From Castellaniella sp. MT123 (GTDB lineage Bacteria > Pseudomonadota > Gammaproteobacteria > Burkholderiales > Burkholderiaceae_B), in contig NZ_CP154879.1 of the NCBI RefSeq assembly GCF_039614765.1, positions 2,604,001 through 2,668,000 of the forward strand: a DNA stretch of 64,000 nucleotides, given 5' to 3'. Shown piece after piece: positions 1 through 64,000 of this stretch (its first letter is position 1; each line of letters opens with the position of its first letter). The notes under the pieces are model-generated. The model was not told where the DNA came from and searched no databases. It saw nothing but the letters and a program-made list of their open reading frames with translations. The position numbers were made by a program, and so were the translations under genes.

Positions 1-1
1 G

Positions 2-895
2 GAGGCCAGCACTAGCTGGGATTTCGAGTACGAGGATGCTACACGGACTGGCGTCAATGGGACATCGATTTCGATTACATCCTTGAATCCGGGCGTTGCG
101 GCCGCTTTCGAGGATCCCGTATGGCGCAACCGACTCATTACCCGCATCGCTCGAGACTACGCATTTTTCCTCTCCAAAGGTTTCGAGATCAAGATCGGCG
201 ACCAGCCGGTCCCTTTGTATAGCTATAACCTTCGTGAGAACGAGAATCTTCAGCCGGTCACCGCTGCCTATATGGACGAAGGTGTTCACGTGCGAATCGT
301 AGCAGGGTTGATCGACGACCTTCCCGACGATATTCCCGCTGAGCTGGCACAGAAGGATGTGGACCGTTTCGGTTGGACGGTTATCTGCAATGACCGGGTC
401 GTTCTTGCGGGCGATAAGACCGAGAGGACGATCTGGGGACGCGACGAATTCAAGATGTGGCACCCGCAATACAACGGCTTTGCAGGGTTCGTGTTTTTCG
501 AAGCCGAAGATCAGCGGCTGTTGCCGTGGACCACAACAAAGCGCGAGGTGGATAGCTCGCACCAGCTGTATCGGAGAACACTAGTCAAGTTAAGGGAAAT
601 TACGGAGGATTTTACGGCTTACACGAATCGGCGGAAGGAAGACCTTGCAGCTGCGAAGGAGGCCGAACGCCCGCGACTGCAAGTCGATGTCTATGCCGCT
701 CGCGATGTAAAGCCGCTGCGTCTACCCGGTGTCGCTACAGCGAAGCCGGCCGATCCATTAGTCAACATCACATTCAAAAGAAAGCTTAGTGAGGTGGATG
801 ATATTCGACGGCACCTCAGCAATCTTGCGATGTCCTATAGGGATGTTGGGATCGCGACCTTCGACTACTACATGGAAGTGGAACTCGGAAAATGA
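2..895 (+). CDS. GHKL-type ATPase subunit, C-terminal part (truncated by window edge)
   Basis: The reading frame is open from the first bases, so the N-terminal part, where an ATP-binding GHKL fold would lie, is outside the window. The visible part aligns by eye with the transducer region of the complete GHKL ATPase at 1959-3650. Shared signposts are FGWTVICNDRVV here and FGWYFVCNDRIV there, then a WHPQYNGF/WHQEYYGF block, then LPWTTTKREVD/LPWDTKKSRID. The last ~90 residues are charged and may form a helix. The stop overlaps the next gene by four bases (ATGA), so the two are translationally coupled. The role is inferred: one of two paralogous ATPase subunits of a MutL/MORC-like module linked to DNA modification. 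A TTG at position 83 is only an internal codon, not a convincing start. Confidence 0.75.
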   Translation, partial: EASTSWDFEYEDATRTGVNGTSISITSLNPGVAAAFEDPVWRNRLITRIARDYAFFLSKGFEIKIGDQPVPLYSYNLRENENLQPVTAAYMDEGVHVRIVAGLIDDLPDDIPAELAQKDVDRFGWTVICNDRVVLAGDKTERTIWGRDEFKMWHPQYNGFAGFVFFEAEDQRLLPWTTTKREVDSSHQLYRRTLVKLREITEDFTAYTNRRKEDLAAAKEAERPRLQVDVYAARDVKPLRLPGVATAKPADPLVNITFKRKLSEVDDIRRHLSNLAMSYRDVGIATFDYYMEVELGK

Positions 896-1923
896 CATCG
901 AGCCCTTCCTTCGAGCGCATCGACTATCAGCTTCGCTACAACAAGCACATTGAACGCAAGATGATCTTCGATCTGCTGTTGCGTGCGCATCAGCACGTTG
1001 GGCTAGTGAATCATCGATACCTTGGTCTGGGATCGATTTGGTTTGCGGATTTCCGTCTCGCCCATCGGATGCTTGGAATGCACAACATGGTGTCGATGGA
1101 ACATGAACCATATGCCGACAGAGCTAGGTTCAATTCGCCATATCACTCCATCGACGTGAAAGGCGGAGATAGTTCTACAACTCTCGATGAGCTCGACTGG
1201 ACCACGCCGACGATCTCGTGGCTGGACTATGATGGCGCGCTCACGCCAAGTATGTCCTCCGATATCCGCAAAGTTCTGGAAAAGTCGCCGGTCGACTCGA
1301 TTCTGATCGTTACCGTAAATGCAGCTCGCGGAACGTATCGTCCGCGCCAGGGACCGGCACAGCGCAAGAGAAGCGATACGGCGCTCGGGCAGATCGAAGC
1401 CATACTAATGCAAGGTGTCGTGTCGCAGCGCTTCGAACCGCCCGAGGGCGGCGCTTCGCATGGTGATGTTCGCGAGGCGGAATTCCCCGAGTTTCTTGCG
1501 GAGGCCATTCTCGCGTTCATGATGCATGTGGCTGGAAATGCCGGTCATACTACAGTGGACAAGAGTAGGGACGCTGTGCCGGTCGTATTTCTGCCGCTAT
1601 TCAACTTTTGCCACAAGGACAACGCCGACATGGTTACGGTCGGTGGAGCTCTCATTCCTTTGGGATCGTCGGTTTGGTTAGAAGGCGTTGCCGCTGACGT
1701 TCTCGTGGATTCAGTCACTGCATTGCCTCGCCACCTCCGCTTGGACCTTGTGCCTCTGACGTTGAAGGAGAAGCTCGTCCTTGATTCGTGCCTGCCGGCT
1801 GCGGAAACGGGCAACTTCGTCGAACGCGCGAAGGCCCACGGAATTTGCATCGATGATGCCGACCTGGTCAAGTACTGGCAGCACTATCACCACTTTCCTG
1901 TGTTTTTCGAAACACCGATTTAA
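892..1923 (+). CDS. Rossmann methyltransferase-like protein of the GHKL module
   Basis: 343 residues. The N-terminal half looks like a class I methyltransferase-type Rossmann fold: a motif I-like YLGLGSIWFADF at about residues 43-54, an acidic motif II-like MVSMEHEP about 25 residues later, and WLDYDGAL in the position of a catalytic or motif IV loop. None of these matches a classical DNA methyltransferase signature (no NPPY or DPPY). The C-terminal half, ending in KYWQHYHHFPVFFE, is not recognised. It is sandwiched between two GHKL ATPases and overlaps the upstream gene by four bases, so it should be part of the same complex or pathway. It could be an active small-molecule or nucleic-acid methyltransferase or a degenerate structural subunit. 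The family placement is inference. Confidence 0.6.
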   Translation: MTSSPSFERIDYQLRYNKHIERKMIFDLLLRAHQHVGLVNHRYLGLGSIWFADFRLAHRMLGMHNMVSMEHEPYADRARFNSPYHSIDVKGGDSSTTLDELDWTTPTISWLDYDGALTPSMSSDIRKVLEKSPVDSILIVTVNAARGTYRPRQGPAQRKRSDTALGQIEAILMQGVVSQRFEPPEGGASHGDVREAEFPEFLAEAILAFMMHVAGNAGHTTVDKSRDAVPVVFLPLFNFCHKDNADMVTVGGALIPLGSSVWLEGVAADVLVDSVTALPRHLRLDLVPLTLKEKLVLDSCLPAAETGNFVERAKAHGICIDDADLVKYWQHYHHFPVFFETPI

Positions 1924-1958
1924 CGCCATCACGTGTACAGTTCCCTCTTTCGTCGAAT

Positions 1959-3650
1959 ATGAGCAAAACCTCCGTCCAAAAAATCGAAGTAAGGCAGGGT
2001 ATTGATCCGGAGTATTTTTCCAATATTCTTACCAAGGATGTAACGACACTCGAATGTATTCTCGAGCTCGTCGACAATGCGGTCGACGCTGCCCGTGACA
2101 AGATACTCCGGCGGAAATCTGTAAAACTGGACCGCTACGGTCTACCCGCTGACTATAGCGGCTATACAATTAACGTGGACTTTGAGGACGGTAGTATCAA
2201 GTTCACGGACGATTGTACCGGCATCCCGGAAAGTACCTTGCGAAATAGTGTGTTCGTTGTTGGAGCAATGTCATCCCATTCGTTCGGTATCGGTCGATTC
2301 GGTATCGGTTTGAAGCGTGCTCTCTTTGGTCTCGGCACAAGGTATATCGTCGAGAGTGATACCGGCAGATTCTCCGCGCGATTGGATCTCGACATCTCTG
2401 AGATGCGCGATTTTAAGGCGCCGCTTATAGCAACGCGTCGCCCAAGCAACGGTAAGTCGCGCATGTTCATTCATGTTACACAGCTACATGAACGTGTAAA
2501 GAGCGAGATCAAACAGGCTGGTTGGGATGGTTCGATTTCCAAGCAACTTTCCAGGCGCTATGGCCTGCTTATTGACAAGGGTTTCCAAATTAGAGTCAAT
2601 GGTAATTCGATTTCGCGATTTGGCCCCGGGCTGCGCGATATCGCAGGGGTAAAGCGGAAGTCAAGCGACGTTCGCTTGGTCGATGGCGTGGATGTATATA
2701 TCGACTCCGGCATGCATGAGGACTATCGACTAACGTCCGAGGCTGACCATAGAACGAAAGCCAATGCGTCTTTAACGGATCAGTTCGGTTGGTATTTTGT
2801 TTGCAATGATCGTATTGTTGAAGTCGCAACCCGAGAGAATAGTCTTGGGTGGACTGCTCGTTGGCATCAGGAATACTACGGTTTCGTCGGGTGGGTGAGA
2901 TTCGTTGCGAGGAATCCGCAGAACCTGCCCTGGGATACGAAAAAATCACGGATTGATCCGTATTCCACAGTCTTTATGGCGATAAGCGAACGATTGCAAT
3001 CCTTCGCGGAGCACTACAAGAAGCAGAATAAGAAAGAGCGCATCTCGCCGTCCGGGGGTGACAGGAATTCGCCTCCCTCCAATGAGCCGAACGATAGGCC
3101 TGTTAGGGGGGCGACCGATAAACCCGTCAAGTCTACCCCGAAGCCATTGCCCCCCCACTCTCACAACGAGAATTGGAAAACGCTACTACCGCCGCTAGGA
3201 TTCGAAGTCAAGAATCGGAAGCTTGCAGCCTTGGTCTTTGAAGCCGAGCAACTAAGCCTAACGCACTGCTATGCGGGCTCGATGCTCTTGCGTACTCTCA
3301 TGGAGATGGCTTTGTTGGCACACTTGCGTTCTCGGCGCAAGCTTGGCCAAGTTATCGAGGAGGTGCGGAAGAAGGCGAATGATTCGACGGAGAAATCCGA
3401 GACAGCGGCCACTTCGATGGATCGATTGACGCTCAATGAGATGTTGCGCTGGCTAGCAAACAATGAAATCTACTTCCCGGAGGAGGTGCGCAGGGACTGC
3501 GTGTTCTCACGCAAGAAATTCGCCACCAACCTCAAGGAATTGAATGGCATTGTGCACGACGGGGATCTAACCAACAGCGATAAATTGCGCTCGGCCCGAG
3601 ACGACGCCATGCCGCTTCTCGAGTTTCTGTTGGCTAGTTTTGCTGGCTGA
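1959..3650 (+). CDS. GHKL (MutL/MORC-like) ATPase with C-terminal helical domain
   Basis: 563 residues. The GHKL ATP-binding motifs are visible: N-box ELVDNAVDA (Glu36, Asn40), a DDCTGIP G1-like box (Asp84, Gly88) and the G2 glycine loop FGIGRFGIG (110-117). A transducer-like domain follows to about residue 350, including FGWYFVCNDRIV and LPWDTKKSRID, shared with the truncated neighbour at 2-895. A polar proline-rich linker (about 360-400) leads into a helical C-terminal domain containing RTLMEMALLAHL and LNGIVHDG. That domain resembles DUF4145/HEPN-like helical bundles, but the canonical R-x4-6-H pair is not clear. Known bacterial relatives sit in predicted restriction systems next to DNA methyltransferases and Vsr nucleases, as here. 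Start: ATG after a 35-base gap with a weak ribosome site. Codon usage is more AT-rich than the core genes. Confidence 0.8.
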   Translation: MSKTSVQKIEVRQGIDPEYFSNILTKDVTTLECILELVDNAVDAARDKILRRKSVKLDRYGLPADYSGYTINVDFEDGSIKFTDDCTGIPESTLRNSVFVVGAMSSHSFGIGRFGIGLKRALFGLGTRYIVESDTGRFSARLDLDISEMRDFKAPLIATRRPSNGKSRMFIHVTQLHERVKSEIKQAGWDGSISKQLSRRYGLLIDKGFQIRVNGNSISRFGPGLRDIAGVKRKSSDVRLVDGVDVYIDSGMHEDYRLTSEADHRTKANASLTDQFGWYFVCNDRIVEVATRENSLGWTARWHQEYYGFVGWVRFVARNPQNLPWDTKKSRIDPYSTVFMAISERLQSFAEHYKKQNKKERISPSGGDRNSPPSNEPNDRPVRGATDKPVKSTPKPLPPHSHNENWKTLLPPLGFEVKNRKLAALVFEAEQLSLTHCYAGSMLLRTLMEMALLAHLRSRRKLGQVIEEVRKKANDSTEKSETAATSMDRLTLNEMLRWLANNEIYFPEEVRRDCVFSRKKFATNLKELNGIVHDGDLTNSDKLRSARDDAMPLLEFLLASFAG

Positions 3651-3699
3651 CAAGTCGATTGTTGGCGCCCCTTGGCTCCGATGCGGCTTGTGATTGGGT

Positions 3700-3723
3700 G
3701 CAGCACTGCTAGCGGAGTGCTGC
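3700..3723. terminator. Hairpin between convergent GHKL and methyltransferase genes
   Basis: An 8-bp perfect inverted repeat (GCAGCACT/AGTGCTGC) with an 8-base loop lies between the two convergent genes and overlaps the methyltransferase stop codon. No T-run follows on either strand, so intrinsic termination is only a possibility. Confidence 0.4.
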
Positions 3724-4830
3724 ATAAAGCTTGGACAAGATCGCTTCCGCTATGATCGGACTCACGCTGTTGCCGATTTGGCGGAAAGCGTGCCACTTCG
3801 TCGCATCGAATTGAAACCAGTCCGGAAATCCTTGCAGGCGGGCAGCTTCGCGCGGGCAGATCACCCGCGGGTCGCTCGGGTGAATTGGACGAACCGCCTG
3901 ATAGCTTCCGCGTTCCGGTCCCGTGCCGGCGCGCAGCGTCGGGCAATAGCCGTCGGGGTTCAATCGCACGCTCTTTGAGACATCGTCCTGCATGCCGACC
4001 GCGAGCTTGTTGAAGCGCTTCACCGTTTGAGGTGTGTGAATCGTCGACAGGAAACCGGATACGATGCGTTTGCTTTGGAGCAATTTGATCGACTCTTCGT
4101 GTCCCACCCCTGTCGGAATGCAGTCGTGAAGTCTCGTCCCGAAATGGGTCGAACTTGATGCGCGCACCTCCCTTCGTCCGTCGCCGCTATCCCACGTGGC
4201 TCCAAGGTTGGGTATTCCCAACAGGGCGTGCGACACGCGAACGTCCTCGGTGTCTTGATCCGCTGCGAAATCGTCCTTCGACAGAGGGCGCACGCGCTCG
4301 GGATCGTAGCCGATGAAGAACATGCGGGTACGGGTAGTGGGCGCGCCGTACTCGTTGGCCTTAACTTTGATGGGATCGAGCAGCACGTAGTTGTCGGGTA
4401 CCAACGCAAGAGCGCTATTGCGCACCTCATCGTTTCGTTCGTGGAGGATGCCCGGAACGTTTTCGGCTAAGAAGAAGGCGGGTCGCATGTCTCTCACCAA
4501 CTCGAAGAATGTGCTAAACAACGAGTTGCGCGGATCGCCTGCCGCACGTTTCCCGATGGAGCTAAAACCCTGGCAGGGCGGCCCCCCAATGAGACCCGTG
4601 AGTCCCCCCATCTTCAAGCCGGCTTCCTTCAACAAGTCCACGCCGGGTACTTGCGTGATGTCTTTGTTGATCGCTTTGGTCTTGGGGAAGTTCAAGTGGT
4701 GTGCGGCAATCGCGTGCTTGTCGATTTCTACGGCCGCAGCCACGTTAAAGCCGGTACGCGCCGCACCAAGGCTGAGTCCGCCGACACCGGCAAAGACATC
4801 AATTACGCTGGGGACCGACTTTCTTGGCAT
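3709..4830 (-). CDS. DNA (cytosine-5-)-methyltransferase
   Basis: 373 residues, a usual length for a type II C5-cytosine methyltransferase. Motif I is DVFAGVGGLSLG (11-22). Motif IV is GPPCQGFSS with catalytic Cys86. Motif VI is AENVPG. The C-terminal motifs IX-X read RLQGFPDWF and QIGNSVSP. It transfers a methyl group from S-adenosylmethionine to carbon 5 of cytosine within a recognition sequence that cannot be read from the protein. It converges on the GHKL operon and is divergent from vsr, the usual partner that repairs T:G mismatches arising from 5-methylcytosine deamination. Start: ATG followed directly by the motif I strand; the ribosome site is weak. It may protect host DNA from a nuclease of the island. 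Confidence 0.95.
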   Translation of the reverse strand: MPRKSVPSVIDVFAGVGGLSLGAARTGFNVAAAVEIDKHAIAAHHLNFPKTKAINKDITQVPGVDLLKEAGLKMGGLTGLIGGPPCQGFSSIGKRAAGDPRNSLFSTFFELVRDMRPAFFLAENVPGILHERNDEVRNSALALVPDNYVLLDPIKVKANEYGAPTTRTRMFFIGYDPERVRPLSKDDFAADQDTEDVRVSHALLGIPNLGATWDSGDGRREVRASSSTHFGTRLHDCIPTGVGHEESIKLLQSKRIVSGFLSTIHTPQTVKRFNKLAVGMQDDVSKSVRLNPDGYCPTLRAGTGPERGSYQAVRPIHPSDPRVICPREAARLQGFPDWFQFDATKWHAFRQIGNSVSPIIAEAILSKLYAALR

Positions 4831-4957
4831 CGTCTATGCTACGTTCTATAAGTGATCGGATTTTAGCGTGCTGAAGAGAAATAGTCGATCGGAGATTTTC
4901 ACCTTTTTACTCAGATCGACTGAGAGGCCTTATAAATCGGCCAAGAGAGGCAACAAA

Positions 4958-5362
4958 ATGGACAGGCTTACTCCGGATCGCCGAAGTCGTCTGATGTCCC
5001 GCATACGCAGCAAGGATACGAAGCCTGAAGTCGAGGTGCGATCAACCTTGCACAGAATGGGGTATCGGTACGTGCTCCACAAGCGTGGACTTCCCGGTAC
5101 TCCTGATCTGGTATTTCCGGCACGAAGGAAGGTTCTTTTTGTTCATGGGTGCTACTGGCACGGGCACACATGCAAGTACGGCAAGGCTCAATCGAAAAGC
5201 AATGTCGAATTTTGGCACAAGAAGATGGATGCTAACCGTCGTCGCGACCGTCGCAACGCGCGCAAGCTACGTGCCGCAGGATGGAGCGTTGCGACGGTTT
5301 GGGAGTGCCAAGTTAAGCAGGGCAAGTGGCTAGATCGGATTGTTCTGTTTCTTGAAGGTTGA
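4958..5362 (+). CDS. vsr: Very short patch repair (Vsr) DNA mismatch endonuclease
   Basis: 134 residues from the ATG at 4958, which follows an AGAGAGG ribosome site. An in-frame upstream ATG at 4868 would add 30 residues unlike the family and lacks such a site. Family features match E. coli Vsr almost position for position: catalytic Asp50 in PGTPDLVFP, the FVHGCYWHGHTC block (His63, Cys65, His68, His70, Cys72), the FWHKKMDANRRRD segment and Cys117 in VWEC for zinc binding. It nicks 5' of the T in T:G mismatches left by deamination of 5-methylcytosine, so it should serve the adjacent methyltransferase. It ends 32 bases before the end of the liu operon, marking the island's inner boundary. Confidence 0.95.
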   Translation: MDRLTPDRRSRLMSRIRSKDTKPEVEVRSTLHRMGYRYVLHKRGLPGTPDLVFPARRKVLFVHGCYWHGHTCKYGKAQSKSNVEFWHKKMDANRRRDRRNARKLRAAGWSVATVWECQVKQGKWLDRIVLFLEG

Positions 5363-5394
5363 CTGGGCCCTGTAGTAATCCCCAAGCTCATTCA

Positions 5395-7458
5395 TCACTT
5401 CGCCGCCTCCAGCGCGATCAGCGTCACGCCTTCGGTGACCTGGTCACCTACCGCATAGAACACCTCTTGCACGACGCCGTCGTGCGGCGCCTCGATGGTG
5501 TGTTCCATTTTCATGGCTTCCATGACGACCAGGGCCTGGCCCTGCTTGACCACGTCCCCCGTGGCGACCGCCACGGACAGGATCTTGCCGGGCATGGGGG
5601 CGGTCAGGCCGCCGCCGGCATCGTCGGCGTCGGCGCGGGCCAGCGCGATCGGGTCGCGCCATTCCAATGTGCTGCGCCGGCCGTCGGTGAAGATGTCCAG
5701 ACGCAGGCCCTGCAGGTAGACCTCGCCCCGGATCTCGCGATCCGCTAGCTGTATGCGCAGGTGCCGGGGGTGCTGTGCATCCGCCTGCCAGCTCAGGGGC
5801 TGAAAATCCCCCTGGTCGACGGCTAGAGACCAGGCTGCTCCGTCGCGGCGCAGGCGGATGTGCCGTTCGCCTTGTGCGTCCTGCAGGGGCAGGATGCGCT
5901 CATAGACGCCGCCGATACGCCAACCATCCACCTGCCGCCAAGGGCTTGCTGGATGCCGGGCAGCGGTTTCTGGCCGCGCGGCGCCACTGCCGGAGACCGC
6001 ATGGCTACAGTCGCCTGAGCCATCCAGGCCGCTGTGGCGCAGCACCGCGACGGCCGCCAGCGCCAGCACGGCGTCCGCGGCGGCCTGCGCGGGTGGAAAC
6101 AGTCGCTCGTGTTCCCGTGGGATCAGCCCCGTATCCAGATCGGCCGTCGTGAAGGCCGGGTCGTCCATCAACCGGGCGAGAAAGGCGATGTTGGTGTGCA
6201 GGCCGGTCGCCCGTACGGCCCCCAGGGCGTGCAGCATGCGACGGCGCGCCTGCTCGCGATCCGCCCCATGGACGATCAGCTTGGCGATCATGGGGTCGTA
6301 ATAGGGTGTGATCATGTCGCCTTCGCGCACGCCGCCGTCCACGCGCACGGCGCCGGCCTGGAAGGCGACATGAGGCGGCCATTGCAGAATGTCCAGGTGG
6401 CCGATGCTGGGCAGGAAATCCTTGTCCGGATTTTCCGCATAGACGCGGGCCTCGATGGCGTGGCCCTGGATGCGCAGCTGATCCTGGCGCAGCGGCAGCG
6501 GTTCGCCGGCGGCCACGCGCAGCTGCCATTCCACCAGGTCCTGGCCGGTGATGGCTTCGGTAACCGGGTGCTCGACCTGCAGGCGGGTGTTCATTTCCAT
6601 GAAGTAGAAACGTCCGTCCGGCTCGGCGATGAATTCCACGGTGCCCGCGCCCACGTATCCCACGGCCTGGGCAGCCGCGACGGCCGCCTGGCCCATGGCC
6701 TGACGGCGTTCCAGCGTCATGCCGGGCGCGGGCGCTTCCTCGATGACCTTCTGGAATCGCCGTTGCACCGAGCAGTCGCGCTCGAACAGGTGCACGCACT
6801 GCCCCTGGGTATCGGCGAAGACCTGGATTTCGATGTGGCGGGGTTTCAGCAGATAGCGTTCGACCAGCACCTGAGGATTGCCGAAGCTGCTGGCCGCCTC
6901 GCGCTGGCAGGATGCCAGGGCGGACGGAAATTCTTCGTCGGACTCGACGATGCGCATGCCCTTGCCGCCGCCGCCCGCGCTGGCCTTGATGAGCACGGGG
7001 TAGCCGATGGTGCGCGCCTGGTCCTGCAGGAAATCGGGCTCCTGGCGATCGCCGTAGTAGCCGGGGACCAGCGGCACGTCGGCGCCCGCCATCAAGGTCT
7101 TGGCGGCTGATTTGCTGCCCATGGCGGCGATGGCGCGGGCGGGCGGGCCGATGAAAACCAGGCCCGCGTCTTCGCAAGCCTGGGCGAAGTCCGCGTTTTC
7201 CGACAGGAAGCCGTAGCCCGGATGGATGGCCTGCGCCCCGGTGCGGCGGGCCGCGTCCAGGATGGCGTCGGCGCGCAGGTAGCTGGATTTCGGTTCCGCG
7301 CCGCCGATGGGCACGGCCAGGTCGCAGGCCTGTACGTGGCGGGCCTGGGCGTCGGCCTCGGAATAGACGGCAACGGTGCGGATGCCCAGGCGGCGGGCGG
7401 TGGCGGCGATGCGGCAGGCGATTTCGCCTCGGTTGGCGATCAGAATCGTGTCGAACAT
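5395..7458 (-). CDS. liuD: Methylcrotonoyl-CoA carboxylase biotin-carrying alpha subunit
   Basis: 687 residues from the ATG at 7458, preceded by AAGGA; the frame stays open further upstream but that part overlaps liuB. The N-terminal biotin carboxylase starts FDTILIANRGEIACRIA. An ATP-grasp core follows with the glycine loop KASAGGGGKGM and the substrate segment MNTRLQVEHPVTE. A middle linker domain comes next, and then a C-terminal biotinyl domain with EAMKMEHT, the biotinylated lysine being Lys650. It carboxylates biotin using ATP and bicarbonate and, with the beta subunit, converts 3-methylcrotonyl-CoA to 3-methylglutaconyl-CoA in leucine catabolism. It is the last gene of the liu operon, 16 bases after liuB. 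Pairing with liuB in an isovaleryl-CoA dehydrogenase operon favours this over acetyl- or propionyl-CoA carboxylase. Confidence 0.93.
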   Translation of the reverse strand: MFDTILIANRGEIACRIAATARRLGIRTVAVYSEADAQARHVQACDLAVPIGGAEPKSSYLRADAILDAARRTGAQAIHPGYGFLSENADFAQACEDAGLVFIGPPARAIAAMGSKSAAKTLMAGADVPLVPGYYGDRQEPDFLQDQARTIGYPVLIKASAGGGGKGMRIVESDEEFPSALASCQREAASSFGNPQVLVERYLLKPRHIEIQVFADTQGQCVHLFERDCSVQRRFQKVIEEAPAPGMTLERRQAMGQAAVAAAQAVGYVGAGTVEFIAEPDGRFYFMEMNTRLQVEHPVTEAITGQDLVEWQLRVAAGEPLPLRQDQLRIQGHAIEARVYAENPDKDFLPSIGHLDILQWPPHVAFQAGAVRVDGGVREGDMITPYYDPMIAKLIVHGADREQARRRMLHALGAVRATGLHTNIAFLARLMDDPAFTTADLDTGLIPREHERLFPPAQAAADAVLALAAVAVLRHSGLDGSGDCSHAVSGSGAARPETAARHPASPWRQVDGWRIGGVYERILPLQDAQGERHIRLRRDGAAWSLAVDQGDFQPLSWQADAQHPRHLRIQLADREIRGEVYLQGLRLDIFTDGRRSTLEWRDPIALARADADDAGGGLTAPMPGKILSVAVATGDVVKQGQALVVMEAMKMEHTIEAPHDGVVQEVFYAVGDQVTEGVTLIALEAAK

Positions 7459-7474
7459 GCTGGTTTCCTTATCC

Positions 7475-9076
7475 TTACATCCGGAACACGCCAAAGCGTG
7501 TAGCTTCGACCGGCGCATGGCGGGCGGCGGCCAGGCCCAGGCCCAATACCCGACGGGTATCGGACGGCGCGATGATGCCGTCGTCCCACAGCCGTGCCGT
7601 GGAATAGTAGGGATGGCCCTCGTGTTCGTATTGCGCGCGGATCGGCGCCTTGAAGGATTCTTCCTCGCCGGGCGACCAGTGGCCGCCTTTGCGTTCGATG
7701 TTGTCGCGGCGCACCGTGGCCAGCACGCTGGCGGCCTGTTCGCCGCCCATGACGGAAATGCGCGCGTTGGGCCACAGGAACAGCAGCCGGGGACCAAAGG
7801 CGCGTCCGCACATGCCGTAGTTGCCCGCCCCGAACGAGCCGCCGATCAGCACCGTGAATTTGGGCACGGCGGCGGTGGACACGGCCGTGACCATCTTGGC
7901 GCCGTGACGGGCGATGCCCTCGTTCTCGTATTTGCGGCCCACCATGAAGCCGCTGATATTCTGCAGGAAGACCAGCGGAATGTTGCGCTGGCAGCAGAGT
8001 TCGATGAAGTGCGTGCCTTTTTGCGCCGCTTCGGAAAACAGGATGCCGTTGTTGGCGATGATGCCCACCGGCATGCCGTAGATTTTCGCGAAGCCGGTGA
8101 CCAGGGTCGTACCGTAGCGCGTCTTGAATTCCTCGAAGTCGGATCCGTCCACGATCCGCGCGATCACCTCGCGCACATCGTAGGGTTTGCGGGTGTCCTG
8201 CGGGATGATGCCGTCGAGTTCCGCCGGGTCGTGCAAGGGCTCGGCCCAGGCTCCGGGTTCCGGCGGGGCCGGGAGGTTCAGGCGCGCGACCGCGTCGCGC
8301 GCCAGGCGCAGGGCGTGGGTATCGTTTTCCGCAAGATGATCGGCCACCCCCGAGAGCCGGGTGTGGACGTCGCCGCCGCCCAGGTCCTCGGCGGAGACTT
8401 CCTCGCCGGTGGCGGCCTTCACCAGAGGCGGCCCGCCCAGGAAGATCGTGCCCTGGTTGCGCACGATGATGGATTCGTCGCTCATGGCCGGCACGTAGGC
8501 GCCGCCGGCCGTGCACGACCCCATCACGACCGCCAGCTGGGCGATGCCCATCGACGACATCACCGCCTGGTTGTAGAAAATTCGCCCGAAGTGATCGCGA
8601 TCGGGAAAGACCTCGTCCTGATTGGGCAGGTTGGCACCGCCCGAATCCACCAGGTACACGCAGGGCAGGTGGTTCTGCTGGGCGATTTCCTGGGCGCGCA
8701 GGTGTTTCTTGACGGTCAGCGGATAGTAGGTGCCACCCTTGACGGTGGCGTCGTTGCAGACGATGACGCATTCGGTGCCGCTGATGCGTCCGATGCCGGT
8801 GATCAGCCCCGCGCCCGGCGAGGCGTTGTCGTAGACGTCCTGCGCCGCCAGAGGAGATAGTTCCAGAAACGGCGTGCCCGGATCCAGCAGCCGTTCCACC
8901 CGCTCGCGCGGCAGCAGCTTGCCGCGCGCCAGATGCCGGGCGCGCGCCGACTCGCCGCCGCCCTGGGCTGTGTGCGCGAGGTGCGCGCGCAGGTCATCGA
9001 TCTGCGCGCGCATGGCGCGCGCATTATCCTGAAACTCTTGTGACCGTGGATTGATGCGGGATTCGATGACCGCCAT
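7475..9076 (-). CDS. liuB: Methylcrotonoyl-CoA carboxylase carboxyltransferase beta subunit
   Basis: 533 residues, the usual size for the family. Both crotonase-like halves are visible: the N-terminal half with [23 protein letters not shown] and [11 protein letters not shown], and the C-terminal half with [28 protein letters not shown] and [19 protein letters not shown]. The long DSGGANLP and NISGFMVG segments are typical of 3-methylcrotonyl-CoA carboxylase rather than propionyl-CoA carboxylase. It moves the carboxyl group from carboxybiotin to 3-methylcrotonyl-CoA. It lies 103 bases downstream of the thiolase and 16 bases upstream of liuD, all on the minus strand. A hairpin in the upstream gap may reduce readthrough from the thiolase. 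Confidence 0.95.
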
Positions 9077-9143
9077 GACGTATCCTGGAAAGATGAATCG
9101 GACCGCGGGCGCCCGGGTGGGATGGTGGCCGCGGGGGTGGCGT

Positions 9144-9168
9144 GGCCGGCCGCTCGTGGCAGCCGGCC
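9144..9168 (-). terminator. Intercistronic hairpin between thiolase and liuB
   Basis: GGCCGGC and GCCGGCC form a 7-bp stem with an 11-base loop in the only long gap of the operon. No T-run follows. It could be a partial terminator or an mRNA processing or stability site. Confidence 0.3.
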
Positions 9169-9179
9169 CGCCGTAGCGA

Positions 9180-10361
9180 TCAGAGCATTTCGATCGCCAC
9201 GGCGACCGCTTCGCCGCCGCCGATGCACAGGGAAGCGATCCCGCGCTTGCCGCCTGTCTTGCGCAGTGCGCCGATCAGCGTGGTCAGCAGGCGTGCGCCC
9301 GATGCGCCGATCGGGTGGCCCAGGGCCGTCGCGCCACCGTGGATGTTGACGCGGCCGTGCGGCAGGTTCAGTTCCTTCATGGCGGCCATGGTGACCACGG
9401 CGAAGGCCTCGTTGATTTCGTACAGATCGACGTCCTGCGCCTTCCAGCCGGTCTTGTCGAAGAGCTTCTGGATGGCCCCCACCGGCGCGGTGGTGAACCA
9501 TTCCGGTTCCTGGGCGTGCTGGGTGTGAGCCACGATGCGTGCCAGCGGCTTGGCGCCGAGCGCCTTGGCCTTCGAGGCGCTCATCACCACCAGCGCTGCG
9601 GCCCCGTCGGAGATGGACGAGGAATTGGCTGCCGTGATCGTGCCGTCTTTCTTGAAGGCGGGCTTCAGGGTGGGGATCTTTTCCGGCATGGCCTTGAAGG
9701 GGGCCTCGTCGGTGTCGATCACGGTGTCGCCCTTGCGGCCCTGGATCGTGACCGGGGCGATTTCCCATTTGAAGCTGCCGTCTTCGGATGCCTGGCGGGC
9801 GCGCTTCAGGGATTCCAGCGAGAAAGCGTCCTGCTCTTCGCGGGTGAAGTGGTATTTCGAGGCGCAGTCCTCGGCGAACACGCCCATGGCCGTGCCGCGT
9901 TGATAGGCGTCTTCCAGACCGTCCAGGGCCATGTGGTCATAGACCGTCGAATGCCCGAAGCGGTAGCCCTGGCGCCCGCGCAGCAGCAGATAGGGGGCGT
10001 TGCTCATGCTTTCCTGGCCGCCGGCGACCACGACCTCGACCGATTCGGCCTTGATGATGTCGTGCGCCAGCATCACGGCCTTCAGGCCCGAGCCGCAGAC
10101 CTTGTGCAGCGTGCTGGCGGGCACGCTCTTGGGCAGGCCGGCGCCGATGGCCGCCTGGCGGGCCGGCGCCTGGCCCTGGCCAGCCTGCAGCACGTTGCCC
10201 ATGATGACTTCCTGGACGGCGTCACCCGCGATGCCGGCGCGTTCGACCGCGGCGCGGATCACGATGGCGCCCAGTTCGTGGGCCGACAGACCCGAGATGC
10301 TGCCCATCATGCCCCCCATGGGGGTGCGGGCGGCGGAGACAATGACGATGGGATCGGACAT
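9180..10361 (-). CDS. Acetyl-CoA C-acetyltransferase (thiolase)
   Basis: 393 residues from the ATG at 10361, which follows AAGGAG; upstream codons in the same frame overlap aceK. Thiolase active-site elements are present: Cys89 in [23 protein letters not shown] with the catalytic histidine, and the C-terminal cysteine at about 379 in LCIGGGEA. It condenses or cleaves acetoacetyl-CoA and acetyl-CoA. In this operon it would finish leucine breakdown by cleaving acetoacetyl-CoA formed from HMG-CoA-derived acetoacetate. It sits 11 bases after aceK and before liuB. A biosynthetic (PHB-type) role cannot be excluded. Confidence 0.92.
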
Positions 10362-10372
10362 GATGAGCTCCT

Positions 10373-12232
10373 TCAAAGGGTGGGTAAGGCGGCATTCGGT
10401 GTGGATGCCGCCGGTTCGGGAAAGTGCAGGCGTCGTGCCTGGTCGTAGGGAAAGATGTCTTCGATCCGGCCCTGGGATGCGCGAGTGCGGCAGTCCTGCC
10501 ACCATTGTGCATCCAGCAGCGCGGCATGGTGTTTCAGGAAGGCGGCGCGGACCCGGTCATCCCCCAACAGGAAGTGTCTGAATTCCTCGGGAAAGACGTC
10601 GTTGGCGCCGACCGGATACCAGGGTTCGCCGGACAGTTCGGCTTCCTCGTTGGGGGCGGGCGGAATGCGGCGGAACTGCATTTCGGTCATGCGCTGGATT
10701 TCGTCGTAGTCGTAGAAGACCACGCGGCCCAGCCGGGTGACACCGAAATTTTTGTACAGCATGTCGCCGGGAAAGATATTGGCGGCGGCCAGTTCGCGGA
10801 TCGCTTGCCCGTACTGGCGCACGGCCGCTTCCAGCGCTGTGTCCGAGGCGCTGGCCAGGAAGATGTTAAGCGGCGTCATGCGTCGTTCGATGTAGACGTG
10901 CTTGAGCACCACCAGATCGTCGGTTTCCTCGAGCAGGCTGGGGACTTCGGCGCGCAGGCCGGCCAGCAGCCGTGGGGAAAACCGGCTGCGCGGCAGTGCC
11001 ACCAAGGAATATTCCCAGGTGTCGGCCATGCGCCCGACCCGGTCGTGCTTTTTCACCATCTGGTATTTACGCCGTACGGTGGCCTCGTCCATGCCGTCCT
11101 TCGCGATGTGGTCGCGGATCAGCTTGAACACATAGGGGTAGGACGGCAGTGTGAAGACGGTCATCACCATGCCCTGGATACCGGGGGCGTAATCGAAACT
11201 GTCGCGCGAATGGGCCAGATGGTGCAGGAAGTCGCGGTAGAACAGGGTCTTGCCCTGCTTCTGCAGGCCGATGGTGGTGTAGATCTCGGCTTTGGGCTTG
11301 CGCGGAAACAGCGACGACAGGAAATCCACGTAGGCCGCGGGCGCTTCCATGTCGACCAGGAAATAGGCCCGGGTAAAGCTGAACAGGGTGCTGAGATCGT
11401 CGCTGGTGTGCAGCAGCGCATCCAGCTGTATATGGCCTGACGGCGTGTGCAGCAGCGCGATGGCAAAGGGGTGGATGGCTGTCTGGTTGATCAGGCGCCC
11501 GACGATGTAGGCACCCTTGTTGCGAAAGAACAGGGTGTTCAGCACCTGGAGCTGGCAGTCCGGCGCCAGGCGCTTGCCCAGTCCGCGCGGCAGGGTATGG
11601 CGCAGATGGCGCAGTCCCAGGCGGGCCAGCCGGCGGGTATCGGCCGGCAGATCCTGGTAGGGGGCGGCCAGGCCGAAGTCCGCCACCAGGCGGACCAGGC
11701 AGGGCAATAATCCTTCCGTCAGCGGGTAATAGGACCGGAACGTGGAGAGTGCGCCGTCGATGTATTCGGTGGCCACGGCGGGGCGCACGAACAGGAAATC
11801 GTTGTTGAAATAATTGCGGTGCAGGATGCGGCAGGACACCGAATTGAAGAACGTTTCCGCGCATTCCGGCTGCAGGTGGCTGGCCAGCAGTCCGATGTAG
11901 GAGGTCTTGGCCGCCTGCCAGAATTCCAGTTGTTCGGGGGTCAGCGCCGTGTCCGGGGCGGTCTGGGCGGGCGTCGTGCCGCGCAGCGCCTGGCCCAGCG
12001 CGGTGGCGCATTCGCGCACCCGCGTGTCGTAGTATTCGATGCGCTCGCGCGATAGCTGCTGGATGCCGTGCCAGTCGCCGGATTCGAATAGCGCCTTGGC
12101 GCGCTGCGCGCTGTAGCGAAATAGCGAATAGTGGCGGTCGAACCCCGCCAGGATCATGCGTGCCACCGCCTCGGGGGACTGGCCCCGGGGGGTGACGGGC
12201 TCGATGCGTCGGTGGTCGCCGTCGTCGCGCAT
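10373..12232 (-). CDS. aceK: Isocitrate dehydrogenase kinase/phosphatase
   Basis: 619 residues from the ATG at 12232, slightly longer than the ~580 of E. coli AceK; the frame extends further upstream but into liuA. AceK hallmarks are AYFLVDMEAPAAYVDFL, KTLFYRDFL, GIQGMVMTVFTLPSYPYVFKLI and a C-terminal region with VVFYDYDEI. The enzyme phosphorylates isocitrate dehydrogenase to throttle the TCA cycle and push isocitrate into the glyoxylate shunt, and reverses this as the phosphatase. Its position between liuA and the thiolase is unlike the enterobacterial aceBAK operon. It makes sense because leucine degradation delivers acetyl-CoA and acetoacetate, so shunt control could be induced together with the pathway. 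No strong ribosome site precedes the start; translation may depend on coupling to liuA, 20 bases away. Confidence 0.93.
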   Translation of the reverse strand: MRDDGDHRRIEPVTPRGQSPEAVARMILAGFDRHYSLFRYSAQRAKALFESGDWHGIQQLSRERIEYYDTRVRECATALGQALRGTTPAQTAPDTALTPEQLEFWQAAKTSYIGLLASHLQPECAETFFNSVSCRILHRNYFNNDFLFVRPAVATEYIDGALSTFRSYYPLTEGLLPCLVRLVADFGLAAPYQDLPADTRRLARLGLRHLRHTLPRGLGKRLAPDCQLQVLNTLFFRNKGAYIVGRLINQTAIHPFAIALLHTPSGHIQLDALLHTSDDLSTLFSFTRAYFLVDMEAPAAYVDFLSSLFPRKPKAEIYTTIGLQKQGKTLFYRDFLHHLAHSRDSFDYAPGIQGMVMTVFTLPSYPYVFKLIRDHIAKDGMDEATVRRKYQMVKKHDRVGRMADTWEYSLVALPRSRFSPRLLAGLRAEVPSLLEETDDLVVLKHVYIERRMTPLNIFLASASDTALEAAVRQYGQAIRELAAANIFPGDMLYKNFGVTRLGRVVFYDYDEIQRMTEMQFRRIPPAPNEEAELSGEPWYPVGANDVFPEEFRHFLLGDDRVRAAFLKHHAALLDAQWWQDCRTRASQGRIEDIFPYDQARRLHFPEPAASTPNAALPTL

Positions 12233-12252
12233 GGGATGAGTGTAAACAGGCC

Positions 12253-13431
12253 CTAGGCCGTTTCGTTGAACAGTTCGCGGCCGATCAGCATACGGCGGAT
12301 CTCGCTGGTGCCGGCGCCGATTTCGTACAGTTTCGCGTCGCGCCACAGGCGGCCGGTGGGATTGTCGTTGATGTAGCCATTGCCGCCCAGGATCTGGATG
12401 CCTTCGCCGGCCATCCAGGTGGCCTTTTCGGCACAGTACAGGATGACGCCGGCACAGTCTTTGCGCACCTGGCGCGCATGCTGCACGCCCAGGCGGTCGA
12501 GGTTCTTGCCCACGGTGTAGCAGAAGGCACGGCAGGCCTGCAGGGTCGTGTACAGATCGGCGAGTTTGCCCTGAATCAGCTGGAATTCGCCAATGGGCTG
12601 ACCGAACTGCTGACGCTCGTGCACGTAGGGTACGACCACATCCATGACGGCCTGCATGATGCCCAACGGGCCGCCCGCCAGCACGGCGCGTTCGTAATCC
12701 AGGCCGCTCATGAGCACCCGGACGCCGCCGTTGACCTCGCCCAGGATGTTTTCCGCCGGGACCTCGCAGTCCTGGAAGACGAGTTCACCGGTGTGGGAAC
12801 CGCGCATGCCCAGCTTGTCCAGTTTCTGGGCGACGGAAAAGCCCGGGAAGCTCTTTTCGACGATGAAGGCGGTGATGCCGCGTTGCTTGGCCTGGGGATC
12901 GGTCTTGGCGTAGACGACCAGCGTGTCGGCGTCGGGCCCGTTGGTGATCCACATCTTGGTGCCGTTCAGGACGTAGCGGTCGCCGTGTTTTTCCGCGCGC
13001 AGGCGCATGCTGACCACGTCGGACCCCGCCCCGGGTTCGCTCATGGCCAGCGCGCCGATCTGTTCGCCCGAAATGAGCCCCGGCAGGTATTTGCGTTTCT
13101 GGGCCTCGGTGCCGTTGCGGTGGATCTGGTTGACGCACAGGTTCGAATGCGCCCCGTAGGACAGCGCGATCGAGGCGCTAGCCCGTGAGATCTCCTCCAT
13201 GGCGATCATGTGCGCCAGGTAACCCAGTTTGGACCCGCCATAGGTGTCGGACACGGTGACCCCCAGCAACCCCAGGTCGCCGAATTTGCGCCAGAGGTCC
13301 ATGGGAAACTGGTCGTCGCGGTCGGCGGCGGCGGCGCGCGGGGCGATTTCCGACTGGGCGAAATCCCGCACCGCGTCGCGCAGCATGTCCAGGTCGGATC
13401 CAAGTTCGAAATTCAGGCCGGGTAAATCCAT
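12253..13431 (-). CDS. liuA: Isovaleryl-CoA dehydrogenase
   Basis: 392 residues from the ATG at 13431, with AGGAG eight bases upstream. It is an acyl-CoA dehydrogenase: [11 protein letters not shown] near the N terminus, [11 protein letters not shown] for flavin/substrate contact, [11 protein letters not shown], and the catalytic glutamate in [11 protein letters not shown], the position used by isovaleryl-CoA dehydrogenases. The C-terminal LGGNGYI motif is present. It oxidises isovaleryl-CoA to 3-methylcrotonyl-CoA, passing electrons to ETF, and produces the substrate of the carboxylase encoded by liuB/liuD. It is the first enzyme gene after liuR, 26 bases downstream. Confidence 0.94.
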
Positions 13432-13457
13432 GGGGATGTCTCCTGAGGGCGCACGCC

Positions 13458-13925
13458 CTATTTTGCAATGAGATGGGGGTCGGGGGCGACCCCGGCGACC
13501 GCTGTGGGTGACGATGACGGCGCCCCTGCATGAACGGCGGAATCCAGCCGCGCGCGCAGCAGGGCTTCGCAATCGGCCTGCTGGCGGCGGATTTCTTTGA
13601 GGGTTTCGTCGAGGTCGCGGCGCTGCTGTTCGAGTTTGCGGCGGTGCGCGTCCAGGGTGTCGGCGTAGTGCCGCAGCTGCGCCGTGGTGCTGGCGTTGCT
13701 GCGGTCGTACAGATTGATGAGGGCGACGATTTCCGACAGCTGCAGTCCCAGGCGGCGCCCGCGCAGGGCCAGTTTCAGCCGGGTGCGGTCACGCGTCGTG
13801 TAAACGCGGTTGCGCCCGTCGCGCGCCGGGCTGACGATGCCTTGATCCTCGTAGAAGCGGATCGTGCGCGGGGTGACGTCAAATTCCCGGGCAAGCTCGG
13901 AGATGGTCCAGGTTGTTTGGCGCAT
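13458..13925 (-). CDS. liuR: MerR-family regulator of leucine/isovalerate degradation
   Basis: 155 residues from the ATG at 13925 ([15 protein letters not shown]). An in-frame ATG at 13961 would add 12 residues but overlaps a likely -10 box, so the shorter form is preferred. Neither has a clear ribosome site. The N-terminal winged helix is a textbook MerR domain ([25 protein letters not shown]), followed by a long coiled coil of about 50 residues with [19 protein letters not shown]. LiuR proteins sense branched-chain catabolic intermediates and control liu operons in Proteobacteria. Here the gene heads its own liu operon and is divergent from a hydrolase gene, with a perfect palindrome between them. 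Confidence 0.88.
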
Positions 13926-13959
13926 GAGATCCGCGGAAGGAGTCTTCGAGAGGGATTTC

Positions 13960-13988
13960 ATTATGCATGCAGTTTACGTTAACGTAAA
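13960..13988 (-). promoter_or_regulatory. Putative liuR-liu operon promoter
   Basis: On the minus strand, TTTACG (13988-13983) and CATAAT (13965-13960) are separated by 17 bases. The -35 element lies inside the LiuR palindrome, so regulator binding would directly control initiation. Confidence 0.5.
13973..13988. promoter_or_regulatory. LiuR operator palindrome
   Basis: TTTACGTTAACGTAAA is a perfect 16-bp palindrome between liuR and the divergent hydrolase gene. It agrees in form with the TTTACG/CGTAAA half sites known for LiuR-type MerR regulators. It overlaps promoter elements in both directions. Confidence 0.8.
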
Positions 13989-14007
13989 GATGAGACTCTG
14001 ACATAAT
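13979..14007 (+). promoter_or_regulatory. Putative promoter of the divergent hydrolase gene
   Basis: TTAACG (13979-13984) and CATAAT (14002-14007) are 17 bases apart, with the -35 inside the LiuR palindrome. The expected start of transcription is about 20 bases before the ribosome site AAGGAGA at 14024-14030. Confidence 0.5.
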
Positions 14008-14036
14008 GATGGGAAACACATTCAAGGAGACCCTGC

Positions 14037-15113
14037 ATGAATCCGCAGGAACAGGAACTGGAATATCCCTGGGGCGAGACCCTGCCCGAGTCCGGCCATG
14101 CGCTGACCGTGGCCGATGGCGTGCGCTGGATCCGCATGCCGCTGCCCTTTGCCCTGGACCACATCAATCTGTGGCTGCTGCGTGACCGCGTCGATGGCCG
14201 CGAGGGCTGGACCGTGGTGGACTGCGGCATCGACCGTGGCGAGGTCCGTGAATGCTGGGAAGCCGTCTTCACCCAGGCGCTGGAAGGCCTGCCCGTGCTG
14301 CGCGTGATGGTGACCCACATGCATCCCGACCATGTGGGGCTGGCGCACTGGCTGTGCGACCGCTGGCAGGCGCCCTTGTGGATGACGATGACGGACTATG
14401 CGATGGCGCGGCTATGGGCCGGAGCCTCGGTGACCGACACGGCGGTGGAGGGCAGTGGTCCGGCCGGCGGGGCGGCGGCCCGGCATTTTGCCCGCCATGG
14501 CCTGGTCGATCAGGAAGCCCAGGCCCTGATCCGCAAGCGGCACGACTATTACGCAGGCCTCGTGCCTGCCATGCCGGCGCGCTTCCATCGCCTGATGGAC
14601 GGCCAGGACGTGCAGATCGGCGGGCGGTCCTGGCGGGTCATCGTGGGCTACGGACATGCCCCCGAACATGCCTCGCTCTGGTGTCCGACCCTGGGGGTGT
14701 TGATCTCCGGAGACATGGTGCTGCCGCGCATCTCCACCAATATCAGCGTCTTCGATATAGAACCGGAGGCCAACCCGTTGCCCCTGTATCTGGATTCGCT
14801 CAAGGCCTACGACGATCTGTCGGCGGATGCCCTGGTACTGCCGTCGCACGGCAGGCCGTTCCGGGGCCTGCATCGGCGCATCGCCCAGCAGCAGGCGCAT
14901 CACGCCGCGCGCCTGGACGATGTCCTGGCCGCGTGCGTCCGGCCACAGAGTGCCCATGATCTGCTGCCGGTGCTGTTCCGCCGCAAGCTCGACTTGCATC
15001 AGTTGGGCTTCGCCATGGGCGAATCCATCGCCCACCTGCACGCCCTATACTTCCAGGGGGCCCTGACGCGCACGCTGGATGACGACGGGGTCTACCGCTT
15101 CCGGCAATCCTGA
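14037..15113 (+). CDS. Metallo-beta-lactamase-fold hydrolase, probably LiuR-controlled
   Basis: 358 residues from the ATG at 14037, six bases after AAGGAGA. The metal-binding signature THMHPDHVG gives His94, His96, Asp98 and His99. Later ligands are visible in GYGHAPEHA, SGDMVLP and the C-terminal LPSHGRPF. A C-terminal helical extension is present. The fold hydrolyses thioesters, esters or lactones; the substrate is not readable. Because it is divergent from liuR and its promoter overlaps the LiuR palindrome, a thioesterase or glyoxalase-like role in isovalerate/leucine catabolism is a reasonable inference. Confidence 0.85.
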   Translation: MNPQEQELEYPWGETLPESGHALTVADGVRWIRMPLPFALDHINLWLLRDRVDGREGWTVVDCGIDRGEVRECWEAVFTQALEGLPVLRVMVTHMHPDHVGLAHWLCDRWQAPLWMTMTDYAMARLWAGASVTDTAVEGSGPAGGAAARHFARHGLVDQEAQALIRKRHDYYAGLVPAMPARFHRLMDGQDVQIGGRSWRVIVGYGHAPEHASLWCPTLGVLISGDMVLPRISTNISVFDIEPEANPLPLYLDSLKAYDDLSADALVLPSHGRPFRGLHRRIAQQQAHHAARLDDVLAACVRPQSAHDLLPVLFRRKLDLHQLGFAMGESIAHLHALYFQGALTRTLDDDGVYRFRQS

Positions 15114-15165
15114 ACCAGACCGCTCAGGAAGCCGGGGTGCGCAGTCACCAGACAGGACGATGATC

Positions 15166-16386
15166 ATGACGACAGATGCCGCAGGCTTTCCGAACGACCG
15201 TATCGACACGCTGCTGCAGCATATCGGCCAGGCGCCGCTGGATCCCGTGACCGGAACGGGGCCGGTGGCCATGCCGTCGATGCGTACCAGCACGGTGCGT
15301 TTCGCTTCCATGGACGTGCTGGATCGCGCCCAGGCAGCCAAACAGCGCGGCGAACGGGTGCCCACCTACGGGCGGGTCGGCCTGCAGACGCACGAGGCGC
15401 TGGAAACCCTGCTGTGCCGCCTGGAAGGCGGCCAGCGCGCCTTTCTGGCGCCTTCGGGCATGGCGGCGATCAGCATGACGCTCATGGCCTGCCTCAGCCA
15501 GGGTGATCATGCCCTGGTCGTCGATTGTGTCTACGGGCCGGTGCGCTACCTGCACAAAACGATCCTGTCGCGCATGGGCATCGCCATGGATTTCGTGCGC
15601 CCCGACCTGGACAGCCTGCAGGCCGCGCTGCGCCCTGAAACCCGCGTGCTGTACCTGGAATCGCCTGGGTCGCTGCTGATGGAAACGCTCGATCTGCCGG
15701 CGCTGTCGCGCTGGGCGCACGCCCATGGCCTGACCGTGGTGGCGGACAACACCTGGGGCTCGGGCTATATTTATCGGCCATTGGCGCTGGGCGCCGATAT
15801 CTCGGTGATTGCGGCCACGAAATACATTGGCGGCCATTCCGACCTGATGCTGGGGGCGGCGGTGGCCCGGGATCCGGACCTGATCCACAAACTGCACGAA
15901 ACGCATTATGCCCTGGGCAGTACGGTCAGCGCGGACGATGCCTGGCTGGCCTTGCGCGGGGCGCGCACCCTGGGCCTGCGCATGCGTACCTGCGCCGAAC
16001 ACGCCATGATGGTCTGTCAGTGGCTGGCCGAACAGCCCCAGGTATCGCACCTATTCTTCCCGGCCTGGCCGCAGGACGCCGGCCACGCGCTGTGGCAGCG
16101 TGATGCCACGGGATCGAACGGTCTGATGGCCGTGGCCGTGGATTTCAACGAGCACCAGGTACGCCGGGTGATCGACGGGCTGCGCCTGTTCGGGATCGGC
16201 TATTCCTGGGGCGGCTACGAAAGCCTGGTGACGCAGGTGGAACCTTCCGCGCTGGCGTCCAACGGCCATTGGGCGCAGGTTGCCAGCGAACGGATGCGTG
16301 CGGGGACGGTGCTGCGCCTGCACATCGGGCTGGAAGACCCGGCCGACCTGATCGCCGACCTGGCCCAGGCCTTCGCGGCGGTGTGA
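15166..16386 (+). CDS. metC: Cystathionine beta-lyase (Cys/Met metabolism PLP enzyme)
   Basis: 406 residues from the ATG at 15166 (MTTDAAGFPNDRI), placed 8 bases after AGGA; ATG 15160 is an alternative two codons earlier. PLP-binding features of the Cys/Met family are present: YGRVGLQTHEALE, an SGMAAI pocket, DNTWGSGYI, and ATKYIGGHSD with the Schiff-base lysine Lys219. Members split cystathionine to homocysteine, pyruvate and ammonia in methionine synthesis. The sequence fits MetC-type lyases better than gamma-synthases, but substrate choice within the family is subtle. It lies 52 bases after the hydrolase and may be co-transcribed with it. Confidence 0.88.
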   Translation: MTTDAAGFPNDRIDTLLQHIGQAPLDPVTGTGPVAMPSMRTSTVRFASMDVLDRAQAAKQRGERVPTYGRVGLQTHEALETLLCRLEGGQRAFLAPSGMAAISMTLMACLSQGDHALVVDCVYGPVRYLHKTILSRMGIAMDFVRPDLDSLQAALRPETRVLYLESPGSLLMETLDLPALSRWAHAHGLTVVADNTWGSGYIYRPLALGADISVIAATKYIGGHSDLMLGAAVARDPDLIHKLHETHYALGSTVSADDAWLALRGARTLGLRMRTCAEHAMMVCQWLAEQPQVSHLFFPAWPQDAGHALWQRDATGSNGLMAVAVDFNEHQVRRVIDGLRLFGIGYSWGGYESLVTQVEPSALASNGHWAQVASERMRAGTVLRLHIGLEDPADLIADLAQAFAAV

Positions 16387-16390
16387 TCCA

Positions 16391-16412
16391 GGTGTCACCT
16401 GCCGGTGACACC
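16391..16412. terminator. Perfect hairpin between convergent metC and dsbA
   Basis: GGTGTCACC and GGTGACACC form a 9-bp stem with a TGCC loop, just after the metC stop. There is no T-run on either side. It is a likely bidirectional transcription stop for the convergent pair. Confidence 0.55.
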
Positions 16413-16474
16413 GTGCGGTCATTGACGGGTGCCGCCGCACCCGAGGCCTGCCGGAGAGCGCCGGCGGTACGGGA

Positions 16475-17101
16475 TTACTTCCCTTGCGTCAGCAGCCGCT
16501 TGACCAGCTTGTCGGATTCGTCGATCGCGCCCTGATAGCTGCCAGTCTGCGCCGGTGAAGTCACGAAACGCCCACCAATCGCAAAGGACGGCGTGCCGTC
16601 GATATGGTAAGCCTTGGCCAGTTCGTCGGCCCGCGTGATCTTCGTCTGGACGCCGAACGAATTGAAGGCGTCGGTGAAGGACTTGCGATCCACGCCCTGG
16701 GCGGCGACCCAGTTGATGATGTCGTCAGCCTTGAAGAGCCGCTTGTTTTCCTCGTGGATCGCCTTGAATACGGCATCGTTCAGATCCAGCCGGCCCACGG
16801 CATCCAGTGCGTAGTACAACTTCTGCAGATCGCGCATGCTGGCGTTGAAGGCGACCGGCACGCCCTTGAACACCACGGTATCGGGCAGGGTTTTGCGCCA
16901 GTTGACCACCAGAGGCTCTATTTTTGCGCAATGCGGGCAGGTGTAGGCAAAGAATTCCAGGACTTCGATCTTGCCTGGGATGTCCGACGGCTGGGCGGGA
17001 TCCAGCGTGGTGAACAGCGGCGCGGCCTGCGTGGGTGCCACGACCAGCGCGGCCAGACCCAGAAGCAGGCTTGAAGCGATACGGTAAATCAAGGTGCTCA
17101 T
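16475..17101 (-). CDS. dsbA: Thiol:disulfide interchange protein DsbA
   Basis: 208 residues from the ATG at 17101, preceded by GGAG. Residues 1-27 form a Sec signal peptide ending in TQAA. The thioredoxin-fold active site is Cys55-Pro-His-Cys58 within [10 protein letters not shown], the classic DsbA CPHC. The cis-proline loop is [10 protein letters not shown]. It oxidises cysteine pairs of proteins entering the periplasm. It is the last gene of the minus-strand run argS, SPOR protein, dsbA, 132 bases after the SPOR gene. Confidence 0.94.
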
Positions 17102-17233
17102 GATGAGACTCCGAAGTTGATCTGAGAGTCTATGACTCTCGTGGCAAGGCACACGTTCCCCATCGAGCCGACGAACAAGTCGACCGGATGAGAAGAGGAC
17201 GCTGGCGCATTGTGCAATCAGCCAAATGGCACA

Positions 17234-17965
17234 CTAAGGGCGAACGACCGAGGATTCGATCTTCTCGTCGCCCAGTTTAGTGCGTGCCCGGTTCATGTCG
17301 TCGATGCCCTTGAAGGGACCGACCCGTACCCGGTTGATCGGGCTGCCGTTGGACTCGCCGGTCTCGATGCGCACCGGCAGGCCCAGCAGCACGACGCGGG
17401 CCAGCATGGTCTGCGCCTCGGACTTCGAGCGGAACGCGCCCGTCTGCAGGAAATAGGTCGTTTGTGTCGTCGCAGCCGATTTGGCGGGGGGAGGCGGCGG
17501 TGGGAACGGCAGGCTGGACGAGGTCGATTTGGCGGCGGATGCGGCCGGCGCCGGGGCCGGATGCGACGGCGCCTGGGGGGCGGGCGGCTGCGCCTTGGTC
17601 GCCGGCGCGGGTGTCCCCGGCTTGTCCAGACCGGCGATCAGCTGGCCGATGGCGTCGGACAGGGGGTTTTCCGGTTGGCCGGGTTCGGGGGCCGGTGCCG
17701 GCGGGTTGGTGGAACTGCCGCCCTGGTCCGGCGCGCGCGTGCCCGCCGGACCGTCCTTGCCATATAGGGCAATGTTCGGATCGGGGGCGTTTTTCACGTC
17801 CGGCAGCAGGGTGGTCGGGGCGTCGCGGCTGGCCTTGTCCTTGAAGGGCATGGGGGCCTTGGTGACGAACAGCGCGACGGCGACGGCGGCCGCCACCCCC
17901 AGCACCATGCCCAGCGTCAGGCCGAACCAGGTGCCGCCGGAGGATTTCTTTTTGCGTGTGGCCAT
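17234..17965 (-). CDS. SPOR-domain inner-membrane protein (FtsN/DedD-like)
   Basis: 243 residues. A short basic cytoplasmic stretch (MATRKKKSSGG) is followed by one membrane helix (about residues 13-34, WFGLTLGMVLGVAAAVAVAL). A long Pro/Ala-rich periplasmic linker leads to a C-terminal SPOR domain (about 165-240) with YFLQTGAFRSKSEAQTML and NRVRVGPFK. SPOR domains bind denuded peptidoglycan glycan strands at the septum, so a division or cell-wall role is likely. It starts three bases after argS ends, pointing to co-transcription. The linker suggests a reach across the periplasm as in FtsN, but no FtsA-binding motif was identified. Confidence 0.88.
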   Translation of the reverse strand: MATRKKKSSGGTWFGLTLGMVLGVAAAVAVALFVTKAPMPFKDKASRDAPTTLLPDVKNAPDPNIALYGKDGPAGTRAPDQGGSSTNPPAPAPEPGQPENPLSDAIGQLIAGLDKPGTPAPATKAQPPAPQAPSHPAPAPAASAAKSTSSSLPFPPPPPPAKSAATTQTTYFLQTGAFRSKSEAQTMLARVVLLGLPVRIETGESNGSPINRVRVGPFKGIDDMNRARTKLGDEKIESSVVRP

Positions 17966-17968
17966 GAT

Positions 17969-19651
17969 CTACATCCGCTCGGGGGCGGTGACCCCCAGCA
18001 GGCCCAGTCCGTTGGCGATCACCTGGGCCGTGGCCTGGGCCAGGCGCAGGCGGGCCGCCAGCAGCGCGGCATCGTCCACCAGGATGCGTTCCGCGTTATA
18101 CCAGGCGTGGAAATCGGCGGCGCAATCGCGCAGCCAGAACGCCAGCTGGTGCGGCGCGAGTTCCTGGGCCGCCTGGGTCAGCACGCCGGGGTATTCGGCC
18201 AGGCGTTGCAGCAGCGTGATTTCGGTGGGTGCGGTCAGCAGCGATGGATCGGCCGATCGGGCCTGTCGCGCCGCATCGTGCTGGCGCAGCAGGGAATGGA
18301 TGCGGGCGTGCGCGTACTGGATGTAGTAGACCGGGTTTTCCTCGCTGTGCGATAGCGCCAGATCGATGTCGAAGACGAATTCCGAATCCGCGCGGCGCTG
18401 AGCCAGGAAGAAACGCACCGCGTCGCGCCCCACCCAGTCGATCAGGTCGCGCAGGGTGACGTAGCTGCCGGCGCGCTTGGAAATTTTGACTTCGGCGCCG
18501 TCGCGCATGACGCGCACCATCTTGTGCAGCACGTAGGCCGGGTAGTCGGCCGGGATGCCCAGGTTCATCCCTTGCAGGCCGGCGCGCACGCGCGCGATGG
18601 TGCCGTGGTGATCGGTGCCCTGGATGTTGATGGCGTGATGAAAGCCGCGTTCCCATTTGGCGACGTGATAGGCCACGTCCGGCACGAAATAGGTGTAGCC
18701 GCCTTCGGATTTCCGCATCACGCGGTCCTTGTCGTCACCCGTGCCCAGTTCGGTGGTGCGCAGCCACAGGGCGCCGTCCCGTTCGTAGGTATGACCGGCG
18801 TCGATCAGGGCCTGGACGGTGCGTTCCACCCGGCCGCTGGTGTAGAGCGAGCTTTCCAGGTAGTAGTTGTCGAAGCGCAGATCGAATGCCTGCAGATCCA
18901 GGTCCTGTTCGCGGCGCAGATACGCGACCGCGAAGCGGCGGATGGCATCCAGGTCATCCGGATCGCCGCTGGCCTGGATGGGCTCGCCGTCGCTGGCCTG
19001 CACGGTGGCGCGGGCCAGATAGTCGTGGGCGATGTCCAGGATGTATTCGCCCTTGTAGCCGTCTTCCGGGAAGTCGGGACTGCCCGGTGCGATGCCGCGG
19101 GCGCGGGCCTGCACGCTGATGGCCAGATTATGGATCTGGTTGCCCGCGTCGTTGTAATAGAACTCGCGGGTGACCTGGGCGCCCTGGGTTTCGAACAGCC
19201 GGCAGATCGAATCGCCCAGCGCCGCCTGGCGCGCGTGGCCCACGTGCAGCGGCCCGGTCGGGTTGGCGGAGACGAATTCCACCAGAATGCGTTCGTCGTG
19301 GGCGGCGCGGTGGCCGTAGCGTTCGCCCTGGGTCTGGATGACGTCGAGCACGGCCTGATGGGCGGCCGCCGACAGGCGGAAATTGATGAAGCCGGGGCCC
19401 GCGACTTCCGCCTGGGCGATCAGCGCGCCGGCGTTCGGCTGGGCGAGGACGGCGTCCACGATGGCCTGGGCGAGTTCGCGCGGATTGCGGCGGGCGCTGC
19501 GCGCCGCCTGCATGGCGATGTTGCAGGCCACGTCGCCATGGGCGGCGACTTTGGGACGTTCCAGGGTGATGTCCAGGGATAGCCCCGGGATCAGGGTGTC
19601 CAGGATCGAACGTAGAAGGGCGATGAGCTGGGTATGTTGCTCTGGTAGCAT
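17969..19651 (-). CDS. argS: Arginyl-tRNA synthetase
   Basis: 560 residues, the usual class I ArgRS length. The N-terminal Add-1 domain is present. The HIGH-equivalent is HVGH in [15 protein letters not shown], and the KMSKS-equivalent is KISKRAGS. The C-terminal anticodon-binding DALR domain ends in [13 protein letters not shown]. It charges tRNA-Arg. It heads the argS-SPOR-dsbA run on the minus strand. Confidence 0.97.
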
Positions 19652-19672
19652 GACTGAGTGATCGGTGACGGC

Positions 19673-19694
19673 GGCCCCCTCGGATGAGGGGGCC
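19673..19694 (-). terminator. Hairpin downstream of the RHS gene
   Basis: GGCCCCCTC and GAGGGGGCC pair over 9 bp with a GGAT loop, between the end of the RHS gene and the start of argS. It probably insulates argS from RHS transcription. No T-run is present. Confidence 0.55.
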
Positions 19695-19725
19695 GGTAAG
19701 GTGACCCCGAAATGATAGCCCGATT

Positions 19726-22700
19726 TCAGGGCTGTCGTGGGGGGCCGGCCATGCCGGACAGGCCCAGCTGCGATTCCAGCCAGGCCCCGTAACCCTGCAT
19801 GTCCACCGTGCCCACCACGCTGCCCGACTGCAGTTCCCAGCCGGCCATGCGCTGGATGAAGGACTCGAACAGGGCGCGCTGGGCATTGCCCAGCCGGGCG
19901 TCGGCCCCTTGGGGGCCCAGCGGCCGGGTGCCGGCATCCTGCAGTTCCCGGTCGCCGGCCAGCAGGCGCTGCGCGGGGATACGCTCGTCATGCAGCCAGG
20001 GGCGCGCCACCTGCCGGTCGGCGTCGGCCAGCGGCTTCATGGGTACCAGGGCCGCCATGGCCTGCCAGCGCATCCAGTTCAGTGCCACATCGGACAGATC
20101 CCCGTCCGGGGTTGGCTGTCCCTCTTCGTTGAGCAGCAGCCCGCCGCCGATGTCGGCATGGGCGCCGATGAAGGGCGCCTCGACGGTGTTGCCGGGCTGG
20201 CCGCCCGTGGCCGAGATCAGGGGAAACAGGCTGCGCAGTTCATGCAGGGCCACGGCGTGGGCCACCCAGCCCCAGGCGCCGGAGACCGACAGATCGAAAC
20301 CGGCGTTGGCCGCGCCCAGCAGCCCGAACTGCGCCACGGTGTCGAACAGGCCCAGAAAGCGCAGGTCCACGCACAGGGCGATCGTGCCGCGCAGCGGATC
20401 GTCATAGGAAAACCAGCCGTTGCGCGTCTGGCGGGCGATGCGGTTGGCGAACTCGCGTGCCAGCGCGGCCCCCCGCGAATAGCCCAGGATGTCGATGGGC
20501 GCGGCTTGCGGCGATCCCTGCGCACGTTGCAGGGCGTTGAGCAGCGACTGCCACTGATTGCGCAGGATCTGCCCGCTGCTGGCGGCGGTCACCGCATCCC
20601 AGTCCGGATACCGGTTGTTGCCGGGACCTGCATGATAGTAGGCCGGGCCATCGGTGTAGGCCTGGGTCAGCTTCCAGACATTGCTCTGGTTGGCGCGGCC
20701 ATAACGGGTGCCGTCGAACGCCAGCAGGATCAGGCCCAGGGGATCGACATGGCGCATGGGCTGCTGGGCGCCGTAGCCCAGCGCCTGCTGCCCGGGAACG
20801 GGGCCCAACGGATCGGGTTCCAGGTACTGTCCGCGCCGCGGCAGGTAGGTGCGGAACACGTTGTCGTGCCAGCCCGTCGCCGGATCCTCGTCCTGGCCGG
20901 GCCAGCGCAGCGGCAAAGTCAGGTCGCCAGACCGGCGCGTTGCCCGGCCCAGGACGTCGTAGGTCGCTGACCAGCGGACTGTCCGCTGGTCGTCTGTGAC
21001 CAGGACTGGCGCGCCCAGCAGGTCGGCCTGCATGAAATACAGGCGCGTGCGCCCGTCGTCGTCCGTCTGCAGCAGGCCGACGGGCGCATCCTGCGCGTAG
21101 ATGTAGCGCTGGCTGACGCCAAAACGCCGGATTGCCGGCGGACCGCCGGCGGCCGACGCGGGGCGCAGCCAGCGTGCCGCCAGCCGGTTGTCCACGTAAT
21201 AGCGCTCGATCTCCTGGGTGCCATGCCGCTGGCGGATCTGCTGGCCCCGCGCGTTGTAGGTGTAGCGCGCCAGGATCCGATCGCCGCTGCGCACCTCGGC
21301 CAGACGCCGTTGCGCCTGGTAGCGCAGCGCGAGGCCGTCGATGGACAAGGGCAGGCCGCCCGCGTCGCGCGGAATCGGGGGCGCGAAACCCGGGCCTGGT
21401 TCCTCGATGACCGCCCGGGCCTTCCGGGTGCCGGCTGCCGGATCGGATGCCGCAGTCTGGCCGATCGGGCCCGGCAAGGTACGCATCCCGGCCAGACTGC
21501 CATCGTCCGCCCAGGCGAACCAGCTTGTCCGCCAGGCCGATCGCCCGTCGTTCCGGGATTCCGCACGCTGGGCGATGCCGGCCAGTCGGCCCTGCATGTC
21601 GTAGGCGAAGCGGCGCAGCAGCCGGGGTTCGTCCGGAGCCAGTTGCGTCAGTTGCATCACCCGGCCCCGGTCGTCATGCCGGCGCCACTCGCCCCACAGG
21701 ATCCGCTGGCCGTCGGACAGCGCCAGGCGGTCGGCCCGTCCGCGTGTGTCCGTTCCGGTCTGCAAATGCAGGCCGTTGCCGTAGCGGTAGCCGGCCGCGC
21801 CCGGGACCGTATCGATCACGGTGTGCCGCGTGCCGTCGGCATCTTCCCAGACGATGCGGCTCAGGCGGCCGGCGCCAGACCATGCGTAGTGCAGCGCGCC
21901 GCCCTCGGGCAGCGCATGGCGGGACAGGTGGCCCATCGCGTCGTAGTCAAAGGCTTCCTGATATTGCAGCATGCCGACCGGGTGGGGGCGGCGGATCGTG
22001 CGTGATCGCAGGCGACCGGCGTCGTCGTGGTTCAGGTACTCGGTTTCCGAGGGGTGTTCCAGCCGTTCAGGCAGGCGTCCGCGCCATTGGATGGAGACGG
22101 AGATGTCAGTCTGGCCAGGGCTGGTGTATCGCAGCCGGGCTGGGCGCCCGACAGTATCCGATCGCAGGTCCAGCCGGTCGCCGCTGGCGTGCAGCAGGCC
22201 CTGCGGTTGGCCGCCCGGGGCCGTCGATACGCGGGTCCGGCCGGTCAGTGCGCTGGACCAGGCCGTCAGCCGGCCGCCGTGGTCGTAGTCCAGCTGCAGC
22301 CCTGGCCAACCGCCATGCGTCTGAAGCAGCTGGCGGATGACGCCGTCCGGATGGCGGGTGATGCGCAGCCCGTCGATCTTGGTCAGCCGGTTCTGGTCGT
22401 CGCGCAGGACGCCCGATCCCGTCGCGATGCCGCCGCCATCCGGATAGCGCAACGCCAGCCGGCCGACTGTCTGGGTGGGAGGGCCCGGGATGGCCTCGAC
22501 GACCTGGCCCTGCGCGTCGTAGGTCCAGGTGCGTGCCCGCCAGTGTCGTCCCGCGGCATCCTGCAGCGTGATGCCGGTCACGGCCCCGGGATGTCCCGCC
22601 TGCCGATCGGTTTCGTGGTGGTGGATGCGCCGCATGCCGTCCGGGCGTCGGACTTCGGTCAGCCTTGCCGGCAGGGGCGTCTCAGGGAGGGATTGTGCGT

Positions 22701-23568
22701 CGTCAGGGCGCTGCGTGAGGCGGGCGCCTTCGTGTGGGGCGGGTGTGTCGTATCGATACAGGAAGGTGCCTGCCGGCGAGTCCAGCGACTGCAGTATGGG
22801 CCGGTCACCCAGTAGCGCGTAGCGCAGGGTCAGCGCCGATGCACCGCGCCGGATCCGGCGCATCAGGCCGTCGAAAGGGCCTGTTTCGTGGTATTCGATC
22901 CCGATGATCGCGCGACCGGGCCGGTGCGCGGCGCGCAGACGGCCCTGGCCGTCGAAGTCCAGGCGGTGTCCGTCGCGACCCAGCCAGGCCATCGGCGCGC
23001 CGGCTGCGTGCGCGGGCAGGGTTTCACCCGGCTGGCCTGTCTCTGGCCATCGGGTCGCCACGAGTCGTCCGTCCGAGACTCGGCGCGAGTGTCCCCGGGC
23101 ATCGTAGGACAGAATCCTGCCGTCGGGCAGGAGAAGCTGCCAGCCGCCCCCCTGGCGCCGCAGGCGGACATCGTACTCCGTGGTCCAGCCCTGGCCCAGC
23201 GGGCCGCCCGCCCTGGATCCGGAGCGGTACAGCCGGACGAAAGCCGGCCACTGCCCGTGGGCCGGCTCGGGCAGATCGATTTCACGCAGGAACTTTTCGC
23301 CGGTTGCCAGATGGACCGGATTGCCGATGCCGGTGTCCAGATCCGGTTCGCCGATGGGGCCCAGGGCCGAAGCGGCCCCGCAGGGTGGCGCGCCGCCTGC
23401 GTCCGCTTGCGGGACCGGGCAGGTCAGCGGTGCGGAAGCGGGCGTGGACAGGGCCTGGGCGACGCCGGCCAAGGACATGCCCGCAGCCAATAGGAGCCGC
23501 GGTGAAAGGCCCCTGGCCAATGGGTGCCGGCAGCTTGGAAAGTGGCGCCAGACGGCGGTCTTCGGCAT
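19726..23568 (-). CDS. Secreted RHS/YD-repeat protein with C-terminal Tle1-type lipase (DUF2235) domain
   Basis: 1280 residues from the ATG at 23568, with GGGGAGA upstream. The N terminus has a basic stretch and hydrophobic core ending in STPASA, a probable Sec signal peptide. A DUF6531-like entry region (about 70-150, [15 protein letters not shown]) is followed by many YD/RHS repeats and the RHS core end HVDPLGL near residue 943. After it, about 330 residues form a Tle1-like alpha/beta hydrolase: AFDGTRYG, nucleophile Ser1031 in GYSRG, an acidic residue in LGLFDTV and a histidine in GAHADIGGG. Such enzymes cleave membrane phospholipids and are known as type VI or polymorphic toxins. No PAAR domain, VgrG, chaperone or clear immunity gene adjoins it. 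Confidence 0.85.
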
Positions 23569-23585
23569 AATGGGTTCTCCCCTCG

Positions 23586-23606
23586 AAGCTGGACATTCTC
23601 CAGCTT
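23586..23606. other. Inverted repeat upstream of the RHS gene
   Basis: AAGCTGGA and TCCAGCTT form a perfect 8-bp repeat around a CATTC loop, 18 bases upstream of the RHS start and 57 bases before the divergent DUF1840 gene. It may be a regulator site or an RNA hairpin near the RHS ribosome site. Confidence 0.4.
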
Positions 23607-23662
23607 GGCAGGGTGCCGAACTTGCAGTAGTGTATGTTTATGTCCATTGCGGGAAACCCACC

Positions 23663-24007
23663 ATGCTCATTTTGTTTCAGTCGAAATCCGCCGCCGAAGT
23701 CCTGATGTTCGCTCAGCATGCCAAACCGATCCTGGTTGCTGCCGGCAAACGATTCGACACGGCCGACCTGCCCGAGCGTGGGGTCATCACCCGGGCTCAA
23801 ATGGACGCGGCCATTGCGGGCATCGAATCGCTGGTGGCCACCGATACCAGTCACAATGACAATCCCGGCGAACACGACGACGCCACCGAACACCCCATCG
23901 CCCAGCATGTCGGCATGCGGCGGCGTGCCTGGCCCCTGCTGGCCATGCTGCGGCTGGCCCGCGAAAAAGGCGAAGACGTCACCTGGGAACCGGCACCCAT
24001 CTGGTAA
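23663..24007 (+). CDS. DUF1840 family protein
   Basis: 114 residues from the ATG at 23663 (MLILFQSKSAAEVLMF), preceded by GGGAAA; the frame is open upstream but only as antisense of the RHS gene. Sequence signposts of this small betaproteobacterial family are FQSKSAAEVLMF near the start, GVITRAQMDAAI, and the C-terminal RRAWPLLAMLRLAREK with VTWEP. There is no signal peptide or membrane segment. The function is unknown. It is divergent from the RHS gene and nine bases upstream of another small gene, probably in one transcript. Confidence 0.82.
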   Translation: MLILFQSKSAAEVLMFAQHAKPILVAAGKRFDTADLPERGVITRAQMDAAIAGIESLVATDTSHNDNPGEHDDATEHPIAQHVGMRRRAWPLLAMLRLAREKGEDVTWEPAPIW

Positions 24008-24016
24008 GGAATCCCC

Positions 24017-24334
24017 ATGCAGGGTCATGTGATCGTGATTTTCGATGCGCAGCGCTCGTTGGAATTTTCCGTCGATGCGCCGGTCGACGGGGATCGAGCC
24101 CGGGCGGCACGCGCCTGGTTCGGGCAGAACTGGGATTCGCTGGGTTGCGAGCCCCTGCGCGTCAGCGGCAAGGTCCTGCTGCTCGACAAGATCCTCGGCG
24201 TCGCCAAAGCGCTGGGGTACACCAACCTGTCCTCCCGGGCCGATCTGGCCCGGGAATTCGCCGTCCATGCCATTCAGGCATTGGAAAAGCCCCGAGTGAC
24301 CGTCGATCTCCCGGGGCTAGCCATCGTGTACTGA
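24017..24334 (+). CDS. Hypothetical protein downstream of the DUF1840 gene
   Basis: 105 residues starting at the ATG at 24017, after AAGGAA. The protein is soluble and mixed alpha/beta, with two short hydrophobic strands at the ends (HVIVIFDA and VDLPGLAIVY) and WFGQNWDSLGCEPL in the middle. No family is recognised. It follows the DUF1840 gene by nine bases and its stop is one base from the leuA stop on the opposite strand. Codon use matches the core genes, so it is probably an old resident. Confidence 0.65.
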   Translation: MQGHVIVIFDAQRSLEFSVDAPVDGDRARAARAWFGQNWDSLGCEPLRVSGKVLLLDKILGVAKALGYTNLSSRADLAREFAVHAIQALEKPRVTVDLPGLAIVY

Positions 24335-24335
24335 A

Positions 24336-26039
24336 TCAGGCCGCGACCGATGCGCGGGCCGGGATTTCCTTCCCGGCGGCGGCCTGCCGGTTGACGGCGC
24401 TCAGAATCGCCAGGAACGACGACGTCACGATGTCTTCGTGGATGCCCACGCCGTACCCGTTGGGTGCGTCGCCGATGCGCATTTCCACATAGGATGCCGC
24501 CCGGGTGTCGGTGCCCGTGCCGATGGCGTGTTCCTGATAGTCCATGACGCGCGCATCGATGCCCAGCGCATCGACGAAGGCCGAGATGGCGCCGTCGCCC
24601 TGGCCGGACAGGTGGCGCGTCTGGCCATCGGCCTGAATTTCGACCTCGATCGTGAACTGTTTCTGGCTTGTGTTCCTGGGGCTGCCTGTGATGCGATGCC
24701 GGACCAGCTTCCACGGGGTTTCAAGATCCAGGTATTCGCTGGAGAAGACCTCGAACACGTCCTTGGATGTGACTTCGCGGCCGGTTTCGTCGGTGACGCG
24801 CTGAATGGCGCGGCTGAACTCGATCTGCAGGCGGCGCGGCAGGACCAGGCCGTGTTCCTGTTCCAGCAGATAGGACACGCCGCCCTTGCCGGACTGGCTG
24901 TTGACGCGGATGACGGCGTCGTAGCTGCGGCCCAGATCGGCCGGATCGATCGGCAGGTAGGGAACTTCCCAGATGGCGTCGGGCTGCTGTATGGCGAAGC
25001 CCTTTTTGATGGCGTCTTGGTGCGAACCCGAAAACGCGGTGAACACCAGATCGCCCGCATACGGATGGCGCGGATGCACGGGCAACTGATTGCAGTCCTC
25101 GACGCAGCGGCGGACCTCGTCGATGTCCGAAAAATCCAGGCCCGGATGGATGCCCTGCGTGTACAGGTTCAAGGCCAGGGTGACCAGGTCTACGTTGCCG
25201 GTGCGTTCGCCGTTGCCGAACAGACAGCCTTCGATGCGGTCGGCCCCGGCCATGACGGCGAGTTCGGCCGCAGCCACCGCGGTGCCGCGGTCATTGTGCG
25301 GGTGGACGCTGATGACGATCTTGTCGCGCTGTGCCAGATTGCGGTGCATCCATTCGATCTGGTCGGCGTACAGGTTCGGGGTGGTGGCCTCGATGGTGGC
25401 CGGCATGTTCAGGATGATCTTGTCCTGCACGGTCGGCTGCCAGGTCTCGACCACGGCATTGCAGACTTCCAGCGCGAAATCCGGCTCCGTCGTGCTGAAG
25501 ACTTCGGGCGAGTATTCGTAGCGCCAGTGGGTTTCCGGGTGTTTGGCGACTTCGGCCTTGACGATCTTCGTGCCCTCGATGGCGATCGTGCGGACCTCGT
25601 CGCGGCTCATGTTGAACACGATCTTGCGGAAAGCCGGTGCGCAGGCGTTGTACATGTGCACGATGGCGTGTTTGGCGCCGGCCAGGGCCTGTACCGTGCG
25701 GGGGATCAGGTCGCCGCGTGCCTGGGTCAGGCCGATGATGGTGACGTCATCGGGAATGCGCTTTTCCTCGACCAGTTTGCGCACGAAGTCGTAGTCTGTC
25801 TGCGAGGCGGACGGAAAGCCGACCTCGATTTCCTTGAAGCCGATCTTCACCAGCTGTTCGAAGAAGCGCAGTTTGCGCTCTACGCTCATGGGCTCGATCA
25901 GCGCCTGGTTGCCATCGCGCAGATCGGTGCTCATCCAGATCGGCGGCGTGGTGATGCGGCGGCTGGGCCAGGTGCGTTCGGAAAATTCACGCGCAAATGG
26001 CGCGAACGGAACGTATTTGGAGGCGGGGTTCTGGATCAT
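24336..26039 (-). CDS. leuA: 2-isopropylmalate synthase
   Basis: 567 residues, the length of the longer LeuA type. The TIM-barrel N-terminal half shows [15 protein letters not shown] with metal- and substrate-binding residues, [19 protein letters not shown], and [12 protein letters not shown] with metal-binding histidines. The C-terminal LeuA dimer/regulatory domain carries the leucine feedback site. It condenses acetyl-CoA and 2-oxoisovalerate, the first committed step of leucine synthesis. Start: ATG at 26039 with an ACAGG-like ribosome site. A leader peptide rich in leucine codons lies 101 bases upstream. No other leu gene is adjacent. Confidence 0.96.
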
Positions 26040-26115
26040 GGCAATACCTGTCTGGGGGGTGTGCGCCGGAGTCCGGACACGGACATCGCACGGCGGCGAG
26101 GGTGTGGCGTAGGAA

Positions 26116-26155
26116 CGGTTGCCGAACTGCCACGCGGCGCTAGGCCCGGCAACCG
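26116..26155 (-). promoter_or_regulatory. Stem-loop after the leu leader peptide (candidate attenuator)
   Basis: CGGTTGCCG (26116-26124) and CGGCAACCG (26147-26155) form a perfect 9-bp stem with a 22-base loop in the leuA leader RNA. One arm lies inside the end of the leader peptide frame, just after the leucine codons, so ribosome stalling there would change pairing. A competing terminator with a U-run was not found, so the mode of action is open. Confidence 0.5.
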
Positions 26156-26295
26156 ATCGCTAGCAGCAGTAGACCCGACAGGAAAGACAGGGGAGTCGCC
26201 AGGCGAGCGGACGCCGCCACCGACGCGCGCGCAAGCCCGGCCGCAGAAGCCTGCGGCTGAAGGGCAAAGGGTGCGCACGAAATATCCATAGCCAT
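26140..26295 (-). CDS. Leucine leader peptide upstream of leuA
   Basis: 51 codons, ATG at 26295, TAG at 26142-26140, read in the direction of leuA. The C-terminal part is [15 protein letters not shown], with four consecutive leucine codons (two rare CTA and two CTG, 26161-26172). Leu-codon runs just before a stem-loop are the hallmark of transcription attenuation peptides. A second ATG at 26289 is possible. The peptide has no other recognised role. No strong ribosome site is visible. Confidence 0.6.
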
Positions 26296-26317
26296 CAGTC
26301 AAACATATTTTCTGGCG

Positions 26318-26902
26318 TCACGCAAGTGTTGGCGCCTGTTTCGTGGGCGTCGGCTGCCGCTGGCGGGCGCTCTCCAGCGCCGCCAGCTGTTGCGCAGCCA
26401 GCTGCAGGCGCCTTGCCCGCCCGTTGGCCAGTTCGTTGCGGGCCAGCGACAGGTCGCCCACTCGCAGCGGCTCGTCGCGCGGCTGCCAGGCCCAGAGCAA
26501 TACGTCCAGGGCGGGCGCCGACAGCTGGTCGGCCAACTGTGCGAACGAGGCGGCATCCACCGGTTTTAGCTGGGCGCGGGTCAGGATGGAGCGGACCGCC
26601 AGGTAAACCAGCCAGGCGATCAGGATGGTGAACAGGAAGACCAGGGCCCACCAGAAATACGGGTTGTAGCGCTGTACCAACGCGGTCGCCTCGGCCCCCA
26701 TGAGGCGGTTTCCGGCATAATCGAGGCCATTGCCAAATGCCAGCAGGCGATTGAGCAGGTCATACCAGACCAGCGCGATCAGGACGACCAGGGTGGCCGA
26801 GACGATCTTGGCCGTGGCCGTCAGTTTGAGCAGGATTCTGCGCAGCAATGCGCCGTCCTGCCGGCTGGGAGTTTGGATATGTTCCTGATTCATGGTGTTC
26901 AT
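26318..26902 (-). CDS. Two-helix membrane protein of unknown function
   Basis: 194 residues from the ATG at 26902, or 191 from the ATG at 26893; neither has a clear ribosome site. Two membrane segments are visible: IVSATLVVLIALVWYDLLN (about 33-51) and YFWWALVFLFTILIAWLVYL (about 82-101). The C-terminal half is cytoplasmic-looking, Ala/Leu/Gln/Arg-rich and probably helical, ending in basic residues. No family is recognised. It is divergent from rpoN with start codons only about ten bases apart, so the two genes must use promoters inside each other or start further in. Confidence 0.6.
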   Translation of the reverse strand: MNTMNQEHIQTPSRQDGALLRRILLKLTATAKIVSATLVVLIALVWYDLLNRLLAFGNGLDYAGNRLMGAEATALVQRYNPYFWWALVFLFTILIAWLVYLAVRSILTRAQLKPVDAASFAQLADQLSAPALDVLLWAWQPRDEPLRVGDLSLARNELANGRARRLQLAAQQLAALESARQRQPTPTKQAPTLA

Positions 26903-26912
26903 CGAGTCGAAT

Positions 26913-28256
26913 ATGCGTTCGCAACCATCCCTGGAGTTGGGCCAGCACCAGCAGTTGGTGCTGACGCCACAGCTTCGCCAGGCCCTGAAGCTGCTGCAAT
27001 GCTCGACCCAGGAACTGGAGCAGGAAATCACCCAGGCGTTGGCGGACAATCCCCTGCTGGAGCGGGATGATCCCGCCCCGGACGAGGCCGCGGCCCGGGC
27101 GGAAATGCTGGAGCATCGCTGGGCGCAGCCCGCACGCCAGATCGTATCGGATGATATCCCGGAATCGGGAACGACGCAGAGCCTGGCGGATCATCTGTTG
27201 CAGCAATTGCGCACGACCCGGGCCACACCGCGCGATCAGGGCCTGGTTGCGTTGCTGATCGGCGAGCTGGATGAGCGGGGGTATCTGGATTTCGACCCGC
27301 AGTCTTTTTCCTCTGCCCTGCCGCCCGGGCTGGACATCCAGGATGAGGAATGGCGGGCCGCTTTGCGCTTGCTGCAGTCTTTCGATCCGGCGGGCGTGGG
27401 CGCGCGGGACCTGTCCGAGTGCCTGCGGCTGCAGTTGCGCGCGCGGGAGGACGAATGGCCGCCGGACGTCCTAGCATGCGCGGTGCGCCTGACGGAATGC
27501 CTGGATGACCTGGGTGCGGGACGGTGGGGGCGGCTGTGCGAGACCCTGGGCTGCGAACGCAGCCTGCTGGATGCCGCCCATCGGGCCCTGCTGCGGTTGG
27601 ATCCGCATCCCGTCAGCGCCTGGCATGATGAGGCGACTTGTTACGTGGTACCCGACATCCTGTTCTACCGGGGACCGGGGGAATGGCTCGCCAGCCTGAA
27701 CCCGGCGCTGGAGCCGCGATTGCGGCTGGATGCCGGCCTGGTGGCGCAGATCCAGGGTGCGGACGTGCCGTCCGGGCTGCGGGAACAGGTAAGCCAGGCC
27801 CATCATCTGATCCAGCAGCTGGGCCAGCGGCGGCAGACCATCCTGCGTGTGGCCGGGTTCATCGCATCCCATCAGCGCCCGTTCCTGGATCACGGCGAAG
27901 GGGCCCTGCGGCCGCTGGTGTTGCGCGACGTCGCGCAGGCGCTGGATCTGCACGAGTCCACCATTTCCCGCGCGACGCGCATGAAGTATGCCCAGACCCC
28001 CTGGGGCGTGTTCGAACTGAAATATTTTTTCGGTACTGGCGTGCAGACGACATCGGGCGAGGATGCCTCGTCCCGGGCGATCCAGGCGCTCATGCGCGCC
28101 TTGCTGGACGCCGAGCCGGCCGGCAAGCCCTTGTCCGACATGCGCCTGACCCGGTTGCTGGCCGATCAGGGCATCGTCATCGCCCGCCGGACGGTCGCCA
28201 AATACCGCGAAGCCATGGGCGTGCCGGCGGCCAGTCTGCGCAAGGCCCGGTCGTGA
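26913..28256 (+). CDS. rpoN: RNA polymerase sigma-54 factor
   Basis: 447 residues from the ATG at 26913 (MRSQPSLELGQHQQLVLTPQ); ATG 26892 is an in-frame alternative. Region I has the activator-interaction glutamine/leucine-rich pattern QLVLTPQLRQALKLLQCS. Core-binding and helix-turn-helix segments follow, including LHESTISRATRMKYAQTPWG. The RpoN box reads ARRTVAKYRE near residues 426-435. It is slightly shorter than the E. coli protein, mainly in acidic region II. It directs transcription from -24/-12 promoters with enhancer-binding ATPases. The usual neighbours lptB and hpf are absent, so this may be a second or relocated copy. Confidence 0.94.
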   Translation: MRSQPSLELGQHQQLVLTPQLRQALKLLQCSTQELEQEITQALADNPLLERDDPAPDEAAARAEMLEHRWAQPARQIVSDDIPESGTTQSLADHLLQQLRTTRATPRDQGLVALLIGELDERGYLDFDPQSFSSALPPGLDIQDEEWRAALRLLQSFDPAGVGARDLSECLRLQLRAREDEWPPDVLACAVRLTECLDDLGAGRWGRLCETLGCERSLLDAAHRALLRLDPHPVSAWHDEATCYVVPDILFYRGPGEWLASLNPALEPRLRLDAGLVAQIQGADVPSGLREQVSQAHHLIQQLGQRRQTILRVAGFIASHQRPFLDHGEGALRPLVLRDVAQALDLHESTISRATRMKYAQTPWGVFELKYFFGTGVQTTSGEDASSRAIQALMRALLDAEPAGKPLSDMRLTRLLADQGIVIARRTVAKYREAMGVPAASLRKARS

Positions 28257-28312
28257 GCCGAAAGACGGCCGATGGGCCAAAACGTCAGGTCCAAGGAAGC
28301 GATCAAAACCGC

Positions 28313-28341
28313 TTGCGCTGCGGATGAAGATGGATGATAAT
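28313..28341 (+). promoter_or_regulatory. Putative bfd promoter
   Basis: TTGCGC (28313-28318) and GATAAT (28336-28341) are 17 bases apart. Transcription would begin at about 28347-28349, right at the favoured bfd start codon, suggesting a leaderless or near-leaderless message. Confidence 0.45.
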
Positions 28342-28354
28342 GATTCGCATGTAT
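28336..28354. promoter_or_regulatory. Putative Fur box over the bfd promoter
   Basis: GATAATGATTCGCATGTAT matches 12 of 19 positions of the classical Fur consensus, including an unbroken GATAATGAT. It covers the proposed -10 box and start codon. Iron control of bfd is common in other bacteria. Confidence 0.45.
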
Positions 28355-28603
28355 ATCTGTGTATGCAACGCGATCAGCGAGCGCCATGTCCAGGACGCCA
28401 TTGCCCAGGGGGCAAAGGATCTGGGTGATCTGCAGGCTCAGCTAGGCATCGCCACCTGCTGCGGCCAGTGCGCCGAAACCGCCACCGACTATCTGCCGGG
28501 CGGGCGATATGCGGCCGAAGTCGCCCCGGCGGCGTCGGTGCAACCCCGACGCGCGGTCGAGGTCACGCTGCTGACCAGTACCCAGGTCGCCCGCGTCGCC
28601 TGA
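28349..28603 (+). CDS. bfd: Bacterioferritin-associated ferredoxin
   Basis: 84 residues from the ATG at 28349 (MYICVCNAIS). The [2Fe-2S] cysteines are in ICVC near the N terminus and TCCGQC about 35 residues later, the Bfd/BFD-like arrangement. The C-terminal tail is longer than in E. coli Bfd (64 residues). Bfd reduces stored ferric iron in bacterioferritin so it can be released under iron starvation. An upstream ATG at 28334 would add five residues unlike the family. The partner bfr lies about 13 kb away at 41725. A Fur-like box overlaps the start. Confidence 0.9.
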   Translation: MYICVCNAISERHVQDAIAQGAKDLGDLQAQLGIATCCGQCAETATDYLPGGRYAAEVAPAASVQPRRAVEVTLLTSTQVARVA

Positions 28604-28624
28604 TTGCCGGGTGGCGACACCCTT

Positions 28625-28661
28625 CATGAGCCCCATGCCGCATCGGCATCCGGGGCTCATG
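28625..28661. terminator. Long hairpin between convergent bfd and LysR genes
   Basis: CATGAGCCCC (28625-28634) pairs with GGGGCTCATG (28652-28661), and inside it ATGCCG pairs with CGGCAT. It overlaps the stop codon of the LysR gene. It is probably a bidirectional stop; there is no T-run. Confidence 0.6.
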
Positions 28662-29577
28662 CCAATTCACAGTGCCGCCAGGTACCGTCGTCGATCAGTC
28701 CTTGCGTCAGCGACCGGATCAGTTCGATGACGGCCGTGACGGCGGGCCGGTCCGGGGCGCTCTTGCTCGTGCACAGACTGATCTTGCGGGACAGCGATGG
28801 CGTCAGATGGTAGGCCTTGATGGCGCCTGTATGGATTTCCTTGTAGGCGGCGGAATACGGCAGGATCGTGACGCCGAGCCCCTCACTGACGGCGGGCAGC
28901 AGGATTGCCGAGGTGCTCGCCTGAGCCAGCAGCTGATACCGCAGCCGGGCATTCATGAAGGCGTAATCGATCCGCATGCGCAGCTTGTTGGGCGGGCGCG
29001 GGAGGATCAGCGGTATATCGGCAAGATCCGTGATCGACAGCCGAGTCCTGGGCAGGGCGACCGAAGGATGGGCCAGCACCAGCAATTCTTCCACGACCAG
29101 CGGTGTCGTCGACAGGCTGGAACTGTTCTCCTCGTCTGGCGGCAGCGAAATATCCACGCGGCCCTGCTGGATGGCCAGGGGCAGATCGGCGCTGGGAATG
29201 TCCACGATTTCCAGTTCGATGGCGGGGTAACGCTGCCGCACGGCGCGGATCAGGGGCAGGGCCAGTATCCTGGCCGTGCTGGATGCCATGGCGACCGAGA
29301 CCGCACCCGAGACCGGATCCGCCTTGCGGGTCAGGATGCTGTGGATGGAATCGACCTGGCGCAGGATCGTCTGGGCCTGGCGATACAGCAGCTGGCCCTC
29401 CACCGTCGGCTCGACGCCCCGCGGCCTGCGAACCAGCAGCGCCACGCCGACGTCATCTTCCAGCAGCGCCATTTGCTGGCTGAGCGCCGGTTGTGCCACG
29501 TGCAGGCTCTCCGCGGCATGCGTCATGTTGCGCAGCTCGACGACACGCACGAAGTAGGCCAGTTGCTTCAGATTCAT
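28657..29577 (-). CDS. LysR-family transcriptional regulator of the adjacent catabolic cluster
   Basis: 306 residues. The N-terminal winged helix is MNLKQLAYFVRVVELRNMTHAAE followed by AQPALSQQMALLEDDVG, a standard LysR domain with a linker helix. The rest is a two-lobed effector-binding domain. NLKQLAYF starts are frequent in the Nac/CynR-like group of regulators of aromatic and nitrogen metabolism. It is divergent from the CoA-transferase gene, with a perfect palindrome between them, so it probably controls that cluster and itself. The ligand is unknown. Confidence 0.9.
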   Translation of the reverse strand: MNLKQLAYFVRVVELRNMTHAAESLHVAQPALSQQMALLEDDVGVALLVRRPRGVEPTVEGQLLYRQAQTILRQVDSIHSILTRKADPVSGAVSVAMASSTARILALPLIRAVRQRYPAIELEIVDIPSADLPLAIQQGRVDISLPPDEENSSSLSTTPLVVEELLVLAHPSVALPRTRLSITDLADIPLILPRPPNKLRMRIDYAFMNARLRYQLLAQASTSAILLPAVSEGLGVTILPYSAAYKEIHTGAIKAYHLTPSLSRKISLCTSKSAPDRPAVTAVIELIRSLTQGLIDDGTWRHCELA

Positions 29578-29613
29578 GATGAGTGACGGCTGATGAGATG
29601 GCTGATGATAGCA

Positions 29614-29628
29614 ATAAGATAATCTTAT
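29614..29628. promoter_or_regulatory. LysR-type operator palindrome
   Basis: ATAAGAT-A-ATCTTAT is a perfect 15-bp interrupted palindrome in an AT-rich patch between the divergent LysR and CoA-transferase genes. It contains a T-N11-A core, the expected form of a LysR-type binding site. Confidence 0.65.
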
Positions 29629-29702
29629 CTTTTGATTAGAAGACGCTATTTGTTCCCCTGATCCGGTTTGGCTAGGATGGTCTCAACAAGAGGAGACCTA
29701 GC

Positions 29703-30941
29703 ATGTCCATGTCATTGACCGGGCTGAAAGTCCTGGATCTCACCCGTGCGCTGTCGGGACCGTTCAGCACCATGATTCTGGCGGATCTGGGGGCGGACGT
29801 CACCAAGGTCGAGCCCAGTCCCGACGGCGACATGATCCGCCAGTGGGGGCCATTCGATCAGGATGTCAGTGTCTATTATCTGAGCGCCAACCGAAATAAG
29901 AAAGGCATAGAGGTCAACTTCCGGGATCCGGAAGGCCTGGCCCTGATCCGGCGGCTGGCCCTCCAGGCCGACGTGGTCGTCGAAAACTTCAAAGTCGGCA
30001 CCATGGAATCCATGGGGCTGGGATATGCCGATCTGGCACGCGAGAATCCAGCGCTGATCATGGCGTCCATCTCCGGCTTCGGCCGGACCGGCCCAGCCAG
30101 CGGTTGGGCTGGCTTCGATCAGATCGCGCAGGGGTATTCTGGTTTCATGAGCCTGAGCGGTACGCCCGAAAGCGGCCCGATGCGCGTGGGGACGGCCATC
30201 GGCGACCTGACCTCTGGCATGTGGCTGGTGATCGGCATCCTGTCGGCCGTGGTCGAACGCCAGCGCAGCGGGCGCGGCCAGCACGTGGATACCTCGTTGC
30301 TGGGCAGCCTCATGGGTCTGCTCAGTGTCCAGGGCCAGCGCTACCTGAGCGTGGGAGAGATCCCGCAGCCGTGCGGCAATGTGCATCCAGTGATCGCCCC
30401 GTATGGCACCTTCGAGGCCGCGGATGGACCGATCAATCTGGCGCCCGCGACCCAGGCCATGTGGCTGAAGCTGTGCAAGCTGCTGGATCTCCAGCATCTG
30501 ACCACGGACCCGCGCTTTCTTGCTAATGCCGATCGGATGCAGCACCGCCATGCGCTGAAAGACCTGCTGGAGATTCGGCTGAAGACCCGCTCCCGCATGG
30601 AATGGACCAACCTGCTCATCGAGCATCAGATACCCGCCGGACCGATCAACAACCTGGCGGACGTCTTCACGGATGATCAGGTGCTGGCCACGGGGTTGGT
30701 CGAAACGATCGATCACCCGGTTCTGGGCCCGTTGAAGCAGGTGGGCCTGCCCATCCGCACTTCGGCCGATCCGGACCGCCGCAGTGTCCGGATGCACCCG
30801 CCGATCCTGGGCGAGCATACCTGTGAAGTCTTGCAGGCTTTCGGGCTCTCGGCCGATGAAATCGCCCGCTTGCGGGACGGCAAGGTCGTGCGGCAGGCCG
30901 AACTGGCGGTCCAGGCCTCCGAGGCCGGGGGGCGGATATGA
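29703..30941 (+). CDS. CaiB/BaiF-family (type III) CoA-transferase
   Basis: 412 residues from the ATG at 29703, after AGAGGAGA. Family features are VLDLTRALSGPF at the N terminus, the ADLGADVTKVE segment, the NRNKKG stretch and the proposed catalytic aspartate Asp139 in AGFDQIAQGYSG. Class III transferases move CoA between carboxylic acids. The gene starts the catabolic cluster and overlaps the hydratase by four bases, suggesting it activates the substrate acid that the hydratase then acts on. The acid is not readable. Confidence 0.9.
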   Translation: MSMSLTGLKVLDLTRALSGPFSTMILADLGADVTKVEPSPDGDMIRQWGPFDQDVSVYYLSANRNKKGIEVNFRDPEGLALIRRLALQADVVVENFKVGTMESMGLGYADLARENPALIMASISGFGRTGPASGWAGFDQIAQGYSGFMSLSGTPESGPMRVGTAIGDLTSGMWLVIGILSAVVERQRSGRGQHVDTSLLGSLMGLLSVQGQRYLSVGEIPQPCGNVHPVIAPYGTFEAADGPINLAPATQAMWLKLCKLLDLQHLTTDPRFLANADRMQHRHALKDLLEIRLKTRSRMEWTNLLIEHQIPAGPINNLADVFTDDQVLATGLVETIDHPVLGPLKQVGLPIRTSADPDRRSVRMHPPILGEHTCEVLQAFGLSADEIARLRDGKVVRQAELAVQASEAGGRI

Positions 30942-31735
30942 TCGCAAGTGCTTCCGTGGCGCCGCCGTGCGAACACACGCAGACTCGTCCCACCCTGGAC
31001 ATCCAGGGCCGCATCGCGACGATCCGTCTATGCAATCCTTCCCGCAGCAACCGCCTCAGCCCCGAGGATCTGGATGCTTTGCGCCAGCACCTCGACACGG
31101 TCAATGCCAGCCCGGATGTCCTGGTGCTGCGCTTCATGTCCGCCGGCAAATATTTCTGCAGCGGCTATGACATCTCCTCGCTCGCCAGCCAGGATGCGCC
31201 CAGTTCCCTGTATTTCGGCGAGACCATCGACCTCGTCGAGGCCGCCCGGCCCGTGACCATTGCCGCGATTCAAGGTGGTGCTTATGGGGGCGGCACGGAT
31301 CTTTGCCTGGCGTGCGACTTTCGGATCGGCACTCCGCAGGCCAATGCTTTCATGCCGGCCGCGCGGCTGGGCCTGCATTTCTATCCGGGGGGCCTGCGGC
31401 GCTATCTGTCCCGCCTGGGTGTCAATGCGGCCAAGCATCTGTTTCTGACAGCCGAAAAGATCCAGGCCGAGGACATGTTGCGGATCGGTTTTCTCACCGA
31501 GCTGGTGGCGGCCGAGGACCTCTCCGCGCGCGTCGAGACGTTCAGCGCGCAACTGGCGGGCATGGCACCGCTGGCCTTGCGGGGAATCAAGCAGGATTTG
31601 AACCGGGTCATCAATGGCACACTGGATCTCGAAGCGAATGCCCGGGCGGTACGCCTGTCGGAAGCGTCCGAGGATCTGAAGGAAGGGGCCCTGGCCTGGA
31701 AGGAAAAACGGGCGGCCCGGTTTCGGGGCGTCTGA
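30938..31735 (+). CDS. Enoyl-CoA hydratase/isomerase-family protein
   Basis: 265 residues, starting four bases inside the CoA-transferase gene (ATGA). The crotonase fold is shown by the oxyanion-hole segments SAGKYFCSGYDISSL and AIQGGAYGGGTDLCLACDFRIG. The position of the usual catalytic glutamate after GG is altered (GGAYGGGTDLC), so the exact reaction (hydration, isomerisation, hydrolysis or decarboxylation) is uncertain. It acts on an acyl-CoA made by the neighbouring transferase. Confidence 0.88.
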   Translation: MIASASVAPPCEHTQTRPTLDIQGRIATIRLCNPSRSNRLSPEDLDALRQHLDTVNASPDVLVLRFMSAGKYFCSGYDISSLASQDAPSSLYFGETIDLVEAARPVTIAAIQGGAYGGGTDLCLACDFRIGTPQANAFMPAARLGLHFYPGGLRRYLSRLGVNAAKHLFLTAEKIQAEDMLRIGFLTELVAAEDLSARVETFSAQLAGMAPLALRGIKQDLNRVINGTLDLEANARAVRLSEASEDLKEGALAWKEKRAARFRGV

Positions 31736-31810
31736 ATCCTTTCGCCAGTCCATCGCCCCATTGGCGCGCCGGGCGGATGCCCGACCTATTGACAACAGGA
31801 GACACTGATC

Positions 31811-33307
31811 ATGGACAAACCCAACAACCTGCTGGAAACCGCCCTGGCCCATGCTCGGCGGTTGTCCGGTGTGCATCTGTATGCTGGAAAATTGCAGGCG
31901 CCTCTGTCGGGCAAGACCTTTCCGGTCGCTAGCCCGGCCACGCGTCAGCAGATCGGCACGGCAGCCGACGGAGACGCCCAGGACGTGGCGGCGGCGGTGG
32001 GTGCGGCGGCCGGCGCCCAGGCCGACTGGGCTGCGATGAGCCCGCGCGCTCGTGGCAAGATCCTGCAGAAGGCCGCCGCGCAGCTGACGCAGCACACCGA
32101 GGAAATCGCCACCCTGCTGGCCCTGGAAACCGGCAAGGCGATCCGCACGGAAAGCCGGGTCGAGGCCAATGTCCTGGCGGACTGTTTCGAATTCTATGGC
32201 GGGCTGGGCAGCGAACTGAAAGGGGAAACTATTCCCTTCGCGCCCAATATGCTGGTCTTCACGCAGCGTGAGCCAATCGGCGTCGTCGCGGCCATCCTGC
32301 CCTGGAACGCGCCCCTGATGCTGATGGCCTTCAAGATCGCCCCCGCGCTGGTGGCGGGCAACACCGTGGTGGTGAAATCAGCCGAGGAAGCCCCGCTGTC
32401 CACACTGTTCGTTGTGGACCTGCTCAATCGAAGCCTGCCGCCGGGCGTGGTCAATATCCTGTCTGGTTTCGGGCCGTCCTGCGGCGGGCCGCTGGTCGCG
32501 GACCGCCGGGTGGGCAAGGTCACTTTCACGGGATCTGTGGATACCGGCAAGATCATCGCCCATGCGGCGGCCGATCGTCTGATCCCCACCACGCTGGAGC
32601 TGGGTGGCAAAAGCCCCATGATCGTCATGGACGACGCCGACCTGGATCGCACGGTGGCGGGAGCCGTCGCCGGGATGCGCTTCACCCGCCAGGGCCAGAG
32701 CTGCACGGCGGCGTCCCGCATGCTGGTTCACCGGTCCGTGCGCGAGGAATTCGTCGCCCGGATGGCTGACAAGGTCAACGCGATGCGCATGGGTGACCCG
32801 CTGGATGAGGCCACCGACATCGGCACCATCATTTCCACCGGGCAGTTCGATCGGGTGCATTCCTATCTGGAGCTGGGCAAGCGGATTCCTCATGTCGAAA
32901 CGCTGCAGCTGTCGAAGATGCCGGAAGCCCCCGAACTGAAAGACGGCCTGTTCGTGCAGCCCACTGTGTTCGTCGGCGTCAGCAATGAGGACAGGCTCGC
33001 GCGCGAGGAAATCTTCGGGCCGGTGACCTGCGTGATCCCTTTCGACGATTATGAACAGGCGATCGCCATGGCCAATGATTCGGACTATGGCCTGGCCGCG
33101 ACGATCTGGACCCGCAACCTGCAGCGTGCCCTGGATGCCACCCAGCGCCTGCAGGCCGGTTTTGTCCAGGTCAATCAGAACATCGTGGCGCAGCCTGGTT
33201 TGTCCTATGGCGGTATCAAGCAATCCGGTCTGGGCAAGGAGGCCTCGATGGAAGCGATGCTGGATCACTTCACACAGAAAAAAACCATATTGATCAGCCG
33301 CGATTGA
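31811..33307 (+). CDS. NAD(P)-dependent aldehyde dehydrogenase
   Basis: 498 residues, a normal ALDH length, with ribosome site ACAGGAG about 11 bases upstream. Motifs: the PWNAPLMLMAFKIAPAL substrate-entry region, LELGGKSPMIV with the general-base glutamate, catalytic Cys298 in GQSCTAASR, and EEIFGPV. It oxidises an aldehyde to a carboxylic acid. Next to an aminotransferase and a CoA-transferase it would handle a semialdehyde released by transamination. The 75-base gap to the hydratase holds no obvious terminator. Confidence 0.93.
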   Translation: MDKPNNLLETALAHARRLSGVHLYAGKLQAPLSGKTFPVASPATRQQIGTAADGDAQDVAAAVGAAAGAQADWAAMSPRARGKILQKAAAQLTQHTEEIATLLALETGKAIRTESRVEANVLADCFEFYGGLGSELKGETIPFAPNMLVFTQREPIGVVAAILPWNAPLMLMAFKIAPALVAGNTVVVKSAEEAPLSTLFVVDLLNRSLPPGVVNILSGFGPSCGGPLVADRRVGKVTFTGSVDTGKIIAHAAADRLIPTTLELGGKSPMIVMDDADLDRTVAGAVAGMRFTRQGQSCTAASRMLVHRSVREEFVARMADKVNAMRMGDPLDEATDIGTIISTGQFDRVHSYLELGKRIPHVETLQLSKMPEAPELKDGLFVQPTVFVGVSNEDRLAREEIFGPVTCVIPFDDYEQAIAMANDSDYGLAATIWTRNLQRALDATQRLQAGFVQVNQNIVAQPGLSYGGIKQSGLGKEASMEAMLDHFTQKKTILISRD

Positions 33308-33415
33308 AGATCATCAGGCTTCAGGCAGTGGTCGCCAGCGGAAGGAGGACTTCCTGCGGCCCATTGCCCTGAAAGAGCCTTCTGATGACCCTGTGTCCGA
33401 AGCGAGGAGGAGACA

Positions 33416-34510
33416 ATGGACGAAGACAAGAGCCGCTTCTTGAGCGCCATCAACGTCAGAAAGACATACGACCACAAGAATCTGGTTGTCAAGGACTTCA
33501 ATATCGATGTGGCGGAAGGCGAGTTCATCACGCTGCTGGGCCCGTCTGGATCGGGCAAGACGACGGTCCTAATGATGCTGGCGGGGTTTGAAACCGTCAC
33601 CAGCGGCGATATCCGCGTCGATGGAATGTCCTTTCTGAACATGCCGCCCCACAAGAGGGACATCGGTATGGTGTTCCAGAACTATGCGCTTTTCCCGAAC
33701 ATGACGGTGGCCGAGAACCTGGCCTATCCGCTTCGGGTTCGCAAGATGCGCGCAACGGATATCCAGCAGCGCGTGAATCAGTTCCTGAAGATGATCGAAC
33801 TGCAGGATTTTGGCTCTCGTTACCCGAATCAGCTGTCCGGGGGCCAGAAACAGCGGGTGGCCCTGGCGCGTTCGCTGATCTTCCAGCCGAAGCTCGTACT
33901 GATGGACGAGCCGCTCGGAGCCCTCGACAAGAAGCTGCGCGAGCAGATGCAGTTCGAGATCACGACCATACACAAGCAGTTGGGATTCACCGTCGTTTAT
34001 GTGACGCACGATCAGGTCGAGGCCCTGACCATGTCCAGCCGGATCGCCGTTTTCAATCAGGGCGTGGTGCAGCAATACGCCAGTCCGACCGAGCTTTACG
34101 AACGCCCGAGCAACGCGTTCGTCGCGGACTTCATCGGCGAGAACAATCTGATTCCCGGGCGGGTGAATTCGATCTCGGACGGGCTGGCGCTCGTGCGGCT
34201 GGCGAGTGGCCAGGAGATCCGCGCGGAAATCGGCGATGCGATCACGGCGGGACAGCCCTGCGTGGTGTCCGTGCGTCCGGAGAAACTGACCATCGGTCTG
34301 CCGGACGGAGACCATGAGAATCATCTCAAGGCCCGTCTGCTGACCAGCCATTACGTGGGCGACTTCATCCGCTATTTCCTGGAACTTGAGGGCGGAGGAC
34401 AGCTCATCATCAAGGAACTCAGCAGCGCGAGCCAGCGCCCCCATCCGGATGGTTCCGTGCTGGATGTGTCCTGGCGGGTCCGGGGGTGTTTTGCCTTTTC
34501 CTCGCATTAG
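33416..34510 (+). CDS. ABC transporter ATP-binding protein, PotA-type
   Basis: 364 residues. Walker A is GPSGSGKTT, the Q-loop is MVFQNYALFPNMTV, the signature is LSGGQKQRVALARS and Walker B is LVLMDEPLGALD, with a typical D-loop and H-loop (VYVTHDQ). A C-terminal TOBE-like domain follows from about residue 235. It powers import by the two permeases encoded downstream. The class (spermidine/putrescine/iron-type) uses a single ATPase homodimer. The set of ATPase, binding protein and two permeases follows in order. Confidence 0.92.
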   Translation: MDEDKSRFLSAINVRKTYDHKNLVVKDFNIDVAEGEFITLLGPSGSGKTTVLMMLAGFETVTSGDIRVDGMSFLNMPPHKRDIGMVFQNYALFPNMTVAENLAYPLRVRKMRATDIQQRVNQFLKMIELQDFGSRYPNQLSGGQKQRVALARSLIFQPKLVLMDEPLGALDKKLREQMQFEITTIHKQLGFTVVYVTHDQVEALTMSSRIAVFNQGVVQQYASPTELYERPSNAFVADFIGENNLIPGRVNSISDGLALVRLASGQEIRAEIGDAITAGQPCVVSVRPEKLTIGLPDGDHENHLKARLLTSHYVGDFIRYFLELEGGGQLIIKELSSASQRPHPDGSVLDVSWRVRGCFAFSSH

Positions 34511-34602
34511 ATACGAGCACCCGCGCCGTCTGGCAGGGTGACAGTGCCTCGTTGCATCGTGGTATCAGAAAAAATCAGATGACTTAAAGACAGGAGACAA
34601 AC

Positions 34603-35670
34603 ATGAGCAAATTGCTGAAATTGACGGCGGCTGTTCTTGCCTGCGGCGCCATATCCAGTGGCCCGGTTCAGGCGGCTGATTCGCTGACCTTTGTGTCTTT
34701 TGGTGGGGCGTGGGGGGGCGTACAGAAAAAACATATGATCGATCCCTATGTGAAGGAAACTGGCACCGAGATCCTTTTCCAGAACTACACGGGCGGGACG
34801 GCGCAGATCAAGGCGCAGGTCGAATCCGGCAATGTCCTGTGGGATGTGGTTGACCTCGAGACCATCGATTTGCAGCGTGCCTGCTATGACGGTCTGCTAG
34901 AGCAGATTCCCCGAAATCTGATTCCGGCCGGGGCTGATGGTGTCCCTGCAAAGGATGATTTCATCAAGGGGACTTTCGAAGACAGCCCATGTGGGCTCAG
35001 CGAGGTGGTCTGGAGCATCGTCTACGCCTACAACAAGGACACGGTCGGGCCGGTGGCACCGACCTCGGTTGCCGATATTTTCGATACCAAAAAGATCCCG
35101 GGCAAACGCGGTCTGCGCAAGAAGGCACAGATCAATCTGGAATGGGCCCTGCTGGCTGATGGTGTGCCGGCCAGTGATGTCTACAAGGTGCTGGCGACCA
35201 AGGAAGGGCAGGACCGGGCGTTCAGGAAGCTGGATACGATCAAGAAGGATATCGTCTGGTTCGACAGCTGGTCCCAGGCGCCCGGGCTGCTGAACAGCGG
35301 CTCCACGGTTATGGTGCAATCCGCCAATGGTCGCCTGTCTGACGTCATTAAGAGCGAGAAGAAGCCTTTCAACATCGTCTGGCATGGCAATGTATACGAT
35401 CTGGAAGCCCTGGGTATCGTCAAGGGTTCGAAGAACAAGGACGCCGCGCTGAAGTTCGTCCTGTTTGCAACGGGGACTAAACCGCTGGCGGGCATGGCGG
35501 ATGTGAACTACGGACCGGTGCGCAGGTCCTCGCTGGCGCTGCTGAGCCCGGACGTTGTCAAAGACTTGCCGAGTCAGCATGCTTCGGAAGGCTTGCGGGC
35601 CGACTCGAGCTTCTGGGCGGATTTCGATGAAACGCTCAATGAGCGCTTCAACCAATGGTTGCTGCAATAG
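34603..35670 (+). CDS. Periplasmic substrate-binding protein, PotD-like
   Basis: 355 residues with a Sec signal peptide (KLLKLTAAVLACGAISSG, cleavage near VQAAD). The mature part begins SLTFVSFGGAWGG, typical of polyamine/iron-type extracellular binding proteins (family 1). YVKETGTEILFQNYTGG and the late WADFDETLNERFNQWL segment also fit. It captures the substrate for the PotABC-type importer. Likely ligands are polyamines, opine-like or amino-acid-like amines; this is inferred from the family and neighbours. Confidence 0.9.
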   Translation: MSKLLKLTAAVLACGAISSGPVQAADSLTFVSFGGAWGGVQKKHMIDPYVKETGTEILFQNYTGGTAQIKAQVESGNVLWDVVDLETIDLQRACYDGLLEQIPRNLIPAGADGVPAKDDFIKGTFEDSPCGLSEVVWSIVYAYNKDTVGPVAPTSVADIFDTKKIPGKRGLRKKAQINLEWALLADGVPASDVYKVLATKEGQDRAFRKLDTIKKDIVWFDSWSQAPGLLNSGSTVMVQSANGRLSDVIKSEKKPFNIVWHGNVYDLEALGIVKGSKNKDAALKFVLFATGTKPLAGMADVNYGPVRRSSLALLSPDVVKDLPSQHASEGLRADSSFWADFDETLNERFNQWLLQ

Positions 35671-35760
35671 CCATTGAATAACGGACAGACTCCGGGTAAG
35701 GCGGTGGCGCCCGCGTGACGCAGCGCGCCGCATCGTCCGGAGTCCTCTGGAGCCATGACT

Positions 35761-37050
35761 ATGTCCAAGGCAAGCACCTCGTTCGGAAATCAGCTGGATG
35801 CTTTCGACCGGAAGGCACTCGGCAAGCTGTCGCGAACGGAAGAACGCGGGATTGAGCAAAACGTCCGGCGGCGCAAGCGAAATAGTTTTCTGCTGGTGGT
35901 GCCGCTGTTGGCCTTTTTGCTGGTCACCTTTTTCGCCCCGATCGGCTCCATGCTCTTTCGTAGTCTGTATAGCCCGACTGTGCAGGGTTTGATCCCCCAG
36001 ACGATTCAGCGACTGGACGATTGGGATCAAGCTTCGCCGCCTCCGGCGGCGACCCTGAAGACGCTTGCCGTGGAGCTTAAGGACCTGGCGCTGAGCCACA
36101 AAGAAGGCGAGCTGGGTTCCGCTGTGAATCAGGTGATGCCTGGGACCGCCAGCGTGTTCAAGATGACGGGACGCCGCATCCGGAACGCGGATCTGGCCGG
36201 CATGTCAGATCCTCAGGCGGCGCAGTGGCTGACCGACGCCAATCCGGATTGGGGTAATGTCAAGCTATGGCAGGCGATCGCCGAGGCGGGCCGCGTCTAT
36301 ACCGCGCGAAACTACATGAAGGCGGCCGGCTTCGATTTCGTCGGCGGGACTTTTTCCCAGTCGAATACGGCATCCGTCTATCAGGTGCTCTATGTGAAGA
36401 CCCTGGGCATCGCCCTGTCGATCACCGTCCTGTGCATGCTGCTGGGGTATCCGCTGGCCTACTATCTGGCGAAAGCACCCAGCAAAACCGCCAATGCCCT
36501 GATGATCCTGGTGCTGCTGCCATTCTGGACGTCCTTGCTGGTCCGGACGACCTCGTGGATCGCCTTGTTGCAGACCGACGGCGTCGTCAATACGGTGCTG
36601 ATGGGGCTGGGCCTGATCGACACGCCGCTGAATCTACTCTATACGCGGTTTGCCACGGTCATCGCCATGACCCATATCCTGCTGCCCTTCATGGTCTTGC
36701 CGCTGTACAGCGTCATGCGCGGCATCGACCCCAGCTACATGCGCGCGGCGATCTCCATGGGCAGCCCGCCGATGCAGGCGTTCTTCCGGGTGTTCTTCCC
36801 CCTGACCTTGTCGGGGCTGGGCGCCGGTACCTTATTGGTCTTCATCATCTCCATCGGCTACTACATCACACCGGCATTGGTGGGCGGAAGCGATGGGCAG
36901 ATGATTTCAAACATCATCGCCTTCAACATTCAAAGCACGAGCAATTGGGGGCTGGCTGCCGCGCTCGGGTCGATCCTGCTGGCGATCATTCTGCTGCTGT
37001 ATTGGGTGTACGACCGGCTGGTCGGTGCGGGCAATCTGAAACTGGGTTAG
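35761..37050 (+). CDS. ABC transporter permease, PotB-like, with large periplasmic insertion
   Basis: 429 residues from the ATG at 35761, with GGAG eight bases upstream; ATG 35755 is an alternative. The first membrane helix (about 46-66) is SFLLVVPLLAFLLVTFFAPIG-like. A hydrophilic stretch of roughly 130 residues follows, and then the permease core of five helices with the EAA-like loop YMRAAISMGSPPMQAF. Ordinary PotB proteins have about 285 residues, so the extra segment between helices 1 and 2 is the main difference. It pairs with the second permease 11 bases downstream. Confidence 0.9.
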   Translation: MSKASTSFGNQLDAFDRKALGKLSRTEERGIEQNVRRRKRNSFLLVVPLLAFLLVTFFAPIGSMLFRSLYSPTVQGLIPQTIQRLDDWDQASPPPAATLKTLAVELKDLALSHKEGELGSAVNQVMPGTASVFKMTGRRIRNADLAGMSDPQAAQWLTDANPDWGNVKLWQAIAEAGRVYTARNYMKAAGFDFVGGTFSQSNTASVYQVLYVKTLGIALSITVLCMLLGYPLAYYLAKAPSKTANALMILVLLPFWTSLLVRTTSWIALLQTDGVVNTVLMGLGLIDTPLNLLYTRFATVIAMTHILLPFMVLPLYSVMRGIDPSYMRAAISMGSPPMQAFFRVFFPLTLSGLGAGTLLVFIISIGYYITPALVGGSDGQMISNIIAFNIQSTSNWGLAAALGSILLAIILLLYWVYDRLVGAGNLKLG

Positions 37051-37061
37051 GGGGAAATCAC

Positions 37062-37922
37062 ATGACCGCACTCTCAGTCGTGGCGGGCCTGCAGGACAGG
37101 TTCGGCGAATATGTCTTGAAATTGTTTTCATGGATGGTGTTGCTGTTTCTAATTCTCCCCGTGCTGGTGATCATCCCCCTGTCCTTCAACGCAGAGCCGT
37201 TCTTCACTTTCACGCCGAGCATGTTGCGGCTGGATCCGGACGCCTATTCCCTGAAGTGGTATGCCGCGATCTTCGAAAGCCAGAACTGGATCCTGGCCAT
37301 CAAGAATAGCTTTTTCATTGGGATCGTCTCCACGCTGCTGGCCACGGTTCTGGGTACCGTGGCCGCTGTCGGGCTGGCGCGTGAAGACATGCCGTTCCGG
37401 CGGTTCATCACCGCCGCGATTCTGTCCCCGATGATCGTGCCTCTGATCATCGTCGCGGCCGGCATGTTTTTCTTTTATTCGCGTTTCGATCTGGTGGCGA
37501 CCTACACCGGGATCATTATTGCGCACACCGCCCTGGGTGCGCCGTTCGTGGTCATCACTGTGACGGCCTCGCTGCAAGGATTCGACCAGTCCTTGTACAA
37601 GGCCGGACTGAGCCTGGGTGCGCCACCTCTGAAAGTCTATCGAGATGTGGTCTTGCCGGTCATTCGGCCGGGTCTGATCTCGGGAGCCCTGTTCGCCTTC
37701 GTTACGTCGTTCGACGAGATCGTCCTGGTTCTGTTTTTGGCGGGGCCGCAGCAGCAGACCGTTCCGCGTCAGATGTTTTCCGGTTTGCGGGAGAGCATCA
37801 GCCCCACGATCCTGGCGGTGGCGACGCTTCTGATCATCACGTCGGTCATCTTCCTGGTCAGCCTGGAATTCCTGCGCAGGCGGGCGGAACATGCCAAGAC
37901 GTCCGGACGGGGGGATGAGTGA
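37062..37922 (+). CDS. ABC transporter permease, PotC-like
   Basis: 286 residues from the ATG at 37062, after GGGGAAA. Six membrane helices are visible, beginning FSWMVLLFLILPVLVIIPLS. The cytoplasmic coupling loop is SLYKAGLSLGAPPLKVYRDVVLP, an EAA-type motif. It is the second half of the membrane channel with the PotB-like protein. The frame is open upstream but that part is only an overlap with the preceding permease. Confidence 0.92.
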   Translation: MTALSVVAGLQDRFGEYVLKLFSWMVLLFLILPVLVIIPLSFNAEPFFTFTPSMLRLDPDAYSLKWYAAIFESQNWILAIKNSFFIGIVSTLLATVLGTVAAVGLAREDMPFRRFITAAILSPMIVPLIIVAAGMFFFYSRFDLVATYTGIIIAHTALGAPFVVITVTASLQGFDQSLYKAGLSLGAPPLKVYRDVVLPVIRPGLISGALFAFVTSFDEIVLVLFLAGPQQQTVPRQMFSGLRESISPTILAVATLLIITSVIFLVSLEFLRRRAEHAKTSGRGDE

Positions 37923-38065
37923 CGGGGGGGGGCGGAGGCGCCGTGGGCCGGATGGGTTGGCCTGACTACAGTAGTGGAGCCGAGTGCAAGGAGGGACATA
38001 GAGACGATGACAGCATCTTCGTATGGCGCACAACTTTTTTAGCATTCATATAAGGAGTACACGAG

Positions 38066-39409
38066 GTGACAACGAATACTTTGAACCGGACAGAACCCGG
38101 ACAGCGCACGGAAAATGTCTTGTCCGCCCAGGAACGGGAACTGGCGCAGGTCGCCGCCCGGTATTTGCCGGGAGGCACGTTCGGCAATCTGCCGGAACAG
38201 ATCATCATCGCCAAGGGGCAGGGTAGCCGGGTCTGGGACGAGAGCGGCAACGAGTACATCGACTATCTGATCGGCTCAGGGCCAATGCTGATCGGCCATG
38301 GGCATCCCGACGTCAACGCGGCGGTCAATGCCCAATTGCCAAACGGCACGACCTTTTTCGCCAACAATCGCCATGGCATCCGGCTGGCGGAAGCTATCGT
38401 GGATGCCGTGCCCTGCGCGGACAAGGTCCGGTTCGTGTCTTCGGGGACCGAGGCGGATTTTTATGCCATGCGCCTGGCCCGGGCATTCCGCAAACGCGAC
38501 AAGATCCTGAAGTTCGAGGGCGGCTATCACGGCATGAGCGATTACGGCCTCATGAGTCTCGCCCCGACCCGTGAAGCGTCCTTTCCGGAACCGATTCCAG
38601 ACTCTCCGGGGATCCCGAAGAGTGTCCGCGAAGAAGTGGTCGTCGCACCCTTCAACGATACGGATCTGGTGGTGCGCTACATCCGCGAGCACGCCGATGA
38701 GCTGGCCGGAGTGATCGTCGAACCGCTCCAGCGCCTGGTGCCCCCGCGCCCTGGGTTCCTTGAGGCACTGCGCGAGGTGACGGCCGAAACCGGGGTGCTG
38801 CTGATTTTCGACGAAGTCGTGACGGGTTTCCGGTTCTCGTATGGCGGTGCCCAGCAGTACTACGGGGTCACGCCGGACGTCTGCACCCTGGGCAAGGCCT
38901 GCGGTGGCGGCTTTCCCTTGGCGGCGATCGCCGGCCGCGCGGACATCATGGACCTATTCGATCGGTCAGCGGCCGATGCGGACCGTTTCCTGGTCCAGAT
39001 CGGGACGCTGAGCGGTAACCCGATCGCGGCGGCGGCAGGGCTGGCCACTTTGAATGTCCTCAAGCAGCCTGGCGTCTATGACCGCTTGTTCGCAACCGGC
39101 AGGAAGCTGCGTGAGACGCTGGGTGAGATGCTGAACCGCGCCGAACTGCCGGCCCAGATCCTGGGGGCGGAGCCTTTGTTCGACGTGATCTTCCATCGCC
39201 GCGAGATTCGCAATTACCGCGACACGATCAGTGGGGATGCCTGGCTGACCAGGCGCTTCAATGTACTGTTGCGTGAACGCGGCATCTTCAAGGGGGACAC
39301 GAAATACTACGTATGCACGGCGCACGGCGACCGGGAGATCGCACAGACGACGGATGCCTGGGCCTCGGCGATCGATGTCTTGTGTCATGAAATGAAGCAT
39401 CGCGCATAG
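38066..39409 (+). CDS. Class III aminotransferase (glutamate-1-semialdehyde aminomutase-like)
   Basis: 447 residues from a GTG start at 38066, eight bases after AAGGAG. Family signposts are ARYLPGGTFGN, the FVSSGTEADFYAMRLARA phosphate-binding loop, FEGGYHGMSDYG, FDEVVTGFR, and the PLP lysine in TLGKACGGGFPLAAI. The sequence resembles GSA-like transaminases acting on beta-amino acids and amines rather than true HemL: it lies in a catabolic cluster and has a divergent C-terminal half. It would remove the amino group of the imported compound to give a semialdehyde or keto product. Confidence 0.88.
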   Translation: MTTNTLNRTEPGQRTENVLSAQERELAQVAARYLPGGTFGNLPEQIIIAKGQGSRVWDESGNEYIDYLIGSGPMLIGHGHPDVNAAVNAQLPNGTTFFANNRHGIRLAEAIVDAVPCADKVRFVSSGTEADFYAMRLARAFRKRDKILKFEGGYHGMSDYGLMSLAPTREASFPEPIPDSPGIPKSVREEVVVAPFNDTDLVVRYIREHADELAGVIVEPLQRLVPPRPGFLEALREVTAETGVLLIFDEVVTGFRFSYGGAQQYYGVTPDVCTLGKACGGGFPLAAIAGRADIMDLFDRSAADADRFLVQIGTLSGNPIAAAAGLATLNVLKQPGVYDRLFATGRKLRETLGEMLNRAELPAQILGAEPLFDVIFHRREIRNYRDTISGDAWLTRRFNVLLRERGIFKGDTKYYVCTAHGDREIAQTTDAWASAIDVLCHEMKHRA

Positions 39410-39478
39410 GATGTTCGACGAAGAACGGCCCGCCGGCGTTCATCAGCGGGCCAGGCACCAACACCAAAGGAGACTCCC

Positions 39479-40675
39479 ATGAAAAAAATGTTGATCGCTG
39501 CTGTACTGGCGCTGGCGCTGCCGCAATGGGCCGCCGCGGCGGCTCCGCTGCGCATTGGCGTGCTGAACGACCAGTCCGGCCTGTATTCGGACTTTGGCGG
39601 GGTCACGTCGGTGACGGCCGCCGAGATGGCGGTGAAGGATTTTGGCGGCGAGGTGCTGGGCCGCAAGATCGAGGTCGTCTCGGCCGATCACCACAACAAG
39701 GTGGATGCGGCATCCGCGATCGCCCGCAAATGGTTCGATCTGGAACACGTCGAGATGATCACCGATCTGACCAATTCTGGCGTTGCCCTGGCGGTGCAGG
39801 GGCTGGCCAAGGAAATGGGCAAGATCACGATCGCGACCGGCCCATTTTCGGCCGCGCTGACCGACAAGGCCTGCTCGCCGACCGGGTTTCATTGGGTGTT
39901 CGATACCTATGCGGCATCCGTGGGGACGGCACGCGGCGTGATCGAGGATGGCGGCAAGACCTGGTTCATTCTGGCGGCCGACTATGCATTCGGCAAGCAG
40001 ATGGCGGCCGATCTGACCAAGACCATCAATGCCAACGGGGGCAGGGTGCTGGGCGAGGTGCGCCATCCGGTGGAATCCTCGGACTTCGCGTCCTTCCTGC
40101 TGCAGGCGCAGTCGTCCGGTGCGCAGGTCATCGCCTTGGCCAACGGCGGGCTGGACACCACCAACAGCATCAAGCAGGCCTCTGAATTCGGCATCACCTC
40201 GGGCGGGCAGCGGCTGGTGGCCCTGGCCATGGTGATCAGCGACGTGCATGCCCTGGGCCTGCAAAAGGCGCATGGCCTGGTGGCCACGACGGCCTATTAC
40301 TGGGATCGTGACGACGCCAGCCGTGAATTCGCCAAGCGTTTCCAGGCGCTGACCAAGCGCATGCCGGGGATGGTGCAGGCCGGAACGTATTCGGCCGTGA
40401 TGCACTATCTGAAGGCGGTCAAGGCCGCCGGGACAGCGGACGGCAAGGTCGTCGCGCAGAAGATGCATGAAATGCCGGTGAATGATTTCTTTGCGCCTCA
40501 CGGCGTGGTGCGTCCGGATGGCCGGATGGCCCATGACATGTATCTGGTTCAGGTGAAGACGCCTGCGGAATCCAAGGGCCCATGGGACTACTACAAGATC
40601 CTGCGTACGCTGCCCACCGAACTGGTGACGCGACCCTTGTCCGAATCCCAGTGCCCCCTGATCAACAAGAGCTGA
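39479..40675 (+). CDS. Branched-chain-amino-acid-type substrate-binding protein (orphan)
   Basis: 398 residues with a signal peptide (MKKMLIAAVLALALPQWAAAA) and ribosome site AAAGGAGA. The mature protein begins LRIGVLNDQSGLYSDFGG, the type I periplasmic-binding fold of LivJ/LivK-like proteins. No LivHMGF permease or ATPase genes are nearby. It may feed an importer encoded elsewhere or serve as a sensor or scavenger for the same compound class as the PotD-like protein. Confidence 0.9.
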   Translation: MKKMLIAAVLALALPQWAAAAAPLRIGVLNDQSGLYSDFGGVTSVTAAEMAVKDFGGEVLGRKIEVVSADHHNKVDAASAIARKWFDLEHVEMITDLTNSGVALAVQGLAKEMGKITIATGPFSAALTDKACSPTGFHWVFDTYAASVGTARGVIEDGGKTWFILAADYAFGKQMAADLTKTINANGGRVLGEVRHPVESSDFASFLLQAQSSGAQVIALANGGLDTTNSIKQASEFGITSGGQRLVALAMVISDVHALGLQKAHGLVATTAYYWDRDDASREFAKRFQALTKRMPGMVQAGTYSAVMHYLKAVKAAGTADGKVVAQKMHEMPVNDFFAPHGVVRPDGRMAHDMYLVQVKTPAESKGPWDYYKILRTLPTELVTRPLSESQCPLINKS

Positions 40676-40701
40676 TCCAGCCATCACAGAGGAAAACGAT
40701 C

Positions 40702-41592
40702 ATGACCACGATTGCCTTCATCGGCCTTGGACACATGGGAACCCCCATGAGCAAGAACTTGCTCAAGGCGGGGTATGACGTGATTGGATTCGATCTGGCG
40801 CAGGATGCCCTGGCCTCGCTGGTCCAGTCCGGCGGCCGGGCCGCGTCATCCATCGCCGACGCGGTGCGTGGCGCGGATGCCGTGATCACCATGGTGCCCA
40901 CCGGCACGCATGTGCGCCAGGTGTACGAGGGTGATGCAGGCATCCTGGCCCATGCGCGGCGGGATGCCTTGCTGATCGACAGCTCCACGATCGACGTGGA
41001 AACATCCCGGGTCGTGCATGCGCTGGCTGCGGGGCAGGGCTTTGCCATGGTGGATGCCCCGGTGTCCGGCGCGGTGCCGGCCGCAGAGGCGGGCAAACTG
41101 GTCTTCATGGTCGGGGGGGAGGCGGCCAACTTCGTCCGTGCCGAACTCGTGCTGCGCCATATGGGCAGTTCGGTCGTGCATGTGGGCGCCGCAGGTACCG
41201 GGCAGTCCATGAAGGCCTGCAACAACATGATGGCCGGCATGACCGCCATCACGCTCAGCGAAACGCTGGCGCTGGCGCGGCGGCTGGGGCTGGACGACCA
41301 GAAGGTCTACGACGTCATGACACATGCCTCCGGCAATTGCTGGATGCTGCAGTCCTATTGCCCGGTTCCGGGGCCGGTGCCCGGTGCGCCGTCCAATCGC
41401 GACTATGCGCCGGGCTTTGCAATGGCCTTGATGCTGAAGGACATGCGCTTGTCCCAGAAGGCGGCGCAGGCCGTCGACTACGAGACCCCGTTCGCGGCGC
41501 GTGCCACGCAGATGTATGAAGACGCAGTGGCCCAGGGCCATGGCGGACGCGACTTCAGCTATATGTTCAAGATCGTGTCGGGCGAGGACTGA
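40702..41592 (+). CDS. Beta-hydroxyacid dehydrogenase (3-hydroxyisobutyrate dehydrogenase family)
   Basis: 296 residues from the ATG at 40702, after AGAGGAAA. The NAD-binding motif is FIGLGHMGTPMSKNLLKAG, the substrate segment is DAPVSGAVPAAEAG, and the catalytic lysine is in GQSMKACNNM, the usual G-x-x-x-K-x-x-N pattern. The C-terminal LMLKDMRLS block is typical of HIBADH. It oxidises a beta-hydroxyacid such as 3-hydroxyisobutyrate to its semialdehyde, which the ALDH of the cluster could take further. Last gene of the cluster, 26 bases after the binding protein. Confidence 0.9.
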   Translation: MTTIAFIGLGHMGTPMSKNLLKAGYDVIGFDLAQDALASLVQSGGRAASSIADAVRGADAVITMVPTGTHVRQVYEGDAGILAHARRDALLIDSSTIDVETSRVVHALAAGQGFAMVDAPVSGAVPAAEAGKLVFMVGGEAANFVRAELVLRHMGSSVVHVGAAGTGQSMKACNNMMAGMTAITLSETLALARRLGLDDQKVYDVMTHASGNCWMLQSYCPVPGPVPGAPSNRDYAPGFAMALMLKDMRLSQKAAQAVDYETPFAARATQMYEDAVAQGHGGRDFSYMFKIVSGED

Positions 41593-41619
41593 TCCGTTGA
41601 GTGGATCCGCGCATCCGGC

Positions 41620-41655
41620 CCCGGGTGTGCGGACCCGCCGAACGGCACACCCGGG
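41620..41655 (+). terminator. Strong hairpin closing the catabolic cluster
   Basis: CCCGGGTGTGC (41620-41630) pairs perfectly over 11 bp with GCACACCCGGG (41645-41655), 27 bases after the dehydrogenase stop. It is a probable transcription terminator, without a marked T-run. Confidence 0.65.
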
Positions 41656-41724
41656 CGGGCTCGCGTGGTAGTCTAGACATTCCGGCCTGCGCCTGACAGC
41701 GGGTCGCGTCTAGGAGCACTGGCC

Positions 41725-42189
41725 ATGAAGGGCGACAAGACCGTCATCAAATTCCTGAATCAGCAGCTGAAAAACGAACTTTCAGCCATCAATCAGTATT
41801 TCCTGCACGCGCGCATGATGCGCCACTGGGGCTTCGACAAGCTCGGGCAGCACGAATACGACGAATCCATCGGTGAAATGAAGCATGCCGATTTGCTGAT
41901 CGAGCGCATCTTCATGCTGGATGGCCTGCCGAACCTGCAGGATCTGCACAAGCTTCTGATCGGCGAATCCGTGCCCGAAATCCTGGCCTGCGACCTGAAG
42001 CTGGAAACGGCGGCGCAGGCCACCGTCAAGGAAGCCATGCAGTATTGCGAATCGGTGCAGGACTACGCGTCGCGCGACCTGTTCCTGACCATCCTGAACG
42101 ACACAGAAGAACACATCGACTGGCTGGAAACCCAGATCGGCCTGATCGATCAGGTCGGTCTGCAGAACTACCTGCAATCCCAGGTCTGA
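41725..42189 (+). CDS. bfr: Bacterioferritin
   Basis: 154 residues from the ATG at 41725, with AGGAG nine bases upstream. The four-helix ferritin fold has ferroxidase residues in [16 protein letters not shown], a glutamate/histidine pair in [15 protein letters not shown], and [13 protein letters not shown] near the end. A methionine in the [13 protein letters not shown] region fits the haem-binding Met52 of bacterioferritins. It stores iron as a 24-mer and is unloaded by Bfd, encoded at 28349. Confidence 0.95.
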
Positions 42190-42211
42190 CGCCGTCAGAT
42201 CCCTGCCAGGC

Positions 42212-42248
42212 CGCCCCGCCAACCGGATGGGATTCCGGTTCCGGGGCG
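42212..42248. terminator. Bidirectional hairpin after bfr
   Basis: Two nested perfect stems, CGCCCCG/CGGGGCG outside and AACCGGA/TCCGGTT inside, lie between the convergent bfr and the next minus-strand gene. Good shape for a bidirectional terminator. Confidence 0.6.
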
Positions 42249-42259
42249 CGTGTCGAACA

Positions 42260-42901
42260 TCAGAACGTCGATTTCTTCGCAGGGCAATCCGCGACCTGGC
42301 CCCAGGCGTGGTGGGGTTCGCAGTATTTGTTGCGGGCCGCCCAGGCGCACGAGGGCCGCGAGAAGAACCCCAGGGATTCGCAGGTTTTCAGTTCCGATTG
42401 GAAGGCGGCCTGCCAGTTGCGGCCGCCGACTTCCGGCGGCATGTTGGCCGGTGGCGGTGGCGGCGCCGGCACGTCGATGGGCTGCACGGCCTGTGGCGAT
42501 ACCAGGGTGCCGACGTTGGCGATGCCTTGCAGGCTGTTGCCATTGTCATCCATCTGATTCTGGGACGCCAGGGTGATGGCCTCATCCATGCTGATGGTGG
42601 TCGTGGCCAGGGCGATGGGCCGGTGCTCGTTCATCAGCGGGTCCGTCTGGACCTGCCAGTCCACGGGAGGCGGCAGGCTGGGGACGCCCTGACGTCCGTC
42701 GGATAGCGGCTGCGGCGCCGAGGCGACGAACGGCTTGCCATTGGCATCCAGGACGGGTGTCTTGCCGGGCGCTTCGGGGGACTCGTGGGACTGGATCTGG
42801 GCGGGACTGTGGATGATCAGCCAGTCGCCCAGCCGCAACCCGCCCCAGGCCGAGGCCCCGGCGGCGAGCAGCAAAATGGCAATAATTAGACGCCAGGACA
42901 T
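42260..42901 (-). CDS. Membrane-anchored proline-rich periplasmic protein
   Basis: 213 residues from the ATG at 42901, after GAGGGAAG. One N-terminal hydrophobic segment (MSWRLIIAILLLAAGASAWG) works as an anchor or uncleaved signal. A linker with a VPAPPPPPANMPP proline run leads to a C-terminal segment with four cysteines (LKTCESLG, RPSCAW, KYCEP, ADCPAK) that may form disulfides. No family is recognised. The 123-base gap from prfC leaves co-transcription uncertain. Confidence 0.65.
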   Translation of the reverse strand: MSWRLIIAILLLAAGASAWGGLRLGDWLIIHSPAQIQSHESPEAPGKTPVLDANGKPFVASAPQPLSDGRQGVPSLPPPVDWQVQTDPLMNEHRPIALATTTISMDEAITLASQNQMDDNGNSLQGIANVGTLVSPQAVQPIDVPAPPPPPANMPPEVGGRNWQAAFQSELKTCESLGFFSRPSCAWAARNKYCEPHHAWGQVADCPAKKSTF

Positions 42902-43024
42902 GGGCGACTTCCCTCGTCGGTCAATGCGGTCAACCGTGTCATTGTATCGAATGCGATCCCCGTTCCCGGTCCTGTCGGTCAGCGACTGTGACAGAACCCG
43001 ACAGGACATGAGTACCAGAGGACA

Positions 43025-44638
43025 CTAGACGCCGGCGCCGAACACGCGCCCGGCGTGTTCCCGCATGGTGTGGAATTCGATCTCCGGATAGCGTTCCTGC
43101 GCGACCCGCAGTTGCGCGGGGGACGTGGCCAGGAACGCAACGGCCTCGACCACGTCGTAGGCGATGTTGGCGGCATTGGCGTCCATGAATTTCTTCAGCG
43201 CCTTGGCATCCGTGCTGGTGATCCAGCGCGCCAGGCTGTAGCGCGAGGGCATCAGCCGCGCATCGACGCCATATTCGGTCTTCAATCGGTGGGCAACCAC
43301 TTCGAACTGCAGCTGTCCGACGGCGCCCAGCAGCAGCGCGCCACCAGCGGCCTCGGGCCGGAACACCTGGATGGCGCCTTCCTCGCCCAACTGTGTCAGA
43401 CCGGTGCGCAGCTGCTTGGTGCGCAGCGGATCCTTGACCTCGACGGCCTGGAACAGTTCCGGCGCAAAGAACGGCAGACCCGTGAAAGTCAGTGATTCGC
43501 CTTCGGTCAGCACATCGCCCAGCTGCAGGATGCCGTGATTGGGGATGCCGATGATGTCGCCTGCGAAGGCTTCCTCGACGATCTCCCGGCGTTGCGACAG
43601 GAAGGACACCACGTTGTTGGGGCGGATTTCCTTGTTGTTGCGGGCGACCTTCAGACGCATGCCGCGCTGGAAATGCCCGGAACTCACCCGCACGAAGGCC
43701 ACGCGGTCGCGGTGCGCCGGGTCCATGTTGGCCTGGACCTTGAAGACGACGCCGGTGAACTTGGCCTCGTCGGGCTCGACGGTCCGTTCCAGGGCTGCGC
43801 GCGGGCCTGGGGGCGGCGCCAGTTCCACCAGGGCGTCCAGCACTTCACGCACACCGAAATTGTTGATGGCCGACCCGAAGAACACCGGCGTCTGGCGTCC
43901 GGCCAGAAACGCGGCTTGGTCGAATTCGGGCACGGCGCCGGAGATCAGCTCGATCTCGTCGCGTGATTTCGTGTAGGCGTCCTCGAAGCGCGCCGCCAGG
44001 ACCGGATTGTCCAGGCCGTCGATCGTCTCGTTGTCATCGTGATGGCGTTCCGACCCCGGACGGAAGACACGCATCCGGTCGTGCCGGATATCGAACACGC
44101 CGCCGAAATGCCGCCCCATGCCCACGGGCCAGGAAAACGGGATGGCATCCATGCCCAGGTGGCCTTCGATCTCGGACAGCAGGTCCAGCGGCTCGCGGAC
44201 CTCGCGGTCGAGCTTGTTGATGAAGGTGATGATGGGGGTGTTGCGCGCCCGGCAGACTTGCAGCAGGCGGATCGTCTGCGGCTCGACGCCGTTGCCGGCG
44301 TCGATCACCATCAGCGCCGCGTCCACGGCGGTCAGCACCCGGTAGGTGTCTTCGGAGAAGTCCTGGTGGCCCGGGGTGTCCAGCAGGTTGATCACGCAGT
44401 CGCGGTATTCCATCTGCATGACCGATGACGCGACGGAAATGCCGCGCTGCTTTTCGATTTCCATCCAGTCGGACGCCGCGTGGCGGCTGGCCTTGCGCGC
44501 CTTGACGCTACCGGCGATCTGGATCGCGCCTGCGAACAGCAGCAGCTTTTCGGTGAGCGTGGTCTTGCCCGCGTCAGGGTGGGAGATAATGGCAAAAGTG
44601 CGTCGGCGGGCGACTTCGTCGGTCAGGCTCATGGACAA
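43025..44638 (-). CDS. prfC: Peptide chain release factor 3
   Basis: 537 residues. Translational GTPase motifs: AIISHPDAGKTTLTEKLL (P-loop), the RGISVASSVMQ switch, DTPGHQDFSEDTYR (G3) and FINKLDRE (G4). The length and C-terminal LEVVAHRLKTEYG-type domain match RF3 rather than EF-G. It recycles RF1/RF2 from terminating ribosomes. It is 13 bases downstream of a LysE/RhtB exporter gene on the same strand. Confidence 0.95.
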   Translation of the reverse strand: MSMSLTDEVARRRTFAIISHPDAGKTTLTEKLLLFAGAIQIAGSVKARKASRHAASDWMEIEKQRGISVASSVMQMEYRDCVINLLDTPGHQDFSEDTYRVLTAVDAALMVIDAGNGVEPQTIRLLQVCRARNTPIITFINKLDREVREPLDLLSEIEGHLGMDAIPFSWPVGMGRHFGGVFDIRHDRMRVFRPGSERHHDDNETIDGLDNPVLAARFEDAYTKSRDEIELISGAVPEFDQAAFLAGRQTPVFFGSAINNFGVREVLDALVELAPPPGPRAALERTVEPDEAKFTGVVFKVQANMDPAHRDRVAFVRVSSGHFQRGMRLKVARNNKEIRPNNVVSFLSQRREIVEEAFAGDIIGIPNHGILQLGDVLTEGESLTFTGLPFFAPELFQAVEVKDPLRTKQLRTGLTQLGEEGAIQVFRPEAAGGALLLGAVGQLQFEVVAHRLKTEYGVDARLMPSRYSLARWITSTDAKALKKFMDANAANIAYDVVEAVAFLATSPAQLRVAQERYPEIEFHTMREHAGRVFGAGV

Positions 44639-44651
44639 TGATCGGGTGGCT

Positions 44652-45287
44652 TCAGTCGGCGGCGCGACCGAAGGAGGCCAGGACGGTGCCGGCCAGGATG
44701 AACAGGGAACCGAAGCCGCGGTTCAGCCAGCGGATGTGGCCGGGGCGGCGCAACAGTCCCAGGATGCGCGAGGCCAGCGAAGTATAGCAACTCATCGCCA
44801 CCAGGTCGGTCAGGCACAGGGTGGCCCCGATCAGCGCGTATTGCAGTGCCAGCGGGCGGTTCAGGTCCAGGAACTGCGGCACGACCGCCAGCAGGAACAT
44901 GGTGCCCTTGGGGTTGATGATGTTGACCAGATAGCCGCGCAGCAGCTGATCCCGGATCGGATGTGTGCTGGGCAGCGGCCGGGCCTCGACGGCCACGGGC
45001 GCCGCGTCGGTGCGAAACTGGCGTATCCCCAGGTAGACCAGATAGGCCGCGCCGGTCCATTTGACCAGAGAGAACGCGACCTCGGAGGTAGCCAGCAGGG
45101 CGCCGACCCCGACCGCCACGATGATCAGCTGGCAGATGATGCCGGCCTGCAGGCCGAAAATGGTCCAGAAGCCGTGGCGAAAGCCATATTTCAGGCCGGA
45201 CGCCATGGAGCAGATCGCACCGGGCCCGGGCGAGAACGAAATCGCCCAGGAGGCCGCGAAGAACGCCAGCCAGGTGGAAAGTGCCAT
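44652..45287 (-). CDS. LysE/RhtB-family amino-acid exporter
   Basis: 211 residues from the ATG at 45287, with AGGAG before it; the frame extends upstream only through rhlE. Six predicted membrane helices start with WLAFFAASWAISFSPGPGAI, which carries the SPGP motif of the family. Later features are GAAYLVYLGIRQFR and GYLVNIINPKGTMF. Members export amino acids, homoserine lactones or related compounds; the substrate is unknown. It lies between rhlE and prfC, all minus strand. Confidence 0.9.
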   Translation of the reverse strand: MALSTWLAFFAASWAISFSPGPGAICSMASGLKYGFRHGFWTIFGLQAGIICQLIIVAVGVGALLATSEVAFSLVKWTGAAYLVYLGIRQFRTDAAPVAVEARPLPSTHPIRDQLLRGYLVNIINPKGTMFLLAVVPQFLDLNRPLALQYALIGATLCLTDLVAMSCYTSLASRILGLLRRPGHIRWLNRGFGSLFILAGTVLASFGRAAD

Positions 45288-45321
45288 GGTTGTGCTCCTG
45301 AGTGGCGCAGGCAGGCGGGTT

Positions 45322-46788
45322 TTAATCCGCCTTGTGCAGCAGTGCGGACGATTGGCCGGTGCGAGGCCGCGTGTCGCGACGGGGGGCGCCGGAGGACGTG
45401 GCGCCCGTGTCACGGCCGGATCGGGCGCCTTGGGGGCGGGCATTGCCGCGGCGCGGATCCTGGCCGGTGCGGCGTTCGGCCGATGCCGGGCGCTGACCGT
45501 CGCGCTGCCCCGGACGATGTCCTTCGCGGCCGGTGCCGGCATCGCGCCGCCCGCCGCGTCCCGCCGGCAGGTCGCCCTGCAGTCGCGCCAGTGCGCGCTT
45601 TTCGCGGGCATCGGGTGCCGAGTCGCCGGTGACCATGGCCGCCGGATTCCAGCCTTCGACCACGATGGGCTCGATCGTCTGCTTGGTCAGGCGCTCGATG
45701 GCGCGCAGCAGCTTGATTTCGGTCTGATCGACCAACGAGAGGGCCGAACCGGTGCTGCCTGCGCGGCCTGTGCGGCCGATGCGGTGCACATAGTCTTCGG
45801 GGACGTTGGGCAGCTCGAAATTCACCACCTGGGGCAGCTGGTCGATGTCCAGCCCGCGTGCGGCGATGTCGGTGGCCACCAGCACCGCGACTTTACCGTC
45901 CTTGAAGCCGGCCAGCGCCTTGGTGCGGGCGGCCTGGCTCTTGTTGCCGTGGATGGCGGCGGCTGTCAGGCCGTCCTTGGCGAGTTTTTCGGCCAGGCGG
46001 TTGGCGCCGTGCTTGGTGCGCGTGAAGACCAGCACCTGATGCCAGCCGCTTTCGCGGATGATGTGGCTGAGCAGGTCGCGTTTGTGCGACTGTTCGGTCA
46101 TCACCATGCGCTGGCTGACCAGTTCGGACGTGGTGTTGCGGCGCGCCACCGAGACTTCGCCCGGATTGTGCAGGATGCCCTGGGCCAGGCCGCGGATTTC
46201 GTCCGAGAACGTGGCGGAAAACAGCAGGTTCTGCCGTTTGGCCGGCAGGAGCCTCAGGACGCGGCGGATGTCATGGATGAAACCCATGTCCAGCATGCGG
46301 TCGGCTTCGTCCAGCACCAGGATCTCGACGCCGGACAGGTCCAGGGTCTTTTGCTGGGCGTGATCCAGCAGGCGGCCCGGGGTGGCCACCAGGATGTCCA
46401 GGGGCTTTCTCAGCGCCGTGATCTGCGGATTGATGTTGACCCCGCCGAACATCACCATGGAACGGATCTGGGTGTGCCGGCCGTACAGGCGCACGGATTC
46501 CTCGACCTGGGCGGTCAGTTCGCGGGTCGGGGTCAGCACCAGGACACGCGGGCGGCCCGGCTGACGGCTGGTGGCCGGGTTCTGGATCAGGTAATGCAGG
46601 ATGGGCAGGGTGAAGCCGGCCGTCTTGCCGGTGCCCGTCTGGGCGGCGGCCAGCAGGTCGCCGCCTTCCAGCACGCGCGGGATGGCCTGCGCCTGAATGG
46701 GGGTGGGGTGGGTGTAGCCCGCGTCGTGAACGGCACGCAGCAGGGGCTCTGCCAAGCCTAGCGAGGCAAAGGTAATCGAAGTATCCAA
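45322..46788 (-). CDS. rhlE: DEAD-box ATP-dependent RNA helicase RhlE
   Basis: 488 residues from a TTG start at 46788, eight bases after GGAG. Helicase motifs: Q-motif [10 protein letters not shown], motif I AQTGTGKT (Lys55), motif [15 protein letters not shown], motif III SAT and motif [12 protein letters not shown]. The C-terminal tail from about residue 395 is basic and Gly/Arg-rich, typical of RhlE for RNA binding. RhlE remodels rRNA and mRNA, often in the cold. Upstream, a TATAAT box near 46950 suggests a leader of about 150 bases. Confidence 0.93.
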
Positions 46789-46946
46789 GGGTTTGACTCC
46801 AGCGACCGCCTATCGCTCAAGTCGAGAGATACCAATCTAGGCCGACGAATGAAAAAAGTCTGGGTGGGATGCCGCCGGTCGCGTGAAATCAGGGCCGGGG
46901 TCCAATGAAAGCGCGCTGTGACTGGTTTGCAGCACGTAAGCCCACG

Positions 46947-46952
46947 ATTATA
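46947..46952 (-). promoter_or_regulatory. Putative rhlE -10 box
   Basis: A perfect TATAAT reads on the minus strand about 160 bases upstream of rhlE. The -35 match is poor. If used, the message would carry a long 5' leader. The 298-base gap 46789-47086 otherwise shows no gene. Confidence 0.35.
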
Positions 46953-47086
46953 GCGCGTGTATCCATTGTATGGGCGGTTGATGTGTCGCATGGGCCTGCG
47001 GCAGGCCGGCGATGGGTCGCGATTGGTTATGGGGCGTGGGGTCCTTAAAATGCCGGGATCTCCAATTTTTGATCGAAGAGGTTCGC

Positions 47087-48043
47087 ATGCGGGCTCGTGC
47101 ATGGGTCTTCAGGCTGCTGGTCGCGCTGGGCCTCGGGTGGGTGGCTCTGCCCGGCGGCGCGTGGGCGGCCAGCGAGCCTGCCGTCCCTGCCTGGACGGCG
47201 CCGGTCATGGATCTGACTCGCACGCTGGACCCGGCGCAGCTGCAATCGTTGACCGCGCGGGTCCAGGCCCTCGAACGGGACAAGGGCTCGCAGCTGTTCG
47301 TGCTGCTGGTGCCCACCACCGGCAGCGACACCATCGAGCAATACGCCCGGCGGGTTTTCGACCAATGGAAGGTCGGGCGCAAGGGGGTGGATGACGGGGT
47401 CCTCCTGGTGGTCGCCAAGCAGGATCGTCACGTGCGCATCGAGGTCGGCTATGGCCTGGAAGGTGCGGTGACCGACGCGGCGTCCGGGCGCATCATCCGC
47501 GAACAGATGACGCCCCGATTCGCCCAGGGGGATTTCGCGGGCGGGCTGGAGGCCGGTGTGCAGTCCCTGGTCGCATTGATCTCGGGCGAGGCCTTGCCGG
47601 CGCCGGCCCGAAGCGTGGCCAGCCGGACCGATGACGCTGATGGGCCGTGGTTCATGCTGGTGCCCATCGCCCTGTTTTCGCTGGTGGTACCCCCTGTGAT
47701 GGCGGCCTTCATGCTGGGTGCATTCGTCTGGGTCGTGAGTTCGAGCCCGATCTGGACGATTCTGGCTGCTGCGGCGGGGTTTGTCCTGGCGTGGTTCGGG
47801 CGTGCCATGGGCTGGGCGCGACGCTTCCGGCGCAGTGGCCGAGCGGGGCGTGACGACGCGGGCGGTGGCTTCGGAGGCGGGTTTGGCGGCGGATCCGGCG
47901 AGGGTGGATCCGGCGGCGGATCGGGTGGCGATGGTGGTTCAGGAGGCGGATCGGGTGGCGATGGTGGTTCAGGAGGCGGCGGTTCAGGGGGCGGCGGTGG
48001 CGGGGGCTCGGGCGGCGGTGGCGGAGGCTCGGGCAGCTGGTAG
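47087..48043 (+). CDS. TPM-domain membrane protein with Gly/Ser-rich tail
   Basis: 318 residues from the ATG at 47087, after AGAGG. A signal peptide (to about GAWAA) is followed by a TPM (YgcG-type) domain with MDLTRTLDPAQLQSL, FVLLVPTTGSDTIEQYARRVF and GYGLEGAVTDA, about residues 35-160. Two membrane helices follow (WFMLVPIALFSLVVPPVMAAF and an AAAGFVLAWFG segment), and then a tail of about 60 residues made almost wholly of Gly and Ser. TPM proteins are linked to membrane and envelope maintenance; the reaction is not settled. The tail is encoded by repeated sequence. Confidence 0.88.
   Translation: MRARAWVFRLLVALGLGWVALPGGAWAASEPAVPAWTAPVMDLTRTLDPAQLQSLTARVQALERDKGSQLFVLLVPTTGSDTIEQYARRVFDQWKVGRKGVDDGVLLVVAKQDRHVRIEVGYGLEGAVTDAASGRIIREQMTPRFAQGDFAGGLEAGVQSLVALISGEALPAPARSVASRTDDADGPWFMLVPIALFSLVVPPVMAAFMLGAFVWVVSSSPIWTILAAAAGFVLAWFGRAMGWARRFRRSGRAGRDDAGGGFGGGFGGGSGEGGSGGGSGGDGGSGGGSGGDGGSGGGGSGGGGGGGSGGGGGGSGSW
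47915..47974 (+). repeat. Two tandem 30-bp repeats in the Gly/Ser tail
   Basis: Two adjacent perfect 30-base units (47915-47944 and 47945-47974) each encode a ten-residue Gly/Ser/Asp unit. Shorter imperfect copies flank them. Copy number could change by slippage without breaking the frame. Confidence 0.85.
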
Positions 48044-48116
48044 CCGCCTGGGCGCCCGTGCGCCAGGCGCTTTCATCGGGGGTGGTCGGGGAACGACCGG
48101 CCAGCCGCTGTCATCG

Positions 48117-49580
48117 TCAGAGCGCCGTGAACAGCGATTGCGCCATCTGCCCGATCAGCGCCTCCCGGCGGGAATCCGAGACGGGGTGCTCGCCGATCGT
48201 CGACCAGGCGGGGTGGGTGCGCGCCTCGTCCAGGATGCGTTGGACTTCGACGGGCAGGCGGTGCAGGGGTTCCACGGGTTCCGGATCCGGCGTGTCGGTC
48301 ATGTCGGGTTCCGGCGCGGACGTATCCGGTTGCTGTGGCGGGGAGAGCCGCATCAGGTCGCCGTCGATGGGCCGCAAAGCCGCATGTCCCCGGCATTCCA
48401 GAGCTCGCACCAGCGCCAGCTGGCGCAGCCCAAGCAGATGCAGCACCGGATCGCCCACGGTCATTTCCATGTTGCCGGCCAGACGGCCCATCAGCCGCTT
48501 GCCCCATTGGCTGGCCCCCTGCCAGACCCCCCCGATGGCGGCGCCCAGCAAGGTTGCCGCGCCCAGGCTCAGGCCGCCGGTCAGCATGTCTAGTGTGGCG
48601 CCCGCCATTGCGCCGGTGGCCAGGCCCTTGCCGACCTGGATGCCGAAGCCGCGCAGGGCCTGGGGATTGAACAGATCCATGCCCCAGCGCTCGCCTTTCA
48701 GCGGCAGGGGGTGGTGCGGGAAGGTGACCTTGCTGAAGCGGTAGCGTTTGAGCAGGGCATGCACGCAGTCCTGTTCGCGGTCACGTGTGCGCTTGCGCAT
48801 GGCCAGCGTGATGGCGGCGATGTCGGTCGGTTCCTGGGAACTGGGCAGCCGCAGGGCGGCGGCGTCCATCAGCAATTCCGCGATCAGCCGGGTGGCATCC
48901 TGCAGGCGCTTGAGCCGTTGCTGGCCCAGATCCGTGCGCAGCGCCTGCAAGGCGGCGGCGTGGTGATCAAGCATCAGGGCCAGGCGGTCGAGCATCTGGC
49001 TTTCCCCGTCCAGCGCGGGTGCGACGGTGTCGAAATCCACCGTCGCGTGCAGGCCCAGGCGGGCCAGGGCATCGCGCCAGGCGCCGATATCGGCCTGCGG
49101 GCTGCGGGTGAAGTTCAGCACCGGCAGGATCGGGCGGCCGCAGGCCGCCAGCAGCATCAGTTCGTCCCGGTGCTTGGGCAGCACGGGATCGCGGGCGTCG
49201 ATGACGTACAGCGCCGCATCGACGGACAGGACCGTCGTCAGCACCCGGCATTCCTGTTCGAAGCGGCCGGCGGATTCGGGGCTGTCCAGCAATTTCTGGA
49301 TGCGATCCGGCCCGTCCATGCGTTCCTGTGGGGCGACCAGCTGGTCCAGGTAGTCCAGCACCCCCATCGCGTCTTCCAGGCCCGGGGTGTCCCTGAGGAT
49401 GAGCATGGGCTGGCCGTCCTCGGACAGCAGCTGCGCGCTTTCGACGTGCCGGGTGGTGCCGGGCTGATCGGCGACATCGCCGAAGGACTCGTCGCGCAAC
49501 AGGGTGCGCAGCAGCGAGGTCTTGCCGGTGTTGGTGTGGCCGACCACCGCCAGGTCGATGGGATGGGGAACTTCAGTCAT
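48117..49580 (-). CDS. GTPase with DUF3482 domain
   Basis: 487 residues. An Era/TrmE-type GTPase domain opens the protein: P-loop VVGHTNTGKTS, a switch GTTRH, DTPGLEDA (G3) and NFTRSP in place of the usual NKxD. The second half is the DUF3482 region with glycine/alanine-rich helices (ATGAMAGATLDMLTGGLSLG) that may insert in or lie on the membrane. It overlaps the upstream DUF2868 gene by eight bases; the two families routinely occur together. The function is unknown; a membrane-linked GTPase module is the best description. Confidence 0.88.
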   Translation of the reverse strand: MTEVPHPIDLAVVGHTNTGKTSLLRTLLRDESFGDVADQPGTTRHVESAQLLSEDGQPMLILRDTPGLEDAMGVLDYLDQLVAPQERMDGPDRIQKLLDSPESAGRFEQECRVLTTVLSVDAALYVIDARDPVLPKHRDELMLLAACGRPILPVLNFTRSPQADIGAWRDALARLGLHATVDFDTVAPALDGESQMLDRLALMLDHHAAALQALRTDLGQQRLKRLQDATRLIAELLMDAAALRLPSSQEPTDIAAITLAMRKRTRDREQDCVHALLKRYRFSKVTFPHHPLPLKGERWGMDLFNPQALRGFGIQVGKGLATGAMAGATLDMLTGGLSLGAATLLGAAIGGVWQGASQWGKRLMGRLAGNMEMTVGDPVLHLLGLRQLALVRALECRGHAALRPIDGDLMRLSPPQQPDTSAPEPDMTDTPDPEPVEPLHRLPVEVQRILDEARTHPAWSTIGEHPVSDSRREALIGQMAQSLFTAL

Positions 49581-50967
49581 GAAGGGAACTTCCGATGTGC
49601 TCGGTCCAGGCCGCCAGGCTGGGCACCTGGGATAGGTTCTGCCGCGAGAGCGTTTCCTGCCAGACCTTCCGCCGCTGCGCGGAGCCGTCCAGGCAAAGGA
49701 TCCGCAGGTCCGGACAGGTGTGGCGCAGCTCGTCGAACCAGGTCGCGGTGCCGCGATCCGGGGTCAGGCGGGCGTCGCAGATGAGCAGCAGGTGGGCCGC
49801 ATTGAGCTGCAGGCGGACGCGGGCCCGGTCTTCCCGGCTGTCGCAGCGGCCCAGATCCAGGACGCCGGGGGGCAGATCGGCGGGCGGCCAGGGCAGGTCG
49901 GGGCCCAGTTCGTAGCCCAGAACGGCCGCATGGACCATCAATGCCGGGGATGCGTGGGATGCGGCCCGGGCGACGCCGGCCGGCGGGCCCGGGCGGTCGA
50001 TCCCCAGGGTTTCGTGCGTGGGCAGCAGGCGTTCGCGCAGTTCCATCCAGCCGGGCAGGTCCGGGGAGACGCGTAGATGGCGGATGCGCTGGCGTAGCCA
50101 GAGGCCGCAGACGATCAGGGCGGTCAGGCGCGGCAGCAGGCCCCAGGCGACGACGCAGCCGATCAGCCACAGCGACCAGTCGGCCTGGATGGCGGCGGAC
50201 ACGGGCTGCATGCCGACGCTGCGCGCGATGTCGAAGCCTTCCGGCGTGGGGAAGCCCAGGGCCCGGGGCAGGCTGCCCAGCAGGCGGCTGGCGGTGATGA
50301 AGGCATCGGGCGACAGCAGGGTGGTTTCCCAGTGGAACGTGTAGCGGCGGGTACTCAGCAGCAGCACCAGGGTCGGGATGGCGCACAGGTAGGCACTCGT
50401 CCAGGCGCCGTGGCTGATGATCCCGATGGCCGGTTTCCAGGCCCGCGCCCGTCCCAGCAGCGACAGGAAGGCCTGGGCGGCCAGACCGCTGTCGGGGCCG
50501 TGTGCGAGTTTTCGCGTCAGCCACAGCCAGAGTCCCGACAGGGCCGTGGTGGGGTGCAGCCCGGGCAGGCAGCCGGCCAGCCAGATCAGGAAGGTCAGGG
50601 CATGCAGGCCGAGCAGCCCCATCACCGCCAGGGCCAGGTTCACGGAACTCTGATCGTGAGCCAGGGCAGCGGCCGCAGCGCCGATTCCCGCCAGCCCGGC
50701 GCCCAGCCAGAGGGCCGCCAGCGACCAGCGCGCACCGTCGGCCCATTGGCGCAGGCGGTTTTGCAGCGGGCTGTGTTCCGCCAGCCAGGCCGATCGGGCC
50801 AGAATGCGCCGTTCCAGATCGGCCGGTTCGCGCCGGGCCGACTGACAGGCAGCCCGGTCTTCCAGAGGCCCCCAGTGCGCCTCGCGCAGGCGCACGGCCT
50901 CGGCCCGCCAGTGCTGGAACAGCGGACCGGCGAGGCGGCTGGATGGGCTGGACGAGGCGTTGCTCAT
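49573..50967 (-). CDS. DUF2868 membrane protein paired with the DUF3482 GTPase
   Basis: 464 residues. Four or so membrane segments are visible, such as WSLAALWLGAGLAGIGAAAAAL, LALAVMGLLGLHALTFLIWL, SAYLCAIPTLVLLLS and SLWLIGCVVAWGLLPRLTALI. The last third is soluble, ending in a Rossmann-like segment (HLLLICDARLTPDRG and ILCLDGSAQRR). It overlaps the DUF3482 GTPase gene by eight bases, indicating translational coupling and a joint complex. The biological role is not known. Confidence 0.86.
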   Translation of the reverse strand: MSNASSSPSSRLAGPLFQHWRAEAVRLREAHWGPLEDRAACQSARREPADLERRILARSAWLAEHSPLQNRLRQWADGARWSLAALWLGAGLAGIGAAAAALAHDQSSVNLALAVMGLLGLHALTFLIWLAGCLPGLHPTTALSGLWLWLTRKLAHGPDSGLAAQAFLSLLGRARAWKPAIGIISHGAWTSAYLCAIPTLVLLLSTRRYTFHWETTLLSPDAFITASRLLGSLPRALGFPTPEGFDIARSVGMQPVSAAIQADWSLWLIGCVVAWGLLPRLTALIVCGLWLRQRIRHLRVSPDLPGWMELRERLLPTHETLGIDRPGPPAGVARAASHASPALMVHAAVLGYELGPDLPWPPADLPPGVLDLGRCDSREDRARVRLQLNAAHLLLICDARLTPDRGTATWFDELRHTCPDLRILCLDGSAQRRKVWQETLSRQNLSQVPSLAAWTEHIGSSLHD

Positions 50968-51052
50968 GGCTGCGCTGGGGAGAAAACAGGATGATACCGA
51001 GTTTTACCGGCTCCACGCACGGTGTCGGCATTTGGTCTGGTGCCGATGCGGG

Positions 51053-51466
51053 TCAGGGGGCGGTGCAGGGCGCCAGCAGCGTCACGTCTCCGTCGGTCGG
51101 CATGATGCCGCGCAGCGGTTCGCAGCTGCCCCCGACGCACCAGTCGTAGTCGGCGGTGTAGGGTGAGCGGGTCAGCCGCAGGATCCGCAGGGGCCCGGTA
51201 TGCGGCTGGTATTCGTACCAGCCGTCGGCATGGTGCACCGCGTCGGGCGGTGGGTCCATGCCGGCGCCCGACCCCAGGATCCGGGCATGGCCCGGGATCA
51301 GGACCGGTTGATTCGCGGCATCCCGTTCGATCCGGTAGTCTTCTTCCCAGCGGATCTTTTCGATGGAATGCGTCCAGGCCAGCGTGAAGGCCCGGACGGG
51401 CACGAAGCGCGGCGGCACCCGGGGCGCCGCCGCCAGCGTCAGGCACACGCCCAGCGCGCCCAGCAT
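51053..51466 (-). CDS. DUF1850 protein associated with the TAXI-TRAP transporter
   Basis: 137 residues, starting one base inside the stop of the TRAP permease gene (TGATG), so translation is coupled. A short hydrophobic N terminus (LGALGVCLTLAAAP) may be a signal or anchor. The body has AFTLAWTHSIEKIRWEEDYRI, the core of the DUF1850 family. DUF1850 genes repeatedly follow TAXI-type TRAP permeases; the role is unknown but is probably accessory to that importer. Confidence 0.85.
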   Translation of the reverse strand: MLGALGVCLTLAAAPRVPPRFVPVRAFTLAWTHSIEKIRWEEDYRIERDAANQPVLIPGHARILGSGAGMDPPPDAVHHADGWYEYQPHTGPLRILRLTRSPYTADYDWCVGGSCEPLRGIMPTDGDVTLLAPCTAP

Positions 51467-53490
51467 CAGGCCGCCTGAGCCCGGGTGGGCGGCACGCGGC
51501 GGCTGCGCGTCAGATGCCAGATCAGGAATATTGCGGTGGCCGCGAAGCCCAGTTCGTCGGTCATCGGCACAGCGGCGACCAGCAGGGCGGCGGCCAGCAC
51601 GACATAGACGCGTTCATAGGCGTTCAGACGGGTTTTCAGGAAGCCCGTGATGCCCGCCGCCCACAGCGTGATGGCCAGCAGCGCCTTGAAGACGATGTAG
51701 GCCACGTCCCAGAGGCTGCCGCCCTGCAGCATCAATGCCGGGGAGTAGACGGCCATGTAGGGCACGACGAAGCCGGCAGCGGCCACCCGCAGCGCCTGGA
51801 TGCTGATCTTCAGGCCGTTTTCCCGGGCGATCGGGGCGGCGGCAAAGGCCGCCAGCGCCACCGGCGGGGTCAGGTCCGCCATAATGCCGAAATAGAACAC
51901 GAACATGTGCGAGATGATCAGCGGCACACCGAGCTTGAACAGGATCGGCGCGGCCAGCGAGCTGGTGATGATGTAGTTTGGGATCGTCGGGATGCCCATG
52001 CCCAGCACCAGGCAGGTGATCATGGTCAGGACCAGCGCCAGAAAGAGGTTGTTTTCCCCGATGGCGATGACCTGGCCGCCGAATTCGGCGGCCACACCGG
52101 TCAGATTGATGATGCCGATGATGACCCCCACCAGTGCGCAGGCGGCGGCCACCGACAGGGCATTGCGGGCCCCGTCCGCCAGGGAATTGACGGCCAGTTT
52201 CAGGGCGTCGCGCCCGTGTTGGCGAAACAGCAGGGCCAGCGCCAGAACGGCCACGATGACGAAGAAATCCGTCACGCCGAACTGGATGAAACCCGCGCAG
52301 GCGATGCCCAGCAGCAGCCAGAACACATAGCGCAGAATCATCGGGCGCGCGCCCTGGATGATGGCCGCGCCGAAGATCAGGATCACCGTCAGGCCCAGGC
52401 CGATGGTTCCCGAAAAGAGCGGCGTATAGCCCGAGAACAGCAGCACCACCAGGCCGATCAGCGGCAGCAGCAGGTACCAGCTCTTGCGCACGGCGGCCCA
52501 GGGGTCGGGGCAGTCTTCCTTGGCCAGGCCATGCAGGCCACGCCGGCCGGCTTCCAGGTGCACGGTCAGGAACGCGGTGGCGAAATACAGGATCGCCGGG
52601 ATGATGGCGGCCTTGACGACATCGACATAGGGGATGTTCAGGGTTTCGGCCATGATGAAGGCTACGGCCCCCATGACCGGCGGCATGATCTGCCCGCCCA
52701 TGCTGGATGTGGCCTCGACCCCGCCGGCGAAGGCCGACGAATAGCCGAAGCGTTTCATCAGCGGGATGGTGAACTGGCCGGTGGTGACGACGTTGGCCAC
52801 GCCGGAACCGTTGATCGTCCCCATCAGGCCCGAACTGACGACCGAGACCTTCGCGGGGCCTCCGCGGGAATGCCCCACCAGCCCCATGGAAAAGTCGCTG
52901 AAGAGTTGGATCATGCCGGCCTGTTCCAGGAATGCGCCGAACAGGATGAACAGGAAAATGTAGGTAGACGACACGTAGGTTGGGGTGCCGTAGATGCCCT
53001 CGACCCCGAAGCCGAGCGTGCCGACGATCTGATCCAGGCCGAACCCGCGGTGCATGAAGGGGCCCGGAATGTACTGGCCGAACAGGCCGTAGGCCAGGAA
53101 CAGCCCGCAGATGATCGGCAGTGCCCAGCCCATCATGCGACGGGTGGCTTCAAAGACCAGAATGAGGGTCAGGATGCCGACCACCATGTCGGCATCGGTC
53201 ATCTGGCCGGCGCGCGCGGTGAGGTCGGCTTCGTAGACCCAGTGGTACAGGCTGAGCCCGAAGCCCAGGATCCCCAGTACCCAGCCGATGATCGCACGTG
53301 GGCTGCCCTGGCGGCCGGAATACAGCGAGAAGACCATCAGCAGCACGAAGCCGACGTGAATGGCGCGGATGACCTGGCTGGACAGGGGGCTGTAGGCGGC
53401 TGTCCAGATCTGGAAGCAGGAAAAAATGACTGCGATCCAGAAGACGCTGCGCGGCATCGGCTGGTCGGCGAGATCGTGAGCAGAACTCAT
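51466..53490 (-). CDS. TRAP transporter fused permease (TAXI type)
   Basis: 674 residues with a large number of membrane helices, consistent with fusion of the small (DctQ-like, residues about 20-180) and large (DctM-like) TRAP membrane subunits. Signposts of the large subunit are GVANVVTTGQFTIPLMKR, SMGGQIMPPVMGAVAFIMAE and GMGIPTIPNYIITSSLAAP. It couples import to a sodium or proton gradient using the binding protein encoded 22 bases upstream. TAXI systems carry glutamate/glutamine-like or unknown acids; the substrate is not readable. Confidence 0.92.
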   Translation of the reverse strand: MSSAHDLADQPMPRSVFWIAVIFSCFQIWTAAYSPLSSQVIRAIHVGFVLLMVFSLYSGRQGSPRAIIGWVLGILGFGLSLYHWVYEADLTARAGQMTDADMVVGILTLILVFEATRRMMGWALPIICGLFLAYGLFGQYIPGPFMHRGFGLDQIVGTLGFGVEGIYGTPTYVSSTYIFLFILFGAFLEQAGMIQLFSDFSMGLVGHSRGGPAKVSVVSSGLMGTINGSGVANVVTTGQFTIPLMKRFGYSSAFAGGVEATSSMGGQIMPPVMGAVAFIMAETLNIPYVDVVKAAIIPAILYFATAFLTVHLEAGRRGLHGLAKEDCPDPWAAVRKSWYLLLPLIGLVVLLFSGYTPLFSGTIGLGLTVILIFGAAIIQGARPMILRYVFWLLLGIACAGFIQFGVTDFFVIVAVLALALLFRQHGRDALKLAVNSLADGARNALSVAAACALVGVIIGIINLTGVAAEFGGQVIAIGENNLFLALVLTMITCLVLGMGIPTIPNYIITSSLAAPILFKLGVPLIISHMFVFYFGIMADLTPPVALAAFAAAPIARENGLKISIQALRVAAAGFVVPYMAVYSPALMLQGGSLWDVAYIVFKALLAITLWAAGITGFLKTRLNAYERVYVVLAAALLVAAVPMTDELGFAATAIFLIWHLTRSRRVPPTRAQAA

Positions 53491-53512
53491 GTGTTGGGTT
53501 CCAAAGCATTGA

Positions 53513-54469
53513 TTATTTGATCAGGCCGACTTCCTTGTAGTAGCGTTCGGCGCCCGGGTGGACCGGCACGGGCATGCCCTTCAGGGCGTTGGCCAGCTCG
53601 ATGGTCTTCGCGGCGTTGTGCGCGGACTTCAGCGTGTCCAGCTGTTCGTAGAAGGTCTTGGTCATCTGGTAGACCAGATCGTCAGGTACGCCTTCGGCCG
53701 TGACCAGGAAGTTCGGCACGGCGACGGTGGGGGTGTCGGCCGTCATGCCTTCATAGGTGTTGGCGGGGATCGACGCCGGCTGGTAGGCCGGGTTGTTGAT
53801 CTTGGCGACAATGTCCTGGGAGATGGGCACGACGACGATCTTCACCGAAGTTGCCAGGTCGCGGATGGACGATACGCCCAGGCCGGCCGACTGCAGGGTG
53901 ACGTCCAGCTGGCGGTTTTTCATCAGCTCGACCGATTCGCCGAAGGGCAGGTATTCGACCTTGGCGAAATCGGCGTAGGTCAGGCCGGCGGCCTTGAGTA
54001 CGGCGCGGGCGTTCAGTTCAGTCCCGGAACGCGCGGCGCCCACGGAAATGCGCTTGCCCTTCAGGTCGGCCAGGGTCTTGATGCCGGAATCGGCATTGGC
54101 CACGATCTGGATGTAGTTGTTGTAGGTGGCCGTCATGCCGCGCAGTTTCTTCAGCGGGGTCTTGAAGCCGGCTTCCGCGTTGCCGGTGTAGGCGTCGGAC
54201 ACGGTATCGGCCAGGGCGAAGGCCAGTTCACCGCGGCCGGCCTGCAGCAGGTTCATGTTCTCGGCCGAGGCCTTGGTTACCTGGGCCGTGGATTTCGCGT
54301 CGGGGATGTTCTTGTTGTAGAGCTGGGACAGCGCGACACCCATCGGGTAGTACACGCCGCTTTGGCCACCGGTCAGGATGTTGATGAATTTGGTGTCCGC
54401 GTGGGCGGGGACCGTGGCGATGGCAGCGGCCGCCATGGCGGCGGTGGCCAGCCATTTTGTAATATTCAC
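53513..54469 (-). CDS. TAXI-family TRAP substrate-binding protein
   Basis: 318 residues with a signal peptide (MNITKWLATAAMAAAAIATVPAHA). The mature start KFINILTGGQSGVYYPMG is the TAXI family hallmark. Later features are LKGKRISVGAARSGTELNARAVL and SIPANTYEGMTADTPTVAV. It delivers substrate to the fused TRAP permease encoded next. First gene of the minus-strand set receptor-permease-DUF1850. Confidence 0.93.
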   Translation of the reverse strand: MNITKWLATAAMAAAAIATVPAHADTKFINILTGGQSGVYYPMGVALSQLYNKNIPDAKSTAQVTKASAENMNLLQAGRGELAFALADTVSDAYTGNAEAGFKTPLKKLRGMTATYNNYIQIVANADSGIKTLADLKGKRISVGAARSGTELNARAVLKAAGLTYADFAKVEYLPFGESVELMKNRQLDVTLQSAGLGVSSIRDLATSVKIVVVPISQDIVAKINNPAYQPASIPANTYEGMTADTPTVAVPNFLVTAEGVPDDLVYQMTKTFYEQLDTLKSAHNAAKTIELANALKGMPVPVHPGAERYYKEVGLIK

Positions 54470-54560
54470 GATGAGCTTCCTCTCTGATCAGGTAGGGTTC
54501 AATATCGCATGGTACCAGTGCACCCCGGTCCTTAAACTTAGGAATCACCCTGGAAAACGG

Positions 54561-55118
54561 ATGGAATTCCAACGCTTGTTTTTCGCGCTATGGCCGGATG
54601 CCGATGTCGTCGGTGCCCTGACCCGATGGGCAAGGACGGCGCATGCCCTGTGCGGCGGGCGCATCATGCGCCCCGATACCCTGCATCTCACGCTGGCGTT
54701 CCTGGGGAATGTGCCGACGGATCGGGTGCCGGACGTCCAGGCCATCCTGCGCGAAGTCCAATGGTCGGGCGGCTCTCTGACGTTGGACCGCTATGGCCGC
54801 TTTCGGGGGCCCCGGATCGTCTGGGCGGGACCTTCCACGCCGGTGCCCTGGCTGGATGTGTTGCAGCGAGGGCTCTGGCAGGCCCTGGCGCGTCAGGATT
54901 TCACCCCGCCCGACGAGCCCTTTCGCCCCCATGTCTCCTTGCTGCGCCGCGCGGGTCCGGGGGATCTGGCGCGCCTGCCGATGCCCGAGCCGATCCTGTG
55001 GGTTCCGCGTCGTTGCGTGCTGGTCGCTTCCACGCCCCGTGAAACCGGGTCGTATTATCGGGAACTGGCGTCCTGTCCCGTGACTGGCGCGTCCGACCGG
55101 CAAGACGATACCGATTGA
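54561..55118 (+). CDS. thpR: RNA 2',3'-cyclic phosphodiesterase
   Basis: 185 residues from the ATG at 54561, with a TGGAAAA site before it. Two HxT/Sx motifs of the 2H phosphoesterase fold are visible: LHLTLAFLG and PHVSLLRR. The N-terminal RLFFALWPD start is typical. It hydrolyses 2',3'-cyclic phosphates or ligates tRNA halves in vitro; the physiological role is unsettled. It is divergent from the TAXI receptor and followed 22 bases later by a chloride channel gene. Confidence 0.92.
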   Translation: MEFQRLFFALWPDADVVGALTRWARTAHALCGGRIMRPDTLHLTLAFLGNVPTDRVPDVQAILREVQWSGGSLTLDRYGRFRGPRIVWAGPSTPVPWLDVLQRGLWQALARQDFTPPDEPFRPHVSLLRRAGPGDLARLPMPEPILWVPRRCVLVASTPRETGSYYRELASCPVTGASDRQDDTD

Positions 55119-55140
55119 AACCCTACAGTGACCGCATTCC

Positions 55141-56574
55141 ATGAGACTACCCTCCGCACCGCGCATCGACCTGCTGGAACCCGCCATCATGCTGGCCACG
55201 GTCGTGCAGTGGCTGGTCCTGGCTTCTTTGGTCGGGCTCGTGGTGGGCGTCGGGACCAGCGCGTTCCTGCATGCCCTGTTCACCATGACCGGTCGCACGC
55301 AGGCGGTGCCGCATTGGGCCTACTGGGGCATGCTGCCCCTGGCCGGCCTGGTCAACGGCCTGCTCATGACCTACGGCTACCGGGCGCTGGGCACACCGGG
55401 GCTGAAGGATTCCATCTTTGCCGCCGTGCATGAACAGGGCGGCCGGATGCCCTGGCGCACGCTGCTCATCAAGCCTGTCGCGGCCATCGTCACGCTGGCC
55501 AGTGGTGGGTCCGCCGGCAAGGAAGGGCCCTGCTCGCATCTGGGGGCGTCGCTGGCCGCCATCATTGGCCGCGTGTTCCGGCTGAATGCCGAACTGCGCC
55601 AGCGCATCGTCGCCTGCGGGGTCAGCGCCGGCTTTGCCAGTGTGTTCGGCACCCCGATCGCCGGCGCCATTTACGGTGTCGAAATGCTGGTCATCGGCCG
55701 GATCCGGCACGATTTCCTGTTTCCGGCCCTGATCGCCGGCATGACCTCGTTTCAGGTCAGCAAGGCGCTGGGCATTCCCTATCAGTACTACGCGATTCCC
55801 ACGCTGCCCGGGTTTTCCGAATCCCTGTTCCTGCGCACGGTCCTGATCGGCATGCTGTGCGGCGTGGTGGCCCGGATCTTCGTGGATCTGATCTACGCGG
55901 TGCGCAATGCCTTTCAACGGCTGCAGGTCCGCTACCAGCTCTGGCCGCCCCTGATGCCACTCCTGGGCGGGCTGCTGCTGGCGGTACTGATCACTGTCAT
56001 TCCGACCGACTATCTGGGCCTGAGCCTGCCGCTCATGGACCGCGCCCTGCAGGGTGATTTCATGCCCTATCTGGGGTTCTTGTGGAAAGCGCTGCTGGTG
56101 GCCGTGACGCTGGGATCGGGGTTTTATGGCGGCATCGTCACGCCGCAATTCGTGATCGGCGCCGTGGCGGGCAATGCGTTCGCCCATCTGTTCGGCATCA
56201 GCCCGACGCTCGGGGCGGCCGTGGGGCTGGTGTCGGTGGTCGCGGCGGCCTCGAACACGCCATTGGCCGCGATCCTGATGGGGGTGGAGCTGTTCGGCGG
56301 CGTTGTCGGCACCGTCTATGTGTCGGGCGCCGCCATCGCGGCGTACCTGATCATCGGCCATCGCAGCGTGTATCCCGATCAACGTCTGGGGCACGCGAAA
56401 TCGTCCTGGATGCGGGTTCGCACCGATGTTCCCGTCGGCCAGGAAAAGACGCATCTGTCCTACGGCCTGCTCAAGAGCTGGCAACAGGCGCGGGCGCAGG
56501 GCTGGCGGGCCTGGGGACGGGCCTGGTGGCTTGCGGTGCGACACCGGAAGAATGCGCATGACGACGAGTCCTGA
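55141..56574 (+). CDS. ClC-family chloride channel/transporter
   Basis: 477 residues with about ten membrane helices. Selectivity-filter motifs are GGSAGKEGPCSHLGA (GKEGP) and GSGFYGGIVTPQFVIGA; the former usually reads GREGP. No CBS domains follow. It conducts or exchanges Cl-, possibly with H+, for acid or osmotic resistance. The last 17 bases overlap the start of the antiporter gene. Confidence 0.9.
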   Translation: MRLPSAPRIDLLEPAIMLATVVQWLVLASLVGLVVGVGTSAFLHALFTMTGRTQAVPHWAYWGMLPLAGLVNGLLMTYGYRALGTPGLKDSIFAAVHEQGGRMPWRTLLIKPVAAIVTLASGGSAGKEGPCSHLGASLAAIIGRVFRLNAELRQRIVACGVSAGFASVFGTPIAGAIYGVEMLVIGRIRHDFLFPALIAGMTSFQVSKALGIPYQYYAIPTLPGFSESLFLRTVLIGMLCGVVARIFVDLIYAVRNAFQRLQVRYQLWPPLMPLLGGLLLAVLITVIPTDYLGLSLPLMDRALQGDFMPYLGFLWKALLVAVTLGSGFYGGIVTPQFVIGAVAGNAFAHLFGISPTLGAAVGLVSVVAAASNTPLAAILMGVELFGGVVGTVYVSGAAIAAYLIIGHRSVYPDQRLGHAKSSWMRVRTDVPVGQEKTHLSYGLLKSWQQARAQGWRAWGRAWWLAVRHRKNAHDDES

Positions 56575-58405
56575 GCTCCTGCTGGCCGGCATCGGCGTCG
56601 TGGCCATGGCCGCGCAGTGGCTGGCGTGGCGGCTGCGCGTTCCGGCCATTCTCTTCCTGCTGCTGGCGGGCATCGCCGTCGGGCCGGTGGCGGGTTTGTT
56701 GAATCCGGACGCCCTGTTTGGCGATTTGCTGTTTCCGATCGTCTCCCTCTCCGTGGCCGTGATCCTTTTCGAAGGCAGCCTGACGCTGGAGTTTCACCAG
56801 ACCCGCGGTCTGGAACGGGTCGTGCGCCGCCTGGTGACGGGTGGCCTGCTGATCGCGTGGTGCGTGTCGACCGTCGCAGTGCACGTGTTCCTGGGGTTTC
56901 CCTGGGATCTCGCGGTGCTGTTTGGTGCGATCACGGCCGTGACGGGGCCGACCGTGATCGCACCGCTGCTCAAGACCGTGAAACCCGTCGCGCCGGTCGC
57001 TCATGCCCTGCGCTGGGAAGGCATCCTGATCGACCCGATCGGCGCAATCCTGGCGGTACTGGCCTATGACCTCATGGCCGCTTTGCGCGCGCATCACACC
57101 TGGGTGCACGCCTTATGGGATTTCGGGGCGACCGTGGCCACCGGCCTGGGCATCGGCCTCGTGGCCGGCTGGCTGCTGGAAGTCTTGCTGCGCCGACGCT
57201 GGATCCCGGATTCGCTGCTCAATCTGTCGGTGCTGGCGTCGGTCTTTGCCGCCTTTTCCCTGGCCAACCACGGTCAGCACGAGTCCGGCCTGCTGGCCGT
57301 GACGGTGATGGGGATCTGGCTGGCCAACCGTCCGGGAATTCCTGTGCACGATATTCTGGAATTCAAGGAAGTACTCAGCCAGATCCTGTTGTCCGCCTTA
57401 TTCATTCTGCTGGCTGCCCGGGTCGCGCCTGATCGTCTGTTCGGGCTGGGTTGGCCAGCGCTGGCGGTCCTGGCGGTCATGTTGTGGGTGGGGCGGCCGC
57501 TGAAGGTTCTGTTTGCCACCTGGGGCTCGGCGCTGAACTGGCGCGAGCGGGCCTTGCTCGCCTGGATCGCCCCGCGTGGGATCGTGGCCGCGGCAGTGTC
57601 GGCCCTGTTCGCTCTGCGCCTGGAGGCGCTGCGGGTGCCCGGGGCGGACCGTCTGCTGCCGATGACCTTCCTGGTCATCATCGGCACCGTGATCTGGCAG
57701 AGCCTGACCGCGCGGCCCGTGGCCCGTTTGCTGAAATGCGCCGAACCGGACCGCGTGGGCTTTCTGATTTCCGGGGCCAACCCGGTGGCCCGCGCCATTG
57801 GCCTGGCGCTGCATGAACAGGGTGTCCCCGTCAGACTGTGCGATAGCGACTGGTACAGCCTGTCCAAGGCCCGGATGCTGGGGCTGCCCACCTATCATGG
57901 CAGCCCCGTGTCCGAGCATGCGCAGCGCAACCTGGACACGAGCGGCCTGGGGCGGTTGCTGGCCCTGGGGACGCGCGATCACGTCAATCAGCTGATCATG
58001 GTGCGCGGCCGGGATGATTTCGGCAAGGACAAGGTCTTCAGCCTGCCGCTCTCGCAGGACGGCGACATCGCGGAAAAGCACGCGCTGGATCCGGAATATC
58101 GCGGACGCACCCTGTTCGCGGCCGGGATGGGGTACTGGACCTTGTCGGCTTTGTTGATGGCCGGTGCGCAGATCAAGGCCACCCGCTTGTCGGAGTCCTT
58201 CGACTTTGCGCAATATCGCAGCGGCGAATCCGGTCGATCCGTCATTCCGCTCTTTGCGGTGACGCCGAAGGGCTATGCCATGCCTTTCACCCTGGACCAG
58301 GAACTGAGCCCGGAAACCGGCTGGACCATCATCGGATTGCATTCCGAGGGCGCGTCCGGTGGAGATGTCGGCGGGGTGAATCCCGCCGCGACGCGGGAAC
58401 CGTGA
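56558..58405 (+). CDS. CPA-type cation/proton antiporter with RCK/TrkA-N-like domain
   Basis: 615 residues from the ATG at 56558, seven bases after GGAAG; ATG 56552 is an alternative. The membrane half (about 1-400, ten or more helices) has ILFEGSLTLEF, GAITAVTGPTVIAPLL and IAPRGIVAAAVSALFAL, typical of NhaP/CPA1 antiporters. The cytoplasmic half starts with a nucleotide-binding fold, FLISGANPVARAIGLALHEQG, ending in an acidic residue (LCDSD). It exchanges Na+ or K+ for H+, gated by a nucleotide. The overlap with the ClC gene suggests they work together in pH or salt stress. Confidence 0.9.
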   Translation: MTTSPELLLAGIGVVAMAAQWLAWRLRVPAILFLLLAGIAVGPVAGLLNPDALFGDLLFPIVSLSVAVILFEGSLTLEFHQTRGLERVVRRLVTGGLLIAWCVSTVAVHVFLGFPWDLAVLFGAITAVTGPTVIAPLLKTVKPVAPVAHALRWEGILIDPIGAILAVLAYDLMAALRAHHTWVHALWDFGATVATGLGIGLVAGWLLEVLLRRRWIPDSLLNLSVLASVFAAFSLANHGQHESGLLAVTVMGIWLANRPGIPVHDILEFKEVLSQILLSALFILLAARVAPDRLFGLGWPALAVLAVMLWVGRPLKVLFATWGSALNWRERALLAWIAPRGIVAAAVSALFALRLEALRVPGADRLLPMTFLVIIGTVIWQSLTARPVARLLKCAEPDRVGFLISGANPVARAIGLALHEQGVPVRLCDSDWYSLSKARMLGLPTYHGSPVSEHAQRNLDTSGLGRLLALGTRDHVNQLIMVRGRDDFGKDKVFSLPLSQDGDIAEKHALDPEYRGRTLFAAGMGYWTLSALLMAGAQIKATRLSESFDFAQYRSGESGRSVIPLFAVTPKGYAMPFTLDQELSPETGWTIIGLHSEGASGGDVGGVNPAATREP

Positions 58406-58416
58406 CCCCAATGAAA

Positions 58417-58448
58417 GCCGGCCGGCGGTTTCCAGGGAAACGGCCGGC
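58417..58448. terminator. Hairpin between convergent antiporter and envelope-protein genes
   Basis: GCCGGCCG (58417-58424) pairs with CGGCCGGC (58441-58448), and an inner GTTTCC/GGAAAC stem extends it. It lies just after the antiporter stop. Bidirectional terminator shape, no T-run. Confidence 0.6.
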
Positions 58449-58474
58449 CGACGGGGGAATCCCGTATCGGGGAC

Positions 58475-58942
58475 TTACTTTTTCGTCATCTTGCGGTGCC
58501 ACGAGAACACCAGATGCTCGGATCCCTTGCGGCCGATGTCTACATTGCGCGTCTGGGTTTCGTTCTGGTAAGTCGCCTTGACCTGATATTTGCCCGCCGG
58601 CAGCCTGGCCAGCAGATAGGGGCCCTGGGCCGTCGTGTCCAGCACGTCCTTGCCATGCCCGTCGCGAACGGCCACCTTCACGTTGGCGACGTAATCGCCT
58701 TTGCCTTGCTCCATCTGGTCGAAGGTGATTGCCAGCGGGAACTTGGACATCGATTCCTTGAAGGACGTGGATTCGTCGATGCCGATGCCGCCGCTGACAT
58801 ATTCCACGTTGCCCTGATGCTGCATGGGCGGCAGGGCGGCCCAGGCGGGGGAAAGGAAACCGGCGCCCGCCAGCACCAGACCGGCCAGCGCGAAATTCCG
58901 CGCGACATGGAGCTCGAGATGATTGGAAGATTTGAGTTGCAT
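58475..58942 (-). CDS. Periplasmic protein with carboxypeptidase-regulatory-like fold
   Basis: 155 residues. A signal peptide lies after a basic start (NFALAGLVLAGAGFLSPAWA, cleavage near AWAAL). The mature part is beta-rich with YLLARLPAGKYQVKATY, which resembles carboxypeptidase-regulatory-like or SpaA-type beta sandwiches. The C terminus is basic. No catalytic residues are recognised. Its function is unknown. Confidence 0.7.
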   Translation of the reverse strand: MQLKSSNHLELHVARNFALAGLVLAGAGFLSPAWAALPPMQHQGNVEYVSGGIGIDESTSFKESMSKFPLAITFDQMEQGKGDYVANVKVAVRDGHGKDVLDTTAQGPYLLARLPAGKYQVKATYQNETQTRNVDIGRKGSEHLVFSWHRKMTKK

Positions 58943-59001
58943 GATGCGGTACTCCTGGAAATGACCCTGATTCGGGCGCCCGATACGCGGTCGCTCATCC
59001 C

Positions 59002-60030
59002 TCAGCGGAAGCGGCCCTCACCCCGATGCTCCGGGCGTGAGTCGCCGCTTCGTTCCTCACGCGCCGGGGCCTCGCCGCGTGGCCTGTATTCCTGTTGCCT
59101 GACCTCGGGCTGCCGGTCTTGACGTTGAGCTGGCCTGACGTCGCGTTCCCTGAACTGGCCGCGTGGCGGTTCGGGTGCTCGGGACTGGGGTTCGGGTGCC
59201 CGCGGCTGCGGTGCGAAGCCGGGGCGGGGGCCTCGGTCTTGCTGCATGCGTTCTTGTGGCATGCGCTCCTGCTGCGGCCGGTCCTGCTGCATCCGGCCTT
59301 GTGGTGGCCGATCCAGTGGCGCCCTGCCTTCAGTCGGCGTCATGCCCTGACGCGGGCCGCGATCCATCGGCGGTAGTGTCTGGTGGCGCTGAGACGCATA
59401 GTTGCGCTGCTCGGGCGTGGGGCGCGATTCGATACCGCCTCGGCCGCCGTTGTAGCTGGCCCGGTTGGTGTGCACGTTGTCGATGACGGTCTTGTCGACG
59501 TAGACGTTGTGGATGTTCGTCACGTTGATGTTGTTGACCGCGCGGTTGTAATAGAAATGGCGGTCATGCCAGTAGCCACCGACGTAACCGATGCCGAAAT
59601 AGCCGAAGCCGTAGTTGATGCCGCCGTAGAAGCCGACCCGGGGTCCCCAGTAGCCGGCATGCCAGTAATACAGTCCATCCTCCCAGCCCCACCAGCCCGG
59701 TGTCCACAGCATGCCGACTGTGGGGGGCATCAGCCAGGTGCCGTTGACCCAGTAATAGCCGTTCGGGCCCCAGGCCCAGTACCCCGGCGTCCAGATGTAT
59801 CCGGGGCCGGGCGCGACGGGCTGGGCATAGACCGGCAGTGCCGGCGGCGCGATGCCGATCCCCACGCCGATCCTGACATCGGCATTTGCGATCACGGGAA
59901 GGGTCAAGCCGGGGATGGCGGCCAAGGCCGCCATGAGCGCGAGTCTTGTCAGGCGGTGATGTCCCTTCCCGGTATTGGACCGATCGGAAATGGACCGATC
60001 GGAAACGAGGGTGATCCTGGTGCTGTCCAT
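59002..60030 (-). CDS. YXWGXW-repeat envelope protein with Pro/Arg/Gln-rich tail
   Basis: 342 residues from the ATG at 60030, after GGGGAG. The N terminus has a long polar lead and a signal-like segment (LALMAALAAIPGLTLPVIANA). The middle (about 75-180) is packed with aromatic/glycine patches such as YIWTPGYWAWGPNGYYWV and YWHAGYWGP, the YXWGXW repeat type. The last 130 residues are rich in Pro, Arg and Gln, with repeats of QDRPQQERMPQERM. Function unknown; an outer-membrane or matrix structural role is plausible. Confidence 0.8.
   Translation of the reverse strand: MDSTRITLVSDRSISDRSNTGKGHHRLTRLALMAALAAIPGLTLPVIANADVRIGVGIGIAPPALPVYAQPVAPGPGYIWTPGYWAWGPNGYYWVNGTWLMPPTVGMLWTPGWWGWEDGLYYWHAGYWGPRVGFYGGINYGFGYFGIGYVGGYWHDRHFYYNRAVNNINVTNIHNVYVDKTVIDNVHTNRASYNGGRGGIESRPTPEQRNYASQRHQTLPPMDRGPRQGMTPTEGRAPLDRPPQGRMQQDRPQQERMPQERMQQDRGPRPGFAPQPRAPEPQSRAPEPPRGQFRERDVRPAQRQDRQPEVRQQEYRPRGEAPAREERSGDSRPEHRGEGRFR
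59976..60005 (-). repeat. Two adjacent perfect 15-bp direct repeats
   Basis: TGGACCGATCGGAAA occurs twice in tandem (59976-59990 and 59991-60005), inside the polar N-terminal lead of the YXWGXW gene. It encodes a repeated SDRSI-type unit and may vary in copy number. Confidence 0.8.
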
Positions 60031-60231
60031 GATGGCTCCCCGCGCAAAGCGGATGAATCTATGACAATACGGTCGCGGGATAGTTCCTTGGGGACTGCCG
60101 GATCGAGGCATCGAGCCCCTGAGCTTCCCGACGGCACCGGTTTTCCGGGTGGTAATATTTTGAGGCTTGTTTGCTGCCCGGGGCCGTAATGACCAGTATC
60201 GCGATTTCGAAACCCCGATCGAGGATCAATC

Positions 60232-60783
60232 ATGTACGAGCTTGACGCTGCAATCACACACGCCATCAACAGCCTTGCCGGAGCAAGCGCCGCCGTCGAT
60301 TTTCTGATGATCTGGGCCTCGGCCATCGGCGTGCCGCTCCTCGTGCTCGCGGTCGCAGGGCAATGGTGGCAGCGCAATGCGCGCACACAGACCCGTCATG
60401 TCCTGATTGCCACAGGATTCTCTTTCCTGGCCGGCCTCGCTCTGAACCAGCTGATCCTGCTGTTCGTGCACCGGATGCGCCCATACGACGCCGGCTTGAC
60501 ACACCTGATCGTGGCGCCGAGTATGGACTTTTCGTTCCCCTCGGATCACGCAACCGCGGTTTTTGCCATCGCTGCCGCTTTCCTGTTGCACGGCTTTCAC
60601 CGCCGCGGCCTGGTTTTTCTCGCGGCGGCCTTGTTGATCGCATTCTCCCGGGTGTACATCGGGACCCATTACTTCAGCGATGTGCTGGGCGGTGCAGCCA
60701 CCGGCGTTATCGCTGCCATCCTCGTGCGCATTCTGTATCGCGAAGGCTCGAAGCTCGACCGCCTGCTCACCAGCATCTGGTAA
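60232..60783 (+). CDS. PAP2-family undecaprenyl-diphosphatase-like phosphatase
   Basis: 183 residues from the ATG at 60232, after GAGGA. Five or six membrane helices with the three PAP2 signatures: the HRMRPYDAG segment (K/R-x6-RP form altered), PSDHA (PSGH-like) and SRVYIGTHYFSDVLGG. It resembles BcrC-type enzymes that remove phosphate from undecaprenyl pyrophosphate for recycling the lipid carrier. Next gene, 20 bases downstream, is a second PAP2 protein. Confidence 0.88.
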   Translation: MYELDAAITHAINSLAGASAAVDFLMIWASAIGVPLLVLAVAGQWWQRNARTQTRHVLIATGFSFLAGLALNQLILLFVHRMRPYDAGLTHLIVAPSMDFSFPSDHATAVFAIAAAFLLHGFHRRGLVFLAAALLIAFSRVYIGTHYFSDVLGGAATGVIAAILVRILYREGSKLDRLLTSIW

Positions 60784-60803
60784 TCATCCCGCGAGGGGTT
60801 CCT

Positions 60804-62993
60804 TTGATCGAGAAATTCTTCAGCGCCATCCTGCCATCCATCCAGCACTTCCATATGCTGGGTTATTGGGCGGCCTTCCTGGCCGCTCTGCTGGAGACGG
60901 CGCTTGTCGTCGGGCTGTTTCTGCCCGGCTCGACGCTGTTGCTGCTGTTGGGGGCTTGGGCGGCCGGCAGCTACCTGGACTTCGGTGATCTGTTGTGGTT
61001 CGCCATTGCCGGCGCTGTCCTTGGCGATAATTTCAATTACTGGCTGGGAGAGCGTTACGGTCAGAAATGGACGCGCAGTGGCGTCTGGTTTCTGACCCCC
61101 GGCCATTTCGAGCAGGTCCACCGCTTTTTTGACCGGCATGGCGCCAAGAGCGTTTTTCTGGGGCGCTTCATCCCGAGCGTCAAGGAAATCGCGCCATTCG
61201 TCGCCGGTACCGTGCAAATGAGGTATCGCACGTTCCTTTTCTGGAACTTCCTGGGGGCGATCGGGTGGGGGCTGCAGTGGGTGGGCGGCGGCTATCTGTT
61301 CGGACAGTCGCTCAAGGTTGCGCAAACGTGGATGTCGCGGGCCGGGATGGTGGTGGTGGCCGTGCTGGTCGCATGGGTGCTGCTTTGGCTCTTGCAGCGC
61401 TTTGTCGTGCGCAAGGGGCGCGATGCATGGCGGGTGACGGTTTCGCTCATGCGTTCGATCAAAGAGGCTCTGGGTCGCAATGCCTACATACGGCGGTGGG
61501 TGCGTCGGCATCCGGCCGGCATCCGCTTCCTCGCGGGTCGTATCGATCGCACGCATTTTCAGGGCCTGCCGCTGACGGTTCTCGTCCTGGCGTTTACCTA
61601 TGTTCTGGCCTTGTTCGCCGGCATCGTCGAGGACGTTGTCACCTCGGACCCGATTGTCGCGATTGATCACGCCACGGCCCAACTGGTTGCCACTTTTCGC
61701 GCGCCGGTGGCCATTCCTCCGTTCGTGTGGATAACCGATTTGGGCCAGCTGCCGGTGGTCGGGGTGCTGTTGCTGATCGGGGCGCTACTGCTCTGGCTCG
61801 TGAACCGGAAGTACGCGGTTGTGGGTTTGCTGGTCTCCAGCCTGGGAGCGGTGGCTTTCAGCTCTCTGGGTAAGCTGGCCTTCGAGCGGCCACGGCCGAC
61901 CGAGGCCGTCCTGCTTGAAACTTCCTATTCGTTTCCGAGCGGGCACGCGACCATTGCCGTCGCCTTTTACGGTTTCGTGGGCTATCTGCTGATCCGCTCC
62001 GCAGCCCGGTGGAAGACGCGGGTCCACCTGTTCTTCTCGACGGTTGCACTGGTGTTCCTGATCGGCCTCAGCCGCATCATGCTCGGCGCACACTTTTTGA
62101 GCGACGTCTGGGCGGGTTACCTGGTTGGCGCACTTTGGCTGATTGTGGGCATCAGCCTGACGGAATGGCTCAGTGTCGGCGGGCGAATGGATTGGGATGC
62201 GCCGGCCGAACGCAGCCGAAAAGCGGCGGCCTTCGGCCTGGTCGCGATCGCGGTTGCCGGGTTTGTCGCCTATGCCGCCACCCGCACGCTGCCAGCCCCG
62301 GTTTCCGCCCCGGAAACCATCATCCACGTCGATCAGCCTTTGGACGACATACTGCGTGCACAGAAACTGACGAGCACATCGTCTCTGTTTGGCGCGTCCG
62401 ATCAGCCGCTCTCGTTTGCCATCGCCACGTCAGGCGCGGATGCATTGTCCGCTCTTCTGCGCCGGGCAGGCTGGCTCCCCGCCGATAGGCCGGATCTGAA
62501 CAGCCTGCTGCGCCTGGCACGACAGGGTCTGGACTACACCACGGCACCGCTCGCGCTGGCGCTCTGGAACAACCGTATCAACGATCTCGCTTTCGAACGC
62601 CTGATTCAGAACGCGCAGGGCAAGGCCGTCGTCACCGTCAGACTCTGGCAAACGCCTTTCCGTGTCGGTGAGCAACAGATCTTCGTGGGGGTGACGCGGA
62701 CGTACGACGGCATCCGCTGGGGCATTTTGCACACAGTCTCGCCCGATGTGGATGCGGCAGCCGAACGATTCGTCGAATCGCTCAAGCAGTCCGGGCAGCC
62801 ATTGAGTCTCTGCCAACGCGCGTTGATCGCTCCGATGACGGGCTCGTATCCGCTGGGCGACCGTTTCTTCACACGGGGGCAGCTATGGCTGCTCGATCCG
62901 GGTGGCGGCGCCGATGCCGCGGGTCTTTGTCGCGCTCACGGGGCGGGGATTGCTCTACTGCTGAAGCATGAGCAACCCCAGAGACAAGATTGA
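60804..62993 (+). CDS. DedA - PAP2 - LssY_C fusion membrane phosphatase
   Basis: 729 residues from a TTG start at 60804, five bases after GAGGGG (first residues MIEKFF). Three domains in order: a DedA-like domain (about 1-205) with FLPGSTLLLLLGAWAAGS and GRFIPSVKEIAPFVAG; a PAP2 domain (about 260-460) with FERPRPTE, SFPSGHAT and SRIMLGAHFLSDV; and an LssY-type C-terminal domain (about 500-720) with DILRAQKLTSTS, RRAGWLPADRP and RLWQTPFRVG. DedA proteins help undecaprenyl phosphate flip back across the membrane, so the fusion may hydrolyse and recycle the same lipid. The substrate is inferred. Confidence 0.88.
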   Translation: MIEKFFSAILPSIQHFHMLGYWAAFLAALLETALVVGLFLPGSTLLLLLGAWAAGSYLDFGDLLWFAIAGAVLGDNFNYWLGERYGQKWTRSGVWFLTPGHFEQVHRFFDRHGAKSVFLGRFIPSVKEIAPFVAGTVQMRYRTFLFWNFLGAIGWGLQWVGGGYLFGQSLKVAQTWMSRAGMVVVAVLVAWVLLWLLQRFVVRKGRDAWRVTVSLMRSIKEALGRNAYIRRWVRRHPAGIRFLAGRIDRTHFQGLPLTVLVLAFTYVLALFAGIVEDVVTSDPIVAIDHATAQLVATFRAPVAIPPFVWITDLGQLPVVGVLLLIGALLLWLVNRKYAVVGLLVSSLGAVAFSSLGKLAFERPRPTEAVLLETSYSFPSGHATIAVAFYGFVGYLLIRSAARWKTRVHLFFSTVALVFLIGLSRIMLGAHFLSDVWAGYLVGALWLIVGISLTEWLSVGGRMDWDAPAERSRKAAAFGLVAIAVAGFVAYAATRTLPAPVSAPETIIHVDQPLDDILRAQKLTSTSSLFGASDQPLSFAIATSGADALSALLRRAGWLPADRPDLNSLLRLARQGLDYTTAPLALALWNNRINDLAFERLIQNAQGKAVVTVRLWQTPFRVGEQQIFVGVTRTYDGIRWGILHTVSPDVDAAAERFVESLKQSGQPLSLCQRALIAPMTGSYPLGDRFFTRGQLWLLDPGGGADAAGLCRAHGAGIALLLKHEQPQRQD

Positions 62994-62994
62994 T

Positions 62995-63017
62995 TTTCGT
63001 GTATTTCGAGTATTTCG
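62995..63017 (+). promoter_or_regulatory. Three TTTCG iterons upstream of the toxin-antitoxin pair
   Basis: TTTCG occurs at 62995, 63004 and 63013, with an exact nine-base spacing, inside a [G/A]TATTTCG-like direct repeat just before the antitoxin. Such iterons are candidates for autoregulatory binding. They are also in frame and encode FRVFRVFRE if an upstream start at 62968 is used. Confidence 0.4.
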
Positions 63018-63030
63018 CGAATGTGCTACC

Positions 63031-63549
63031 ATGAGACGCATGACTACCGCTCACCGCTCTGCCGCTAAGCCGCGCACCGCTCCGACCACCAATCGGCCCG
63101 CTGCCCGCACCAGGAAAACCGCGTCAATGCCACCATTGGTGGCGCTGTCGTTCTCTGTGGAACCTTTTATGTCCGTCGTGCAGCGCCACGTCAAACTTAG
63201 CAAGAAAGCACGTGATGCCATTACTCATGACCTGGCCGAGGTGTTGGGGCACACCAATGTGCAGTTGATCACGGACAAGGGGACGGTAGACCACCACCTC
63301 ACCCCGGCAGTGGGTGAAGCTGATTCTGTACTGACAACAGAAGAGGCAGCCCAACTGGTCAACGTCAGCCGCCCCTACATGGTGAAGCTGATCGACACCG
63401 GCGTCATCGCGCTGCACCAAAAAGTGGGGAACCAACGCCGGGTGCTGCGTAGCGTGGTCCTGCAATGGCAGTCCAAAGAGCGCGCACGCCAGGCGCAGGC
63501 GCTCAAGAGCCTCTCTGAGGGGCTGAGCGAGGAAATTTTCGCATCGTGA
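63031..63549 (+). CDS. Helix-turn-helix (excisionase-type) antitoxin
   Basis: 172 residues from the ATG at 63031. ATG 62968 (overlapping the upstream gene) and internal ATGs at 63040 and 63169 are alternatives; none has a good ribosome site. The first ~45 residues are basic and disordered. The C-terminal part has VLTTEEAAQLVNVSRPYM, an excisionase/MerR-like DNA-binding helix-turn-helix, followed by NQRRVLRSVVLQW. It overlaps the next gene by four bases (GTGA) with a PIN toxin, so it is read as the antitoxin. Confidence 0.75.
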   Translation: MRRMTTAHRSAAKPRTAPTTNRPAARTRKTASMPPLVALSFSVEPFMSVVQRHVKLSKKARDAITHDLAEVLGHTNVQLITDKGTVDHHLTPAVGEADSVLTTEEAAQLVNVSRPYMVKLIDTGVIALHQKVGNQRRVLRSVVLQWQSKERARQAQALKSLSEGLSEEIFAS

Positions 63550-64000
63550 GCATCCCTGTTGTCGCCGACGCCGATGTGCTGTTTCCCGCGACGACACGCG
63601 GCCTGCTCATCTACCTGGACTACCAAGGGCTGCTTGCCCTGCATTGGTCGCCCCTGATCCTGGATGAAGTCAGCCGGGCGCTGGTTGAAACCGGACGCAA
63701 AAAGACCCTGGCCGAAGCCAAGATCAACGAAAACCGCATGAAGAACGCGCTACCCAACGCACTGGTGGCGACAAAAAGCGTTCAGGCCCGATTCAAAGCC
63801 GTGGAACCTGCCGTCCACTCCGCCAAAGACATCCACGTCGCGGCATGTGCCTACCACTTGGTTGCCACGAAGGCCTATCCCGATCACTCGACGGTCACCC
63901 TGACATCGCGCAACGTCAAAGACTTCAAGAAAGGCGCGTTGACCAAGTTGGGCATCACGTTACAGAAACCGGATGATTTCCTCGACGCGCTGTGCGCTTC
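63546..64000 (+). CDS. PIN-domain toxin (truncated by window edge)
   Basis: 151 residues are visible from a GTG start at 63546, overlapping the antitoxin by four bases. PIN features: VVADADVLFP with the first metal-binding aspartate, an acidic LDEVSRAL helix, VAACAYHL with a downstream acidic residue expected at the catalytic site, and TSRNVKDFKKGAL near the usual last aspartate. PIN toxins are ribonucleases cutting tRNA or mRNA. The C terminus lies outside the window; the gene is probably nearly complete here. Confidence 0.8.
   Translation, partial: MSIPVVADADVLFPATTRGLLIYLDYQGLLALHWSPLILDEVSRALVETGRKKTLAEAKINENRMKNALPNALVATKSVQARFKAVEPAVHSAKDIHVAACAYHLVATKAYPDHSTVTLTSRNVKDFKKGALTKLGITLQKPDDFLDALCA

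Follow-up and report, generated by a model that had tools for sequence, protein, structure and literature searches.

Prokaryotic MORC proteins were predicted in 2008 to occur with C5 cytosine methylases and Vsr in restriction-modification neighbourhoods (Iyer, Abhiman and Aravind, PMC2292703), and their function has been a prediction since. The same study defines the family by the S5-fold motif GhXhhpXXRhl, which makes no demand for a Glu general base, and describes a minority of loci without helicases. The locus reported here resembles those MORC and paraMORC neighbourhoods in having GHKL-S5 ATPases with the published motif, adjoined by a cytosine methylase and Vsr.

The locus lies at the left end of the window (the whole stretch of DNA analysed, 64,000 nucleotides), in a 7,458-bp low-GC island (genome 2601950-2609407) in whose place G693, a genome of the same species, has 8 bp. 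The stretch from ATPase 1 to Vsr has a G+C content of 54%, versus 65% in the surroundings. All five genes of the cluster were confirmed, and the features of the island within the window were as follows:

1 to 5407, no strand: the part of the island within the window, the remainder of its 7,458 bp lying to the left
1 to 895 (frame 2-895), plus strand: ATPase 1, a prokaryotic MORC-type GHKL-S5 ATPase, last 297 of 451 residues (HATPase_c_3, E 1.2e-8)
892 to 1923, plus strand: MT35, a PF20553 methyltransferase-fold subunit and partner of ATPase 1 (Pfam, E 5.5e-66)
1959 to 3650, plus strand: ATPase 2, a second MORC-type GHKL-S5 ATPase (HATPase_c_3, E 1.9e-9)
3709 to 4830, minus strand: C5-cytosine DNA methyltransferase, the modification gene (Pfam, E 2.1e-56)
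4958 to 5362, plus strand: Vsr mismatch endonuclease (PF03852, E 2.8e-28)

This arrangement bears out the original prediction of two GHKL ATPases around a methyltransferase-like gene, beside a convergent C5 methyltransferase and a divergent Vsr: HATPase_c_3 scored above cut-off in both ATPases, the start of MT35 overlaps the end of ATPase 1 by 4 nt, the C5 gene converges with ATPase 2, and Vsr diverges from C5. The C5 gene, the sole PF00145 match in the genome, has 3g7u as its closest solved chain by sequence (E 5.1e-115) and supplies the DNA methyltransferase element of a type II restriction-modification system. The Vsr ORF is open from GTG 4868, with homology beginning at ATG 4958, the likely start; it aligns to E. 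coli Vsr 1cw0 and retains the PD and HGCxWH core. The cluster had also been thought truncated at the left edge, which was correct for the window alone, since it cuts ATPase 1 (full gene L002:15540-16895, 451 aa, starting 460 bp to the left), but no further member was recognised outside it. The next recognised genes leftwards in the genome encode a RES/Xre toxin-antitoxin pair and an MFS-like protein (MFS label by reading), and with only these recognised on that side a larger leftward system was rejected. A small minus-strand ORF (L002:15055-15441) lies between them and ATPase 1. Domain and defence-profile searches of the island, which left out this ORF, recognised no nuclease other than Vsr; the remaining island proteins could contain unrecognised nuclease activity.

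Both ATPases carry the MORC S5-domain motif (GWTVICNDRVV at residue 278 of ATPase 1); it recurs in 139 of 140 ATPase 1 proteins, versus 5 among 516 control ORFs (350-650 aa). The GHKL motif I-III positions D49, N50, D85, G89, G120, G122, and K124 were kept in all 140 ATPase 1 proteins. Canonical GHKL proteins use Glu as the general base; ATPase 1 and its relatives lack it, having Asp at that position in 140/140, and ATPase 2 carries Glu there. A profile of ATPase 1 searched against PDB sequences gave MORC3 as its sole match (E 0.053), and the two ATPases share 26% identity over 404 columns (E 4e-37). The predicted model of ATPase 2 comprises a GHKL-S5 region (residues 1-362), a low-confidence linker, and an all-helical C-terminal domain (418-560). 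Its best solved match was MORC3 (6o1e; Z 22.1, rmsd 3.5, 297 aligned), and the top 11 rows comprised ten MORC2/3/4 chains and one SMCHD1 (Z 20.8-22.1), followed by Hsp90 at 20.2, a MORC lead of ~2 Z. Among solved GHKL proteins the modelled fold of ATPase 2 is closest to MORC which, with the S5 motif in both proteins, upholds the earlier proposal that these ATPases are MORC-like.

For MT35, the AlphaFold2 model (pLDDT 91.2, pTM 0.91) matched 986 of 1000 compared chains at Z>=8, with methyltransferases in the leading rows, and the candidate of a classical nuclease fold was rejected in favour of a methyltransferase. The top structural match was the tRNA (G26) methyltransferase Trm1 (3axs; Z 15.1, rmsd 3.9, 221 aligned, VIA-align), ahead of an RsmD-like enzyme by just ~1 Z, although identity to Trm1 was only ~11% across the alignment and no sequence-profile match to it appeared at E<=1. 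The single match of the MT35 profile among PDB sequences was a porin (E 0.81). The model identifies MT35 as a Rossmann-fold class I SAM-dependent methyltransferase with a cofactor motif (G47 in 137/140, an acid at position 70 in 140/140). R22, Y43, W110, and E293 were invariant in 140 sequences and D112 was retained in 139; cofactor and motif-IV positions are thus conserved, while methyl transfer itself is predicted. We found no literature naming PF20553 or Methyltransf_35.

Loci were collected by ATPase 1 alignment, a scan blind to MT35, which returned 148. MT35 was found in 145 of them and stood in tandem with ATPase 1 in 142, with a median overlap of 4 nt and a gap <=0 in 131. The possibility that the genes are unlinked in other genomes, set beforehand as a test, was thereby put to the data, and the pair proved strongly linked. 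Conversely, PF20553 occurred in 5 of 398 genomes, our own among them, and ATPase 1 adjoined it in all five; a viral scan using MT35 alone gave 67 stretches, none confirmed. A C5 methyltransferase lay within 6 kb at 129 of the 148 loci, and Vsr at 57. Across 75 genome loci, the density of C5 ORFs within 3 kb of the pair was 56-fold that at 3-9 kb (68 in 406 kb vs 2 in 665 kb), so that the linkage exceeds chance. Distance correlations, computed from 81 non-redundant of 125 loci, showed that the pair co-diverges: r was 0.87 for ATPase 1-MT35, 0.34 for ATPase 1-C5, and 0.30 for MT35-C5, the highest of 500 shuffles being 0.08-0.12. The gap between 0.87 and 0.34 suggests freer exchange of the modification gene than of the members of the pair, although fast-evolving recognition domains, or the choice of the nearest C5 gene, could also lower the C5 correlation. 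When close relatives with differing C5 genes were compared, neither MT35 nor ATPase 1 showed a sharp specificity region that varied along with C5. ATPase 2-like proteins occurred in 6 of 139 scan loci (L019-L157) in addition to the window, and this type also stood beside C5 without the pair on three viral contigs. Hence the predicted layout of two ATPases around a methyltransferase-like subunit is present here, but the conserved unit is ATPase 1 with MT35, and ATPase 2 is optional.

We infer that this pair is the core of the system and forms a two-subunit machine, its restriction-type arm. In our best reading, to which we assign a probability of roughly 0.55, the pair would be a restriction-type effector keyed to the DNA mark of its partner, and the island a mobile, restriction-modification-like defence cluster. 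The C5 methyltransferase, judging from its family, would mark host DNA; ATPase 1 is expected to dimerise on ATP, closing around DNA; and MT35 would recognise unmarked sites or chemically modify the trapped nucleic acid, the mark on host sites sparing host DNA. An invader would probably be blocked by clamping, modification, or recruitment of a host nuclease. Vsr would repair the T:G mismatches arising from deaminated 5-methylcytosine, and ATPase 2 would add an optional further arm of MORC type, with its helical C-terminal domain as a possible back-up effector.

Compact, mobile versions of the core were found in phages and prophages. ATPase 1-MT35-C5 forms the cargo of 21 P2-like prophage loci, where it lies between portal and gpA, with only 28-81 bp left between C5 and gpA in seven of them and MT35 split into two ORFs in one (L127). 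The three-gene cassette was present in 45 of 5,426 E. coli genomes; in the E. coli EC21 type (L166:6975-10490), its genes bear the labels ATP-binding protein, O-methyltransferase, and cytosine methyltransferase. The filamentous phage PfAC20 has all three genes side by side, with the pair directly upstream of a C5 gene described, in the accessible part of PMC11878078, as belonging to an incomplete restriction-modification system. No nuclease was recognised in the compact cassettes of the P2-like prophages, E. coli EC21, or PfAC20, and since these smallest versions encode none that is recognised, a block without a nuclease of its own is probable. A more specific proposal, which we advance tentatively as a possibility, is nuclease-free restriction, in which a MORC-type clamp and a Trm1-like subunit would sense the absence of the host mark, whether 5-methylcytosine, N4/N6 methylation, phosphorothioation, or DISARM, and silence foreign DNA, either trapping it or modifying it covalently. 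If true, this would be a prokaryotic counterpart of eukaryotic MORC-mediated silencing.

Nucleases do occur beside the pair elsewhere. One neighbour cluster, at 10 loci, has a single tested representative carrying HNH_2; another, at 7 loci, has a single tested representative that PADLOC identified as a type II restriction enzyme; a YhcG nuclease adjoins L098 and a PLD-SNF2 helicase L115. At loci with their own nuclease, the pair may be an accessory. Extended to all loci, this would make the pair an ATP-dependent looping or loading factor of ordinary type II restriction, serving a separate nuclease (HNH_2, type II enzyme, Vsr, or host enzyme), an explanation that overlaps our best reading if a host nuclease is recruited. 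The neighbours just listed and the frequency of Vsr favour it, as does the looping between recognition and cleavage sites that Iyer et al. proposed for MORCs in the accessible text of PMC2292703. We nevertheless consider it doubtful: Vsr is the only nuclease recognised in our island, the compact cassettes offer none, and the nucleases found elsewhere come from unrelated families, whereas MT35 is nearly universal.

The partners of the pair extended beyond C5. N4/N6 methyltransferases lay beside it at three loci (L017, L026, L077), one pair was inside a DISARM system (L013), and at a single Dnd locus (L098) it neighboured DndC, DndD/PbeC, and DndE-HerA-like genes; we found no literature joining GHKL, DISARM, and phosphorothioate. 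No C5 gene occurred within 6 kb at 19 of the 148 loci, and at 12 of these, Pfam searches of a few neighbours turned up no modification gene. These 12 include six cyanobacterial loci (one without MT35), three truncated at contig ends, and a degenerate one (L024), and they indicate that the pair does not strictly depend on a linked mark. Such pairs would suit a role for MT35 as a second DNA or RNA modifier, adding to the host mark in an epigenetic or self-protective capacity while ATPase 1 opens DNA, with no attack on foreign DNA. The active-looking predicted fold, its nucleic-acid methyltransferase matches, and the conserved cofactor and motif-IV positions agree with that role. We hold it to be distinctly improbable, given the pairs inside DISARM and beside Dnd genes and the prophage settings: the available portions of PMC9519451 and PMC9122126 treat the portal-side locus of P2 as a defence hotspot and report antiviral systems at prophage hotspots, respectively.

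Abortive infection, which also overlaps our best reading, would have the clamp sense unmarked DNA and release a toxic effector: MT35, with tRNA as its target, or the helical domain of ATPase 2. Trm1, the best modelled match of MT35, is a tRNA methyltransferase, yet its small lead over the RsmD-like enzyme weakens that argument. Residues 351-560 of ATPase 2 resemble PADLOC PD-Lambda-5_A (E 8.2e-6), from a system that its authors term compacted RM+Abi (PMC9519451, in part), and HEPN domains of the Ymh family are fused to paraMORC C-termini in restriction-modification loci, according to the accessible text of PMC3710099. The C-terminal domain had no Pfam match at E<=1 and one match among PDB sequences (E 0.1), and HEPN proteins were absent from the structure rows listed for the whole ATPase 2 model. 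With ATPase 2-like proteins in so few loci besides, we judge abortive infection unlikely.

The survey assigns a fixed partner, MT35, to one group of prokaryotic MORC proteins, and indicates that the two move together while the adjoining DNA-marking gene changes. It further suggests that methyltransferases now labelled orphan, such as the PfAC20 C5, may have the pair as their partner. The three-gene version in E. coli prophages, ~3.5 kb, is testable in a laboratory strain.

Among known systems, Mza shares a MutL-like GHKL ATPase; however, the suggested link to Mza-type systems did not survive, as MzaB scored 14.3 and 23.2 bits, far short of its cut-off of 850, and Z1 (PF10593) and AIPR (PF10592) had no match in the whole genome. 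In the Shedu protein VcSduA, of the paraMORC3 type, a GHKL ATPase domain is likewise proposed to control a defence effector, but that effector is a fused DUF4263 nuclease (PMC12137116, in its accessible part), of which none was recognised in our cluster. PD-Lambda-5 has a C-terminal region like that of ATPase 2, the match being confined to that region rather than the whole protein, and no PADLOC model of any system matches ATPase 1 or MT35. The HEF_HK/Response_reg_2 systems (Bellieny-Rabelo et al. 2021, PMC8011034, accessible text) come closer, with C5, a GHKL protein, a second subunit, Vsr, and HNH_2 nucleases nearby. However, a search for Response_reg_2 (PF19192) that covered our genome gave no match in it, and at four Response_reg_2 loci ~590-aa ORFs with ~1000-aa neighbours, presumed HEF_HK, had no ATPase 1 or MT35 profile match; we therefore rejected the identity of the two pairs, which occupy the same slot with other families. 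The neighbourhoods of PMC2292703, in the text available, tie no methyltransferase-fold partner to the ATPase, though an MT35-type partner may be among the uncharacterised, unnamed domains X1-X3 of its Figure 2. The literature searched, mostly without subscription papers, showed no description of the ATPase 1-MT35 pair, and the expectation of a probably restriction-type cluster that is not well described is supported. Set beside these systems, the pair looks like an undescribed, possibly nuclease-free, discriminator of own versus foreign DNA that recurs across bacteria and prophages.

All five genes named in the original prediction were found at the locus. The genome is a single 3.37 Mb contig, of which the window takes up positions 2604001-2668000, and the relevant features are as follows.

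L002:14003-14940, in the own-genome stretch covering the left edge (left of the window, 600-1537 bp before ATPase 1 begins): toxin with a RES domain, antitoxin of the Xre/MbcA/ParS type
Start 460 bp left of the window: ATPase 1, MORC-type GHKL-S5 ATPase, 3′ end overlapping the MT35 gene by 4 nt
892-1923 (+): MT35, PF20553 methyltransferase-fold protein
1959-3650 (+): ATPase 2, second MORC-type ATPase, beginning 35 nt after the MT35 gene
3709-4830 (-): C5-cytosine DNA methyltransferase (C5), convergent with ATPase 2
4958-5362 (+): Vsr mismatch endonuclease, divergent from the C5 gene

The RES/Xre toxin-antitoxin pair lies inside the same island as the MORC genes, and a putative MFS-like gene is also on the left side; the right neighbor is putatively biotin-carboxylase-like (both labels by reading the sequence). 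In a genome of the same species (G693), the two island flanks are only 8 bp apart, so the present genome has an additional 7,458 bp (2601950-2609407) at this site. Another member of the genus (G401) had DNA matching the toxin-antitoxin region adjoining the right flank, without the MORC genes or the remainder, while a further member (G398) had different gene content between the flanks; the chromosomal site is a variable locus. The same site in G398 (C12:59501-64800, L200) carries one gene that is putatively ABC-transporter-like by reading. MT35 had no match in any of eight other genomes of the genus, G+C from ATPase 1 to Vsr was 54% versus 65% in the surroundings, and the C5 gene was the sole PF00145 match in the genome. 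No tRNA genes were detected within the 64-kb window. The island is mobile.

Scans with A3, an alignment built from relatives of ATPase 1, returned 253 confirmed matches in an 84,980-species collection and 59 loci in viral contigs. The best 80 of the 253, the 59 viral loci, and nine earlier loci gave 148 ATPase 1 loci, with L001 and L003-L010 excluded as short or duplicate; counts over these are non-independent because of apparent repeats (L014/L032, L016/L081, L056/L103) and many similar prophages. In this set, which includes the best 80 of 253, profile searches placed MT35 in 145 of 148 loci; in 142 of them it follows ATPase 1 in tandem (median gap -4), with a gap of zero or less in 131. C5 was within 6 kb in 129/148 and Vsr in 57/148, our own locus being scored without either because L002 stops short of both. 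Around the pair (ATPase 1 and MT35) in 75 genome loci, 68 C5 ORFs fell within 3 kb (406 kb) versus two at 3-9 kb (665 kb), and 41 Vsr ORFs versus five. Reciprocally, PF20553 was found in five of 398 genomes of the phylum, and ATPase 1 adjoined it in all five (L004-L006, L008, and our own pair). G407, of the same family, also has the pair, with C5. At L070, one C5 gene is flanked by two pairs on opposite strands. At L024:9944-11470, a single ORF continues from ATPase 1 straight into the final ~60 residues of MT35; this is probably an internal deletion rather than a working fusion.

Among 81 non-redundant loci (out of 125 with ATPase 1, MT35, and C5), the distance correlation was 0.87 for ATPase 1-MT35; with C5 it was 0.34 (ATPase 1) and 0.30 (MT35) (maxima over 500 shuffles 0.08, 0.11, and 0.12, respectively), which suggests, from sequence divergence, that the pair is kept together while the C5 gene is swapped more often. 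The low C5 correlations could also arise from fast-evolving recognition domains or from selection of the nearest C5.

Compact cassettes were found in phages. Twenty-one loci in P2-like prophages have the pair, together with a convergent C5 gene, between the portal gene and gpA (neighbor families named from one representative apiece), with 370-457 bp from portal to ATPase 1 and 28-713 bp from C5 to gpA. Seven of these (L109, L110, L112, L113, L114, L117, L151) leave no room for another gene, since C5 and gpA are 28-81 bp apart; a small gene could fit into the longest gaps (713 bp). MT35 is broken into two ORFs at L127. An E. coli prophage example, EC21, is annotated as ATP-binding protein, O-methyltransferase, and DNA cytosine methyltransferase flanked by P2-type genes, and its cassette type occurs at ≥99% in 45 of 5,426 complete E. 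coli genomes. The Pseudomonas filamentous phage PfAC20 carries ATPase 1, MT35, and C5 in tandem (L011:280-3711); the available text of PMC11878078 assigns that C5 methyltransferase to an incomplete R-M system, yet immediately 5′ of it are ATPase 1 and MT35. Elsewhere, HNH_2-type and type II REase neighbor clusters were present at ten and seven loci, respectively (one representative of each tested). Two recurrent clusters, c305 (L012, L040, L042, L057, L101, L102) and c241 (L020, L046, L050, L070, L072, L146), had no Pfam or PADLOC match for one representative of each and are candidate nucleases or regulators.

Nineteen of the 148 loci (incl. the best 80 of 253) lacked C5 inside 6 kb. At L012 it lies at 6.6 kb, outside the limit, and the L002 count is affected by the stretch end. 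DndC, DndD/PbeC, and DndE-HerA-like genes are immediately upstream of the pair at L098, with a YhcG nuclease downstream; on a Microvirga plasmid (L013) the pair sits between an MmeI-type gene and DISARM drmA; and N4/N6 methyltransferases occur at L017, L026, and L077. No modification gene was seen at 12 loci (L024, L051, L059-L061, L063, L064, L066, L068, L083, L090, L115), where Pfam searches covered nine neighbors at L051, L059, L060, L061, L066, and L083 and one at L115, and where contig ends cut L068, L090, and L115. Five are cyanobacterial pairs (L059, L060, L061, L063, L066) with no modification gene among the nearby genes seen; neighbors tested there include GH31, NRPS, ABC-transporter, and WD40-kinase genes. 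The main doubts about a restriction-type arm keyed to a DNA mark are the loci with their own restriction enzyme, those where no mark was seen, and the Dnd and DISARM associations being one case each.

Both ATPases carry the S5-domain motif, MORC-defining in the available text of Iyer et al. 2008 (PMC2292703). The ATPase 2 model was nearest MORC3 and MORC2, with the first Hsp90 ~2 Z units lower, and has a low-confidence linker and then a helical domain (418-560). All 140 ATPase 1 proteins have an aspartate at the position of the catalytic glutamate in canonical GHKL proteins. The MT35 model (95 sequences, pLDDT 91.2) has a class I methyltransferase fold; four Trm1 entries ranked top (Z 14.1-15.1), a lead mostly within the margin of a tie because an RsmD-like enzyme reached Z 13.9. 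MT35 is unlikely to be a dead remnant, since its conserved residues, G47 (loop after strand 42-46), E70 (end of strand 65-70), W110, D112, and Y113 (strand 107-116), and T141, coincide in the model with what are presumably the cofactor and catalytic motif sites of the fold. The Vsr core aligns with E. coli Vsr. An ATPase 2 relative accompanies C5 without the pair on three viral contigs (L167, L168, L169; C5, then a MORC protein of 571-624 aa), which are a second cassette type.

Taken together, the analysis shows that the genes are linked, that the pair co-diverges, that the island is mobile, and that the proteins have predicted folds and conserved residues. As the most likely mode of action, we propose that the C5 enzyme would mark self DNA and the MORC-MT35 machine would target unmarked DNA, with clamping, modification, or a borrowed nuclease as possible means of attack; Vsr may keep mutation at 5-methylcytosine low, and ATPase 2 could be an optional second arm.

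As for known systems, PADLOC-DB had no match to ATPase 1 or MT35 in our genome or EC21. The MT35 partner does not appear in the available text of PMC2292703, PMC8011034, PMC9519451, PMC12137116, PMC11878078, PMC7549136, PMC3710099, PMC9122126, PMC12458937, or PMC12629846, and no description of it as a partner of ATPase 1 came up among the papers listed by a wider literature search. PHROGs lists both proteins as of unknown function (phrog_20521, phrog_19983), and Pfam labels MT35 a putative O-methyltransferase (PF20553). The combination of MORC, cytosine methylase, and Vsr is itself a long-standing prediction, as the available text of Iyer et al. (PMC2292703) sets out.
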